A program made the translations under genes and the position numbers. A DNA stretch of 64,000 nt from Lactarius indigo (Eukaryota; Basidiomycota; Agaricomycetes; Russulales; Russulaceae), in NCBI GenBank assembly GCA_025766275.1, contig JAFKAC010000052.1:124001-188000 (forward strand). The letters run 5' to 3'. Positions 1-64,000 of the stretch are shown here, piece after piece. The notes under the pieces were generated by a model, which was not told the DNA's origin, did not search any database, and was given only the letters and a program-made list of their open reading frames with translations. The stretch's first letter is position 1. Each line of letters opens with the position of its first letter.

Positions 1-1334
1 TAGGTAGGAGTGTTGTCTAGTTGTCTAGAGGGGAGGGAACGAGCGTACGGGTAGAGCGGATTCGAACGGAGGGTATAAGGGTCGAGCCATCGATCGTGAA
101 CCCCGGTTAGTGAGGCACTGTAGGTGATGCTTGCCAGAAGCAGCGTAATAGAGAGAGAACCCCACATCAGGGGTAACAGACGGCTTGCCACTGAGGTGAG
201 TAGCGATAGATCTTTTGAAGACCGAGAGTAGAAGTTGTGTTGTTATGAGACGTTGAACGAACTGAGACCTTTGTTCTGGCGCGTGGTAGACAAACAAGTC
301 CATCGCCAACAGTTGTGGAATGCAAACGTTCACATGCTCGCCGAATATAATCAGCAACAAAGGCAGCACGAGCAAACCTCAGTGCCACTGTCAATGGTTA
401 CTGAGAAAAGGCATATCTCAGGCCCATTGCTTCTCATCGGCTTTGCTGACAGTTGCCAAGTGACCTACAGGACATTGTTGTATGAGCGCGAGAACGTCAC
501 GGTGGAAATAGAGTCGCCTTGGATGGGGCAGTCAGGCTGTCGCGGCGCGTTTGTTCTTGTCCGAAATACCGGCTGAACATGAAGGGGTTACTGTACTGTA
601 TTCTACTTTGAGTTTAACGCGCTGCGGACTGCGGCGGTAAATGGGCTGTGTGTCCACTTTGTATTGGACCCGGCCGCCGCATCAGAAAAAATAAAAACGT
701 GCTGACTGCGGTCTGTGGACATTCGCTTGGCATTTCAATGCGCTCCAATTTAATTGGTGCTGGCGCCACCCTAAAATCCTGATTTTACCACAGGAATGAA
801 TCTAATTTAAATTTTCTTTCCATTTCTGTACATGTGAGCCTCAGCACAGAGTCCCATCTCGCACTTCCCTACTACCCATAATCCACCCGTTCTTCGCCCT
901 CCTTCTCTTTTGATCTATGGTTCAGGCTGTACATTGCGAAAAACCCTCCGTAGCATCGGTCGGGGACGGGGTAGCGCACTCTAGTGCCCCTAGAAACCGT
1001 TATGTCGTTTCACTTTCCTGATGGGCCCTTTCCGAGGTCCTCACGCGAAGACCTCTCACGCGAAGACCTGACCGTCGACCACTCAGAACACTCGTAATTC
1101 TAATGGTCGAACACTTTTTTTTTTTCTAACTGAGCCGCGGCCGCGGTAAACTTAGACCCTATACTGTACTGCTTCGAGCGCGATGGTCGCCCTGGCAGTG
1201 ACAAGGAAGCTGTCACCGCGACATATATATCTACTACTGCATAGATAAACGTCCCTCCTCTTTGTCTTGTCTACGTACAGCAACGCCCCCTTCCCAGTCC
1301 CAGATTCAGGACGTTGCCCGTCTGAGCAGTTGCT
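1..1334. other. No recognised gene
   Basis: I recognise no conserved gene here. The longest plus-strand open frame (235-576, about 113 codons, opening with TTG rather than ATG) has no family signature I know and no clear intron structure. The 3' part (about 640-1330) is AT-rich in places and would include the promoter of the cytochrome b561 gene that starts at 1335. Copies of the short motif TACTGTACTGTA occur near 588 and 1156 and recur elsewhere in the window. Confidence 0.4.
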
Positions 1335-2224
1335 ATGTCTGGCCTTACAGAGTTTAAACACAATGCCAGTACCCATGGCTTACTTGCGGGCATCTCATTC
1401 TTGATCGTCCTTCCTGCCGGCGTCCTCATTGCTCGATATATGCGCACCTTCACCAACAGGTTAGCCTCGATGACTCCCTGTGGGGGTCGACATCGCCGAC
1501 GGCTAACGCATGCACGCGTTTTTTTGCAGGTGGTTTCATGCGCACTGGATCATCAACTTCTTAATCGGTTGCCCGCTCATTCTGGCAGCATGGATTATGG
1601 GAAGGAAGGCCCACGACTTTGGCCACGCATCGCTGACACCTCACGGGGTATGCCGACTCATCGCCGAGCGTTGACATAGACTCACCATCCCCTCCGCTGA
1701 ACAGAAACGTGGCTTATTTACCATCGGACTGTACATTGGGCAGCTGGTGCTAGGGATCGTTATCCACTATATTCGCATCCCGTTCCCCTCTCTCGGCCAC
1801 AGGCCGCCGCAAAACTTCCTCCATGCAGTGCAGGGTCTGGTTATCCTTGGACTGGCGAATTACCAGGTCCGTCTCTGCCGGTACTGCCTCCGCGAGAGTT
1901 TTGTTTCTTATCTGTGTTGGGAACTAGGTTTACGACGGCATATATCACAAGACGTCGTTCTTGGCTGCTGACGTCAGGCAGTCCGCGAAGCACACCTGGT
2001 TGGCGTTGCTCATCGTACGTTAGACCACGTAATCTTTGTGACACGGTTGCTGAAATTCATTCGTATAGATCTTCTGGACCCTATATGCCATCGGATTGAT
2101 CTTGTTGCGTCGTCAGTACGCACAAGAGCGAAGAGCCAGGCTGCAGAAAAATCAAGAAACTTTTAACATGCGCAGTGATATGCGCAGTGATTTGTACAGT
2201 CAGGATAAGTTATCGGCACCTTAA
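1335..2224 (+). CDS. Cytochrome b561-domain membrane protein
   Basis: Predicted transmembrane di-haem electron-transfer protein of the b561 family, which typically moves electrons from ascorbate or a quinol across a membrane. My exon model is 1335-1459, 1530-1647, 1705-1866, 1928-2014 and 2069-2224, all with GT-AG introns. It sums to 648 nt, or 215 aa. The four family histidines are all visible: STHGLLAG in helix 1, FHAHW in helix 2, TPHGKRG before helix 3 and FLHAVQG in helix 4. The RPPQNFLHA stretch is typical of fungal members. The C-terminus after the last helix is basic (LRRQYAQERRARLQK). There is no DOMON or cellobiose-dehydrogenase domain, so this is a stand-alone b561 unit. The N-terminus before helix 1 is short (about 13 residues), and a further upstream exon cannot be excluded. 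Family call is firm; substrate is unknown. Confidence 0.82.
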
Positions 2225-3509
2225 AGTGCCCGACGTTCGTTTGTCTCTTGTTAGATATCGTCTCGGTCTTCTCGAATGTACGATACGCCACATGTGATAT
2301 GAATGCGAAACTCCCGGAGACACCTACAGATAGAAAGGAACACCCCAGTCCGCCACAGGGCCATCATCTGCATCGACGCTCTGGACACTCCCGCTTAACA
2401 CCCACCAGATATGTCAATTTATGTTTACTAAAGCGCCGATGGTCAGGCCAAGAGGCTTCGTGGCAGTTCTGTTCTCCACATGCGGGAAAAAGTTGTTCTT
2501 CATCCACCCGAACGCCTACTATATGACATTGTCGCCGTCTATAGGGCACTGGCAAGAGTCGCAAGACGCAACTACGACTCGGAGGACAAAGACATTCTGC
2601 TTAACGGTAGCCCATTAGGAAAACGATATGGTACCAGGACTTCAGAACTCCAGCAATCAGCTTAATTCCCCTAGAAACCGCTAGTCACGCGGTCAGGTCT
2701 CGTTTTCTGGCAGACTAGATCATGCATCGATCATGGTTCGTTCGGAGACCGGAACACCGTAGGCACTCTTCCTCGAAGCCGGCCCACGTGTCTAAGTATC
2801 TACTACATAATACATATCGTCTAATCTCTTTATAGTGATGAAAAGAGGCGCACGCTGACGCCATTCAGTACTCGGTACTGAATTTTCGCCGACTCACAAC
2901 GATCTGCGCACCTTTTTCGTATTGTATAGATGGACTATAAAGCCCCCTCCCGAATCTTGCGACAAACTCAGACTATTGAGGCTTCGCTCGAACAATCACT
3001 CGCCCTTAATCTCATTCCTCACCTTCGGATCACTTTTATACAATACCGCGTCTCTATCATGGGTGAGGAAATCTCTCGTGTATCCTTGGCAGAGATGTTG
3101 AGTGCGCTTAAAGATCCCGTGCGCGACCTTAAAAATTATCTTCAATGCCACCCAACCGGCAATTTGACCCCGCAATTCTCGTGGGAGATGAGGCAAGATG
3201 GTCCTAAACATCAAGTCACCCATCTCGCCATTGCAAAGCGTGAGCTTTTTACAAGGCCTTTCAGACATTTCACGAACTGCACGCTGAGCTATCGTAGTCC
3301 GGGGTGTAGAGATTGGCCATGGAAGGGGCCTGAGAATTAGCATGGCGAAGAGGGAAGCCGCCACTATCGCTTTGCGACACCTAACGATCACAATGTAAGA
3401 CCTCTATGCGTCCCTATGATAGTGGAAGCTGTGCGAGCTACACGGGATGATGGGATTGAGTGCGAAGAGAGCGAAAAAAAATGAGGCGACTTGAAACACT
3501 ACTAGATTT
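2225..3509. other. Unassigned stretch with one anonymous ORF
   Basis: The best candidate is a plus-strand open frame at 2930-3340 (136 codons, ATG start). It has no family signature I recognise, and an equally long minus-strand frame covers the same bases (2996-3391), so neither is convincing. The sequence 2248-2700 contains short overlapping frames only. I cannot support a gene here. Confidence 0.35.
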
Positions 3510-5700
3510 ACTAGCTGCGGCCCATATAGTATCATCTACTATGAGTTCTTGGTAACTGCCATGGCACGCCTTATGTTTGAGATGAGGATATGTACGGAAT
3601 CCTGCGATCGGCCAAGGAGCACGATCATGTTTTCTTCTATTGAGTCTGTGTCTGAAATCAAGCCTTCTACTGGCAATATCGTGGGGTATTAGTGAACCCC
3701 AATTCCTGCCAACGGCGCGTGGTCTCGCTCAGCGGAGGTTCACATATCTGCATAATTTACGGCGTTGTTTTGTCGGGCCACAGCGACTCCCCATCATAGC
3801 CGCATCGAATTTCTGCACCTTAAAAAAGAGAGGAATGGCCACCAAGCAAACTAAAAGCGTGCATCATTAGTCCGGTCATTAGTACATCCCCACCACGTCC
3901 TGTCCCATCCGGTCAAGTATGTAAAGATAAACGGCATGCTGAAATATTCTGTCGAACCGTCGACAAAACAGTGGTGCACCGAGGTTCGACGTTCAACGTT
4001 CGATCTCGCAGGTGAATTCAAGGGAACACGAATGATAGACGTACTATCTGTCAAAGGATACCACTCTCTTTGAGAGCGTTCTGAAGAATCGTCTCCTTCA
4101 CGGTAACGAAGATCAGCCGAATGTTAGACGTGTCAGAGACACTTGTAATGCTGTGGTCGCTAACGGGTCAGCCGCGATTACTATAAATAATAAAAGCGTG
4201 TCTTACTGGGGATACACATTTAACCGTGCACGATTGGCCTGCATGAACCTCCAAAGAATGTGCTTGGCTCCCTTGTTAGCATCCGTACCCCCTGTATACT
4301 CTGGAAAGTAATTTTCCAGGGGAACCTGACGAAATAGATAGAAACATAGGCAATAGAAGGACACGAATCAAATGCGGCGTACTTTGGATAGTTTGACTTT
4401 GAACTCTTCCATTCCGGTCAAAAATAATATGATTGACGTCCGCAAGAACCACCGTGAGTTGATGACCGATTCAAAAAGGACAAAAGATTCTCCCAGTAGA
4501 TTCTGCGTTTGCTGTCAGAAACACCGAGGTGAGGGGAAGGCAATCACGTCCCTCTCCGTACTTGCCCTCCCGATTGTAGTCTGGGAGAGAAGTGCAAAAG
4601 ATGATAGATGTGATACCCTCGAAGGCGTAGATCCACTTCTTCCGCTCGCCCCTCTGACCAATGAAATGGTAAACATGAATTGATAGTTGACCCATGGGGA
4701 AACGAGTCTCCACAATTCCCACATGAGATGCCAAAGGTGCACGAAGTACGTCATTGGTCGATGGGATATACTCCTTTGAGGTGAGTCGATGTATATCGGG
4801 AAAGAAGCTATATGGGAGTGTCGTCACCATGACACCCAGAGTAGGAAGACTCGCCACGTGTTGTCCCGATTGTCATAGAGCGAAGCTCGATAGCAACTGG
4901 TGGGCAGATAAAAGGACTCACTATGCGGCATTATCAATCAATGGAAAGTATGCTGGACGATTGAACAACAAGACAATGATGTCGTCTGTCCATAGTTCCC
5001 GCACTGCATCAGCAAACCCGGGCCGGAAGAAGAACTCAGGACGGTTGGTATCCGTTGGATGATTCAAAATGCGCTCGCAGTTAGCCTGTAAGGGGATTAC
5101 GATGTGCAATGCAGAAAAAGTGGGGTAAGAGATGCGCACAATATTTGTGTGGGCCGTGGGTTTGAGTCCTGAATTCCGTAGGTCCTGTACAATACGACGG
5201 GAGGTCTCGAGGAGATAGCTCCAAATGGATAGACGGAAGTCGAGGAGTTCTTCACGAGAGTAACCAATTTGATGTACGACCTTCATTTGCCTGACTATGG
5301 CGGACATGTCGGAGTCGTTAAGTCCTAGTGCAACGACAAAATCGGTCCAATGGTCAATATTTGATACCAGATACAGACCCATCAATAATATTTTGCACGT
5401 TCGCTTGAAGACTCTGGAGTCTTCCTCGATCTGGCAGTCAATTTCATCAGAGTGAGCCTTCGCCAGTCTTGCAGCCCGTTTTTCAGCCACCCATTCCTTC
5501 CAGGCCAAAATCCCTAGTACCGTCTGAAGACCCCTGAGCTGGAAAGTCGAAAGGATGGGACGCAGGTTAGCAAGGGGGCGCAGGGTAAGAGTCGAGTCTA
5601 GCATATGGGGCACACGAGGGAAAGGTGCGAAAGGGCGCCTATAGGCACTGATCAAATTTAAACCAATCAGCCCTAACTTACTGTAAGGCACAATTCCGGG
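3510..5700. repeat. Dispersed direct repeat, copy A (about 2.1 kb)
   Basis: This stretch aligns by eye with 7810-9960 along its whole length, in the same orientation. It includes the G-alpha-like gene and about 500 nt beyond its stop codon. Shared landmarks include GTGGGGTATTAGTGA, GGTCTCGCTCAGCGGAGG and AAAAGCGTGCAT. The copies differ by many substitutions and small indels, so the duplication is not recent. Confidence 0.8.
4051..5691 (-). CDS. G-protein alpha-like protein lacking GTP-binding motifs, copy A
   Basis: The scaffold is that of a heterotrimeric G-protein alpha subunit. It keeps [16 protein letters not shown] near the N-terminus, [17 protein letters not shown] after the P-loop position, [32 protein letters not shown], the [13 protein letters not shown] exon and the C-terminal tail [16 protein letters not shown]. 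Visible exons (minus) are 5379 to about 5530-5691, 5140-5324, 4922-5085, about 4586-4807, 4383-4511, 4207-4325 and 4051-4159. Introns sit at positions expected for fungal G-alpha genes. The nucleotide-binding elements are gone: P-loop GxGESGKST reads GLNDSDMSA; the switch I Arg/Thr region reads [14 protein letters not shown] reads HFIGQ; NKxD reads TGME; and the TCAT box is absent. The position equivalent to copy B's start ATG is ACG here, so translation would have to begin upstream (ATG at 5691) or the copy is dead. One junction (near 4512-4590) does not close in frame. It may be a divergent regulator or a decayed gene. Confidence 0.6.
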
Positions 5701-6270
5701 CGTGTGCTATATCCTTGGCTATATCCCCCCAGTTGTGGGAATAAAAATCGTCTGAGTCATTGTCGATGGTCCCTTCTAGGGTTACGTCGAATGATGTCGC
5801 CTCGTGGTTCAAGTTGCGATACACGTCAAGGAGACTCGGAGTGGGCACAGCCTGAGTGGCAAGTATTCTGACTGACTGTCACGGCCCTACCCTTATCCTT
5901 GCCCTTATCATCACCCCCTTCTCTTACGATAGAGTCACTATCTCCTGAGAATATTCTCGCTCACTACCAAATGCATACCGGTGACACCCACCCATAGTAC
6001 TACATGTAGTCTTCTTTCCACCTAATCCTTACCCTCCACTCAACACCTCTCCTTTTCGACCCTCGACATGCAACCTGGTTAATTGCTCTCCTTCTGATGG
6101 GAAGGCACCGAGGGACAGCTGGTGAATGTCGCTGTTTCCCCTTCCGCTTAACCTTCTCGCTTGTACACAGCCATGCACACCGGCACGCACTGCTACTGTA
6201 AGTTCACTTTTTTCAGCTTTTCACCCTCTCTCGTACGCTATTAACCAAAAAATAAATTTTTCCTGTACCC
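5701..6270. other. Intergenic spacer
   Basis: No gene recognised. Around 5875-6060 the plus strand is rich in C and T runs, as is common upstream of fungal start sites. A short ORF begins at 6126 with a plausible intron (about 6199-6272), but it leads into the Sec18-like debris and probably is not a separate gene. Confidence 0.35.
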
Positions 6271-6279
6271 AGGTCAAAC

Positions 6280-7199
6280 GCCTACCAACCGTCGCGACCT
6301 GTTCAAAGTTGTCTCCTCCTATCATCGACCTGTCACGACCATCATCCCTGGGCTCATTGACCGCTCGTACTCAATGCGCCTTGGTAATGTGAGACCGGAG
6401 AGTGTAGGAGAAAGCCGCAATTGGACTGGCCTCACCCGGGCGCGCGATTTCGCGTTCAACCGACACATCGAGGTCGGTACGATGGCTGGCATCTCGGAAG
6501 ACGTCGAGGGTCAGCGTATCAACGCGGGCGACATTGCTTTGCCAATGCGCTGGAGGGGGTGCGACTCACGGTCGGCATTTCGGAGGTCGCCCATCTTCAC
6601 GGCCCAACCGGGACCTGCAGTGGACAAAGTCGAGCATCTCCGAGTCTTGGGTGAGCAGAATCCGAGGCGGATGCCAGTGAGCCTGCTACCATCCGAACGC
6701 CCTGGCGTGATGAACGAATTCTTACACAGATTGGGCACTTGTGACCACGCTTCTCCAATGCGGCACTGCAGACCCCACCGTGCTCATGGTGGAGCATCCC
6801 CCAAACGCAGCGCTCTCCTTGACTATTCAATACGCACGTCTGATCGCAGGCGTGCATTCACAGGGCCACCGCCTTCTTGTCATTGTGACGTCTTCGCTCC
6901 ACCCGATGCTGACTGACCCCAGCCTTACTCCGTCCGACGCTGAATTGCGCATGGTGCCCATCATGAACTTCTCTGCACTCGACCTTGCCCTCTCGCCCTC
7001 AAGGCTGTCGAACTCTTCTGCAGAACGTGCGATTTCGGGCACGCCGTGGGCATGCTGCGCCAGGTAGGCATTAGCACGGATGATGCCTGGCCGAGCATCC
7101 GCATCAAGCGCCTGTTTTGCGTCATTGAGATGGCACGGCAGGACCCCGAAACCGTCGTGAAGCTCCTGATGAGCTCGTTGATGGGCTTCGAGATGTGAG
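6280..7199 (+). pseudogene. SEC18: Sec18/NSF-like ATPase remnant
   Basis: Decayed fragment of the AAA ATPase NSF (Sec18), which disassembles SNARE complexes after membrane fusion. Recognisable pieces, in several frames, are TNRRDL (end of the D1 ATPase domain), ARDFAFNRHIEVGTMAGISEDVEGQR (the D1 C-terminal signature, only part needed for identification), LHGPTGTCSG where D2 should have a Walker A LHGPPGSGKT, RFSNAALQT, GHRLLVIVTSSLHPMLTD, IKRLFCVIEMARQDPE and the native-looking C-terminal end LMSSLMGFEM followed by a stop near 7197. Multiple frame changes separate these blocks, and both Walker motifs are lost or damaged. It cannot encode a working NSF. A second, differently deleted piece lies on the other strand at 15.6-16.4 kb. 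Confidence 0.75.
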
Positions 7200-7429
7200 G
7201 ATATGATACGATGGGACTGTGTGTATGTACAAGGATACTGCGTGGAGGGTCGAAAGAGACCCTGTGATACCGAGTTCATTTCGGCGGGGCGCAGGAAATG
7301 CTTAACTTCGGGAACAGCGCGCCGCCTCCCTCTTCTGGTCGGACAAGTCGCACGCGTCGCACCGTGACATCGCGAATGGACGGAACTTACAGTAATGTAC
7401 CTTGCTACCATGCAACTCCCCCTATTTCT

Positions 7430-7790
7430 ATTTCCTTCTCATCAGCTTTACCTGTCTCCCTTTTCTTCTCTCAGTGATATACTGATCACTCCAGACGCTT
7501 TCCTCTGAACTTAAAAGTTATGGCTCCGGAAGTTCTTTGGGAAAATTCGTGTCGTGGCCGATGAGATGGTTGTGTGTGGTGCTCGGATAATGGCCTGGCG
7601 CGACGCGATACCTAGCGAAGAACAGAAAGATAAGGAGACCGCTAGTAAGATCGCTGAGTCATGGCAGCGTTACTCCAGACCATGACTCGGCGAGTCACAG
7701 ATCTGCAAACCCCTGTTACTCCCTCTAGTCGACGTGCGTTTAGGTTGAGCCCTGCCTCAAGCAGCAACGTTTCGAGATGTGCCGCAATTG
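7430..7790 (-). pseudogene. YAE1: Yae1-like 3'-end remnant
   Basis: This stretch aligns with about 10370-10720 in the same orientation and matches the 3' end and downstream flank of the Yae1-like gene there. On the minus strand it reads HLETLLLEAGLNLNARRLEGV, against LQLEVLLLEAGLNTPWALSLW in the longer copy. The N-terminal Yae1 domain is absent, so this is a fragment only. Confidence 0.55.
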
Positions 7791-7809
7791 GAACCTTACT
7801 AGCTTCACT

Positions 7810-9960
7810 AGCCACGGGCTACCTGAGTCATATGTCATCTACTCTGAGAGCTCTAGGCAGCCAGATATTTATCACAACGGTCCCGGTCCTCAGGGTGAAC
7901 ACACCGGCACGATACTGCCATGACATGCCTTGAGATAAGGATATGTATAGAATCCCGCGATGGGCTGAGGAGCACGAAATACTCAGGTTTCTTCTACTGG
8001 GCTGTGTCTGGAATTATAGTATGCCTTCTACTGCCAATAGTGGGGTATTAGTGAGCCCCAATGGCGGCCAACGGCACCTGGTCTCGCTCAGCGGAGGTTC
8101 GCATGTCCACATAATTCACACCGTTTTTTTTCGGGCTATAGCGACCTCCCGTCATAGATGCGTCGAATTCTGCTCCTTAGAAAAAGGAGCAATCATGGCC
8201 CGCCGAACAAATCAAAAGCGTGCATAATTTGAATCAGTAAATCCCTGCCGCAATTCGTACTATCAGGTCAAACATCTAAAGACAAACGACATGTTGGAAT
8301 ATCCCATGAACCGTCAAAAAGCAGTGGTGCACTGAGGTTCAACGTTCAAAGTTCGGTTTTGCAAGCGAATTCAAAGGGAACGAACGGGTCTGTCAAAGGA
8401 TACCACTCCCTTTGAGTGAATTGTGAAGAATTGTTTCCTTCACAGCGATGAAGACCAGTCGAATGTTAGACGCGTCAAAGACATCTGTGACGCTGTGGTT
8501 GCTAGCAGGTCAGTCGTGACTATGGTGAATAAGGGAGGCATGTTTTACTGGGGGTACACATTTAACCGTGCACGATTGGCCCGCATGAATCGCCAAAGAA
8601 TGTACTTGGCCGCCTTGTTAGCATCCGTGCCCCCTGTAAACTCTGGGAAGTAGTCTTTCAGAGGAACCTGACGAAATGAATAGAAACCTAGGCAATAGAA
8701 GGACAGGAATCAAATGCAGCATACCTTGGATAGTTTGACTTTAAACTCTTCCATTCCGGTCAAAAATAGCATGATAGACGTCCGCAAGAACCACCGTGAG
8801 TTGGTGACTGATTCAAAAAAGACAAGAGATTTTGCTAGTAGATTCTGTAATCGCTGTCAGGTACGTCGAGGTGAGGGCAGGGTAACTACCCCCCTCTCCG
8901 TACTCGTCCCGCCGATCGTAGTCTGGGAGGGAAGTGCAAAAGATGATAGATGTGACATGCTCGAAGACGCGAATCCAATTCTTCCGTTCGCCCCTCTGAC
9001 CAATGACGCGACATAAACGAATTGATAGTTGACCCATGGGGAAAAAGGTCTCTGTAATTCCGCCATGAGGTGTCAAAGGCGCGCGAAGTACGTCATTGAT
9101 CGACGGGATATACTCCTTTGAGGTGAGTCGATGTACATCTGGAAAGAAGCTATGTGGGAGGATCATCAACATAACATCCAGAGTGGCACACGGAGACTCG
9201 CCATGTTGTCTCGGTTGTGATGAGTAATAGAGCGTAGCTCGATAACAACGAGGAGGCAGATAAAAGGACTCACTATGCGGCGTTATTAGCTAAAGGGAAG
9301 CATGTTGGACGATTAAACAACACGGTAATGATATCGTCTGTCCACAGTTCCTGCACCGCATCAGCGAACTCGGGTCGGAAAGAGAACTCGGGATGGTTGG
9401 TATCCGTGGGATGATTCAAAATGCGCTCGCAGTTAGCCTGTAAGAGGATCACAACGTGCGGCGCCGATAAGTGGGGTAAGAGATGCGCACTTTGTTTGTG
9501 TAAGTCGTGAGCTCGAGGCCCGAGTTTCGTAGGTCCTGTACAATACGACGGGAGATCTCGAGGAGATAGCTCCAAATGGAGGGACGAAATTCGAGGAGTT
9601 CTTCACGAGAGTAACCATTTTGATGTACGATCTTCATTTGCCTGACTATGGCGGACGTGTCGGGGTCATTAAGTCCTAGTTCAACAACAAAATCAGTCCA
9701 ACGGTCGATATTTAATACCAGATACAAACCCATCAGCAAGACATTGCGCGTTCGCTTGAAGAATTTGGCGTCCTCCTCGATCTGACGATCAATTTTATCA
9801 GAGCGGGCCTTTGCCCGTTTCGCCGCCAGCCAATCCTCCCAGGAGGCCAAAATCCCCAATACCATCCCGAGACCCCTAGTCGAACGGACCAAGAAGATTA
9901 GCAAGGGGATGCAAGTCTGAGGATAGCGAGTACACTCGTCACTTGGGCTCCGAGAGGGCC
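7810..9960. repeat. Dispersed direct repeat, copy B (about 2.1 kb)
   Basis: Partner of the repeat at 3510-5700, same orientation. It carries G-alpha-like copy B and its 3' flank. The two copies are separated by the Sec18 and Yae1 remnants, so the duplication was followed or accompanied by insertion of other gene pieces. Confidence 0.8.
8393..9865 (-). CDS. G-protein alpha-like protein lacking GTP-binding motifs, copy B
   Basis: Paralog of copy A with the same exon layout and the same loss of G-protein motifs. It starts [12 protein letters not shown] (ATG at 9863-9865; the frame is also open upstream to 10117). It continues [18 protein letters not shown], then an intron directly after LLMG, then [15 protein letters not shown] in place of GxGESGKSTIVKQMK. 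Later blocks are [61 protein letters not shown] (for DVGGQRSERKKW), [17 protein letters not shown] (for LFLNKxDxF), [13 protein letters not shown] and the end [16 protein letters not shown]. Length would be about 350 aa, as in normal G-alpha subunits. There is no N-terminal MGC/MGxxxS acylation motif. Exons agree in frame except at the junction near 8870-8940, where both copies carry the same apparent 8-nt excess. Either it is a GTP-independent G-alpha relative or both copies descend from a broken parent. Confidence 0.6.
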
Positions 9961-10571
9961 CGGGAAGGGTGTGAGAGGGCGCTTGTCTACATTCCCACGT
10001 CTGCGCTGCGCTGACCAAACCAGTGCGACCCTGGGCGTCACGGTCATCCCGCCCAGCTGTGGTTCGGCACGCTCCCAGGCTGCACATTTGCATCGATGTT
10101 AGTATGTACTTAACCATATTAGGAAAAGGTTAAAGGAGCCGCGCAGCATGATTGAAGGAGAAGAGATGCCACGTTCCAGGCCCCTTCTATCCAGTAATGC
10201 CAGCGCTACTAACCACCGAAACCACTGATGGCGCCATGTGGAATTTGCGTGTTAGCGTGCACGATGGGGCCAGTGTCGACTCCAGAACCGCAGGCAGAAA
10301 CACTCTGAGGACTTGGTTTCTATGATACAACCACTCGGCGAACGTCCAAGAGTAGACGCCTGCCCGTTCAAATATCTTCCTCGTCGGCTTTACTTTTATC
10401 TCCTTTCTCTGCCCTCAGTGGCATACCGATCTATCCAGGCACTTTCCTATGAACCTAAAAACAAATGAGACAGCTATATGTAGTATTCGGATGGCCGGGC
10501 GTCACGACAACACGATATCTAGAAAGAACAGAATGGATAGCCCGAGGGATCGCTAAGATCACTGCGTAGCG
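9961..10571. other. Intergenic, includes Yae1 3' flank
   Basis: No gene of its own. From about 10370 it aligns with 7430 onward, the shared 3' flank of the Yae1-like sequences. Confidence 0.4.
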
Positions 10572-11104
10572 TCACCTCAACGCTGACCGATCTGCGTACT
10601 GCCAGTGCGAGCCAGGCGAGTCACGGTCCCGAAAGGAGCTCACCCCTGTTCGTACTTCCTCTAGCCAAAGACTCAAAGCCCATGGAGTGTTGAGCCCTGC
10701 CTCAAGTAACAACACCTCGAGCTGTAGCATGCAGAGTCCGTCACTGGCGGTGGACAGCCTTTGTCCCTGCACCTGCACCTGGTTTTCACCACACAGGTCG
10801 TCTGCGTCGACCTCCTGCAGCGCCATAGCCTCCCCATCGGGCGAGACGAGATCCGCAAAGTGCACCACCACTTGCCGGTCCCGTACTCGCACCTGCGTCT
10901 GTTCCAGCTTGGCAGCCGGTTCAGGGGGGAGTTGGTCAGGTGGAGGAGAAGCGGGAACGAGCCCTCTGAGGACGCCGAGCTCGTGTCCGCGCGGGGCGCC
11001 GGTGAGCTCAAAGCCCGCGTCGAAGCCCTCTTGCAGTGAGACTTCTTTGCCGGTATGCCGTCGTGGTTCGGCCTGCGTGTACACGGCGATGATTCACCCA
11101 TCAT
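10572..11104 (-). pseudogene. YAE1: Yae1-like protein, probably frameshifted near its N-terminus
   Basis: Yae1 works with Lto1 as an adaptor that recruits the ABC protein Rli1 for Fe-S cluster insertion. The diagnostic glycine-spaced block is present: GKEVSLQEGFDAGFELTG followed by RGHELGVLRGL. After it comes a long acidic/hydrophobic tail ending LQLEVLLLEAGL. The tail frame is open to 10572. Upstream, however, the expected NxDGITAGKE is split over two frames: NHDGI in one and TGKEVSL in the other. No ATG lies in the main frame before a stop. I therefore read it as a damaged copy, although an unrecognised small exon could rescue it. A shorter 3' remnant sits at 7430-7790. Confidence 0.5.
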
Positions 11105-13282
11105 TGTTCATCGGACCATTGGTTTTTGTTCTCTTACGGTTGTGAAGCTTGTAATGAAGCTGGTCCACTCTGCTTCTGCGTGATGTAAGGGCGGTTGTCG
11201 TCCTCCGAGTCGGTCCAGCCTGAGGGAAGCTGTCTGGTTGTCTGGGAAGATTGCATTACTGTACTCGCAAATAGGAAACCTTCAAAATTCGAACTCAGAC
11301 ATGTTCTTATCCTGACAGCCACGTACATGTCAAGGCAATCACGATGCAATGGTCGCGTGGTCGCGCTGCTGTACCGGTGTGCCTGTCAGCTTGAGCACCA
11401 CGCCCTTTATCGCACCAGTAATCCTAAGCATGGTCTCGTAAGAGCCCTGCAAGTAAGGCACAACAAGAGCGGCGCATCATTTCTTTGTTTCGATCCACAA
11501 ACAACCCTGCAGACGTGGGAAAACACCTGTAGGTGACTCGGAGTCAGAATCACTTTATTGTAGTAAGCTATCATTTGCAAGTCAAAACTATTCCTAATTT
11601 GGATTCTGCCTCTCCGAAGCTTCCTACTCAATGGGGCAGAGTCTCATTGGTGTGGACGCTATTTAATCCACTAGACACTCCAGCCCACGGCACGCTATTG
11701 CAAACCATCGGGCAGTTAGCGCTTCGAGCATGTCTGAGTCGAGTGTCGCGAAGACACGCCCGCTTCTCGCCCGCTTCCCACGCTGGCCCACGCTGCACGT
11801 AATGGGTCTGTCATTCAGAACGCAACATACTACTCCGCTCACCCCCATCAATGTCCATTTGGTGCAATTTATCTAGGGTACTTGTTGTTACGTAGAGCCA
11901 CCTCCGGTATCGAAGGCAAACTATTGAATACGTCCATTCTGAGCAAGAGCTGGCAGTCTAGGCAGACCACTGCGTCCAACCCTTCCATTCAATTTCTGTT
12001 TTCAGTCGCCCCTGCGAGTGGCCACAGCTATAAAGCCCCTGGCGCCTATTGTTGGACAACTTCCATCCTTGGCACTCGACGTCCATGGTACCTGACCCTT
12101 CTCGAGTCTCGTCGCCGTCAATTTTTTCAGACCACGGCCCTGCCTTACTACAGGCTCGACTGGTGCTACTCGCTGTTCACCTCGCGGCGATATCTGCTTT
12201 TTGCGAGTACGGAATTTACTAGTGCGGCTCCACAACTTGACAGGGATATGGTCACAAAATTAAATCTTGTCTGATCCGCAACACGAAAACACATTTTTGT
12301 TTGGCAGATGCCACGTGCCGTCGAACAACGCGTGCGCCAAATTGGCACTAAGTCCTTACTAAACGGAGGATCAGAATTTGAACTTGAACTTGAATTTGAT
12401 CCATTATTTTCAGGCAACAGTCATCCAGAGGACCTCTACAGTAAGATCCATATGACCTATGACCACGGGCACTAATTCCCTGCGGATGAATGAGGCAAAT
12501 GCTCCGCGAGTAGCTTAAGATCGGGACCATGACGCCTGCCGTGGGCGGGTAAAACCTTAGGTGAAACGAGCGAACCCAGAAGCAATGCGAAGGCGCTAGA
12601 GTAGGTTGTGCCAGGGAGGGAACGGGCGGGTAGAGACCCCACAGCACCCAGATTTTGATTATAATAATTTGATGCCCTGCAATTAGTCTGGAATTTGTTA
12701 CAGCGCGCACGCCGCTTGACAGCCGTGGGTTCTTGTTTACCTATATTCATGTTCGAGTCGGTGGACCCACGAGATTCGAGTTACTATTCCAGTCAAGAGC
12801 AGGTTGCATAATAGAAGATGTGGGTGCTGTGTGGACGTCACAAGCTTGACTTTGCTTTGAAATCTGTGGGAAAATTAGATATAAGTAGTCGTTTTCAATT
12901 ACTTCCGTGTAAGAAGTAAATTCGGCGCCTCGCCCTGTGGCTGAAAATATTCAAATAATGGTCACGGTACACTAACGACCGCATACTACTCTAGCTTTAT
13001 CAAAAACTTGGAAAAAAACTTGAAATATGTATTCTTCGTATTACAGGGCAGCCCTTTTTAGTTCACACACGTCCGTTCTGCTACTGTCACTTTCCCACCA
13101 ACTGTTTCTCCTCTCTCTCTCGATTACCCCAGTTCCAATCCCAGACCTTGTCCCTAACACACCTTGAAGCTTGGAGTTTAACATCACCAACCCTCTCCTC
13201 TTTCGACACCCTGCTCCTGTCAGTGGGCATATCGTCCTGCTACTCCACTTTGCAGCGTCGGTGCTATCCTCCATCTGCAGCA
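11105..13282. other. No recognised gene
   Basis: About 2.2 kb without a recognisable coding region. Short frames on both strands (for example 11882-12274 plus and 12348-12710 minus) overlap each other and show no family motif or intron logic. There is a small near-repeat GAACTTGAACTTGAATTTGA near 12378. Nothing else stands out. Confidence 0.35.
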
Positions 13283-15191
13283 ATGGGACAGCGGTCACTT
13301 CCGATGCAGCTGTTGGTGTTAGGCCTGGATGCTGTGGTTATGTCCGTCCCTGTTAATTTTTCGGGGGTCATGCACTGACCGAGGGGTTTTACTCGTTCTT
13401 ATTTTTTTTTCTTCTTGTTGGCGGAATCTAGGGCGCGTTACACACTCCTAGGTGATTATGTTCCTTCTTCGTGCCGTTGAAGTCGACCCGTCATGACCAT
13501 TTCTAGCATCCTGTACGTTCCCCTCAGAGATTGGTGTCTCGTGGGTGTGTCCTGATTAGTCTCCTAGACGTTGTCCTCTTCTATGATTGGATCATATCGT
13601 TCGTCAAAACCTGACCCTTCATTCGAGACCCTGAATGCTTATTTTGACTTCGGTGTTTAGGCTTGACCAGGAAGTCGCCGTTGTAAGAACATACCTCCGT
13701 CTTCACCTGTCAAAGGGTGGTTGACTGATTGCTGCCTATAGATACACCCTGCTCCGTGGACGGCTGTGAAAGCTGCGTATCTGTTTTGCCGCTATTATCC
13801 AATGGCTGTCGCACCGTTCCATTTGTGGGGTCTTATCGGCGACCATGAGCAACGCGTTTGCGAGTCAAGCTATCTCGCTCTTTTTGCCTGTGCCATTCCC
13901 ACGGTAGGCTCACTCGTACTTACTGCCATCTAACATTTCTTCATGATTCGATTATAGATAATGTCAGCACAGTGTAAGCACAACTAGGTCCACGTGGCTT
14001 ACAGGCTATTATACACACTCATGTCCGTCATGTCCTCAGTCATTCTGATGTTGCGTACATACGCGTTCTCTTGGAGGAAGAAATGGATTCTGGTCGTTCT
14101 TTCAATCACCTACTTCAGTTATTTCGGCATTATTATATGGGTGATATGCAAAAAGTTAATCTGTCTGTACCGATGACCCTATTTTCGAAGGAGTAATCTC
14201 TGACTTTTCGATGGGATTACAGTGGCGCCTATGTTCTTGGTTTTCAAACGCGCAGGCTGTTTCGCTATTTCGGATGAACCGAGTTTTAATGTAATACTGG
14301 AGAGTATATTACAGGGGGACTTTGCAGCACCGGTTCCAACTGCCTATCACATGGCAGTGAGTCTAGGACTTTGGTGTACTTGACTGATTGTACTGACATG
14401 AGATTTTTTTTTGTGGTTCAGATAATCTCTGTACGTTGTCGTTTGTCGCTTCTTATCACCTTGCTAAACTATGATTCTACTAGATCCTTGCGACCTTTTT
14501 CGATTGCCTCAACATGCTCGCCGTGGTTTGGGTGAGTCTGACTGCTGCCTCGTCTACATGAATGATAGCCATATTGTGTAAATCGATATAGCACTGCGTT
14601 CTGGAGCGCGGTACTCTTGGTACGCTAGGCAAGAGTATCCTGAAGCAAGGCATGTCTTGATTTCCCCAATGGGTCATCAACGCAGTCTATTTATTTGGTT
14701 CTGGTCGTGTAGGGATAGTGTTCTACCTCGCCATGACAGCGTTGAATGCGTTGACGATTGGAACATTCCTTAGGTAGGAAGTCGTAAACGGCCATCCATA
14801 CCGCAGTCAATTAATTGACTTGGTTTTGCCGTAGCTCATATCTGGTGATCCATGGTCTTGGTTCAAGTTTTGCGTTTGCTTACACTCTGCCTTCCGCTCT
14901 GGTGATCGATTCTTTCTCCCACCGGCTACGTTCGCTTTGTTGATTATTGTCGGTTCTCTTTTAGGCATGTCGGTTGTACGTGTGGCGCTCTCTGCAAAGC
15001 CCTTGCTGGCTCAAACATTCCATTTTTATAGAGTACTGATGCTGCGCCGGAAAGCGTCTCCGACCGAGACAGAACTCCGAGTTGAACACTCGCTCATGGT
15101 TGATGACGCTCTTGAGATGATGGCTGCGGAACAGCATCCCGAAGAGGGCTTCACGCCATCCATCTCAACAGATGCTCAAGCTCAGCCTTGA
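13283..15191 (+). CDS. DUF6533-type multi-pass membrane protein
   Basis: Belongs by appearance to the DUF6533 family of Agaricomycete seven-helix-like membrane proteins; function unknown. Joined exons give ARYTLL-DVVLFYDWIIS-LDQEVAV-IHPAPWTAVKAAYLF, then a Cys-containing segment (CESSYLALFACAIPT-IMSAQ), then FILMLRTYAFSWRKKW. The YDW, DQEV, PW and LRTYA positions are the family hallmarks. Clear introns include about 13682-13740, 13922-13958 and 13976-14037. Further membrane exons are visible: FLVFKRAGCFAIS near 14235, and GIVFYLAMTALNALTIGTFL near 14712-14775. The last exon (from about 14937) encodes a helix and an acidic tail ending STDAQAQP before the stop at 15189-15191. I could not fix exon 1, so the 5' end is approximate, and several internal junctions in 14.2-14.7 kb are unresolved. 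Confidence 0.6.
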
Positions 15192-15585
15192 TATACCCAG
15201 GCCGGCCTCCTGAGGTGTACTATAACAAGCACACGAGCTGAGGGTGGTGATTGATTTGTGCACATTTGTGTGGTCCTGTAGCTCGAGGCCCGCTGTGAAA
15301 GACCTTAGGCATGTCGGTGGTCACAGGGACGGTACGTCGCTGGCCCTAGCTTCCCGATGAGCAGGAAACTTTCGGCTGCAGGGTCACGAAGGTACGAGAG
15401 ACATACCTGAGCCGGAGAGTGTCAGTTTTGGATTCCAAGGGGCTATTAATGGCAATTTTCTTTTCTTAAGCCTCGATACTTGTCTCACCTTTACTCTATT
15501 TTTTGGTCGTGTTTATTTGGGACTTAAGGGTGTGCAGCGCTCACACTTATCCGTGGCCTTAGCAAGCAGGGTGGCAGTACTGTAC
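15192..15585. other. Spacer
   Basis: Short spacer between the DUF6533-type gene and the minus-strand Sec18 remnant. Nothing recognised. Confidence 0.4.
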
Positions 15586-16400
15586 TTATACATATACATA
15601 CATAATCCCATCGGAGCGCGCCATATCTTCACATCCCCGAGGACTATCAACGAGTTCACCAGGCGCTCCGCGACAGCCTTGAGATCCTACCGCCATCTCA
15701 ATGACGCTGAGCAAGTACTTGATGTCGATGATCAGCCTACCGTCATTCGTGCCGAGGCCTGCCTGGCGCAGCATATCCACAGCGTGTGCGCGATCACGCG
15801 TGCTGCGGAAGAGCCCGACAGCTCCGAGGTTGCGACCGAGCGCACTGAGGTCCGTGATGGGCGCTACGTGCAACTCCGCGTCGAACGAGGTAAGGCCGAG
15901 GTCAGTCAGCATCGAGCGGAGCGAGGTTGTCGCGATAACAAGAAGGCGGCGGCCCTGTGTTTGCGTGTGGGGGGGCGTTAAGACGATCAGGGAGAGCGCT
16001 ATGTGTGTAGCTTTGGGGGACGCTTTTCCATAAGCACCGTGAGGGTCTGCGGTACTGCATTGGAGAATAGGGCTCCGTGCACCTTTGACGTGTTGGATGC
16101 CAAGTTTTTCCACGAACCCTTGAGGGAACATGATGGGTGAGGTAAACACGCGCCGTAAATAGCGCCGAGACCACCGCCGATGCAAATGTCCTCGTATTTG
16201 AAGTTGGGGGGGATGACTGCGTTCGACGAGACCTTCCCTCATACTCACCTTGAACCTGATCTTCGACTGCCAGACTTTCACGAACGTCACGTCCGTCTTC
16301 GCCATTACGATCCCAGAGTCCGTCCGGCTGCCACCACTGGGAAATGCCCCGACGGTCGCCATTTCACCAGTGGACGCTGGGCGGGCCGATCCATTGGCGT
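15586..16400 (-). pseudogene. SEC18: Sec18/NSF-like fragment with fused domain ends
   Basis: A minus-strand open frame of 258 codons holds two distant parts of NSF joined together. The first is FPQGFVEKLGIQHVKG, the sequence immediately before the D1 Walker A loop. It then passes straight into D2 sequence: in a neighbouring frame LFSNAVPQTLTVLMEKRPPK, then GRRLLVIATTSLRSMLTDLG, FDAELHVAPITDLSAL and IKYLLSVIEMA near the C-terminus. Everything between the D1 and D2 Walker A regions is missing, so neither ATPase site exists. It differs from the plus-strand remnant at 6.3-7.2 kb, which retains the D1 end, so the two decayed separately. The long open frame could still be transcribed, but NSF activity is excluded. 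Confidence 0.72.
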
Positions 16401-18473
16401 TGCACTGCTCTCATGCCTACTGCGCTCGGAGGAAGGCGGCCATATCTGGCGATGGGGCTGTGGTTCATGATGCATGATGCCGAGGTGAGGAATGGACGTG
16501 ACGCGACTTGGCTGTCAGCGGAAATTCGCCTCTGACAAGGGACGTGCCGCTCTCCGTCTTTGAAATAGGAAGGCTGTACACAATGAGACAGTTGGTTAGT
16601 TAGTGCCAAAGTATCGGTCGGGGAAGGTCATACGGCAAAGCTGTACTACTAGTAGGTTCAGCAGAGTGGTAAGGTGGTAGGTACTAGGCATGAACACAGC
16701 AGCGTACACTCTCCCAGACGATGGGGGGGCTGTGTGGCGGTCAAACCAGAAGGGCTATCAAACGGAGATGGTGCTGGGGGTGGTGGAGCACTAGATGGTA
16801 AAAAGGACTGTGATCCATTGGCGCGGATTGTTCTTTACTGAAGAATCCCTGACTCACGTGTGCCAGTGGGGAGTTGTGGAGCTTACTAGTGCGCAGAAAT
16901 TATAATATACAACAAGATCCAAAACGATACTTAGGGCCTGTCTGGCGCATATTGCATGCGTTGTGAGAAATCATCACTGTGTCCCTGCACGTGTGAACAT
17001 CAGATGCCAGGAACTTGAAGGATCTGGGCGGCTGGCCAGCTAGCCTTTTCCACCATTGAATACGTAAATATTAGGATAGAACGATAACATCACTGCAGCA
17101 CCTACTGTAAGTACCTTGATCGTGTGTGCTGTCCAACTTGGAAGGCACAAGCGGGAAACGTGGGCGGCGGTGATGCAGTGATGCCGAGCTGGAGCCAAGG
17201 CTGGAGCCGCTTTCGATGCCGCCGACCATGACACACAGCTTTGTCTTTCAATATCATCCTGGTGCCTTGTTGGGTGTATCTACTGTACCACTCTGTGCTT
17301 GCGAGAAATCTTTCTGACATTACCAAATTCTTCCATCTGCCACAGACCTCGTCGTTCTCCACATAGTAGTAGTACCCCCGCACTGGATTCCAATCATCTG
17401 ATTCTCGCCGGCTCCCCTAACGCAGACTATAGAGATTTTGCGGAGGCGGGCAGCCGGTTAGGTGAACGATGTGTGAGTGGGAGTCCTGAGGAGAGCGCAT
17501 GCTCTTCTCTCCTACTGTAGATGATAGTCGTTCAACTACACTAATATTACGATTATCTAATATGTCGATCTAGCCTCGGTTTGCCGGACTGTGTCCGTTC
17601 CGGGCTGTATCCCAACACAGACTGTTCTTCCAGTTCTCGCCGCTGTACTAGAAGCGCTGCAGGTTTCCGCCTGGCTGCTGGAGAAGGCTTGTCGCTGATA
17701 CGCTCAAAGACCCTTGCCGTGGCGACTGACTACGATACGCACCGTCGAAGGATGAATTGCAGAGGAGTAATTTTACCTTGCGAATACTAACGACGGATCT
17801 CTCTCGTGCGTGAGTAGCATACGGACAATGTTAACGACAAAAATCTCCGAATGGCATGCGATACTGAAAGGTAAGAGGCGGCACCGTAGTAAAACTTGAA
17901 TGTGCAGTCCAGTACGATGCGTTTCGAATTTGGGGATATCGTCATTCGGTGGACGTATTCCACCAGTGAGTGTCCAACAAAAGGACCACAAGGTGTCACC
18001 GACGCAAATAATGAATTCATAAACCGGTGCGTTCTGAACCGCAGAAGGTACGGTATGAGGTGATAGGTGCATTTGTCTGTGTACTAGAGGATCACGTCCC
18101 GGAATTCCCAGCTCTCTACATGTCACTGCACCACTCTCGCTTCGAGACCGAAGAAGTATCAGGACATGAAGACACAAATTTCATAAGGTGGATCAAAACA
18201 TCAGTCCAAATGAATTCAGTGAAGCACTACACACGGTTCTACACCCCCGACATGCAATTCCGAACTTACCTTCAAAGTCCGCACCTTATGACAAGTGTGT
18301 GTGTGGTGTGCAAGATACTTTTTTTACCCAGGACGAAACGGGAATGACTGTAACCACGGCACAATAAGGACAAATTAAACGACGGAGGACATGATTTTGA
18401 GATAAACCGGAAGGGGAAGAGAGAAGAAAAAAAGGGAAAAAAAAGAAAAAAAGGGGGCAAATATATAGATACT
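16401..18473. other. No recognised gene
   Basis: About 2 kb with only short, overlapping frames. A minus-strand frame at 17773-18177 (134 codons) is the longest, but I do not recognise it. The end of the interval (18350-18470) is purine-rich on the plus strand (A and G runs) and probably holds the 3' UTR of the RRM gene that ends at 18474. Confidence 0.35.
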
Positions 18474-21012
18474 TCACATTCCGTCCGTCTGTATCGGGAT
18501 CGCTTGCCCACCCTTGGCCGCCGTCGGCGTAAACGTGTGCCAACGGTCATTGAACCGCACGTCGAGAGGCCGCCCACCATACATATACTGCTGGAACTTG
18601 GCTGCATCTCTACGTTAGCGGTTGACGAGAAAAAAGAAACAGATAGAAACGGGACGAACCGATGGCCGTCTCAGCCTCAGCAACCTGTGCAAATTGCACG
18701 ACGCCAGCGCCCTTGGAACGCGTGCCATCAAACAAGATCTCTGCCAGTTCGACTTGACCAGTCGTCTCGAACAGCTCGACAAGGTCTTCATTCGCCGTTG
18801 ACCACGGCAGCTACCCCCCCCCATCCCGTGCGCCAGTCGGTCATCCGCTATCGCCAGTTGTAGAGATAAACAGAAAAAACTCACGTTGCGAACCATGATC
18901 TGCTGGCTCGGCTCTGGTTCGTATCCTCCTCCTACACCATAGCCGCTACCATATCCACCGGCTCCTGCTGCGTATGCTCCATCGTATGCCGAGTTGTACC
19001 CTCCCGCCTGCTGGTCCGGGCCGGAATAGTCCTTGTAGAGATCTTGGTCCGAAAAGTTGCGGCCACCGGCAGCGAATCCCCCACGTCCGAACCCACCACG
19101 TGCACCGTAGGCAGAACCCCGTGCGCCACCGCGCAAGCCTCGCAGCCCACCACGGAATCCGCCGCGGAAACCACCAGGGCCGGACAAGCCTGCATAACGA
19201 TCCTAAATAGGATATGAGATTCGTGTAACGATGCTGTGTGAGGACAAGCCATACCTCACGGACTTCAAGAACACGACCATACCAGTCGAACCCATTGTAC
19301 ATGCCTGAACTGACGTCATAAAACTGTAGTGAGACGGAAGAGACCAGCACGCACTGATAGCCTGTTGAGCATCCTTTGAGGTCTCAAAGATCACCGTGCC
19401 ACTGCCTTTGGGCCGACCATCTGCCCCAATATTGATGTCAGCGCGGATAATATTTCCAGCAGACCTGAACAGGTCCTTCAGGTCCTGCCAGCCAGCTTGG
19501 TAGGGCAGCTGTGAAGGCATTGAACTCGAGTCGGTGATAGAAGGACTGAGATACTCACATTCCCAACGTAGAGCTGGTTGCCTGGGTTTTGGCCGAAGGA
19601 GTTATGGTATGCTGGACGGGGAGGTGGACCAACAGTGAGGCCTTGACCAGCCATGGCCATGCCTATTTTTCCGGGTACGGGTGTCGCACCGAAACGTGAT
19701 TCGTTTTCCCGGTCCTGAGTGCCTTATGAATATCCCGAAAACTAGACCAAAGTTGGGAGTGGGAACAGACCTCTCGAATAAATACAGGACGGCCAAGAAG
19801 CGGTTGTTCAGATAACTCGCGGATGGCACGCTGTGAGTCCTCCTGAGACCCAAATTCGACAATCCTAATAACACGGCCATGTCAGAGCGACGTAGAAAAG
19901 ACATGAGAAATGTAGACATACCCGCATCCCTTAGAGATACCGGTCGGTGTGACAAGCACCTCGGCGAACAGGACCTCACCAGCTAATTACCCCGACAATC
20001 AGCCTCACAGCTCACTATGGCCCCTCAAAAACCGGAAAAAGGAAACTGCAGCTCCCCCCCACTTGATCGTCCATGCCCAAACCCTGCTCCTCCAGGGGAC
20101 ATCCGGATGCTGGGTGCGCTGGGGAGTGACCGAACTCGCCATCTGCCCCCAGGGGCCTTCACTCCGTCTCCCGGCTCCAAACCCTCTTACCTCCAGGGGG
20201 CCAATATTCCAATCCGGACGACCACCCGACGACGACGCACCCCAACCACCAACCAACCAACCACCACCGACAACTAAAAAAAGGCAACGAGACCACTAAA
20301 ACTGCCCCCACCCACCTCCCCGCATAAACTCAATCAAGTCGCGGTATTTGACGTCGTAGCTGAGGTTGCCGACGTATACGCGGTTCTCCCGCTTGCTGTG
20401 CTTGGCAAACTCGACCGCCTCCTCGTGCGGCGCATTGATCGGACCGCCGAGGGAACGAGGGAACGCCTCTGACTGCTTGCGCTCGCGCGGAGAGCGGCTG
20501 CGGGAAGAGCCGCCGCGAGACCGAGAGCGCCTCGAACGGCGTCTGGTTGTTGTTGGCGAGGCAGAACGGCGCCGCGAGCGAGAACGCGAGCGGGAACGGG
20601 AATGCGGTGAGCGCGACCGCCTGCGACGCTACGGAGGGAGGCAGGTTAAAAATTCGTTCAGTATATGAAGAAATGCGGTAATATAAAAGCGACAGAGACA
20701 TACGTCGCCATTCCGCCGTTCGCGCTCTTCGGGCTCCCAGTGATCGCCGCCGCCACCGCCCCCGCGTCTGCTTCGAACTGTGATAATAAAAACGGGTAGG
20801 AAGGTTGTTGGCTACGGCCAGAATGGGTGGAACTCACCAGAAGACTTACCAGAATCCCGCCTGTCTCGGTCGCGGTCACGGTCCCTATCGCGGTCGCGGT
20901 CTCTGTCGCGCCGGGATTCCCTGTCTCTGTCACGGTCCCTGTCACGATCGCGGTCAAAATCGCGATCTTTTTCCTTGTCGACCTCGTCCTTGATTTTCAT
21001 GTCGACGTCCAT
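18474..21012 (-). CDS. Three-RRM SR/RGG RNA-binding protein (Gbp2/Hrb1-like)
   Basis: Probable nuclear mRNA-binding/shuttling factor of the yeast Gbp2/Hrb1 type, in which an N-terminal SR/RGG region is followed by three RRMs. The protein begins MDVDMKIKDEVDKEKDRDFD (start 21012), then a long run of Arg-Asp repeats, then RS-rich sequence (SPHSRSRSRSRSRR). RRM1 starts RENRVYVGNLSYDVKYRDLI. RRM2 is introduced by GNQLYVGN and continues LPYQAGWQDLKDLFRSAGNI. A Gly/Arg/Phe-rich linker (GGFRGGFRGGLRG, 18.9-19.2 kb) leads to RRM3: LPWSTANEDLVELFETTG, then KFQQYMYGGRPLDVRFND. The stop is at 18474-18476 after IPIQTDGM. At least eight introns split the gene, and exon phases I checked agree. Domain order and the lack of lesions suggest a functional housekeeping gene. 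Exact orthology to Gbp2 rather than another SR-like protein is inferred. Confidence 0.82.
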
Positions 21013-21251
21013 GGTAAAGCGAGGAGATGTATGCTGCTTGCTGGACGTGGCGGCAAGTTGAAAGAAGAAAAAGGACGATTACCAAGCGCAAAGTTTGACT
21101 AATCCAAACTCCGCTCTGTTACCAATCCAAAAGGTATATATACGTGGTGGGTGCGATTGATTATTAGATGATTACATGCTATTCTAAGGGCTGTCCGTTC
21201 GTCATGTATGAAACTCGTGTCATCATATCTTATGAATATAACTAAACAGTT

Positions 21252-21944
21252 TTAATCAGAGCGCTCTGATTCATCTATTGTCGAGGAGGTTGATGAGTGT
21301 GAGGCCGATGAGCGCGACGACGATCGTTGGTTCGAAGTCCCACGATTCCTGTGACGCCTTGGCGTTCCCGACTGAGGCCCACGGCGCCACACATGGTGTG
21401 CGACAAGGTCGTCAACGACGGCTTGTGACTCGGCACTAATTCCAACCAGAGGGGAGGCCGAAAGCCGAAGCAAATCCGCGATATTGTAAACAGCCGCCTT
21501 GGGCTCTGAAGTAGTGATTTTTAAGCCGCAGCCCCAGAAGCGCCAGGAGATGGAAATAGACTCACCCGTTGGCTTTGGTTGTTGAGCTGGGGGTTGCAGT
21601 TCAATCGTGGCGACAGCTGGTGATACCGAACGCTCCCGCCAGCTGCTACTCGATGCCTCTGAAGAAGTAGACGGCGTGCGAGAGTGGGATGGCGCGCCGC
21701 GGCGGTACTTGGGCGTACTACTCGTGCGGGGGGCAATAGGGGTGCGGTCTACGGACTCGGAGTGGCGCCAGGATACAGCCGCAGAGGGAGACTTGGTACC
21801 GCTATGGTGGCGAGGGGCGAAAGCCCCAAATGGATTGTGCTGCACCGCGGCTGGAGCACGGTAATGAGGCTGATGGAAGGCGGCAAAACCGTTGTGGTGG
21901 GGAGACGGAGCGAGGAAAGCGGGGGAAGCTGCGAGGGTGGCCAT
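21252..21944 (-). CDS. Ser/Pro/His-rich protein, unknown function
   Basis: Starts MATLAASPAFLAPSPHHNGF and has low-complexity Ser, Pro and His over its first half. One intron is clear: after QPAQQPKPT a GTGAGT donor leads to an acceptor ending TTCAG, joining to EPKAAVYNIADLLRLSASPL. The intron is 60 nt, so it is also open in frame. The region after it (VYNIADLLRLSASPLVGIS to VVDDLVAHHVWRRGP) looks like a compact conserved motif. The tail is Arg/Ser-rich and ends DESERSD. The predicted protein of about 210 aa looks disordered apart from that motif. I do not recognise the family. Confidence 0.6.
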   Translation of the reverse strand: MATLAASPAFLAPSPHHNGFAAFHQPHYRAPAAVQHNPFGAFAPRHHSGTKSPSAAVSWRHSESVDRTPIAPRTSSTPKYRRGAPSHSRTPSTSSEASSSSWRERSVSPAVATIELQPPAQQPKPTGESISISWRFWGCGLKITTSEPKAAVYNIADLLRLSASPLVGISAESQAVVDDLVAHHVWRRGPQSGTPRRHRNRGTSNQRSSSRSSASHSSTSSTIDESERSD

Positions 21945-23758
21945 GGTTCGGAAGAGGCAGGAAACGGAGTGGACTGAGGAGTCATTGAGGACGGAGTGCG
22001 TTGGTTCTTATATAGCAAAAGAGGCGAGTAGGAATCGAAACGATGTGCCACGTTAGCAATGGTCCCCGGAGGAATGGGCCCGAATGATACAGAAACCGGT
22101 CGAATTCAGTAAGCGTCGATATGACACTCTGCGCAGCGAGTACAGCCGCCCGGCAGTGTGTGCCCGACCGACCCCGATGCTTGGTGACACTTCTTGTCAG
22201 ATCCAGAACCTTCTTCGCCCGTACCCACTTTTGTACCGCTTCTATCTCTCGCCATCTCTCGCCATGGCACTAGAGCATAGCACGCATACCGTAGTAGTCA
22301 TATTGTGATCCTCAAAATATGGGCCGTAGTACTAGCATGATTATCATGGCGTGCCCACAATCCAACAAATGCCCACTATTACATAGAACAACACCTCGTT
22401 CCTATTAGATCGATATCGGTTCATACCCAACCCGCATTCGGACCCCGACCGATTGCTTCGTCATCATGATCACGATAAGGTTAAACGGGTCACGTACTCA
22501 CTCTCTACTCTCACCACTCCCGTTCCAACTCGTGCGTTTCAGCCCCTTTGGGACTCCAAATTCGTGCTGCCTCGCGTCTTCTGGGCTCTCCCAGTTTCGC
22601 CTGGCCGACGTCTAGCGTCCATCTGTGGTCACTCATCCCGGAATGGCCCCTTACCTTAGTGTACGTTGTCGTCTTGTTCCTTCCACGCACATACCCAACA
22701 GGCATTTTTTTAGATTTTCTTCTCACATATTTTCTCGCAGCCGAACCGATCGCATGCGTGTGTGTGTGTGCTGAGCTCCAGCTCCAGTCAGTGGCCCCTT
22801 CGGACAATCGTGTGGGGTGCATCCTCTGGACACGAGGATCCCATTTTCGCTTTGACGATTGAGCTAGCTTCGGTGCACAACCCGAACGAGAAGAGAAGGC
22901 CCCATTTCGAAATCACAGGGGCGACCGAAACATCATTATATCAAACGCCGTGATTGTCACAGTATAACCATTCCTCGCTCCACCACAGAGACAAGGAAGT
23001 CTTCGGACGTTTGCGTGGAGGCCACTGGTAAGACGTCTTCCTCGCGGAAAATCGTGTACTTGTGCGATCTGGGCGGACATTTTCTGTCCTTGGTCCATTT
23101 ACCGTCATCCCGTCAGAATCCTAAACCACTACGAGTGGCTTATATCGGCCGGGATCTCTTGGTTTCCTGAAGCCGTGTCCCTTTCAAAGAGCGCATTTTC
23201 ATGGCAAGAAGGCTGTTTCGTCCAGTCCAAGTCTCCATTCTTGTATCCCTGCGGGTGGAGGTGATTCAAGTACGATGCACCCTTGGTTCGTCAAACAGCC
23301 ACGTGGCTTCATGCTCAAATGAGACACTCCCTCTATAGCTCCTGTCTTTCCTGGGTACTGCTACTAGCTCCTCGTGTTTGTACGCTGTCTAATTGGCACT
23401 ATGGGGCGTCCGAGTCTATACTATTTTTATTTCTTTCTTTCCAACGTACTACGTAGTGCCCCATCTGTTCCCTCGTAGTTAGGAGACTTCAGAAATGAAA
23501 TAGATGCCCGTTGTGGTCAACGATAAAGGCAACGCAGAGCACTGGCGGAGCCTCGCTTATATAATCATGGCACGAGAGTGGCACGAGTTGGGGTCTTCGC
23601 TTGCCAGTACTGGATCCAGATGCCTCATCACTGCCTCATTCCCTCTTCTCTTGTCCTCGGTTGGGACTGATTTGTCATTTGGGAGAATTCGTGATAACTG
23701 ACGAATACTTCTTTATTACCTGATGAACCATGCAGCCAGTAGGTGGCGTGTCCTTGGG
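21945..23758. other. Intergenic, no recognised gene
   Basis: Holds the promoter of the minus-strand gene at 21944 and about 1.7 kb without recognisable coding content. A (GT)n-like tract (GCGTGTGTGTGTGTG) lies near 22755. Confidence 0.4.
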
Positions 23759-23775
23759 CGTGGTCTCTGCAATTA

Positions 23776-23858
23776 ATCACAGCGCCACTGGCACAGACCC
23801 ATAAAAATAGATGCCAGGAACAGAAGCACAGACATCAACAACTCTCCTCAGGCCCTTC
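23776..23858 (+). promoter_or_regulatory. Promoter of P450 A1
   Basis: TCACAGCGCCAC, then CATAAAAATA (a TATA-like element about 60 nt before the ATG), then GCCAGGAACAGA. The same three blocks occur in the same order upstream of P450 A2 (36011-36085), so the promoter was duplicated with the gene and conserved. Confidence 0.6.
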
Positions 23859-25946
23859 ATGCTGCTTTCCACCCTCCAGATAGGCTGCGTCGTATCCTCT
23901 GCTTCTCTAGCATTCCTGTGGGCTTGGAGGCAATGGCGGCGGTTGCCTCCTGGACCTCCTGGACTTCCTTTCCTCGGAAATGTCGCCGACATGCCCAAGG
24001 ACTACGAGTGGAGGCACTGGGCGAAGCATAAAGACATCTACGGTACGCCGTTATTTTCCTCCTTCCCACACGCATTTTTTGATGCATATGGCCGCTATCC
24101 TAGGACCAGTCAGCTCCGTGTGCATCATGGGCCAACCCATCATCATCCTCAATTCCTTGAAGGCGTGCGAGGACCTACTCGAAAAGCGCGCCGTGATCTA
24201 TTCCGGTCGCCCAGTTCTTCGCTTTGCGGGCGAGATGTGAGCTCGTTCCCTCCCTCAAAGACAGATACAGCCCATCTGATAATTTTTACGTAAAAAAAAG
24301 GATTGGTTGGAATCTGCAGATGATCCTTAGTCCATACGGCGAGCGCTTCCGCTCGATGCGCAAGCTTGTGGCTCGTCACATTGGCACCAACACCGCCATC
24401 GCAAAATATCGTCCTGCACAGGAACGCGAGGCGATACACTTCCTTGCCCGCGTTTTGGAGAACCCTGAAAACTTCCTCAAGGACATCCGTCTGTAGGTCA
24501 TGCAGGAAAGAGAGAGACTTGGCAAGACCTGCGCTGACCCCCTCTTATAGATCGGTTGCGGCTATTTTCTTGAAGATGTCCTACGGCTACGACGTCGAAA
24601 GAGAGAAGTCTGACCCTCTCCTGACCGTCATCGACACTGCTGCAGACGAATTCTACATCGCCACGTCGCCGGGTGCATGGCTGGTCGACACTCTCCCAAT
24701 CTGTCAGTTCCTTTTTTTTTTTACTTTTTCTCCGTGACAATTACATTTCGAACTGACCTCTCCAAGTGTGCTATGTCCCAGGGTGGATACCCGGTGCGGG
24801 ATTCAAAAAGGTAGCTGAGCGCTATCGACGTACAAATCTCGAACAAACGTATCGACCTCTAGATTTTGTCAAGCGCCGCATGGTAAGCCCTAGTGATTTA
24901 TAGCTACCGTCAGCCAGAATACTGAACCCAGAACAGCTCGACAAAACCGCAATTCCTTCCTTCACATCCGCCCTCTTAGAGACCGACCTCGGCACTCTGG
25001 ACAAGGAGACACTCCCCTTCGCCGCGACGTCCCTCTTTGGAGGCGGGACAGACACCGTGCGAAATTTCGATTCATGATATAATGCGACCCTCAAGGCTAA
25101 GTGGCCCACAGGTTGTGGCTACTATCAGCACATTTGTACTTGCGATGGTGCTCTTTCCGGACGCGCAGCTCAAAGCACAAGAAGAGATCGATCGCGTCGT
25201 CGGCACGGGCCGTCTTCCAAACTTCACTGATCGCGAGCACTTGCCGTACCTTTCGGCTCTGTACAAGGAGCTCTTGCGATGGCACGTCATCGGTCCAATG
25301 GGTACGTCTGTCTCCTTCCTCAAAAAAAAAAAAAAAACGGTGTGGGCGTGTCTCACGTCCTTTCCAGGGATCCCTCATTCGGCGATCCAAGACGACTGGT
25401 ACGGGGACTATTTCATTCCCAAGGGCTCGTTGGTCATGAGCAATCTCTGGCGAGTTGTCCTCCCCATCCCGTATTTTTTGTCAAGTTCGCTGACTCGCAA
25501 TCGCCCAAAAAGGCAGATCGCGAACGACCCGGAGATTTATGAAGATCCGGGTACGTTCCGCCCGGAACGCTTCTTAGGCGCTCAGAGCGCTCTCGACCCG
25601 CACGCATTCGTGTTCGGCTTTGGGCGACGCGGCTGTCCCGGCGTAGCGCTCGCGGGCGCTACCGTGTACGCGTTCATGTCAGCAGCTCTCGCGACGCTCA
25701 ACTTTGCGCCGGGCCCAGAGGGAGCGCCGAGTCCAGACTTCATCTCTGGGACAGTCAGGTGAGCAGCGGCTAAAACTCCCTTCCTTATCACTGATCCGAG
25801 AGGAACCTTGTTTGTTTGTGGCGGCACTCGCTGACAGTCACCCGAAACCGTTCAAGTGTAGCATAACAGCACGATCGCCCGCCACACTCGAAACTATACG
25901 TGTAGCGTATTCAGAATACCCAATTGAACCTGCGTCAAAGTTCTAG
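23859..25946 (+). CDS. Cytochrome P450 A1
   Basis: Membrane-anchored haem monooxygenase. Exon model: 23859-24042, 24104-24236, 24301-24492, 24551-24702, 24767-24882, 24937-25056, 25112-25301, 25368-25449, 25513-25758 and 25838-25946. This totals 1524 nt, or 507 aa, a normal P450 length. An N-terminal hydrophobic anchor is followed by the hinge RRLPPGPPGLPFLGN. The I-helix reads FGGGTDT, the ExxR motif is KELLRW, then FRPERF and the haem-binding FGFGRRGCPG. This resembles the many fungal P450s related to O-methylsterigmatocystin oxidoreductase. I chose the ATG at 23859 over one at 23811 because the paralog at 36086 starts at the equivalent position. Two oddities: the intron 25450-25512 has a GC donor, and intron 25302-25367 is absent from the paralog. 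Likely acts in the neighbouring prenyltransferase/P450 cluster; substrate unknown. Confidence 0.9.
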
Positions 25947-28243
25947 TCCATGTACAGTATCGCTTGGCGGAACTGCTGTAGCTTCTTGGTGTACTACCAT
26001 ATGCTGTATATGTGTTTTCAGCTACCCACATGTGTGATAGCGATAACGGCCCATTTTGTGACGAATGAAAATGAACCCGTGGGATGCACACCTCAGATTT
26101 CGATTTGTAACTCACCATCGCCGACACCACAGAGGTCCTGATGGAGGTTCAGAGGGGCCTAAATGCATGGGTATTGAGGCCTTGAAATGGTCATGGCACC
26201 ACTGGCGGTCATCAGCGAGACATCAACCGACCTGAGAGTGTGTTGGACGTACTGGGCCCAGTACTGTATTGCAATACACCAGGTGCCACGTGGTTCTTTC
26301 TCCCCGAAACAGGCAACAGCGCTGACTAGTTCCTGTTAGGTTCATGACTACGCAGAATTTCTCAGAGACCCGTCGTACTGGGACTATGATAAAAAGAGCA
26401 CTGATTGACTCTGATTGACAACTGGATTGGGCCTGGGGAATAAGCTCGAGGCGTATGCTATTGGTGAAAAAACAGCGCACTGGCAGGAAATCGTGTGCGA
26501 GCTCATGGGAAACCGGCGTGATGCTCCAAGGACCCTGGATGTGAGGGCAAACCCATAAGGCACGAAACTTAATCCGCTTCCAGAGCGCCAATCTCAAATG
26601 CGGCCACATCGCAAGTTTTATCGCAGCGTTCGGTTTTTTGTCACTTGCGTGTTCCCCACTATACCATGTACTAAACTATCCCCAAAATGGAGGAATGGAA
26701 GGATAGGATAGAATGGCTTAGTGTGCGTGGCGTGCGCGAGGACGCAGAAGACGACGAACTGTACGTATTAAAGCACTCTAGTAGCTGTATGAGGAATGGT
26801 GAATCAGCAGGCGGATTATCCAGATGTATCAAATTGATATCTCTGAAGAAAGCGAGTCTATCTCACGATGGATGAATAGATCGTCCGAAGGAACGCCGAC
26901 GTTGACTTCCCCACATGCCCACGATCTCTGGTCCCAGCTCCGGAATGGAGAGTAGAAGAAAGTAGTATGCCTGCCGTTCGGGTCCTGTCATGTATGGTAG
27001 TATGGTCGTCAAATACATGTGAGCTGCAAGGTTTGGCTGTTCCTTGCGCTGGGCACCCCTCTGCCCTCAGCGCTTCCAGGGAAACAAGTCGACCGAATTA
27101 GAAGAAAACACAGTGCAGCCCTTATCGCGGGTGTGAGACTTGGGCCATTGTGATTCGCTAGGTCCCCCGTAGTTGGATGTGAGGCCGAGAACCCTAGAGT
27201 CGGTCGCGTTAACGCCTCCATGTTGCCGCTGTTGAAAAGAGGTCGGGAGGGGAACGAGGCTGACGCGACTTTGCCAGTATGGTAATCTACTTCAGAAGGA
27301 TGACAGGTCGACTGACAAGACGGGACGAGGCTGCTGCGATGTAGTCGATGCGAAGCCCGTGTGCCCCTAGGCGAGAAAAACTTTCTTTGGAATAATCAAG
27401 TGCAGATCTTTGGCCAAGACAGCTCAATGATCGCGAAAGGCCCACGTTTGAGTAGAACCTCATGAGAGTGAGCCGCAATATTCAAGAGTCGCTGGTGTTA
27501 TGCTTGCAGGTGTACCTGAAGGATGACTGATTGCTCGAGAGGTGTGAAACCGTTTGCACCAGCGGCACGAGAAAACACGGCAAAGTCGATATCACTTCCG
27601 AAAGCAGCAGAAAACCCAACGGAAGTCTGTATGTTGATTTAAAAAAAAAAAAAAAAGAAAGACCGTCAAGGAGACGGAATTCAACTGTACTGATGAGGCA
27701 TATCAGACAAATCAGATCATTGAGGTTGGGTCGAGCCCTGAGCAGACTGTATGCGACGATGATCCGAGAGAGTGGTGAGGTACTAGGCGTGGAGGGGATC
27801 TCGGACTTGCTGCCCCCTCAAATTAAGTAAAGTGGCTCGCGGAAATGTTAAGACAAGTACGGAATTCCCAATGCCTGAGCGTTCGGGGGGCTGAAAATGC
27901 CATGGAGCAGGAGTGATAGTGGAACACATACAGTACAGTACGGCGAAACTACGGAAATGAACGATGAGTCATCGCGGAGTTTAAAGTTGAGTTGCAGTAC
28001 AGTAATGCGGCCCACTACTGTACCGGCGCCGGCGCTTGTCATCACTGGCAGTTGAGGAGTTGAGATGTTCTACCGTAGCACGTCAAGTTGTCGACGAGTC
28101 CAGATACGTACAGTACCATATCGAACTCTTGAACATGCATAGTAAAGTTCTTCTGTTCTTATACTCCAAAGATACGGAAGTGGAATCGAAAAAAAAAGTT
28201 ACGCTCTCGTACACTGAATCTAGATGCCCCGTCTCCCCTTGGA
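25947..28243. other. No recognised gene
   Basis: About 2.3 kb between P450 A1 and the 3' end of P450 B. Short frames only. An A-tract lies at about 27641-27656. Copies of ACAGTACAGTA-type motifs occur near 27930 and 28000. I see no further cluster gene here. Confidence 0.35.
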
Positions 28244-30262
28244 CTAATCCGAGACAGGCTTACAATACGCGTGCAAATGCGGGCCCTTGAATACCGGCTC
28301 GAAATGCTCTACAACGCTGAGATCTCCGGACCTGCATACGGGACCTTCTTCAGCGACGAAGTAACACGGCAAGGACAAGGCGCTATCCTAACCTTTTCGC
28401 GTCCAAAGTCACGTCAAAACGACGGAAAACGCCGGCAATGACGAGATACAGATTGCAATACGCCAAGTTCATACCTAAGCAACTTCGCGGACCTTTCGAG
28501 AATGACACAAGCGAGCCCTCAAGTGTCTTTGCATCTTCTCCTAGCCAACGCTCTGGGATGAACGTATCTGGGTCGGGGAACACAGCGGGTGAGCGGAGTA
28601 CACAAAGGAACCATTGGCTGACAACAGTCTGCGATCCAGTGAGCACGCATCGGAATCGGTTGGGCCACATAACCAAGGACTTACCCCACCAGGAACGAAA
28701 GTTCCACCTATCGTTGCTCCCTCTGGGGGAACAACACGCGGTAGCGCTGCTCCTCCTGGAAACATGCGAAGCCCCTCTTTTACAACTGCAGTCTTCAAGA
28801 AGCCACTCAGGACTCTGACTGAACCGGCCATTGTTGTAAGGACTTACCAAGTACGGCAGCTTTTCAAGGACCTCGTAACGTGGTACCTCTTCCAGAACCG
28901 GCCATGCTGTACGCAATTCGTTTACAAGTCGTTGCTGTGCTTCGGGGTTATGCAAAAGATGATACGAGATTGTTGTCGCAGCGACTGCGGTCGTGTCCGA
29001 GCCAGCACCGAGTAACGTCTGTGCTTCGTGCCATAAGTTCAGCCTGGAGGGCAGTGGTCTTCCTTTATTAGCATCGGCATCCAACAACGAATGATAAATG
29101 ATTTTGTGGGACGCATTTTCAAGGCTGGATGGGTCACGTAGGATTTCGTCAATCTGGTCCATCAATGTCTATAGGGGGAACATGTCAATTGTCGCCTTTG
29201 CTTTAGAGAGAATACCCACCTTACGAAGAAGAAATATCGCCCTCGTCATGGGAGAACCGAAATTCTTACCAAACCACATAGGAATGCAACGCATCATCTT
29301 CACTAGAGTCTTCGAATACTTGCGAACGGTAACGAAACATATGGCCACTTGGGCAGCAATAACAATATCAGACCGAAAGTCTGGCACATTGGTCGCATCC
29401 CAATTTTTCGCGTAGCAGAAGGCCATGATCACGTCAACACCAAAGCAGTGAAAGCCCAGCACGAGATCGCTAGACCTTCCTTTTGTATCGCCTGAACCAA
29501 AAGTTTCGAACCACAGCGCCTATTCAAACCAAACTGCTCTTACCTGACGCAAATTGACGAGCCAAGGCGTCGCAAAGAACGTTCACCTGACAGATTGATA
29601 AGCAAATAAAACAGTTACCTCGTTGGTGGGACTGCATCCTACCCGTTCCTGTACGAGATCCTGCATTTGGAGGATCGATGTCCTGGAGAAGAATGGGGAA
29701 ATGACATCTCTACGCTGTTTAGCGTCTGAGTAGTGTATGGACCCGAATGATGATGTGCTTTGATCGAAAGCGTCGTAAAGCAAGTGGTCCTTGTCCCACT
29801 TGTTCTTGTGGTTGTATATGTCGTTGTACGCAGCGGGATTCGAAAAGTGAAGCTGCGAGCAAAGTAATCCGGGCGTCAGATGGAGGAAAATAGCACATTC
29901 AGTCGACTCGTACGGACCTCGTTAGGCGTCAAGCGAACAATGTCTCCTGGAGAGAAAAGTATATCATAAGGAATGACAATTCGGGTAATTTGCGCACCAT
30001 ATTGTCGGTGAAGTTCTACGCGCAAGTCGCCCAGTGACTCGCCCATGACGATCTCGCGATACGCCAGCCACAGCCTGGAACATGCGGCGAGTTTGGGTCC
30101 AGGAAAGTGAGACAGCGGGTGGAAATATAGGTTGTACAGGATTCGCCAAACGGAAAAGGTCAGGATGGCGGCGAACCCCATGAGGCAGCTTGACAGAGAG
30201 AAGAGGGCCATGACGATGGGGATGGTCCATTGCCCTCGCGATTGATTTAAAAGGAGCCCCAA
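28244..30262 (-). CDS. Cytochrome P450 B
   Basis: A second P450, of a different family from A1/A2. It has a hydrophobic anchor, then NLYFHPLSHFPGPKLAACSR, as in CYP65/trichothecene-oxygenase-like enzymes. Other blocks are YGDIVRLTPNE (after intron removal), SAFGS-like SSFGSIHYSDAKQRRD, I-helix LLGAGSDTT, ExxR KEGLRMFPG, FIPERWLG and haem motif FSKGPRSCLG. The open frame appears to end after DAKRLG. A 61-nt intron (28332-28392) instead joins DAKR to SGDLSVVEHFEPVFKGPHLH and a natural P450 end (stop 28244-28246). About eight introns are present and all phases I checked agree, including exons near 29.5 kb (VNVLCDALARQFASG). The start is at 30262, or possibly the internal ATG at 30211. It points toward the prenyltransferase gene and probably belongs to the same pathway. 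Confidence 0.85.
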
Positions 30263-32020
30263 GCCTGAGGTTGGCCCTCACTGGCATCGGATCATTCAAG
30301 TTTGCAAGGGGTCGCCGCTTCCGGTCCTCGCCTGTGACTGATCTGAGCTGCCACCGTACTGTGACCACGGCGAGTTAATTCACCCAACAGGAAGGTTGTT
30401 GTTGGTGGGCACGAGCCTTGGGACACTTGCAAACCGCATATTACACACCATTCAGATGCTGGTGTAGCTGAGTCACCTTTACTGTAGGAGCACTGTAAGT
30501 CGAAATTACCTAAGAACGTGTGGATCGTGAACGCGTGAACAAGAACATCCACGGCAGTGACTGCGCGATCTAAAAGTGAGCCCGGGTCTTGCCTTTACCG
30601 CCATTGCGGACACATCCGTGGACACATGATATTTCTTTTTCGCGTTCCTCCTAGTAGGCTTACCAGAGTACTACTGCTTGCTTTACAGTCAGCCTCTTGT
30701 TAATCAAAAAGCTGCCACGTCACACAAACCATCCAAGCACAGCTCACGGGGCAGGAAACAGAAGAAAGAAAGACATCTCGACTTGATCAAAAAGAGTGAC
30801 TCATGACGGGATGTCGCCAAGAAAGGGGTGATGGCAACGGCCAATGGGCACAGCGAAGACCGCCACAGCGTAAGGAAACCAAAGACATGGGCCTGCACAA
30901 CACCAGAATAGGTTGGCGACAGTTCTCGCACCTGCAAGTCTTTTGCACTCCTACTATGCTACTGTAGTAATAATAATGCTACCAGTCCATGACACGCGCA
31001 TAAAAAGACCATCGGGGCCCTCGTGCTCCCCATGAGGAACGCGATCAGTCAAGTACGCATTCGTAATCCCAAAAGTTTTTTGTACCAATAAGATCGCTTT
31101 CTCAAGCACTTTCTCCTCCCGACAAGCGAGAAGTCGATCGACACCTATATAGAAATTTATCGCATGATTTGACCCTGAGTCAGGTCGGCGGCGGCCCGGG
31201 GTCCTGATCTGATTACGAGAGTCGGGAACGAGGTCGAGGGGTCGTCAGGTCGTGCGTCACGCGTCAAGCGCATCAGGGTCGGGCCAGGGTTCAGAACGTT
31301 TAGAACATTCAGGTCTTTCAGGGCTGGGCCAGGGTCTGACCTCGTGAGAGCTCTAGTCACGACCGCGCCGGTGCATACAGACCACTGCCAAGATACAGAC
31401 GCACCACCTGGCAGTCCATTATGGTTAGACTGCAGGATTTCATTGCGAAGGATACCTTTCGAGGTGCACTCAGTCTGCAGACTACAGCGGCCCGGTGCCT
31501 GGTCTGTGCCCTGAACGCCACTTGGACTTACTATACCCATCTCACTCCAGGGGACCAGAAAAGTGTGAGACTTCATTCCACTTTTCGATCGCGTGCATAA
31601 CATCCCCTCAGATCAGCAATAGTTGACCTTATTGATGTATTATAACACCCTAGCCCAACAGAACCATGTGGAACCCTCAACATCGTTGGGATCTGGGGGT
31701 CAGGGTCCTTACATTTTACGCCCTTCGTTAAATAGATCCTTCTATAGTTTAAGATCTATATCTCATATCAATAGATGCTACTTGATCTACTGAATTTCTT
31801 TTGGGCTGAAGTGATGATTTGATCTACTGCAATCTTTAAAATTTGAATAAGGCTGAACATTTGCATTACTACGAACACGACCATGACAGGTTTTATCCAA
31901 TTAGGTCACACCAGTATGCCGCCAGTCCATATCAACTCTGTCAACTCGGAAACACATGAGGCCGTTCATTTCGGGGTCAGGGAAACACAACTATTATATG
32001 CGAGATACGTGAGAGAAACC
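30263..32020. other. No recognised gene
   Basis: About 1.75 kb between two minus-strand genes. A 148-codon minus-strand frame at 31157-31603 has an imperfect short internal repeat (GGGCCAGGGT...) and no recognised motif. The 31.65-31.97 kb part is AT-rich. Confidence 0.35.
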
Positions 32021-33437
32021 TCATCCAAGAACATAATCTACAAATAGCCCACCCCAAACAATACCACCAAATGCGAACCCATTGGACTCGAACTATCCCA
32101 CAATTAGTACACTCGGCCGAAACGAGTGAGTGTGGGAAACGTACTTCACGGAGACAGCTCTTCGGGTCGTCGACGTTGAGATTTTTGAGTTGCCGAGCAA
32201 GGTGGACAGCTGCACCTCCAACGGTAAGAATAAAGTAGGGGATGCCTTGGTTGTTCAACACCCCAGCCATCGCCAAGCATGCAACGAACACTCCGGCGAA
32301 TGCTGCGAGGACCTCTTTCACATGGTTACCAAACAGCAGTGCGGTGGACTTTACGCCAGCCTGCACATCATCACGCTTATCCTGGCAAGCGTAAACCGTA
32401 TCTACGCGGTTCAGAGATGAGCGGGTGCACGGATTAGGAAGGTACGGCCCACCATAGTAAAGAGTCCAACTATGGACGGTTTCCTCAGCACATACGAGAC
32501 AAAGACGTAAATTATTACTCACCACCACAAACCAAAGAGAAGAGCCCCAGATGCGGGGTCTAGTCGCCCACGTAATGCGCCCCAAGCCACGAGGGATAGC
32601 ATGTTGATCGACACGCCTGAAAAGAAGGAGGTTTAATTGCGGTGCGCGCACAGCGGGCCCCACATACCCAACCAGGCCTGCGGCCAGTACGTTATGCGTT
32701 TCATGAATGGGTAGAACCCTGCCAACGGGAAAATAGTGAGGAGACCAAGCTTCCAGCTATCGAGTGAACTCTGCGTCAGCCGAGGCTCAACGAACAACGA
32801 TGAACTTACGCAAGAGTGTTGACCGGCCAGAGCATAGCGACGAGTAACACGATATGGATCGCCAAAAAAGCGGAGGCACCAGGAACTGAAACACGCCCGT
32901 CGGCCACGGGCCTATGCTTGGTGCGTTCTGTCGGACGGCAGGTGCCAGTCAGTGAACAGGGTAATCTTGACCTCGTGCCCCCCCTTACTTACCTACTTGT
33001 CGGTCAAATTTGCGATCGACAATGTCATCCCACACGCAACCGGCGCCTAGATATCGGTAAGAACAGCCAAGCTGCGAGAGAATAGAGCCATACTATTATG
33101 AGAGTGACAGCATGAGGTGATCAGCCTAAAGAAGCATACCCGAGTCCGCACTCACCTGTGCGAAAGGGCCGCGCCAACCAGAGCGTAGACGAGGTTCGAA
33201 GCATAAGTTTGTAGAGGCATTGATAGTGGGCGTGCAGCCATCGTCATCCCCCAGGCTGGGACCCATAGAAATAGATTAGCTAAGTCACCGGGGGTTGGAG
33301 GGTGATGGCGCACCGCACGGCCAGAAAACGAGCATCGAACCGGCGAATATATGGACGCGCGAGAGCTCAATCTGAAGTCGTGTACACTCAGCGAAACTGG
33401 GGACTGACGGAGATATGAAGTTGAAGAACCCACCCAT
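32021..33437 (-). CDS. UbiA-family aromatic prenyltransferase
   Basis: Integral-membrane prenyltransferase that joins an isoprenoid diphosphate to an aromatic or similar acceptor, as in ubiquinone (Coq2) and fungal meroterpenoid pathways. The first Asp-rich motif reads GCVWDDIVDRKFDRQVERTKHRP and the second YACQDKRDDVQAGVKSTALL; both metal/diphosphate sites look intact. Other family blocks are ARVHKF-like SRVHIFAG, LVFWPCAWGMTMAA, GFYPFMKRITYWPQAWLG and WGALRG. After a GTACGT intron the C-terminus reads FESNGFAFGGIVWGG, ending at 32021-32023. My preferred start is the ATG at 33437 (MGGFFNFISPSVP). One junction, between exon 2 (ends 33156) and the exon holding motif 1, does not close in frame with the splice sites I can see. 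This is either a missed small exon or a 1-nt lesion. Location between P450 B and P450 A2 suggests a biosynthetic role rather than Coq2. Confidence 0.82.
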
Positions 33438-36010
33438 GGCCAGAGATCTGGAAGGGGTGATGACTTCTCCATGATAATAGCAGACGACTTGAAAGTAGTA
33501 TGGGGGGGGGAAGTTATACTCCTTGCTTTTTGCATCCCAATCGATTCGAATGCCTTTTATTGACCATTGCACTTACAGCATGAGGGAGGGGGATCTGAGG
33601 CAAGGTTTGGGCGCTTTGAGCGCTTGCTTGTCGGGATGGCATATCACATAGTACATTGCACTGTTTCCCCGAATCAGATACAACAAATCAGGCAGGAAGA
33701 TCCCAAGCTTGGAGTATTGACCTAACGCCTGTGATAGGAAGATCGAAGCTCCGAAATCGCCTGAAACTCCAGAGGAGTAACAGTGAGTTCCCTTGTAAGG
33801 AATGTCCGTCATCGGCTCAAGATTTAGTCCTGAATGACGCTTCGAATCGAAGCTGATAGCGCTGAAACCTTGTACGCAGCTTGGTGGCTTGATCGGCCGA
33901 AGTCGCGCACGACCCCAGACCGCCCGAGTCACAAAATAAAGAATTAAAAAAATAATTGCGTTGGCGTACCATGGTCATGGCTCACGGCTCCAGCAGGGAC
34001 AAGACTCAGACGCCCAGTCTTCAAGCTTCAAGTCCAAGTCTTTGTTCATACACGGCGGTTGGTGTGCCTTTCATCTTGGATTACGTAAGTTTCCGGATAG
34101 TTTAGTTGATAGGTCTTGGTGCTGTGCCAGTTGCATGTGCTCTTAGCGTCGTGCTCAACCGCCGCGAGCTATCTTATGTCAAAAGATGTACCTGATACCT
34201 ATCAGAGAGGATATATTGATTGAGAGAAGCAGTCGGAAGTGGGGATTTTCCGGAAAAGTAAACGGGCGCATCTTCAAGTTGTGGAGTGCAAAAGGATTGA
34301 CGTACTCGTTACAGCGTCTACCACAGCCAGGTTGGCGACGTTCATGACCTTTCTTATCGGCACTTCCATGGAACCATGCACCGTTGATAGTCCGCGGGGA
34401 TCGCACTAAATTTGAAGAGGAGTATCAGGGGACACTTGTTCGGATATGCACAGTAACAACAGTAGCACTTTGTAACAACTGGCATGCATGCACGTTTTCT
34501 CGCCTGTCATATATCATAATGCGGCGTGCTTCTTGGCGAACACGTGCATAGTACCAACTCATCAATCGTGAGAATATATGCGATCAACGCGGTGCAAATC
34601 TAAGTTTAGTTCGAGAACATGATGGGCTAGTTAGCGCTGTAGACTCGGAGATTGTGATTGTATCCGTGGGTGGCGGACTACCAATCATTGTGGGTCATTT
34701 TCGGTCGTTGTCTTATCCCGCCGGCCTTGTTTTGTCCACCGACCCCACTTACCAATTCGTTGCGTAGTCGAAGGATACAGTAGACTGATTACGTACCGTA
34801 ATCAATATCACCAATTTTTTACGCACTATTCGACTCAAGATGCACAGTTGAGGAAAAAAAATAAATATTAGGGACAGCGCATTGTACAGTATCTCAAGTG
34901 AAGCGCTATAATACGGAATAAGAGGCTTGCCCCAAGGCAAACAAGGCGCACAACACAGTAATGGATCTCCTGTACTGTATATCGCAGGCGACAAGCATGC
35001 GCATTGCGCACTGACATCCCTGGTTTCGTTTGACTTTTGATTTCCATCACGAAACTTTTTTTTTCATATGAGCAGGGGAAACACATGTACAGCAGCGCTC
35101 AAGTGCCCGGGGCCCGACACATCCCTGCAGCCCTGAACAAATGACTGGCGCCGTTGCCCCAACCCGCTGCTAGTGAGTACTAGTGAGTAGCCGTGCGAAT
35201 CAGGGATCCTCAAGGGGGTTCCCTTGCATCGCTCGCTCCCCGAGCCCAATCACAACAGCACATTGAAGCTCCTGTGGCCTAAGTGAGATGCGGTTTTTAA
35301 GTCTCTACCTTCTTCCACAGGAGCATCGGTAATCTCGTTGTCGATCGATGACCACATTGCTTGTTTCCGGGACCACAGATCTACTCTACCAGGAATTGAC
35401 AAAACGGCGCGTGAGAAATCTGCGATTTTAGTGCAACTCCGCCGTCGCCGTGGTTCCATACGTCTTGGCTCCACTACGACAGAAAGCCGCCCCGGGTGCA
35501 GTGTTTCAACGAAACGCATCAGGCGGACCCCCGAACGTCCCTGAGAAGCCAGTAGAACATACTACACTTTTCAGGAATGTGTGGTGTATGCTTGACCAAG
35601 AAATTAATTGGCACTGATGGGAATTGGGCGCAAGATTGGGCGGTCAGGTGGGCGGGGGGGGATTTGACCAATGGCAAATGTCCATGTTTCTGACATCCGT
35701 ACTGTACAGTAGCACCGGTGCCGAACGAACAGTTTCTATTCGATGGCGACTAGATGGTTCCCCGTCGCCACAACTACGTATATCTTCGCGGCCAGTTATT
35801 GCCCGTATAATTAGGTAAAGTGGGGGGCCTTCGCTCGCTTGGCGCCTCGTTCCTCTCTTTCTCTTCTCCATCCGGATACAGAGTGTCGGTTAGTGCCGGT
35901 TATCTTGCCGATTATCATTTGTCAGAAATTTATCTATGACAAATCCATTTTTCATCACACAGCTGCATGCAGCCATGATCCAGCCATGGTGCACTGTACA
36001 ACAATTGTAG
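33438..36010. other. Intergenic, no recognised gene
   Basis: Contains a 119-codon minus-strand frame at 33573-33932 without recognised motif; it could hold an upstream exon of the prenyltransferase gene. The remainder (33.95-36.0 kb) has short frames only, AT-rich pieces near 34.8 kb and several CTGTAC/GTACAG palindromes (34880, 34972, 35702). Confidence 0.35.
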
Positions 36011-36085
36011 TCACAGCGCCACCGGCGCCGACCATAAAAATACCTGCCAGGAACAGACGCGTAGACGTTAACGGCCCCCCACACC
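36011..36085 (+). promoter_or_regulatory. Promoter of P450 A2
   Basis: TCACAGCGCCACCGG, then CATAAAAATA at about 36033-36042, then GCCAGGAACAGACG. These match the blocks upstream of P450 A1 in order and spacing. Confidence 0.6.
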
Positions 36086-38095
36086 ATGCTGCTTTCTGCC
36101 TTCCAGATAGGCTGCCTTGTAGTGCTTGCTTGTCTAGCACTCCTGTGGGCTCGGAGTTCATGGCGGCGGTTGCCTCCTGGACCTCCTGGGCTTCCTTTCC
36201 TCGGAAATATCACCGACATGCCCAAGGACTACGAGTGGTTGCACTGGGCGAAGCATAAAGACCTTTATGGTACTCTTCTAGCCTTTATCTCCTTCCCACA
36301 CGCAGCTCATGGCGCTATCATAGGGCCAATCAGCTCCGTCTGCGTCATGGGACAACCTATCATCGTTCTAAATTCGTTGAAAGTGTGCGAGGATCTACTA
36401 GAAAATCGCTCTGTGATCTATTCTGGTCGCCCAAATCTCCAGTTTGCTGGCGAGATGTAGGCCCCATCCCTCTTCGACGGGCGTCCTGGTGGTCATCTGA
36501 TCTTTTACGTAAAGGATTGGTTGGAATTTGCAGATGATCTTCAGTCCATACGGGGAACGCTTCCGCTCTATGCGCAAGCTTGTAGCTCGTCAGATTGGCA
36601 CCAACGCTGCGATTTCAAAATATCGTGATGTACAGGAACGCGAGGCAACACACTTCCTTTCCCGCATTTCCGAGAACCCCGATAACTTCATGAAAGACGT
36701 TCGCCTGTAGGTCATGCGAGAGACTTCCATGGCCGTTCGAGACTTGTGCTGACATGCAAACTCCTACAGATCGGTTGGGGCTATTTTCTTGAAGATGTCG
36801 TACGGCTACGACGTCGAAAGAGAAAAGACTGACCCTCTTCTGAATGTCATCAACATTGCTGCAGATGAATTCTATCTCGCCACATTGCCGGGTGCATGGC
36901 TAGTCGATAACCTCCCGATTTGTCTGTCCCTTTCACTTTCCTGTGACAATGACATTAAAACTGACCTCTCCAAGTGCGCCATGTCCCAGCGTGGATGCCT
37001 GGTGCGGGATTCAAGAAAGTAGCCGAGCGGTATCGACGTACAAACTTTGAACAGACCTATCGACCTGTGGAGTTTGTCAAGAGCCGCATGGTGAGCCCTT
37101 AACTATTTCTAGTCACTTTTGAGCACAACGCTGAAACCAGTGCAGCTCGACAAAACTGCAGTCCCGTCCTTCACGTCCGCCTACTTGGAGAGTGAGCTCA
37201 GCCCTCTGGACTCGGAGACTCTCCCCTTCGCCGCGACGTCTCTCTACGGAGGCGGGACAGACACCGTACGACATTTCAGCTCCTCACATAACAAGTCAGA
37301 ATGCTAAATGGGCATGGGTGTCCCCCAGGTCGTGGCCGCTATTAACACATTTATACTTGCGATGGTTCTCTTTCCGGACGTGCAGCTCAAGTTACAGGAA
37401 GAGATCGACCGCGTTGTCGGCGCAGGCCGCCTCCCAAACCTCTCCGACCGCGAGCACTTGCCATACTTTGCAGCTGTGTACAAGGAGATCTTGAGGTGGC
37501 ACGTCATCGGTCCTATCACTCCTCGTTCCACGATTCAAGACGACTGGTACGGCGACTATTTCATCCCCAAGGGCTCGTATGTCATGACCAATCTCTGGTG
37601 AGCACCCATCTGCATATTGTTAGGTTCATTCCAACTGACTTGCAACACCAAAACCTCAAAGGCAGATCGCGAATGACCCAGAGGTTTATGAAGATCCCGG
37701 TGAGTTCCGCCCGGAACGATTCTTAGACGCTCAAAGTGCCCTCGACCCACATGCTTGGGCGTTCGGCTTTGGCCGACGTGCCTGTCCCGGGGTGGCGGTC
37801 GCGGGTGCCACCGTGTTTGCCTTCATGTCGATGGCTCTCGCAACGTACAACTTTGCACCAGGTCCAGAGGGGGCCCCGAAACCAGAATTCTTCTCGGGCT
37901 CAGTCAGGTGGGCAGCGGTTCCACCTCTCTGGCTTTTGGTTGTCACTGATCTGATGGGAACCCTTTGTGGCGGTGGTCGCTGGTAGTCACCCGAAACCGT
38001 TCAAGTGTAGCATAACAGCGCGATCGCCTGCCGCCCTCGAAACTATGCGCGTGGCGTATTCCGAACACCCTGTGGCGCCTCCATCACAATTCTAG
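36086..38095 (+). CDS. Cytochrome P450 A2
   Basis: Close paralog of P450 A1 in the same orientation. Exon model: 36086-36269, 36324-36456, 36515-36706, 36770-36921, 36975-37090, 37146-37265, 37329-37597, 37662-37907 and 37987-38095. This totals 1521 nt, or 506 aa. Anchor, hinge RRLPPGPPGLPFLGN, I-helix YGGGTDT, ExxR KEILRW, FRPERF and haem motif FGFGRRACPG are all present. Six of the nine exons have exactly the lengths of their A1 counterparts up to the I-helix region, and so do the last two. The intron that splits A1 at 25302-25367 is missing: GPITPRSTIQDDW is continuous here. No lesions seen. Both copies kept intact suggests distinct or dosage roles, for example successive oxidations of one product. 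Confidence 0.9.
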
Positions 38096-38599
38096 ATCGT
38101 GTATTTCTTGAGAATGATGTCACGGTACTGATTGTTGTATCTGCATAGAGCTACACGCGTGTGTGATAGCGATTTACGGACCATTCTGCGAAGAATGGGA
38201 TCGTTAGAAGCACTGCCATATTCCGATGTGTTACTAGCTGTAGTTAATGTCATATGGGTTATGACGAGACTCGTGAGGGGCGTTGAAATAGCTATGCTAC
38301 TATGATGGTAGCAAAACTGGTATAATAAGGTCTTGCGAGAAACGTATTGCCACTTAATCCAACGCATTAAATTGATAAACAAGGCTCTCAATAGGTGGAG
38401 AGGAAACCATTTACGCATTGGAAGTCACAATGCTCGTGGAAGATGCCGTGTGAATCAACTTCCTAATCAAGGGTGCATTTACCACAGCCTTGTCTACCCG
38501 CACCGTTGCCCCTAAGATGAAAGATCGACATCAACCACCATTCTTCCCGCAACTCAGTGTGACATCTTTCTCCAGATTCATCCCTTTCATCACAGACAC
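38096..38599. other. Intergenic spacer
   Basis: 3' flank of P450 A2 and promoter of the F-box gene. Nothing else recognised. Confidence 0.4.
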
Positions 38600-40196
38600 A
38601 TGCCTCGCAGAAGCTTGAAGACCAAAATGGCTCGTGTTCATGGTACGTGTTCAAATTCTGATTGGCACGAGCGTGGAGTACTGAGTTGCGTAACACAGGA
38701 AATAGTAACAGACCTACAGCTACAATCAGCATTCTCCCAGATGATGTCTTTCTAGAAATATTTGCTTTGTCTCTACGCGACCCCTGTTGGAATTCCATTG
38801 AACGCCGTACGAGGGTATGGCAAAGACTACGGCATGTCTGCCAAAGATGGCGACGAATTATATATGCCTCACCGTTCTATCTCGATCTGTTACTTCACTG
38901 CTCAAATGGAACGCCCTTCAGGAAGAACCTCAGTCGTTGGCCAGCGTTCCCTATCTCCATTGCCTATATCATTTATAGCACTGAGGGCTATCGCCGTCGA
39001 GGTGGCGAGTGTCATACTGCTGAGGCCTTTGCTGCACTCGAGCACCCTGGTCGTGTACGCCGCATTGATATTGAAACAATGATCTCGGGGATGGAAGAAG
39101 TGGTCGCGATGATGCAGGTGCCGTTTCCAGTGTTGACTCATCTTGAGCTTTCAGGAGAGTCGAATGTACCTGTCCTCCGCGGTGGATTCCTGGGCGGAGC
39201 TGCCCCATCTCTACAAAATCTCCGCTTAAAAGGCATTCCCTTCCCAGAATTACCATCGCTTCTTTTATCGACTCGTGACCTCGTTTCTCTCCAACTCGAT
39301 TGTATACCTCCGACTAGTTACATTTCACCAGAGGCGATGGCTGTAGGTTTAGCTGGGTTGACCAGGCTCAGAAACCTATGCATTGAAATCCAATCCCCGG
39401 TTCCTCCTCCCGGACTAACGAGAAGGCGTCCGGACCCCCCAATGCTGGCTCTCCTTCCCGCTCTCACCCAGTTTGTATTTATAGGTGATGGGGAGTACTT
39501 GGAGGACCTCGTGGCCCAGATTGACATGCCTCGCGTCGAGGACATCAGAATCGAGTACTTCACTCAGGAGTTTCAAACTCCCCAACTTTCTCAGTTCATC
39601 GATAGCATAGCAAACATCGAGCTTGTCCGGTTCAAGCGTGCACAAGTGACTTTTTATAATGGCAACGTCCGCGTCGAACTTGATTGCCCACAAGGTGGAT
39701 GCTGTCAAGCCCGTCTCTCTGTTACAATTTTGGGCCGAGGGTTAGATTTCCGGATCCCATACGTGGTTCATGATGCTTTGCTCTCCAATGTGGATCATCT
39801 CTCCGTCTGCTGGACCCAAGTAGCGTTTAGTCAGGAATACGACATGGATGGAACCGAGTGGCTGCCGCTCCTCCAACGATTCCCTACTGTGGTGACGATG
39901 CACGTAAATAGGGCGATTCGGCAAGGCATATTGCTTCTACACTCGAGAACATCGCTGAGGAGATGGTCGCCAAAGTGTTGCCAGCGCTTCACTTGCTATA
40001 CTTAGAAGATATTGGCGACCACGGCGTCAAGCGAGTAGGATCCACTAAGCGGTTCCTCTCTTTACGGCAGCTCTCTGGTCTCCCTGTAACCATCGTCAAC
40101 GATCAAGATGAATTCGTCGAAAGACTCAAGGCCCCTCAGATGCATTTCAGTTCGCAGTGGTTGCCCCTCTACAGTAGTCTGATGTTATGGTCCTAG
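38600..40196 (+). CDS. F-box protein with a C-terminal frameshift
   Basis: Typical Agaricomycete F-box protein, likely a substrate receptor for SCF ubiquitin ligases. Exon 1 is 38600-38642 (MPRRSLKTKMARVH). A 56-nt GT-AG intron (38643-38698) joins it in frame to GNSNRPTATISILPDDVFLEIF. The F-box continues with RTRVWQRLRHVCQRWRRIIYASP near residues 25-70. A leucine-rich, irregular repeat region follows (LTHLELSGE, LQNLRLKGIPFPELPSLLL, LTRLRNLCIEI), as is usual for this family. The main frame stops at 40005 (449 aa). The next frame, however, reads ASTLENIAEEMVAKVLPALHLLYLEDIGD and runs to 40196, and this looks like the natural LRR continuation. A single indel around 39930-39960 would explain it. 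It could be a real lesion, a recent allele or a sequencing error. Confidence 0.75.
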
Positions 40197-40667
40197 TCGT
40201 ACAATTTGGGAGACGTAATCGATTGTCCTGGCCACATATTTACCAGAGTATGTATCACGTTCGTATGAATTCAAGTGCAATCGACTCGAGGCCCGCATGG
40301 CCCTCACTGAGCTTTAGTAACTTAGCATGGGTAGTCAGCAACTGCGGAAATATACAATTAATTCTGCACCCGGATGCTCAGCGAAACTGAGCGAGTGTAT
40401 GCAGCAAACCGAGGCCTGGGAGGGACCGTTCACCCGAATGGTTGAAGTCCGCCGACTTTGCGTCCAAGCTCCTGGAAGTGTTGCGACAAGATAGAGCCTG
40501 AGGTAGTTTGGTGGTCGCTCTCATCCATGACCACGAACCAGGATCCTGAGGGAACGTCTGTTACGTGCCAGTGGGTTATATCTAGGTCTTGCCGCTATCC
40601 CAGATAGTATCGTTAGGACAGCCACCGGCCAGTAGATCATCGTTGTCACGCTTCGAGCTTCAAGAAC
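40197..40667. other. Intergenic
   Basis: No recognised gene. Homology to the DUF6535 genes begins only at about 40668, so the 5' half of copy 1 has been lost or replaced here. Confidence 0.4.
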
Positions 40668-41682
40668 ATCATGACCACGATCATTCCTACTTGCTGTTAT
40701 GGATCTTTCTTCCTGTACGGCATGCTAGCGCCGCTCTGGAACCTGCGATCGCCACACCGGACCCTATTCTCGTCGCCAATATTCTTTTTGATGCAAAATT
40801 CAAGCGATCCTTTTTCGGTAACCACTCTCTTAGCAAGGGCCCCACGTCCATGGGCATGGAAGTGTCTCAAGAACGGATGGTGATGGAGGAGATTGATGAA
40901 CGCAAAAATCGTGACGTGCGCGCCATCCGGTGGCACTGGAGCGCATCAAGATCGAGGCAGATGGCATGGGGGGTATTGACTGGCGGATATCTCTTCTCCA
41001 AGATGTAATATACGACGCCACTTACAGGTCCATGCGACGGCTTCCTGGGATATCGTTAAGCAGGCCCAAGCGCTCTGGGCCCCTTCTGATAAGAGATGTC
41101 TTCGATTTCCCGTTGATCTACAACACTCCTCTCACACCGCAATTAATATTCCCGGCACAGCAGTTCCAGGAACTGTCCTCGCTGAGCCTCGAATTCCGCA
41201 ACATGCTCGAGGGGCGGAGCGCTGAAGGAGACGACGAGATGCTCGAAAGATTGAAATCTATCGACAGGGTCCGCGTTCTGCTGCGCCGGGCCGGTGGCCT
41301 GATGACACGGCAACTGTGGCGTCTGCAGGATTTACGCAATGGCGGCGGTCTTGGGTTCACCACCGAACTTTTCTTCCTCTCCGTCAGACAACTTCTATCC
41401 ATGTCCTCGTCGCAGGAATCAAATAGTGTCTTCTACACTGGGGCCTTTAGGAATATCGTATCTCGCTGGAGGGAGAGCAGGGAATCGTTCGGGACGCAGA
41501 ATATCCTGCTCAACGTCATTTGCGACCTTGTCATCCAAGGCCGTGGTGTTTTCTCGGATTCCTCATATCCAGTGTATATCACGACCATACTCCTTGAAAC
41601 TATAGGCGACATGCTCCGCGGGCACATGGGCTCAGATTCGCATATTGACGGCTTGATTGACGGCGCTTTGCGGGACGATTGA
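40668..41682 (+). pseudogene. DUF6535 copy 1, 5'-truncated with internal deletion
   Basis: Remnant of the tandem family. It begins inside the fourth membrane helix (CCYGSFFLYGMLAPLWNL), shifts frame, then reads FKRSFFGNHSLSKGPTSM through KNRDVRAIRW. At that point about 240 codons are missing compared with copy 2. Sequence resumes, in another frame, with LERIKIEADGM and is open to the stop at 41680-41682 (MTRQLWRLQDLRNGGGLGFT is intact). The N-terminal half, the first three helices and the middle domain are absent. Not expected to be functional, though the last 250 codons remain open. Confidence 0.85.
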
Positions 41683-42815
41683 GAGCGTCGATCCGAAAGG
41701 TTGCTCAGACATGGGTCTCCAGCGTAAGGCAGTGGAGACTATTTCCAAATTCAGGGGAAACCGTATCTCATGGCTCCTCAGCAGTACTGCAGATCCTATG
41801 CGCTAGTATTACGAGCATTTCATCCCCTTTTCCCTTCCTTCTGTACACTTGAGAGCTAGGAACATAGATGTTCAGTATTATTTAGTGTAGATTGGCGCAC
41901 ATAAACAGGTTCTACTAGTACTCTTGTTCTTTGACCTCGATTTCCCTTCCAGCGACCCAAAAACAATTGTACTCTATTTACACTTGCGGGGCGAGCCTCG
42001 GCTTTCAAGCTGAGTGTGTCACGTGAAGATCTAGTAGTTCACACAATCGCTTCTGCTTCCGCAATTGATTGATTCGTTCCGCCCATCCACCCTCCAAATT
42101 AACTCGAGTGGCCAATTCCAATTCCCTTGTGTATCTTGTGGCCTTTGCATTTTCGCTCGTACTCCGTGCTCGGGCGTACTGCTTGCTCTAGGTATTCGCG
42201 TGCAGTATGGTCATCCTTCTATACTAATGATTGGCGCCGTTCCGCCAAGACTCTCACTGACACGCCGGATAGGGCAAGTCGAGGGGTGTCCGAGAAAGGT
42301 GATTAGGGTCAATGATACTCACTGAGGAAAGTATTGGAGTATTTTCCCCATGTGTGGATGATGATGTCCCTGTAGTTGGTCTGTGTCTGTGGGCCAGTCA
42401 CTGCAAGACAGCATGGTCAAACGTAACATTCCAGGTTTGAACGGCTCTCGTTGACATGACACAACCAGCTCAAATGGGAATTTCCATATTACGACGCAAG
42501 AAAGATAAGAAGAACTTGAACGGCCCTTGCAAGAATTTCTTGGATATTTGCCAAGTGAGATGAAGTCACTTAGTCTCGGGGTCTCTGTTCACGCGCTCGT
42601 GTCACTCCCACGAGGGGAGCTTGATTCTACCTTATCACCAGTGGTGGCTGAAGCACTGACAGGTCACAAGGGTTAAAGTCAGCGTTGCAGACCCTTGATT
42701 AGCGCCTGTTAGCGCCTGACTAGATGACTTGGTCCGAGTCAGGTCCTACTAGTAGTGTCAGTCGGGACGTCCCTCCGTATCACAAGCGGCACTTCTACTC
42801 CTCACTCCCCTCACT
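41683..42815. other. Spacer with a repeat shared with 54.1-54.4 kb
   Basis: No gene. The part 42065-42410 resembles 54090-54370 (CCACCCTCCAAATT, GGTATTCGCGTGCAGT against GGTATTCACATGCAGT, TGTCTGTGGGC against GTCTGTGGC). It is old 5'-flanking sequence of the array units. Confidence 0.5.
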
Positions 42816-42821
42816 CTATAA
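42816..42821 (+). promoter_or_regulatory. CTATAA core promoter, DUF6535 copy 2
   Basis: CCCCTCACTCTATAAC 37 nt before the exon 1 ATG. It is shared almost letter for letter with copies 4 and 5, and as CCTATAAC with copy 3. Confidence 0.6.
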
Positions 42822-42852
42822 CTGACATTCCAGCTCATTCTAGTGGGTTGCG

Positions 42853-45725
42853 ATGCCCAGACGCACAAGTCGCAGAGGAGATCCCGAACAAGGAGGGTTG
42901 CTATCTCTTAGTGGGTCTTACTACTAGGTTATCTCTTGATCGACGGGTATTGATGGCCCCGGGCCAAAAGATGAGTTAGGGGAAGAGGCGCAGTCGGAGA
43001 CTCTCGGAGGACGTTTAGGACCTAGTGCGTATCTTATGTCGTTGAGTGCGTGGGGATCTCAGGCTGACAGGGGTGATCTGTTATAGACACAGAAGGGAGG
43101 GCTATGAGGAATTCTTCAGATGGCCCATCTCTTTCACAGGCTCAAAGCGAGCACAAGGATTTCAATGATGGTGCCAATGCTCTCTGGTCTCTTTACGGCA
43201 AAGAGGCTCAAGCCCACGACGAAGCAATGTTCCAAGGTCTATTAGCGGATATGAATGGAATTCCCACCTTCGTGTGTATATCCTCCCTTGTTCAGCATAG
43301 ACTTGAATTCAATGTACCCACGTTTCCACAGGCCGGCTTATTTGCTGCCGTTATCACTTCATTCCTCGTCGACAGTCTTAAGAATTTGCAACCAGATCCT
43401 GCGAAACAATCCGTATATTATCACAAACAATCGGTCGAGATGCTTGCCCAGATCTCACAGCAAATCGCATCCATCGCTCCACAGGTTTCCATCCCATCTA
43501 CTCCACCACCACCTTACCCAGATTTCTCCCTGTCAAGTTCAGACATCCTGGTGAACGGTTGCTGGTTGATCGGCCTCGTATGCAGCCTGTCTGCCGCGCT
43601 TTTTGCGACTCTAGTTCAAGAGTGGGTTCGATCCTATATGGAGGTCTACCAGCGGTACGACCACCCTCTGAAGCGAGCGCGATTTCGACAGTTTTTTTTC
43701 GACGGCGCATGGTCAGTGCGGGGGTTGGCGTTATTGGCCATTTTTACGATCCGTTTCTCGCTCGTCCTATTCTTTCTCGGCCTGAGCGATTCAATACTCA
43801 ATGTCGACACAAAGATGGGCGCCATTGTGACCTTTTCTATCTGTTGTTGTGGATCATTCTTCCTGTACACCATGTTGGTGCCGCTCTGGAACCTGCAATC
43901 ACCAGTCCAGTCCGCATTCTCATGGCGAATAATTTTCTTGAGGCAGAAGTTCTTACGACCTTATTTCGGCAACCGCTCTCTTAGAAAGAAGCTTACGTCT
44001 ATGGGCATGGAAGCATCTCAAGAACGGGTGGTGATGGAGGAGACCGGTGAACGCAAAGGCCGTGACGTGCGCGCCATCCGATGGTTGATCAATAGGACCG
44101 CGGCAAACGCCGACATGGAACCACTCGTGTTAGCGATCCCTGGCTCTTTCAACACCGAATGGAGCCAAGACGTTTGGAGAGAGGTCTCCTCTCGGGCGCA
44201 CGTCGCATTAATAGAGCCTCTGACAGGTCCTTCGCCCGCCGGTAGTCAAGTCTCCCTTATGCCTCGCCCACCACATCCGCAAAGAGCCGCTGTTGACACG
44301 ATTTCTCGATGCATGCGCTACTTGTTCGAGACCTGCAATAATCACAGTTATTTCGAAAACGAGGATGCAAGACGTAGGCGCATGCGCGCAGGCGTCGAGG
44401 CCGCGGCGTCACTTGTATGTCGTATCGGTTTCCGACCGGACTCGTTCGGAGATATCGGCAAGCTGCTCAGCGAAATAGGCCAGATTGAAAAGGTCAACTC
44501 ACCAACGATCACATCCGATACATCGTTCGTCATACGCTGGACATGTCTTTCGCTCGTGGACATTCGGCGGATACTGGGGAGCAACCGCCGGTTGCAAGCG
44601 CTCGCTGGGTACGCGGTGAATGGACTGGCAGGCCTTCAACTTCAATCCGAATCTAGTTTACCCGACGAGGCAGCACGTAAGAGCGCTCATAGGATCGACG
44701 AATGTCTCAAGACAGCTTGGGAGCGCGTTTCGGAACTCCGTCGAGCATTCGAGCCCTGGGCCAAGAAGACCAGGGAGCAAGTCAAAGAAACCCTGCTGAC
44801 CTACGAGCAACAGATTTCGGAGTTGGAGCGTATTAAAGTCGAGGCCGAAAGCATGATGGACGTCGACTGGCGGATCTCTGTTTATCAACGTGCAATGGAT
44901 GACGCTACTTACAGGTTGACTCGGCAACTCCCGGATGTATCATTCGACGAACCACCCCGATCTGAATCTTTCTTGATAAGCGACACTTTCAATACACCAG
45001 CCACAGCTAGCACCCCAGTCGCTCCCCAATTGATATTTCCGGGACAACGACTACAAGCGTTGGTCAGACTTAGCTTCAAGCTTCGTGACGTCCTGGATGG
45101 TCAGGTTGCCGAGGGATGCGAAGAAGTCCTTGAAAGCCTGAAATCCACCGACCAGGTCCCTGTTTCTCTGCGCCGGCCCAATGGCTTGATGAAACGGCAA
45201 CTGTGGCGCCTGCAAGATGTACGCGACGGCGGTGGTCTCGGGTTCACCGTCGAACTTTTCTTCCTCTCCCTTCGACGGCTCTTATCGATATCTTCGTTGC
45301 ACGAATCGAATAGCGTCTTCTACACTAACACCTTCAAGATTATCACGTCCCACTGGGAGGAGAGCAAGGAATCGCCCGGGACGCAATGTATCCTCCTCGA
45401 TATCATCTGTGACCTGATTATCCGCGGCCGTGGGACCTTCTCAGATTTTTCATATCCAGAGTCTATCACGACCATGCTCATTGACACAGTAGGCAATATA
45501 CCTCAAGGATATGTGGACTCAGACGAGGATATCCGCAAGGCTATACGAGAAATCGAGAACGCCGACATAGATGAGGATATCAGCGACGCTGTCCGGGAGA
45601 TTGAGGACGCCGAGCCGATCCGGATGGACAGGAGGGAACTGCAGCGCAGGGTTTTGGCGGCTTTTCCACAATTCTGTAGTAACCCAGAGCATCTAGATCC
45701 CGTTATTGCAGAGTTCGTAGGGTAG
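42853..45725 (+). CDS. DUF6535 membrane protein, copy 2
   Basis: Exons 42853-42910, 43087-43271 and 43332-45725 total 2637 nt (878 aa). Exon 1 encodes MPRRTSRRGDPEQGGLLSL and is easy to miss; its phase matches exon 2. The DUF6535 domain (about residues 35-270) has the soluble motif ANALWSLYGKEAQAHDEA. Four predicted helices follow: GLFAAVITSFLVDSL, WLIGLVCSLSAALFATLV, LALLAIFTIRFSLVLFF and FSICCCGSFFLYTMLV. A Pro-rich loop (STPPPPYP) and the basic YDHPLKRARFRQFFF lie between helices 1-3. The long C-terminal part is probably helical, with VLAIPGSFNTEW, a coiled-coil-like YEQQISELERIKVEAE and LMKRQLWRLQDVRDGGGLGF. The family is abundant in Agaricomycetes and has no known function. Intron 2 is 60 nt and open, so its retention would simply add 20 residues. 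Confidence 0.88.
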
Positions 45726-45813
45726 TTGCACGAGGCGAGTACGCGGTCATGAAATACAGCAGTTTTTGGCATTTGTGGCGCCCTATGTTATCATATCATT
45801 ATCACTTCAGCTC

Positions 45814-47016
45814 TTACGATCCTGAGCCTGACTTGCGCGCGAGCGCAGCTGCTCCCTGCCCCCCAGAAGCGAACGACACCGTCTTGCGCACGTTGACCAC
45901 GTCCCCTGCACCACCGCCGCCATCCCGCTTCGACTTTTTTGACGAGCTGCCGGAGGCGCCGTTTCCTATTTGTTTGATGATGATATTCGCATTCTTCTCC
46001 GCGTCGACGGACTTTTCAATCAGATCGAACTGGGGACGAAGTGGCGCCATGCAGATATAATCGGGGGTGAAGTAGTGAGCATGCGAGAGAAAGGCAGGAA
46101 GGGTACGGTACCTTGCGCTTCACCCCGCGCAGCGTTTTCTCGCCGTCGAACGCGCGATCGAACTTGCCCATACTCGCCGTGCTCGTACGTGTCGTAGCGA
46201 GAGTGCGATCAACATACCGCTTACGGTCGACCTGAGCACCAGTGGCCGTCGTCGTCGTCGGTCCCTGCTGGGCCCGCGCGACGTTCTGCAGATGCTAGCG
46301 CTCGTTTTTCGCCATGCGCTCTTTGCGCACTACCCGTGCCTCCTTGGACGGGTCATCATCCGCATCTAGAAGCCAACCGCAACGTCGCCGTGGCATTTCG
46401 GAGACAAAACAAAATTGGGACGCACCAGCGTTGGCGGGAACCTCGTGTAGCCATGGTGTCTCCTCGTCCCTGTTTTTCCCTTTCCATCCCCAGCGCGAGA
46501 CCCACGCCTGGCGCTCGTCATCCCAGATTTTCTTATCGCGCCGCTGTGAGCTGATGCCCTTCGCGCGCGCAAAGCGTTGCCATTTTGTTGGGCGTTTTGG
46601 GCTTGGGGAGGGGCTTGGCGCGCGGGAGCTGCGTCGTTGGCGGTGAGAGCTGCGCGAGCGGACCCTCGGGCGAGGGGAGGGTCGGCGGACTGAATAGCGC
46701 TGCGAGCAAGAGCTGGATTCCGTCCCGTGCGATCGACTGGAGACACGCTTCGCGATCGTGGCTGCGTTTTTAAAAAAAAATGGTCGACTCGTGGAAAACA
46801 AGATGGCGGAACGTACTCGTAGCTTTCTTTGTCGATCGCGCTCGGGTCGGTGACTGTCAAGAAGCCGGCATCGATGTCAAGTGGGATGTCCTTCTCGACG
46901 AGGGTAGAACTACTGTGGTAGACAGCAATCAGTGATGGTCAACGGTGGTGAATACTGTGCCAATTTCACTTTTTTAAGACTTGAGCTTGAGGGGCGAGAA
47001 TATCCGGGACGTCCAT
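45814..47016 (-). pseudogene. RRS1: RRS1 (ribosome biogenesis regulator) with frameshift and nonsense codon
   Basis: Rrs1 is an essential nucleolar factor for 60S subunit and 5S RNP assembly. The full gene structure is present with spliceable introns. Exon 1 is MDVPDILAPQAQVLK (start 47016). Then come VEKDIPLDIDAGFLTVTDPS, EACLQSIARDGIQLLLAAL, PRAKPLPKPK, TKWQRFARAKGI, the WDDERQAWVSRWGWKGKN block, WLHEVPANA, RVVRKERMAKNER, TRTSTASMGKFDRAF and RGVKRK. Last is an exon 45814-46029 ending ALARKSGSGS. Two lesions are visible. An extra A after KPLPKPKTP shifts the frame before TKWQRF. A TAG at 46295-46297 stands where Gln is expected (NER-stop-HLQNVARAQ). Introns are kept, so it arose by DNA duplication, not retroposition. 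It interrupts the 3' flank of DUF6535 copy 2. Confidence 0.85.
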
Positions 47017-47180
47017 CAGGACACACGGAAGGATGGAATCATGTGACGGCCCCGCGACTGTCCGTTCCGAGTCGCTCCTTGGTTCGCTCACTGGCAACCC
47101 AGCTATCTGAAATCGTTGCGCCCTGAAAGCCTCGAGGTCTGGACGTAGGTGAAAGCGTGATGTATACACATGTCATGAAG

Positions 47181-47260
47181 GACCCAGAGCACTTCGATGG
47201 TCTCGTTGTTGCGGGTTCCGTAGGCTAGAGGCACGAGCCTCCTTACTTCTGTACAACCGC
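47181..47260 (+). pseudogene. Scrap of DUF6535 3' end
   Basis: GACCCAGAGCACTTCGATGG, then GTAGGCTAGAGGCACGAG, then TTCTGTACAACCGCGGACC. This matches the last codons and 3' UTR of the family (compare 58180-58235). Because copy 2 already has its own end at 45725, the RRS1 segment is flanked by two versions of this 3' end, which suggests insertion or unequal exchange. Confidence 0.6.
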
Positions 47261-47564
47261 GGACCAGAAACACCATAGAGATATATCCTGTAATGATTCC
47301 AGTTTCTTGCGAATGCTAAATCCATCCCGCTCTAGCTCAGTACGTACTGAACAGGGCAGATAGCCTTTGTCTTTAACAATTGAATGCACGATGGCTTGTG
47401 GAAAAGATATTCAGATAGCACGACAGAGCCGCTGAAGATCTTTGACACCAGCCGATCTCATATCAAAAAGGTCTAGACATGCATTTCCATTTTGGTACCG
47501 TGTACAGAATTCATCAGTATCAGCGGCACCGCTCGCGCCTGCATAGTGCGTTCCTGCAGAAGGG

Positions 47565-48420
47565 TCACAACCACACAAGAAGCGCACCGAGCGCAGTGGA
47601 GCCGACGACGCCCCCCTGGTCCCTGTCGTCGTAGTCACTGAACGACGAGTTGGACGATGATGCGGTAACGGGGGGACCGAGCTACGGTACGGTCTTTCCC
47701 TGCGCGGAGGCGGAGGAGGCGGTAAAGCTGGTGTCGAGGCCTGACGCAACAAAGACGGGACCCCGCCTGCGCCGACGGCGGGCGCGTTCGACGCCGTGAT
47801 GGGCACGTAGTACTGCACGTTGAGCGGGTCCGAGATTGTGCCGGTGATGTTCGTCAGCGAAATATCAGCAAGGGAGACGTCGAGGTTTGTGTAGCCCGTC
47901 GCGTCGGCAACGACTCGAGAGAAATAGACGTTTTAGCATCCTGTGGGCCGGACACACGAGGTTAGTTTTTGGAAAAATGCGAGAGCGCAGGACGTACTTG
48001 TTCATGTCGCCACTTCCAGGCGACACGAGATCCCAGTTTGTCTCCACGGTGGGGGGCGAGGAGCAGTGCGTGTAGTAGGTCGAGTCGACTGTGCCGCGAG
48101 CGCTCTCATGATGGGCACCGCCAAGTAGCAGGGCGAGGATGCGGTTGTTGATGGCGAATGTCTCAGTTTCGTCAAGGTGAAGAGGATAAGAGTAAGGTTC
48201 GTTGGGTGACGGGACGAGCCATTAATCAACCCACTCGCCCCCAAAGTCAGTCAATGGTGGCATCATGGCCATCGTTGACCACACTCGGCATCACGAACAG
48301 ACACCAAGAGAGGGCCAGGGCATACGTCGGCGGTGAAGTCATTGAAATTTAGATAAAGCGCGAGGCGGGGGGTGACCGCCGAGTCGTATCATAAAAGATG
48401 GTGGGGCTGTGCTTAGAGGT
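47565..48420 (-). pseudogene. Acid phosphatase (phosphoesterase family) 3'-part, copy P1
   Basis: Decayed C-terminal half of a fungal secreted acid phosphatase of the PF04185 phosphoesterase type. Recognisable pieces are LNFNDFTADV, VVNDGHDAT, INNRILALLLGGA-like sequence, GTVDSTYYTHCSS, PTVETNWDL, NLDVSLADISLTNITGTI and NVQYYVPITA. A hydrophobic end follows (GVVGSTALGALLVWL, stop near 47565), consistent with an ancestral GPI-anchor tail. An intron remains (donor after MNK). Frames change several times; for example one base is missing at the LLTFDE position. The catalytic N-terminal part is absent. Confidence 0.7.
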
Positions 48421-48775
48421 ATATACAGGCGAGGTGTAGAGGCACAATATGCGCGAGAGTAAGCGAAACCCTTGGCACCTGTGAAACGGTTTTGCTGAAG
48501 AGTATTTCGCCGTTGTCGGGGCCGAAATAGTTGGTGGATTGAGCCAGAACAAAGAAAGGATGTAGTGTAGGATGAAGAACACTGGTGGGCGGCAGTTGGG
48601 CGGCAAGCGTGGCACTCGGGTCGTCCGTTCCGGGCTGTATCGGTTACCGTGTTACCACTTAGAAGAATCGTGGATTATCAGCATCAGAGAATACTGTATA
48701 GCATATTGCCAAGGTCTCACGCCGCTAGTGATCAACTGATTTCACCGTACCACAAGCTGCAGCTGAACTTCCTCC

Positions 48776-48781
48776 CTATAA
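48776..48781 (+). promoter_or_regulatory. CTATAA core promoter, DUF6535 copy 3
   Basis: CCTCCCTATAACCGACG, 44 nt before the exon 1 ATG; the same element as upstream of copies 2, 4 and 5. Confidence 0.55.
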
Positions 48782-48819
48782 CCGACGTCTCGCCCTATTC
48801 CGGTGGACATTCCATACCA

Positions 48820-51727
48820 ATGCCCAGACCCTCAAGGCGGCAGCGTAGCTCGAGGAGCAGAGGCGATCCCGAACAAGGAGGGTGGCTACCTCTTGGTGAG
48901 GCTTAGATAGCCTCTTTTCTGACGGGTGTTGATGGCTCGAAAGTTGAGCGAGAGGAAGAGGCGCGGTCGGAAAGTCTCAGAAGACGTTGTGTGTATCTTA
49001 TGTCGTTGAATGTGTGGGGGATCTGACGAGAAGGCGATATGTTATAGGCACAGGAGGGAGGCCAATGAGGATCTCTTCAGATAGCACATCTCTTCCAGAG
49101 GCTCAAAGCGAGCCAAGAAGCGAGCGCACGGATTTCGATGATGGTGCCAATGCTCTCTGGTCTCTTTACGATAAGGAGGCTCAAGCCCACGACGAAGCAC
49201 TCTTCCGAGGTCTGTTGGAAGATATGAGCGGAATCCCCACATTCGTGCGTGTATCTTCAGCGTAGACTTGAATGTACTCACGTTTCCACAGGCTGGCTTG
49301 TTTGCTGCCGTTCTCACTTCCTTCCTCGTTGACAGTCTTAAAAATTTGCAACCGGATCCTGCGCAACAATCCGTATATTATCACAACCAATCGGTCGCAA
49401 TGCTCGCCCATATCTCACAGCAAATCGCATCTGTGATTTCACACACTCCCGCCCCGTCTATCCCCCCTCCACCACCACCTTACCCAGATTTCTCCCCGTC
49501 GGGTTCAGACATCTTAGTGAACGGTTTCTGGCTCATAGGCCTCGTATGCAGCCTGTCTGCCGCGCTTTTTGCAACTCTCGTCCAACAGTGGGTTCGGTCC
49601 TATATGCGGGTCTACCAGCAGTACGATCACCCTCTGAAGCGAGCGCGGTTCCGACAATTCTTTTTCGAGGGCGCCTGGTCAGTGCGGGGGTTGGCGTTAT
49701 CGGCCACTTCGGCGATCCGTTTCTCGCTCGTCCTATTTTTTCTCGGCCTGAGCGGTTCCGTACTCAACATCGACACAAATGTGGGCGCCATTGTGACCTT
49801 TTTTATCTGCGGTTGTGGATCGATCTTCCTATTCACCAAGTTGGTGCCACTCTGGAACCTGCAGTCCCCAGACAAGTCCATGCTCTTGTGGCGGATACTC
49901 TTCTTGATGCGCTTCTTGATGCAGAAGATCAAGAAACGCAATTTCCGCAATCGCCCTCTTAGAGAAATATTCACGTCTCCAAGTGCGGAAGCACCTCGAG
50001 AACGGGTGGTGATGGAGGAGAGAGAGGGACGCAAGAACCGCGACGTGCGCGCCATCCAATGGTTGATCGATAGGACTGCAGCGAATGCCGAGATGGAACC
50101 GCTCGCGTTGGCGATTCCTGGTTCTTTCAACACCGAATGGGGCAGAGAAGTTTGGAGAGAGGTCCGAGTCTCCTCCCAGGCACGCGAGGCGCGTGACACG
50201 CCAGAGCCTCCGACAAGTCTTTCACCCACCAGTAGTCAAGTCTTCCTTATCCCTTATCCGAGTCCCCCGCATCCGCTAGAAGGAGCTACCGTCGACACCG
50301 TTTCTCGATGTATGCGCAACTTGTTCGAGACTTGCAACAATCGCAGTCTTTTCGAAAACGAGGAGGCAAGACATAGACGCATGCGCGCTTGCGTCGAGGC
50401 CGCGGCGTCACTTGTATGCCGTATCGATTACCAATTGGACCGGTTTGGAGAAGTCGGCAAGGTGGTCAGCGAAATAGGCCAGATCGAAAAAGTCAACTCA
50501 CCGACGACCACATCCGATACATTATTCATCATGCGCTGGACGTGTCTTTCACTCGTGGACATTCAGCGGATACTGGGCAGACGCCAGTTAGGGCTGCGTG
50601 TGCTCGCTGGTTGCGCGGTGAACGTACTGGCACGCTTTCAGTTAGAGCACGGACAACCGGACGAGGCGGGACGGGAAGGCGTTCTGAGGATCGATGAATG
50701 TCTCAAGATAGCTTGGGAGTGCGTTGAGGACCTACGTTGGGCGTTCGAGCCCTGGACCCAGAAGTGGACCAGGGAAAGCAGGGGACAAGTCGAAGAAATC
50801 CTACTAACACACGAACGGCAGATTTCAAAATTAGAGCACATCAAAATCGAGGCCGATGTAATGGCGGAAGTCGACCGGGAGATCTCTCATTATCAAGATG
50901 CGATGGATGACGCTACTCACAGGTTAATGCGGCAACTCCCGGGTGTGTCGTTCGACGAGCCCCACCGATCTGAATCCTTCCTGATAGGCGATGCTTACAA
51001 TACACCAGCCACAGCTAGCGCCCAAGTCGCTCCCCAATTGATATTCCCGGGACAACAGCTTCAAGCGCTGGCCAGACTTGGCCTAAAACTTCGTGAAGTC
51101 CTGGATGGGCAGGTCGCCGACGGATATGAGGAAGTCCTTGAAAGCCTGAAATCCATCGACCAAGTCCCTGTTTCGCTGCGTCGTCCCAATGGCTTGATGA
51201 GACGGCAGATATGGCGTCTGCAAGATGTACGCGATGGCGGTGGCTTTGGGTATACCGTCGAACTTTTCTTCCTCTCCCTTCGACGACTTTCCTCGATATC
51301 TCCGTCGCACGAGGACTTCTACGTCAGCACCTTCAAGCTCATCACCTCTCGATGGATGGAGGGCAGAGAGTCGCTCGGGACGCAATGTATCCTCCTTAAT
51401 ATCATCTGCGACCTGATTGCCGAAGGCCGCGGGATCTTCTCGGACTTTTCGTATCCGGGGTCTATCACGGCCATGCTCTTGGACACGGTGAGAATTATGC
51501 TTGAAGGGTATGCGGGCCCAAGCGAGCATATCTGCCGTGCTGTCCAGGAAATTGAGAGCGCCTACCCGACCCGGATGGGCATGACGAGACTACGGCACAA
51601 AGTATTGACAGATCTCCTACGTTTTCGTAGCAACCCAGAGTATCATCGCGTCGTTGCAGATTCCGTGGACTGGAGGCACGGGCCTCCTCACTACTGTACG
51701 ACTGTGGACTATGCACGCGCTGAATAG
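48820..51727 (+). CDS. DUF6535 membrane protein, copy 3
   Basis: Exons 48820-48895, 49048-49244 and 49292-51727 total 2709 nt (902 aa). Exon 1 is longer than in the other copies: MPRPSRRQRSSRSRGDPEQG. Domain order is the same as copy 2: ANALWSLYDKEAQAHDEA, helix GLFAAVLTSFLVDSL, Pro-rich IPPPPPPYP, three further helices, YDHPLKRARFRQFFF, LAIPGSFNTEW and RRQIWRLQDVRDGGGFGY. The C-terminus runs through the position where copies 2 and 5 stop (DSVDWRHGPPHYC...), adding about 18 residues encoded by what is 3' UTR in the others. No internal lesion seen. Function unknown. Confidence 0.87.
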
Positions 51728-51949
51728 GACAGTTAGAACGGCCGTCATTATCTCTAGCTATGCACAGATGGGGGAGTAGGGTGGCGACAGCGCCGCTACG
51801 GATCTTCTCGAAGAACCAGTCGATCTCATATCATGAGGTGTAAACGTGAATTTTCGTGTTGACATCGCAGTACAGAGTTCAGCGTCAGTTGAAGAGAAAG
51901 GAATCCAAGTCCCACACTCAACAACCAACACCGATAGTGCGTAGCGTGT

Positions 51950-52375
51950 GTGGTGTAGTCTGCTAAAGCCAGAAGAAGTGCCATAATTCCAGAAACTTGA
52001 AGATACGCGCCGAGCACCATGGTGCTGATGATTCCCTCCCGGGAGCCTGCGGTTGCCACTGCCACTGGACGACAACGCCGCGATCCGGGAGTCGAGTGAT
52101 ACCCTGCGCTGTGAGGTTGATGGGCTCCGGCGTAGAGGCGACGGTACAGCTGGTATCGAAGCCTGAAAGACGGGATCGCCACCGTGCCGACGGCAGACGA
52201 ATTCCGGCGCCGTAATGGGCACGTAATGCTGCATGTTGAGTGCAGTGGGCCTGGGATCATGCTAGTCATGCTCGTCAGCGGGATGTTGGCGAGGGAGACG
52301 TCGAGGTTTGTCGAGTTGGCGATAAAAGAGTAGACATTCGATAGCGTCCTGGAGATCGCCCCCGTAAGCGTGTTG
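51950..52375 (-). pseudogene. Acid phosphatase 3'-part, copy P2
   Basis: Reads NVYSFIANSTNLDVSLANIPLT, then IPGPLHS, and a damaged tail (MVLGAYLQVSGIMALLLAL). The segment corresponding to GYT is missing, and the frame changes after PGPL. Upstream phosphatase sequence is absent; it ends at what was an intron. Confidence 0.6.
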
Positions 52376-52398
52376 ACCAGAATCCGTCAGATTACTGG

Positions 52399-52790
52399 AT
52401 GGCGGAGCGCCGAAAGCACGGAGACTATGAATACGTCATCACACTGTCATCACTAAACCGTCTGATCGGCGCAATCACCCGCAGGGCTTCACTAGCTATC
52501 GCCCGAAAGGGCCTCGACCTATCCCGCCACACCTCCTCGGCGATGTTCCAGCTAGTGGCCCGGCACTCCTTCACCTCCAACTCTGCTGTTTGTTTTCCAA
52601 AAAACCCCAACCCCTTCCGCGACTTCTTACACCTCTTCTATGACTGCCCGCGTTTCGCCATTTACGACAGGCGCGGGGATTTATGGTCGTCCGAGTCGTA
52701 TACCGCACCCCCCTCCACCGGCACGAGTTCTTCGAGGAACTGTGGATGGCCTATATTCTCGGACAATTTGTCCTTTGACTCTGGGTGATT
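52399..52790 (+). other. ORF with possible retroelement character
   Basis: A 129-codon frame reads LNRLIGAITRRASLAIARKG, then HTSSAMFQLVARHSFTSNSA, then FLHLFYDCPRFAIYDRR. The HLFxxCPRF ending resembles the region downstream of reverse transcriptase/RNase H in non-LTR elements, where a His/Cys motif follows (HxxxxCP). No reverse transcriptase core, terminal repeat or poly(A) tail is visible, so this is a weak assignment. It lies between two acid phosphatase fragments. Confidence 0.3.
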
Positions 52791-52939
52791 GATCGCTAAC
52801 ACCCCCAGGCCCTGCTACGGCAGCCCCACCCCGTGGCTTTTCTTACTTTGGCTTCACGGGCTGCCATACCTCTGAGTCTGACGGATCCACGTTAGTCTTT
52901 TACAATACTCTCGTCTCCATATGTTACCGGTCACCGATC

Positions 52940-53345
52940 TAACCCCAGTAACTGGCCGCGACGGTGAAACTGGTGTAGAGGCCTGACGCGACAAAGATCG
53001 GTCCGCTGCCCGCACAGACGGTGGAGGTGTTCGGAGCATATATTGGCACGTAGTGGGCCCGGGGTCGTGCCGGTGATGTTCGTCGGTGGGGTGTCAGCGA
53101 GGGGGACACGGAGGTTTGTGTGGCCCGTTGCGTTGGCGACGAAGGAGTAGACGTTCGAGAGCGTCTGGGGCGGTAGCGTGAGAGGATATTTGAGGGAAAT
53201 GGGAAAATACTGGACGTACTTGTTCGTGTCACTGTGGCCGAGCGACTCGAGACCGTGGTGGTGTAGTGCGTGTAGAAAGTTGAGTCGATGCTGCCACGAG
53301 CACTCTTAGGGACGGAACCTCGAAGTACTAGTTGGGAGGTTGTTG
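52940..53345 (-). pseudogene. Acid phosphatase 3'-part, copy P3
   Basis: Reads STFYTHYTTT, then (in another frame) HSDTNK. An intron with intact GTACGT...CCCCAG sites leads to TLSNVYSFVANATGHTNL and TNITGTTPGPL, then it breaks off. It overlaps P2 in content (both contain NVYSF), so P2 and P3 are two separate copies rather than halves of one. Confidence 0.62.
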
Positions 53346-53349
53346 ACGG

Positions 53350-53445
53350 TGTATGCACGTATCTAGAAGCTCGAAATCTGTCGACAAGGTCTGTGTTCCG
53401 AGATCTACGTTCCGCTGCGTCGGACCGATGGCCTGATGACACAGA
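53350..53445 (+). pseudogene. Tiny DUF6535 fragment
   Basis: CTCGAAATCTGTCGACAAGG, then GCTGCGTCGGACCGATGGCC, then TGATGACAC. This aligns with the LKSIDQVPVSLRRPNGLM region of the full genes. It is fused directly to the end of P3 and marks a lost array unit. Confidence 0.5.
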
Positions 53446-54480
53446 ATGGGCATGTATTGTTCTGGTGCAGGTGGACGTGTATCTTGTATTTAGTAACAGT
53501 CATGACGATATCAAACGACGAGATGCGATACTCCAATACGTCGTCAGCACGGAACTCGACAGAAGGAAAGATGGATGATATTTTGCCCTTCAACACAACC
53601 AACGTTTGCGTTGAACAGCTTGTCGCGCACACTGGATGGCTATCCGCAGTGGCACAAAATGTACTGGATAAAACAACATGAAGAGGGAAATGTTGAGTGC
53701 GGTGTATGAAGCAAGGGACTGTAAAATCAGCACGAAAGGAAAGCCAGTGAGTTTGGGAGAAAATGAGCAAGATCGGTCTCGTTCAACTCAGCCACCAACC
53801 AAAAGTCCGCTCCTCTCTTGGGTCCCCTCTTGTCTCCGAGTCAGCGACGGAGAGCCAAGCAAGGAAGGACTGAAGTTCACAAGTAAGAAAGAAGAGGCGA
53901 GAGGGAAGCCATTCCACGAAACTGTCGGCGTGCGCAAGGAAATAGGCAGCGTAGCTGTTGTCGAACTTTTCGCTCTGTTTGATCGCCCCTTCTCTTGCAC
54001 CGCAAGTCCGAGTCCGCTTTGTCTCCGAATCTGTGAGCCCGCGCTGCGCCACCTTCGTCAAACTCCGCTATCATACCCGTGTTTGATTGCGCCTCTCGTC
54101 CACCCTCCAAATTGATTCCAATCCCCTCATGTATCTCCGGGGCTCTCGTGACATTGACACTGCGCACATACAGTCTCAGCGCTTGGGTGCACTGCTCACT
54201 CCAGGTATTCACATGCAGTGTTGTTGGTTCCATTCCGCCGGTGCCAACACTGTTGAATATTGTGATTACGGTCAGTGCTATGTACTGGGGGTACTGGGGA
54301 AGGTGACATAGTATATTCCCCTAGGGTAGATGAGAATGTCCCAGAGGTCTGTCTGTGGCTGCACTTAAGTCACTGGGTCTGGCCTACATATATAAACACG
54401 GCACACGCCAGCGGCCAGGGCCACTGATGAAATTTCACAAAATCAGAAAAAGGGCGCTGCTGTCACGTTTTCATTCAGTT
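53446..54480. other. Spacer with array-derived repeat
   Basis: No recognised gene; frames at 53678-54115 (145 codons) have no known motif. 54090-54370 resembles 42065-42410, old unit-flanking sequence. Confidence 0.4.
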
Positions 54481-54614
54481 TTTCTTACTTGTTTTGGACC
54501 CGCGGTCACCGCCGTGGTCACAATGCAAAGAGCCCAGCTATCTGGAATCGTTGCGCCGGCGCCGATTCTGAAGTCCCCCCCGTTTGCAATGCGGCACTAG
54601 TACTACAATCAGGG

Positions 54615-54910
54615 GAATTGAAGCCGGGACGTTTCACTACTCATATTAGACGGTGGGTGCCATGACCTTGGAGTACAATATATGCACATGATCACGGTAA
54701 ATTCCACAGGATTTGCCACTGTCATGAGGAAGCCTGGTTTTACCGTATCGCACTTGGTATCGCACGCTGCGTTTGAACCACCTCATCTCCTAGCCCTCTC
54801 TAAATAGCAGAAATTTCGGCCCATTCTAGTGAATATCACAATGTCCAGACATAGAGGGTACATAGGTGACCCAGATGCAAGCCAAATACGCTTAAAGGAC
54901 CAAGCCTATT
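54615..54910 (+). pseudogene. Decayed promoter plus exon 1 of a DUF6535 unit
   Basis: A diverged copy of the sequence just upstream of copies 4 and 5 (GAAGCCGGGACGTTTC against GCCGGAACGTTCC; CCTGGTTTTACC; TTTGAACC). It ends in ATGTCCAGACATAGAGGGTA, equivalent to exon 1 (MSRHRGYIGDPD against MPRRPGRRGDPE). No exon 2 follows. Confidence 0.55.
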
Positions 54911-55069
54911 AGGCTTATCTATGTCTCCGAGAAGGTCGATACTGCTTAGCGCCCTATTACTAGTAGCGCCGTTCTGCGAAAATCTGCTAAGGCCCCTTCG
55001 GACCCCCTCCCCCCCTATGTCCATATGGGCGTTAAAAAACCCCATGCACCCCTTGCTCTGGGCATCACT

Positions 55070-55442
55070 GCATCACTCGCCGCGACTGTGGTTGACCTGA
55101 ACCTCTTTTGTCAACCCAGCCACAGTGTCTGAAATTATTGTGCCCTTGATGCTTCAAGTTCTAGCCCCCGATTTCAAGGAGATCTCTATACTCGGCCGGG
55201 GGAAATAAGGCCGAAACATTCCATCACTCGTTCCAGATGAAAGTGCACAGGGTTATGGTACACGTCACTGCCAGTGCCATGAGGCGGCCTGATTTTACCA
55301 TATCATGGGCCGCACTTGAGCTTGAACCTCATTTCTCCCCTCACTCTATAACCATCAGTTCAGCTCGCTCTAATGGATATCGAAATGCCCAGACGCCCAG
55401 GGCGCAGAGGTGACCCTGAACGAGGAGAACAGCTACCTCTTG
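55070..55442. repeat. 5'-flank repeat, unit 4
   Basis: Highly similar to 59670-60030. Landmarks are CATCACTGCATCACT, TTTTGTCAACxCAGC, TTCAAGGAGATCTCTATACT and GGGGGAAATAAGGCCG. The repeated block is the promoter region and exon 1 of DUF6535 copies 4 and 5. Confidence 0.8.
55346..55351 (+). promoter_or_regulatory. CTATAA core promoter, DUF6535 copy 4
   Basis: CCCCTCACTCTATAACCATC, 39 nt before the exon 1 ATG. Confidence 0.6.
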
Positions 55443-58195
55443 GTAAATCTTAGATCATCTCTTTTCCGACAAGTATTGATAAAGATGAGGTAGGGGGAGA
55501 GTTGCGGTCTGGGATTCCTGGAAGACGTTTGGAACCTGGTGGGTGTATTGTGTCGTTGAATGGGCAGCGATATAACGAGTCGGTGAGATGTTGCAGACCC
55601 ACGCCCAGGAGGGGGGACAATGAATAATTCTTCAGAAGGCCCAGCTCAAAGCGAGCGCAATGATTTCGATGATGGTGCCAATGCCCTCTGGTCTCTTTAC
55701 AGCAAAGAGGCTCAAGCCCACGACGAAGCACTGTTACAAGGTCTGTTAGCAGATATGAGTGGAATCCCCACATTCGTGCGTACATACTCTCGCGTTCAGC
55801 GTAAACTTGGATTTACCTGCGTCTCCTCCACAGGCCGGCTTGTTTGCTGGCGTTATAACTTCGTTCCTCGTCGACAGCCTCAAGAATCTGCAACCTGATC
55901 CTGCACAACAATCGGTATACTATCAGAAGCAATCGGTCGCGATGCTCGCCCAGATCTCCCAGCAAATTGCATCCATCGCCCCGCAGGTCTCTGTCCCGTC
56001 TAGCCCCCCACCACCTTACCCAGATTTCCACCCATCACAACGGGATATAAGTGTGAACACTTTCTGGCTCGGCGGCCTCATTCTCAGTCTTGCTGCAGCG
56101 CTTTTTGCAACTCTCGTTCAACATTGGGTTCGAACCTATCTGCGGGTCTTCGAGCGGTACGATCACCCTCTGAAGCGGGCGCGGTTTCGACAATTCTTTT
56201 TCGACGGCGCCCCGGTATTACAGTTTTTGGCGACATATGTCACTTATATGATTCGTATCTCGCTCCTCCTATTTTATTTGGGTTTGAGCCTTTCTACATT
56301 CAGTGATAACACACATACTGGCACCATCACGACCGCTTATATCATCCCTTTGGTATCAATCTACCCCATTACCATTTTTATATTGCTCCTGGCCCTGAAG
56401 ACGCCGGACAAGTCCCTGTTGCGAGGGATATCCTTCCTGTTGCAGAATCTCTATTTCAGTTCTGCCAAATGGGTTGCCGCCGTGGACCTGGAGGCACGTC
56501 AAGAACGGGTGGTGATGGAAGGGACAGAGCACCGCAAACGCCGTGATGTGCGCGCCATCCGATGGTTGGTCAATAGGGCCGCCGCGAATGCCGACGTGGA
56601 ACCGCTCGTATTGGCGATCCCTGGCTCTTTCAACACCGATTGGGGCAAAGACGTCTGGAAAGATCTCTCCTCTCGGACGCACGGCACGTCAGAGTCCCCG
56701 ACGGGTCATCTACTAAATGGTCGTCGAATCTCCCTTATACCTCACTCCACACCCCCACTAGAAGGAGCCTCCGTTGACACGATTACTCGATGCGTGCGCT
56801 ACCTTTTCGAGACCTGCAACCACCGCAGTAATTTCGAAAACGAAGAGGCGAGACATAGACGCATGCGCGCTTGCGTCGAGGCTGCGGCGTCACTCGTTTG
56901 CCGTGTCGATTATCAACTGGACTGGTTTGGAGAAGTTGGCAAGGTGGTCAGCGAAATAGGCCAGATTGAAAAGATCAACTCACCGACCACCACATCCGGT
57001 ACATCATTCGTCGTACGGTGGACGTGCCTTTCACTCGTGGACATGCAGCAGAAATTGGGCAAAAACCGGCTGCGGGTGCTCGCTGGGTACGCGGTGAACG
57101 GACTGGTACGTTTTGAATCGAAATACGGACAACCGGACGAGGCGGAACGGGAGAGCGCCAAGAGGATCGATAAAAGCCTCAAGACAGCATGGGAGTGCGT
57201 CGAGGACTTACGTCAAGCATTCGAGACCCAGACCCAGAACAGGATCAGGAAGCATTTCGAACAAATCCTACGAAACCACGAACAACAAATTTCAGAGTTG
57301 GAGCGCATAAAGATCGAAGCCGATGGCATGAAGGACGTCGACCGGGAGATATCCAATTTTCAAGATGCAATGGACGATGCTACTTACGGGTTGATGCAGC
57401 AACTTCCTGGTGTGTCTTTCGACGATCCTCACCGATTTTAATTCCTGATGAGCGATTTTTTCAACGCCAGCCACAGCTAGCGCCCCAGTCGCCTCACAAT
57501 TTATATTCCCCGGACAACAACTTCAAGCGTTGGTTAGACTTGGCCGAAAGCTTCGTGAAGTTCCGGATGGTCAGGTTGCCGATGGATACGAGGAAGTTCT
57601 CGAAAGCCTGAAAACGGTCGACAAAGGCCCTGTCGCTCTACGTCAGCCCGATGGCTTGATGAAACGGCAACTGTGGCGTCTGCAAGATGTACGCGACGGC
57701 GGTGGTTTTGGGTTCACTATCGAACTTTTCTTCCTCTCCCTTCGACGACTTCTATCGATATCTTCTTTGGACGAACAGAACAGCGTCTTCTACACTGGCG
57801 CCTTCAAGGTGATCACCTCCCACTGGGAGGAGAGCAAGCAATCACCCGGGACGCACTCTATCCTGCTTAATATCATTTGCGACCTGGTAACCCCAGGCCG
57901 TGGGACCCTCTCGGATTTTTCGTGTCCGGAGTCGATCACGGCCATACTCCTTGACACGGTAGGCAAAATAGTTCAAGGATATACGGGCCCCAACGAACAT
58001 ATTCGCGATGGTGTATGGGATATTGAGGGCGCCACCTTAGACAAGGGTATCCACGATGGTGCACAGGGGGTTGAGGACGGCGAACCGGTCCGGATGGACA
58101 GGAGGGAACTGCAGCGCAGGGTATTGGAGGCATTTTCGGGATTCCGTTATGTTGCAAAGTTTCCTGAACCCGATATTCCAGTTTTCGTACGCTAG
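55385..58195 (+). pseudogene. DUF6535 copy 4, stop codon and frameshift
   Basis: Exons 55385-55442, 55597-55775 and 55834 onward. The frame is open for 614 codons to a TAA at 57439-57441, directly after SFDDPHRF. Compared with copy 2, three bases are missing around that TAA and two more about 30 nt later (AACGCCAGCC against AATACACCAGCC). The remainder, from RLGRKLREVPDGQVADGYEE to the natural end at 58195, is open in another frame. Domain content is otherwise complete: ANALWSLYSKEAQAHDEA, four helices, YDHPLKRARFRQFFF, LAIPGSFNTDW and KRQLWRLQDVRDGGGFGF. The membrane half could still be made as a truncated 614-aa protein. Decay looks recent because only these changes interrupt about 2.8 kb. 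Confidence 0.85.
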
Positions 58196-58531
58196 AGGCA
58201 CGAGTTTCCTTACTTCTGTACAACTGTGGACTAGGACCACATGTAATGGTCACTAAAATTTCTTGCGATTGCCAAGTCCATGCCTAGCTCAGTACGGGAG
58301 ATAGCTATCTGAAGTCACGCGTAGATGGACGCTGCAGCGGCCGATCTCATACCAGGGGGTGTATACGCGTATTTTCATATTGGCACCAAGGTACGAAAGC
58401 TAATCAGCATCAGTCTTAGAGTATGAAATCCAAGTTCGACATACGACAATCAAACATTAGCTAAACTAGGTCCCGGCCGAACCAGTGTACCAACACCTCT
58501 CCTCGCGCGTGGTGTGTACTATGTAGTCCGC

Positions 58532-59330
58532 TCATGCCAGATAAAGCGTCACAACGCCAGCAAGAAGCGCGCCAAGCACCGTGGTACCGACCATACCCTC
58601 CCTAACGCCAGTCGCGCCATTGCCGCTACCATTGGATGAGTTAGACGACGCCGCAGCAGCCAGGGGGGTATATCCACGGCACGTTCTTTCCTTTCACGGT
58701 GAAGTTGACAGGTGGGGGCGCCGAGGCGGCAGTAAAGTTGATGCTTGACGCCTGATGGGACTGCCACCCGCGCCAATGGTAGATGTGTTCGGCGCCGTGA
58801 TGGGCACGTGGCACTGCGCGTTGTAGTGGGCCCAGGGTCATGCCCGTGATGTTCGTCAGCGGGATGTCAGCGATGGGGACATCGAGGTTCGTGTAGCCCG
58901 TCGCGTCGCGTTGGCGATGAAGTAGGATGTTCGAGAGCGCCCTGCGTGGCGGTGATGCGAGAGGTTAGTTAAGGGAATCAGGGAGACAGGACGTAGTGCT
59001 TGTTCGTGTCGCCACACCCGAGCGACCTGAAACCCCGGTTTGCCTCATGGGGGAGAATGAGGACTAGTGTGTGTAGTAGGTTGAGCCAATAGTTCCGCGA
59101 GTACACGGAGACGGCACCTCAAGCAGTAGGACGACAGTGTTGTCTAAGTTTCGTCAAAGGTGAGGAGGATCAGAGTACAAGTTTCGTTGAAGTTGGTAAT
59201 ATCGTTGAGTAATGAGACGAGCCAGCAATCGACCCACTGACCCACAAGTCAATGGCGGTATCATGGCCCACTGGCCATCGTTAGCTATATTGAGCGTCAC
59301 AAATAGCCAATGTGGGAGGGCTGAAGTATT
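58532..59330 (-). pseudogene. Acid phosphatase 3'-part, copy P4
   Basis: Retains the best-preserved C-terminus: SSNSSNGSGNGATGVREGMV then GTTVLGALLAGVVTLYLA, with stop at 58532-58534. This is a Ser/Gly-rich spacer and hydrophobic tail as in GPI-anchored proteins. Upstream it reads PPPVNFTVKGKNVPWIYP, but a run of C shifts the frame before SSNSSN. Further up are TGYTNLDVPIADIPLTNITG, STYYTHTS and HRNVN-like sequence in mixed frames, with in-frame stops. The catalytic part is missing. Confidence 0.7.
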
Positions 59331-59669
59331 GACATTGCGATGACGCTCAGGGTGAAAAGGTCCTACAGTACTGGAAGATCTCGGGTTTGGAGTCTGCCAT
59401 TGTCGGTAGATTCAACAAGGCCTTCGGGTGACAAACTGCAGCCCCTGTGAAATAAGGTCACAACCAAAGTATGTGGTGTATAATGGGACCTCGGCGGCGA
59501 GTACTGCAGCGATGAACAGGAGGAGGAAGGACGTGAGTGGAAAGTGTCGCTGGGGTGTTTGACCACGGCCGGGAAATCCCGTCTCACCCCCGGCCCTTGC
59601 TTCCGAGTCTATCATTGTTGGTTACTACTAGTACGTGCTTCGGACCCATTCGCTTGCAATCACTCTGGG
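59331..59669. other. Spacer
   Basis: Short interval between the phosphatase remnant and the 5'-flank repeat of unit 5; nothing recognised. Confidence 0.4.
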
Positions 59670-60030
59670 CATCACTGCATCACTAGTCGACTGTGATTGG
59701 TCTGAACCTGTTTTGTCAACACAGCTACGGCATTGCGCCCTTATCCTTCAAGTTCTGGCCCCCGTTTTCAAGGAGATCTCTATACTCAGCCGGGGGAAAT
59801 AAGGCCGGAACGTTCCGTTACTCATGTCAGATGAAAGCGCACAGGATTAAGGTAAACCCCGCTGCCATGGGGCGCCCTGATTTTACCTTATTGTGGGCTG
59901 CACTTGAGCTTGAACCCCATTTTCCCCCTCACTCTATAACCATCAGTCCAGCTCGCTCTAGTGGATATCGCGATGCCCAGACGCACAAAGCGCAGGAGTG
60001 ACCCAGAACAAGGAGAACAACTACCTCTTG
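59670..60030. repeat. 5'-flank repeat, unit 5
   Basis: Partner of 55070-55442 (promoter and exon 1 region). Confidence 0.8.
59934..59939 (+). promoter_or_regulatory. CTATAA core promoter, DUF6535 copy 5
   Basis: CCCCCTCACTCTATAACCATC, 39 nt before the exon 1 ATG. Confidence 0.6.
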
Positions 60031-62780
60031 GTGAGTCCTAGATCGTCTCTTCCGACAAGTTATTGATGGTCCAAAAGATGACTTAGAGGAAGAGGCGCGG
60101 CCTAAGACTCCTGGTGCGTATCTTGTATCGTCGAGTACGTGGAGATCTGACGAGCGGGTGACATGTTGTAGATTCAGGAGAGAGTGCGATGAAAAATTCG
60201 TCGGATGGCGAGCGCAAGGATGGATCCAAAAAGCAAAGAAAAAAAAAGGATTTCGATGACGGTGCCAATGCCCTCTGGTCCCTTTACAGCAAAGAGGCCC
60301 AAACCCACGACGAAGCTCTGTTCCATGGCATATTAGCGGAAATGGATGGTGTTCCTACATTTGTGCGTCTATCTCCCCGTGTCCGACACAGACCGTGAAT
60401 CCCAACTGCATTTCCACAGGCCGGCTTGTTTGCTGCCGTTCTCACTTCCTTCCTCGTCGACAGTCTTAAGAATTTACAAGTGGACCCCGCACAACAATCG
60501 GTGTACTATCAGCAACAATCGATTGCTATGCTCGCCCAGATCTCACAGCAAATCGCATCCATCGCCCCGCAGGTCTCTATCTCATCTACTCCCCCACCAC
60601 CTTACCCGGCATTCAAGACATCGAGTACAGCCCTCCAAGTGAACTTTGCGTGGCTGCTTGGTCTTGTGCTCAGTCTGTGTGCAGCGCTTCTTGCGACTTT
60701 CGTTCAACAGCGGGTCCGATCCTATATGGAGGCCTTGCAGCAGTATGATCATCCTCTGAAGCGAGCGCGATTTCGACAATTCTTTTTCCAAGGCTCCTGG
60801 TCAACGCGATCAGCGGCAAGAGCAGTCCCTTTGTTGATTCGGACCTCGCTTCTCCTATTTTTTTTCGGCCTGATCATTTCCGTCATCAATGTCGACACTT
60901 CTATCGGCGTCACCACGACCATTTTCATTTGCGTCTACGGATCGCTCTCCCTGTATAGCACGTTTGCGTCTCTCCGGCACCCGGAGTTACTATACCAGTC
61001 CCCGTTCCCGGATACGCTAGCATTGATTTTACGGATGCTCGTGCTATCCTGCTTCGGTCGCCGCTCTCCCTCCAAAGAGTTTGCGATATTCAAAGCACGT
61101 CAAGAACAGGTGGTGATGGAGGAGCCCGATGGACGCAAAGACCGTGACGTGCGTGCCATCCTATGGTTGATCGATAGGAAAGCGGCAAACGCCGAGATGG
61201 AACCGCTCGTGTTGGCGATCCCTGGCTCTTTCAACACCAGATGGGGCCAAGATGTTTGGAAAGGGGTCACGTGCGGCACGTCAAAGCCTCCGACGGGTCC
61301 TCCACTTACTGGTCTTCAAGTCTCCTCTACCCCTTATCCCCCACATTCGCGAGAAGGAACCACCATTGACAAAATTTCTCGATCCTTGGGATACCTTTTC
61401 GAGACCTGCAACCATCACAGTTATTTCGAAAACGAAGAGGCAAGACATAGGCGCATGCGCGCTTGCGTTGAGGCCGCGGCGGAGCTCATATGCCGTATCG
61501 ACTATCGACTCGACTGGTTTGGAGAAGTCGCCAAGGTGCTCAGCGAAATCGGCCATATTGAAAACGTCAATTCACCGACAATCACATCCGATACATCTTT
61601 CGTTATACGCTGGACGTGCCTCTCACTCATGGATGTTCAGCGGATACTCGGTAGAAGCCGGCTGCAGGTGCTCGCTGGGTACGCGGTGAACAGACAATTG
61701 GAATACGGACCACCAGACGAGGCGGGACGAGAAGGCACTCAGAGGATCGACGAATCTCTCCGGACAGCATGGGAATGCGTTGAGGACCTACGTCAAGCGT
61801 TCGAGCCCTGGTCCCAGGAGGGCGCCAAAAAGCAAGCCGAAGAGATCTTACGAAACCATGAACAACAAATTTCGGAGCTGGAACGCATTCAAGTCGAAAC
61901 CGATCACATGAAAAACCTCGACCAGGAGATCTCTGTTTATCAAGACGCGATAGATAACGCTACTTACGGGTTGATTCGCCAACTTCCCGGTGTATCATTC
62001 GATGAGCCCCACCGATCCTCTCCCTCACTGATCAACGATATTTTCAACACGCCAGTCACAGGTAGTGCCCCACTTACCACGCAGTTGATATTCCCGGGAC
62101 AACAGCTTAAAGCGTTGGCGAGGCTTGGCCGAAAGCTTCGTGAAGTCCTGGATGGTCAGGTTGCCGAGGGGCACGAGGAAGTGGTTGAGAGCCTGAAATC
62201 CGTCGATAAAGTCCCTGCTTCATTGCGTCGACCTAATGGCTTGGTGAGACGGCAACTGTGGCGTCTGCAAGATCTACGCGACGGCGGTGGTCTTGGATTT
62301 ACGGCCGAGCTTTTCTTCCTCTCCCTTCAGCGACTTTTATCGATATCTCCGTTCCACGAATCGAATAGCGTCTTCTACTCCGGCACCTTCAACATCATCA
62401 AGTCCCACTGGGAGAAGAGCAAGGAATCTCTCGCGACGCACTGTCTCCTGCTTAATATCATTTGCGACCTCATTATCCCGGGTCGTGGGACCTTCTCGGA
62501 TTATTCATACCCGGAGTCCATCACGACAGCGCTCGTCAACATGGTAGGTGATTTGCTTCGAGAACATGAGGGTCCGGATGGGGATATCCGCGAGGCTGTG
62601 GGGGAAATTGAGAGTGCCAGCGCCGACGAAGATACCCGCGATGGTGTACGAGAAATCCAGGACGCTGATCCGATCTGGATGGACAGGATGGAACTGCGGC
62701 GCAGGGCATTGGAGGCATTTCCACAATTCCGTAGTAACCCACAGCATCTCTCACCCGTTGTTACAGCTTCCATAGACTAG
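59973..62780 (+). CDS. DUF6535 membrane protein, copy 5
   Basis: Exons 59973-60030, 60172-60362 and 60420-62780 total 2610 nt (869 aa), with no lesion. Exon 1 encodes MPRRTKRRSDPEQGEQLPL. Exon 2 has an extra Lys-rich insertion (SKKQRKKKD) before FDDGANALWSLYSKEAQTHD. The helices differ most from the other copies (WLLGLVLSLCAALLATFV, TSLLLFFFGLIISVI, FICVYGSLSLYSTFASL). The cytoplasmic parts are conserved: YDHPLKRARFRQFFF, LAIPGSFNTRW, NHEQQISELERIQVE and RRQLWRLQDLRDGGGLGF. The C-terminal acidic stretch (EIESASADEDTRDGVREI) resembles copies 2 and 4. Function unknown. Confidence 0.88.
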
Positions 62781-63131
62781 TAGAGGTACGAGTTTCCTTC
62801 TGTACAACTGTGGACTAGGAACACATGTAATGATCACTACACCTTGCGATTGCCAAGTCCATGCCTAACTCACCTAACTCAGTACGTGCTGAATAGGGAG
62901 ATAGCTATCTCAAGTCATGCGTAGATAGGGACATAGGATGGTCTGCGGCAAAGATGCTCGGATAGCGCGACGTTGCAGCTCTTCAATAATACCAGCCAAT
63001 CTCAGTATAAACGTATTTTCATGTTGGCACAGCAGTACAATGCTCATCAAGTCTCACACACGCCAACCTAAACTAAGTCCAGGCCGAACCAGCGAACCAA
63101 CACCGTTCGCGCGCCGCACGTAATCCGCTCC
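62781..63131. other. 3' flank of copy 5
   Basis: Shared 3' flank (AGGTACGAGTTTCCTTCTGT, ACAACTGTGGACTAGGA) also found after copies 3 and 4. No gene. Confidence 0.5.
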
Positions 63132-64000
63132 TCAAGTCAGAAGAAGCGTCACAACACCCTCAAGGAGCACGCCGGGTACCGTGGTGTACACCATTCCTTC
63201 CCTGGCGTCCGCCGCGCAATTGCCGCTACCACTGGACGATGTGTTAGATGACGCCGCTACAACCTGTGGGCCAAGCCATGGCACAGTCTTTCTCTGCACG
63301 GTCAGGTTGACGGGTGTGGGAGGATTGGCGGCAAGAAAGCTGGTGTCAGCGCCTGATGCGACCAAAACGAGACAGCCGCCCGCACTGACAGCAGACGTGT
63401 TTGGCACAGTGACGGGCACGTAGTACTGCACGTTGAGCGGGCCCGGTATCGTGCCAGCGATGTTCGTCAGCGGGATGTTGGCAAGGGAGACGTCGAGCCT
63501 GTTGCATTGGCAACGAAGGAGTAGATGATGGAGAGTGGGGCGGACGTTAGTAGCTTTAGGGGAAATGTGTGATCGGTGGATGTACTTGTTCGTGTTGCCG
63601 CCGCCAAGCGACCCGAGAGCCTAGTTTGCCTCCACGGTAGAGAGTGAGGAGTAGCGCGTGTAGTAGATCGAGTCGACGGTGCAGCAAGCACTCTCAAGGG
63701 CAGCAAGAGTAGAGAGAAGATGAGTTGTTGACGATTTGTCTCTCAGTTTTGTCAAAAGTAAGGAGGATCAGAATACGGCGTTGTTGAAGTTGGCGTTATT
63801 GAGTAGTGTAATGGGGCGAGTCAGTAATAGACCCATTGGCCCGCAAAGTCATTGGTGGTATCATGGCCATCGTTGACCATATTCGGTGTCACGAACAGCC
63901 ACTAACTTGAAGGGACGTGATGTCAGGGGCAAAGTCGTTGAAGTTGCGATGAAGCGCAAAGCGGGAGGTGGCCGAATTATAGAAAATGGTACGGTTGTGC
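63132..64000 (-). pseudogene. Acid phosphatase 3'-part, copy P5, runs off the window
   Basis: The last exon is open from LDVSLANIPLTNIAGTI through NVQYYVPVTVPNTSAV, PPTPVNLTVQ and SSNTSSSGSGN to the tail GVLLEGVVTLLLT (stop at about 63132). Just upstream, about 10 nt (the TGYTN codons) are deleted, which breaks the frame after FVANATG. Farther up, FDKTERQIVNNSSSL and a stop replace FDENETxxxNNRI. At the window edge TIFYNSATSRFALHRNFNDF is readable, so more of the phosphatase may lie beyond 64000. Confidence 0.68.

What the first reader, a model, noticed from the sequence alone, without database searches (positions are those of the whole stretch)
3510..9960. A duplicated pair of G-alpha-like genes without any GTP-binding motif
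Seen: both copies keep the G-alpha scaffold and C-terminal receptor tail ([14 protein letters not shown] and [14 protein letters not shown]) and nearly all exon frames. The P-loop Lys and Thr are replaced in both ([18 protein letters not shown] for GxGESGKST), as are the switch I Arg/Thr, DVGG, NKxD and TCAT. Known: each element is needed for GTP binding or hydrolysis. Inference: if expressed, these are nucleotide-independent G-alpha relatives that might bind receptors or G-beta/gamma, a little like degenerate plant XLG proteins. All five motifs eroded in both copies while the fold persists is unusual.
Basis: partly seen in the sequence, partly recalled or inferred. Interest (0 to 1): 0.75.

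Follow-up and report, generated by a model that had tools for sequence, protein, structure and literature searches.

The report
Mushroom G-alpha family without GTP pocket
Milk-cap and brittlegill mushrooms carry an old family of G-protein alpha subunits that has lost its GTP-binding motifs yet is still kept by natural selection, so a classic on/off switch seems to have become something that works without switching.

Summary
The window comes from a Lactarius indigo assembly. Two tandem minus-strand genes (5604-4051, 386 aa; 9865-8393, 357 aa), modelled with six GT-AG introns and no stop, read as full-length G-alpha proteins without the five guanine-nucleotide motifs or the N-terminal lipidation site. 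They do not behave as pseudogenes: both alleles of both genes are open; dN/dS between the copies is 0.47 (canonical paralogues 0.22); exons show 0 indels against 18 in introns and 3' flanks. Annotated relatives with the same losses come from 14 named species of Lactarius, Lactifluus and Russula and form one clade (100/100). Of 150 homologs listed, 36 keep at most 5 of 12 key residues, 114 keep at least 10, none lie between. P-loop Lys, switch-I Arg, DVGG Asp and NKxD Lys are kept in 0 of 30 full-length members, 71% of other canonical-invariant sites are. L. indigo has at least four such loci. Three short contigs of relatives look like spliced transcripts. Best reading: a pseudo-G-alpha forming nucleotide-independent complexes with G-beta-gamma and/or receptors. 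Motif loss and selection are shown; lack of nucleotide is inferred; partners are untested; one splice junction is weak. Plants, Dictyostelium and Naegleria have atypical G-alphas; my searches listed no natural fungal case.

The parts
5379..5604 (-). copy 1 exon 1 (start codon at 5604; extended N-terminus MLDSTLTL..., alpha-N helix, beta-1 to LLMG)
   Evidence: N-terminus shared with P0001, P0004, P0005, P0008, P0009, P0014
5325..5378 (-). copy 1 intron 1, phase 1, inside the P-loop position (GTCTGT...CACTAG)
   Evidence: same phase and place in the canonical gene P0022
5140..5324 (-). copy 1 exon 2; begins with degenerate P-loop LNDSDMSA, then helix alpha-1
4922..5085 (-). copy 1 exon 3; helical domain
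4548..4807 (-). copy 1 exon 4; degenerate switch I (RAPLASH), switch II ([12 protein letters not shown]) and switch III
   Evidence: Pfam G-alpha on an ORF over this exon E 8.8e-23
4490..4547 (-). copy 1 intron 4 with shifted sites (GTGATT...TGGGAG), phase 1; weakest splice call
   Evidence: same ends in the other haplotype; residues as in P0001/P0003/P0004/P0008, but P0009 (NCBI model of the other allele) is annotated differently
4383..4489 (-). copy 1 exon 5; NKxD position reads TGME
4207..4325 (-). copy 1 exon 6; helix alpha-4 / strand beta-6
4051..4150 (-). copy 1 exon 7; TCAT position reads TSVS; helix alpha-5, C-terminus ESGIL, stop
9730..9865 (-). copy 2 exon 1 (start [12 protein letters not shown]; no MGxxC lipidation site)
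9491..9675 (-). copy 2 exon 2; degenerate P-loop LNDPDTSA
9274..9437 (-). copy 2 exon 3; helical domain
8890..9149 (-). copy 2 exon 4; degenerate switch I (RAPLTPH) and switch II ([12 protein letters not shown])
   Evidence: Pfam G-alpha E 2.2e-22 on an ORF over this exon
8835..8889 (-). copy 2 intron 4 with shifted sites (GTAGTT...TACTAG), phase 1
   Evidence: GTATTT in the other haplotype; P0017 (NCBI model of the other allele, partial) is annotated differently
8725..8834 (-). copy 2 exon 5; NKxD position reads TGME
8549..8667 (-). copy 2 exon 6; helix alpha-4 / strand beta-6
8393..8492 (-). copy 2 exon 7; TCAT position reads TDVF; helix alpha-5, C-terminus GSGIL, stop

Best explanation
The two genes are members of a pseudo-GTPase branch of the heterotrimeric G-alpha family, so far seen only in Russulaceae. 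SHOWN: members from Lactarius, Lactifluus and Russula form one clade inside canonical G-alphas and share the loss of the guanine-nucleotide contacts, while the rest of the domain stays under selection, also between the two haplotypes of this genome. INFERRED with good support: the duplication and the loss came before these genera separated; the protein folds as a G-alpha and cannot bind or hydrolyse GTP in the usual way, so it cannot cycle. INFERRED, moderate: it works as a fixed, nucleotide-independent G-alpha. It keeps a switch-II helix and an alpha-5 tail close to those of the canonical paralogue and so occupies G-beta-gamma and/or receptors without releasing them on GTP. It would thus buffer or compete with canonical G-alpha (a natural dominant-negative or scaffold), perhaps at a different place in the cell, because the N-terminal lipid site is gone.
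For: Clade 100/100 on a tree with the motif columns left out (32 degenerate of 62 rows). Motif loss all-or-none: 36 of 150 proteins keep at most 5 of 12 residues, 114 keep at least 10. P-loop Lys, switch-I Arg, DVGG Asp and first Gly, and NKxD Lys kept in 0 of 30 full-length members; 171 other canonical-invariant sites 71% kept against 29.5% of 21 motif sites, p 8e-7. Codon-ML dN/dS among three L. indigo copies 0.47, 0.45, 0.48, below 1 at p 4.2e-5, 1.6e-6, 2.1e-5. Both alleles of both copies open; pooled allelic differences 9 nonsynonymous and 14 synonymous, p 1e-4. Exon indels 0 in 1009 aligned bases against 18 in 851 of introns and 3' flank. Tree length inside the clade 8.7 changes per site (38 rows), yet 42 sites are at least 95% conserved in 30 members, some as derived residues. 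In 19 Lactarius-type members the switch-II helix face is kept 82%, alpha-5 80%, alpha-4/beta-6 91%, against 70% for all canonical-invariant sites. Predicted folds match G-alpha. Precedents: a P-loop G42R G-alpha favours G-beta-gamma in any nucleotide state (abstract of PMC3285607); plant XLG binds G-beta-gamma and RGS nucleotide-independently (passages of PMC8584482); dominant-negative Gi1 constructs carry S47N, G203A, E245A, A326S (passage of PMC10172140).
Against: No transcript or protein of L. indigo was seen. The intron-4 junction is weak: copy 1 needs a GAG acceptor, the third paralogue only opens with a 34-nt intron, and NCBI's own models of the other L. indigo alleles (P0009, P0017) as well as P0002, P0005 and P0007 use other junctions there. 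Protein divergence is about tenfold that of the canonical gene over the same species pair (1.33 against 0.134), so constraint is loose. In 9 Russula-type members the switch-II face (58%) and alpha-5 (52%) are kept no better than the background (58%). One partial member dropped from the 30-row count, P0093, keeps the Asp of DVGG. Allelic dN/dS alone is not significant for copy 1 (p 0.13) or the third copy (p 0.22); for copy 2 it is (p 0.0044). AlphaFold was run on alignments that included canonical members, so a G-alpha fold was to be expected.
Confidence: 0.6

Rival explanations
1. The fold was kept but co-opted: the protein no longer touches G-beta-gamma or G-protein-coupled receptors and serves as a stable binding module for other partners.
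For: 17 sites carry a derived residue in at least 80% of 30 members (H83R, Y111H and I130V in 30 of 30), which suggests a new constraint; the lipid site and switch III are lost; Russula-type members keep the alpha-2 face and alpha-5 no better than average.
Against: In Lactarius-type members the alpha-2 face, alpha-5 and alpha-4/beta-6 are kept better than average; K213, W214, F218 and E219 are kept in 83-93% of 30.
Confidence: 0.27
2. Slowly decaying pseudogenes: relics of a G-alpha duplication that happen still to be open.
For: Fast evolution; loss of the ancestral intron-4 donor, weak replacement sites and disagreeing annotations at that junction; irregular gene models in relatives (for example P0001 and P0004, with repeated N-termini).
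Against: dN/dS well below 1 after the motif loss; in 2000 neutral simulations the fraction with an equal or lower ratio was 0.0005, and 1.6% had no stop; 0 exon indels; annotated full-length members in several species and open alleles on both haplotypes; 8.7 changes per site of tree length with 42 conserved sites.
Confidence: 0.07
3. The protein still binds a nucleotide, or another phosphate ligand, through a rebuilt pocket, and so still switches.
For: The P-loop segment of both window copies keeps its exact length; its first Gly is kept in 73% and the Gln of DVGGQ in 87% of 30 members. The pocket of the models was not inspected.
Against: P-loop Lys, both inner P-loop Gly, switch-I Arg, DVGG Asp and NKxD Lys are kept in 0 of 30; the replacing P-loop residues differ between Lactarius (such as LNDxDTSA) and Russula (such as SKSExAAS).
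Confidence: 0.06

Closest known systems
Canonical G-alpha of the same genome (P0022, L. indigo)
   Same: Closest canonical paralogue compared (58-60% identity over 343 columns); same domain over its whole length; same P-loop intron phase; nearly the same C-terminal tail.
   Different: P0022 keeps GSGESGKST, RARAKTT, DVGGQ, NKID, TQAT and MGNC; both window copies have none of these intact.
Plant extra-large G proteins (XLG)
   Same: Atypical G-alpha with deviating catalytic motifs; reported to bind G-beta-gamma and RGS independently of nucleotide (passages and section 1.2 of PMC8584482).
   Different: XLGs have an extensive N-terminal domain with a Cys-rich motif and nuclear signals; these are 357-386 aa with no such domain. 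The fungal clade lies inside fungal G-alphas; no plant sequence was put in the tree.
Atypical G-alphas of Dictyostelium and Naegleria
   Same: Deviation of catalytic motifs, some without the N-terminal tethering residues, as stated in the review (section 1.2 of PMC8584482).
   Different: No sequences of these were compared here; different lineages.
P-loop mutant G-alpha(G42R) and engineered dominant-negative G-alpha-i1
   Same: Changes at the same places (P-loop, switch II, TCAT Ala); G42R favours G-beta-gamma in any nucleotide state (abstract of PMC3285607; construct list in PMC10172140).
   Different: Laboratory mutants with few changes that still hydrolyse or bind GTP to some degree by those same texts; here five motifs are lost in nature and the loss is shared across species.

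Membership tests
Heterotrimeric G-alpha (PF00503), by descent and fold | Profile match over the whole domain and placement inside the G-alpha tree | tested here: met
   NCBI model of the other allele of copy 1 (P0009): 269 bits against cut-off 48.8, profile 2-333 of 333; trees place the clade inside Russulales canonical G-alphas; listed Foldseek and VIA hits are G-alphas
Heterotrimeric G-alpha, functional GTPase | G1-G5 motifs (GxGESGKST, RxxxT, DxGGQ, NKxD, TCAT) | tested here: not met
   P-loop Lys, switch-I Arg, DVGG Asp and NKxD Lys kept in 0 of 30 full-length members
Heterotrimeric G-alpha, functional GTPase | N-terminal MGxxC lipidation site | tested here: not met
   Both window copies lack it; residues 2 and 4 kept in 30% on average of 30 members
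Heterotrimeric G-alpha, functional GTPase | Binding to G-beta-gamma and receptors | not testable with these tools
   Only conservation of the faces could be counted
Pseudo-GTPase | GTPase fold with catalytic motifs lost and the loss shared among relatives under selection | tested here: met
Pseudo-GTPase | No nucleotide binding measured | not testable with these tools
   needs purified protein
Plant XLG | Long N-terminal extension with Cys-rich motif and nuclear signals | tested here: not met
   386 and 357 aa, G-alpha domain nearly from the start; feature named in PMC8584482
Pseudogene | Disabled frame, dN/dS near 1, no open orthologs | tested here: not met
   the intron-4 junction leaves a reservation

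The most novel reading that the evidence does not exclude
Before Lactarius, Lactifluus and Russula split, their ancestor (Russulaceae are mostly ectomycorrhizal; recalled) turned a duplicated G-alpha into a permanently nucleotide-free subunit. The expanded family, at least four loci in L. indigo, is a layer of constitutive competitors that hold G-beta-gamma or pheromone/nutrient receptors and set the gain of canonical G-protein signalling. It would be a natural, conserved counterpart of the dominant-negative G-alphas built for structural biology, and the first such family known in fungi.
Probability: 0.3. Interest if true: 0.78.

Novelty: new variant of a known kind. Interest (0 to 1): 0.64.

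Why it matters
G-alpha is the textbook molecular switch, and GTP is taken to be indispensable to it. Plants showed that a G-alpha relative can work with little or no nucleotide binding; here a fungal lineage appears to have lost all five motifs together and then kept and multiplied the protein. It is a natural experiment on which parts of a G-alpha matter when switching is removed, with the canonical paralogue in the same genome as control. It makes a clear question testable: what does a G-alpha do for a cell when it cannot hold GTP? It also warns that automatic names ('G-protein alpha subunit') count these as working GTPases in mushroom genomes.

Tried and rejected
Rejected: a shared frameshift after DYNR/DYDR in both copies. 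The ancestral acceptor with either nearby GT donor is out of frame (read by eye), but shifted GT-AG sites are open and give residues seen in some relatives' annotations. Other annotations differ there (P0002, P0005, P0007, P0009, P0017), so this is the best, not the only, reading. My first copy-2 model ended exon 4 one base short and gave false stops; corrected. The search query and the rate test used the older junction; rates were redone with nearly the same result (codon ML 0.51, then 0.47).

Rejected: the P-loop residues as a splicing artefact. The P-loop intron lies in the canonical gene too, and the replaced segment has exactly the canonical length.

Rejected: chance or assembly error. 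The other haplotype and other species agree.

Led nowhere: DNA-level dN/dS across species (I had no Lactarius DNA outside this genome); Pfam on seven ORFs between and beside the copies (two weak matches, both below cut-off). Paper searches, of which some aimed at fungi: no listed title or abstract start describes natural fungal G-alphas without motifs. Searches list only 20 of 954, 10 of 65 and 15 of 126 papers; subscription papers and preprints are not held. PMC8417538 (term search only) has one 'G-protein' passage, about receptors.

Rows dropped before counts: eight partial proteins (P0014, P0017, P0037, P0093, P0123, P0141, P0142, P0145) of 38 degenerate rows, of which P0093 keeps the DVGG Asp; from the 30 canonical rows of the tree set, six were left out of the canonical reference there (P0085 and P0143, two diverged Lactarius proteins, and four non-Russulales or unnamed: P0046, P0061, P0107, P0136). 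Six partial rows were left out. Homolog lists show only the best 120 of 1029, 1731 and 742 matches, so absence of degenerate members outside Russulaceae is not shown.


Full report
What is there. The window belongs to a 90.3-Mb genome of 291 contigs (window = C240:124001-188000). The lengths of three of its contigs (443492, 2397822, 349145) equal those given for the contigs of NCBI's Lactarius indigo proteins P0009/P0010/P0017, P0022 and P0053, so I take it to be the L. indigo assembly, with C238 as the sister haplotype of C240. Two tandem genes on the minus strand, 5604-4051 and 9865-8393, modelled with seven exons and six GT-AG introns each, encode 386 and 357 residues without internal stops. 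tblastn with four G-alpha proteins finds no other G-alpha locus in the 64 kb.

The motifs. The replaced P-loop has the canonical length and is split by a phase-1 intron at the same Gly as in the canonical gene.

The junction problem. Read with the ancestral intron-4 acceptor, both copies would be frameshifted. The canonical gene has this intron in phase 0 between KNQ and NRM, and that donor is gone. With sites shifted into the flanking exons the frame is open: GTGATT...TGGGAG in copy 1 and GTAGTT...TACTAG in copy 2. The resulting residues (GEGQS, GEGAKS) match annotated proteins of L. deliciosus, L. sanguifluus (two) and L. akahatsu (GEGQS) and are close to GEGPKS/GEGPES in P0006 and P0014; but P0002, P0005, P0007 and NCBI's own models of the other L. 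indigo alleles (P0009, P0017) use other junctions. The GAG acceptor of copy 1 is weak, and this remains the least certain part. A fourth L. indigo locus of the family (C179/C233) keeps a phase-0 intron 4 and is open in both haplotypes up to the end of the alignment.

Not pseudogenes. Between the copies, 1009 aligned exon bases carry no indel, against 18 indels in 851 bases of introns and 3' flank (p 9e-7; introns alone 4 in 390, p 0.006, older junction). NG86 gives dS 0.345, dN 0.114, ratio 0.33 (bootstrap 0.23-0.47; 336 codons); in 2000 neutral simulations the fraction at or below the observed ratio was 0.0005, and 1.6% had no stop. Codon ML gives 0.47 for copies 1-2 (355 codons) and 0.45 and 0.48 against the third copy, below 1 at p 4.2e-5, 1.6e-6 and 2.1e-5, and 0.22 for two canonical L. 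indigo paralogues. The sister-haplotype alleles are open, with 6 nonsynonymous and 6 synonymous differences in copy 1 and 3 and 8 in copy 2; pooled p 1e-4, copy 2 alone p 0.0044, but copy 1 alone (p 0.13) and the third copy (p 0.22) are not significant. Because the motif loss is shared by both copies and by other species, this constraint was measured after the loss.

A family. Three homolog searches list 150 different proteins. Scored at 12 nucleotide-contact residues, 36 of 150 keep at most 5 and 114 keep at least 10; none lie between. Of the 36, 28 are named and come from 14 species: eight Lactarius, Lactifluus subvellereus and five Russula. A careful tree of 62 rows with the motif columns left out puts 32 of 32 such rows in one clade with 100/100 support, within Russulales G-alphas; a quick tree of 68 rows (38 degenerate) agrees. 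Copy 1 groups with P0009 and then one L. deliciosus and one L. sanguifluus protein (98/80), copy 2 with L. hatsudake, L. deliciosus and L. hengduanensis proteins (98/95). Judged by equal contig lengths, L. deliciosus carries a member of each of these two groups on one contig, so the pair is older than these species. L. indigo has at least four loci: the two here, a third about 45 kb away on the same contig (P0010 ortholog) and the fourth on C179/C233.

What changed and what stayed. In 30 full-length members, 21 canonical-invariant motif sites are kept at 29.5% and 171 other canonical-invariant sites at 71% (p 8e-7). P-loop Lys47, Arg181, Asp203, Gly205 and Lys273 (P0022 numbering) are kept in none of the 30; the partial P0093, not among the 30, keeps the Asp. 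The lipidation site (30%) and switch III (28%) are also lost. The Gln of DVGGQ is kept in 87%. The helix after it, which in animal G-alphas faces G-beta (recalled), keeps K213, W214, F218 and E219 in 83-93%. In 19 Lactarius-type members this face (82%), alpha-5 (80%) and alpha-4/beta-6 (91%) exceed the 70% background; in 9 Russula-type members they hardly stand out (58, 52 and 67% against 58%). Tree length inside the clade is 8.7 changes per site, and the path between L. indigo copy 1 and an R. dissimulans member is 1.33 against 0.134 for the canonical gene: loose but real constraint.

Expression. No L. indigo transcript was available. P0012 (360 aa on a 1321-nt contig), P0149 (333 aa, 1156 nt, six member sequences) and P0093 (261 aa, 936 nt) leave 238, 154 and 150 nt for introns, while the window copies carry 393 and 399 nt of introns, 285 nt of it in copy 1 introns 3-6. 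These contigs are best read as spliced transcripts of relatives; intronless retrocopies would look the same. The other five unnamed members (P0015, P0032, P0088, P0140, P0142) do not decide the point.

Mechanism. Without Lys47, Asp203, Lys273 and the P-loop glycines, ordinary GTP binding is not expected (established knowledge of G-alpha). A P-loop mutant G-alpha favours G-beta-gamma in any nucleotide state (abstract of PMC3285607); plant XLG2 is thought to be nucleotide-free in vivo yet functional, and XLGs bind G-beta-gamma and RGS (passages of PMC8584482); dominant-negative Gi1 constructs carry changes at the P-loop, switch II and TCAT (passage of PMC10172140). By analogy I propose a nucleotide-independent partner of G-beta-gamma and/or receptors that buffers canonical signalling. 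The genome has G-gamma matches (3 places) and STE3-type receptor matches (11, on one contig); G-beta was not searched. Binding itself is untested.

Novelty. The review read here (section 1.2 and passages) names Dictyostelium, Naegleria and plants as having G-alphas with deviating catalytic motifs. Ten paper searches listed no natural fungal case; three of them showed only part of their hits, and the library holds open-licence papers only. I file it as a new variant of a known kind: a fungal pseudo-G-alpha family with all five motifs lost.

Noticed in passing
G000 loci L014, L018, L019, L024/L025, L027/L028, L029/L030, L031: A second atypical G-alpha group in the same genome keeps a P-loop of the type GQ(S/A/V)ESGKST and NKxD, but switch II reads DVGG(A/S/T)R or DVGSSR, so the catalytic Gln is missing. 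Gene models are rough (distant queries); not compared with other fungi.
   Followed up: partly
L022 and L023 (C179:561k / C233:106k): A fourth degenerate G-alpha locus, not among the L. indigo proteins listed, open in both haplotypes up to the end of the alignment; the usual stop after SGIL seems lost, so the C-terminus may be longer.
   Followed up: partly
L010 and L011 (C240:82k / C238:376k): The third degenerate copy (P0010) opens only with a 34-nt intron 4, unusually short; that junction is doubtful.
   Followed up: partly
P0126 (L. vividus), P0085 (L. hengduanensis): Otherwise canonical Lactarius G-alphas with single motif changes (GPSESGKST, RASVKTT, DVGGL; GSCKSGKST, RAHAKTT): possible early steps of a separate degeneration.
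   Followed up: no
window 3500-4050 and 7850-8390: Similarity of the two copies continues some 450-550 bp past the stop codons at about 80% with many indels, so the duplicated unit is larger than the genes.
   Followed up: no
window 4051-5604 against 8393-9865: 115 of 146 coding differences between the copies are transitions; a mutation bias such as repeat-induced mutation was not tested.
   Followed up: no
window 1326-2220 (+): By eye a spliced membrane-protein gene resembling the cytochrome b561 type (recalled); no Pfam match on the one raw ORF tried.
   Followed up: no
window 10572-11093 (-): An open frame with a weak Yae1_N match (E 1e-5, below the curated cut-off).
   Followed up: no
C238 and C240 of G000: The assembly carries both haplotypes of this region (97.8-98.4% identical around the two copies), which inflates gene counts.
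   Followed up: yes
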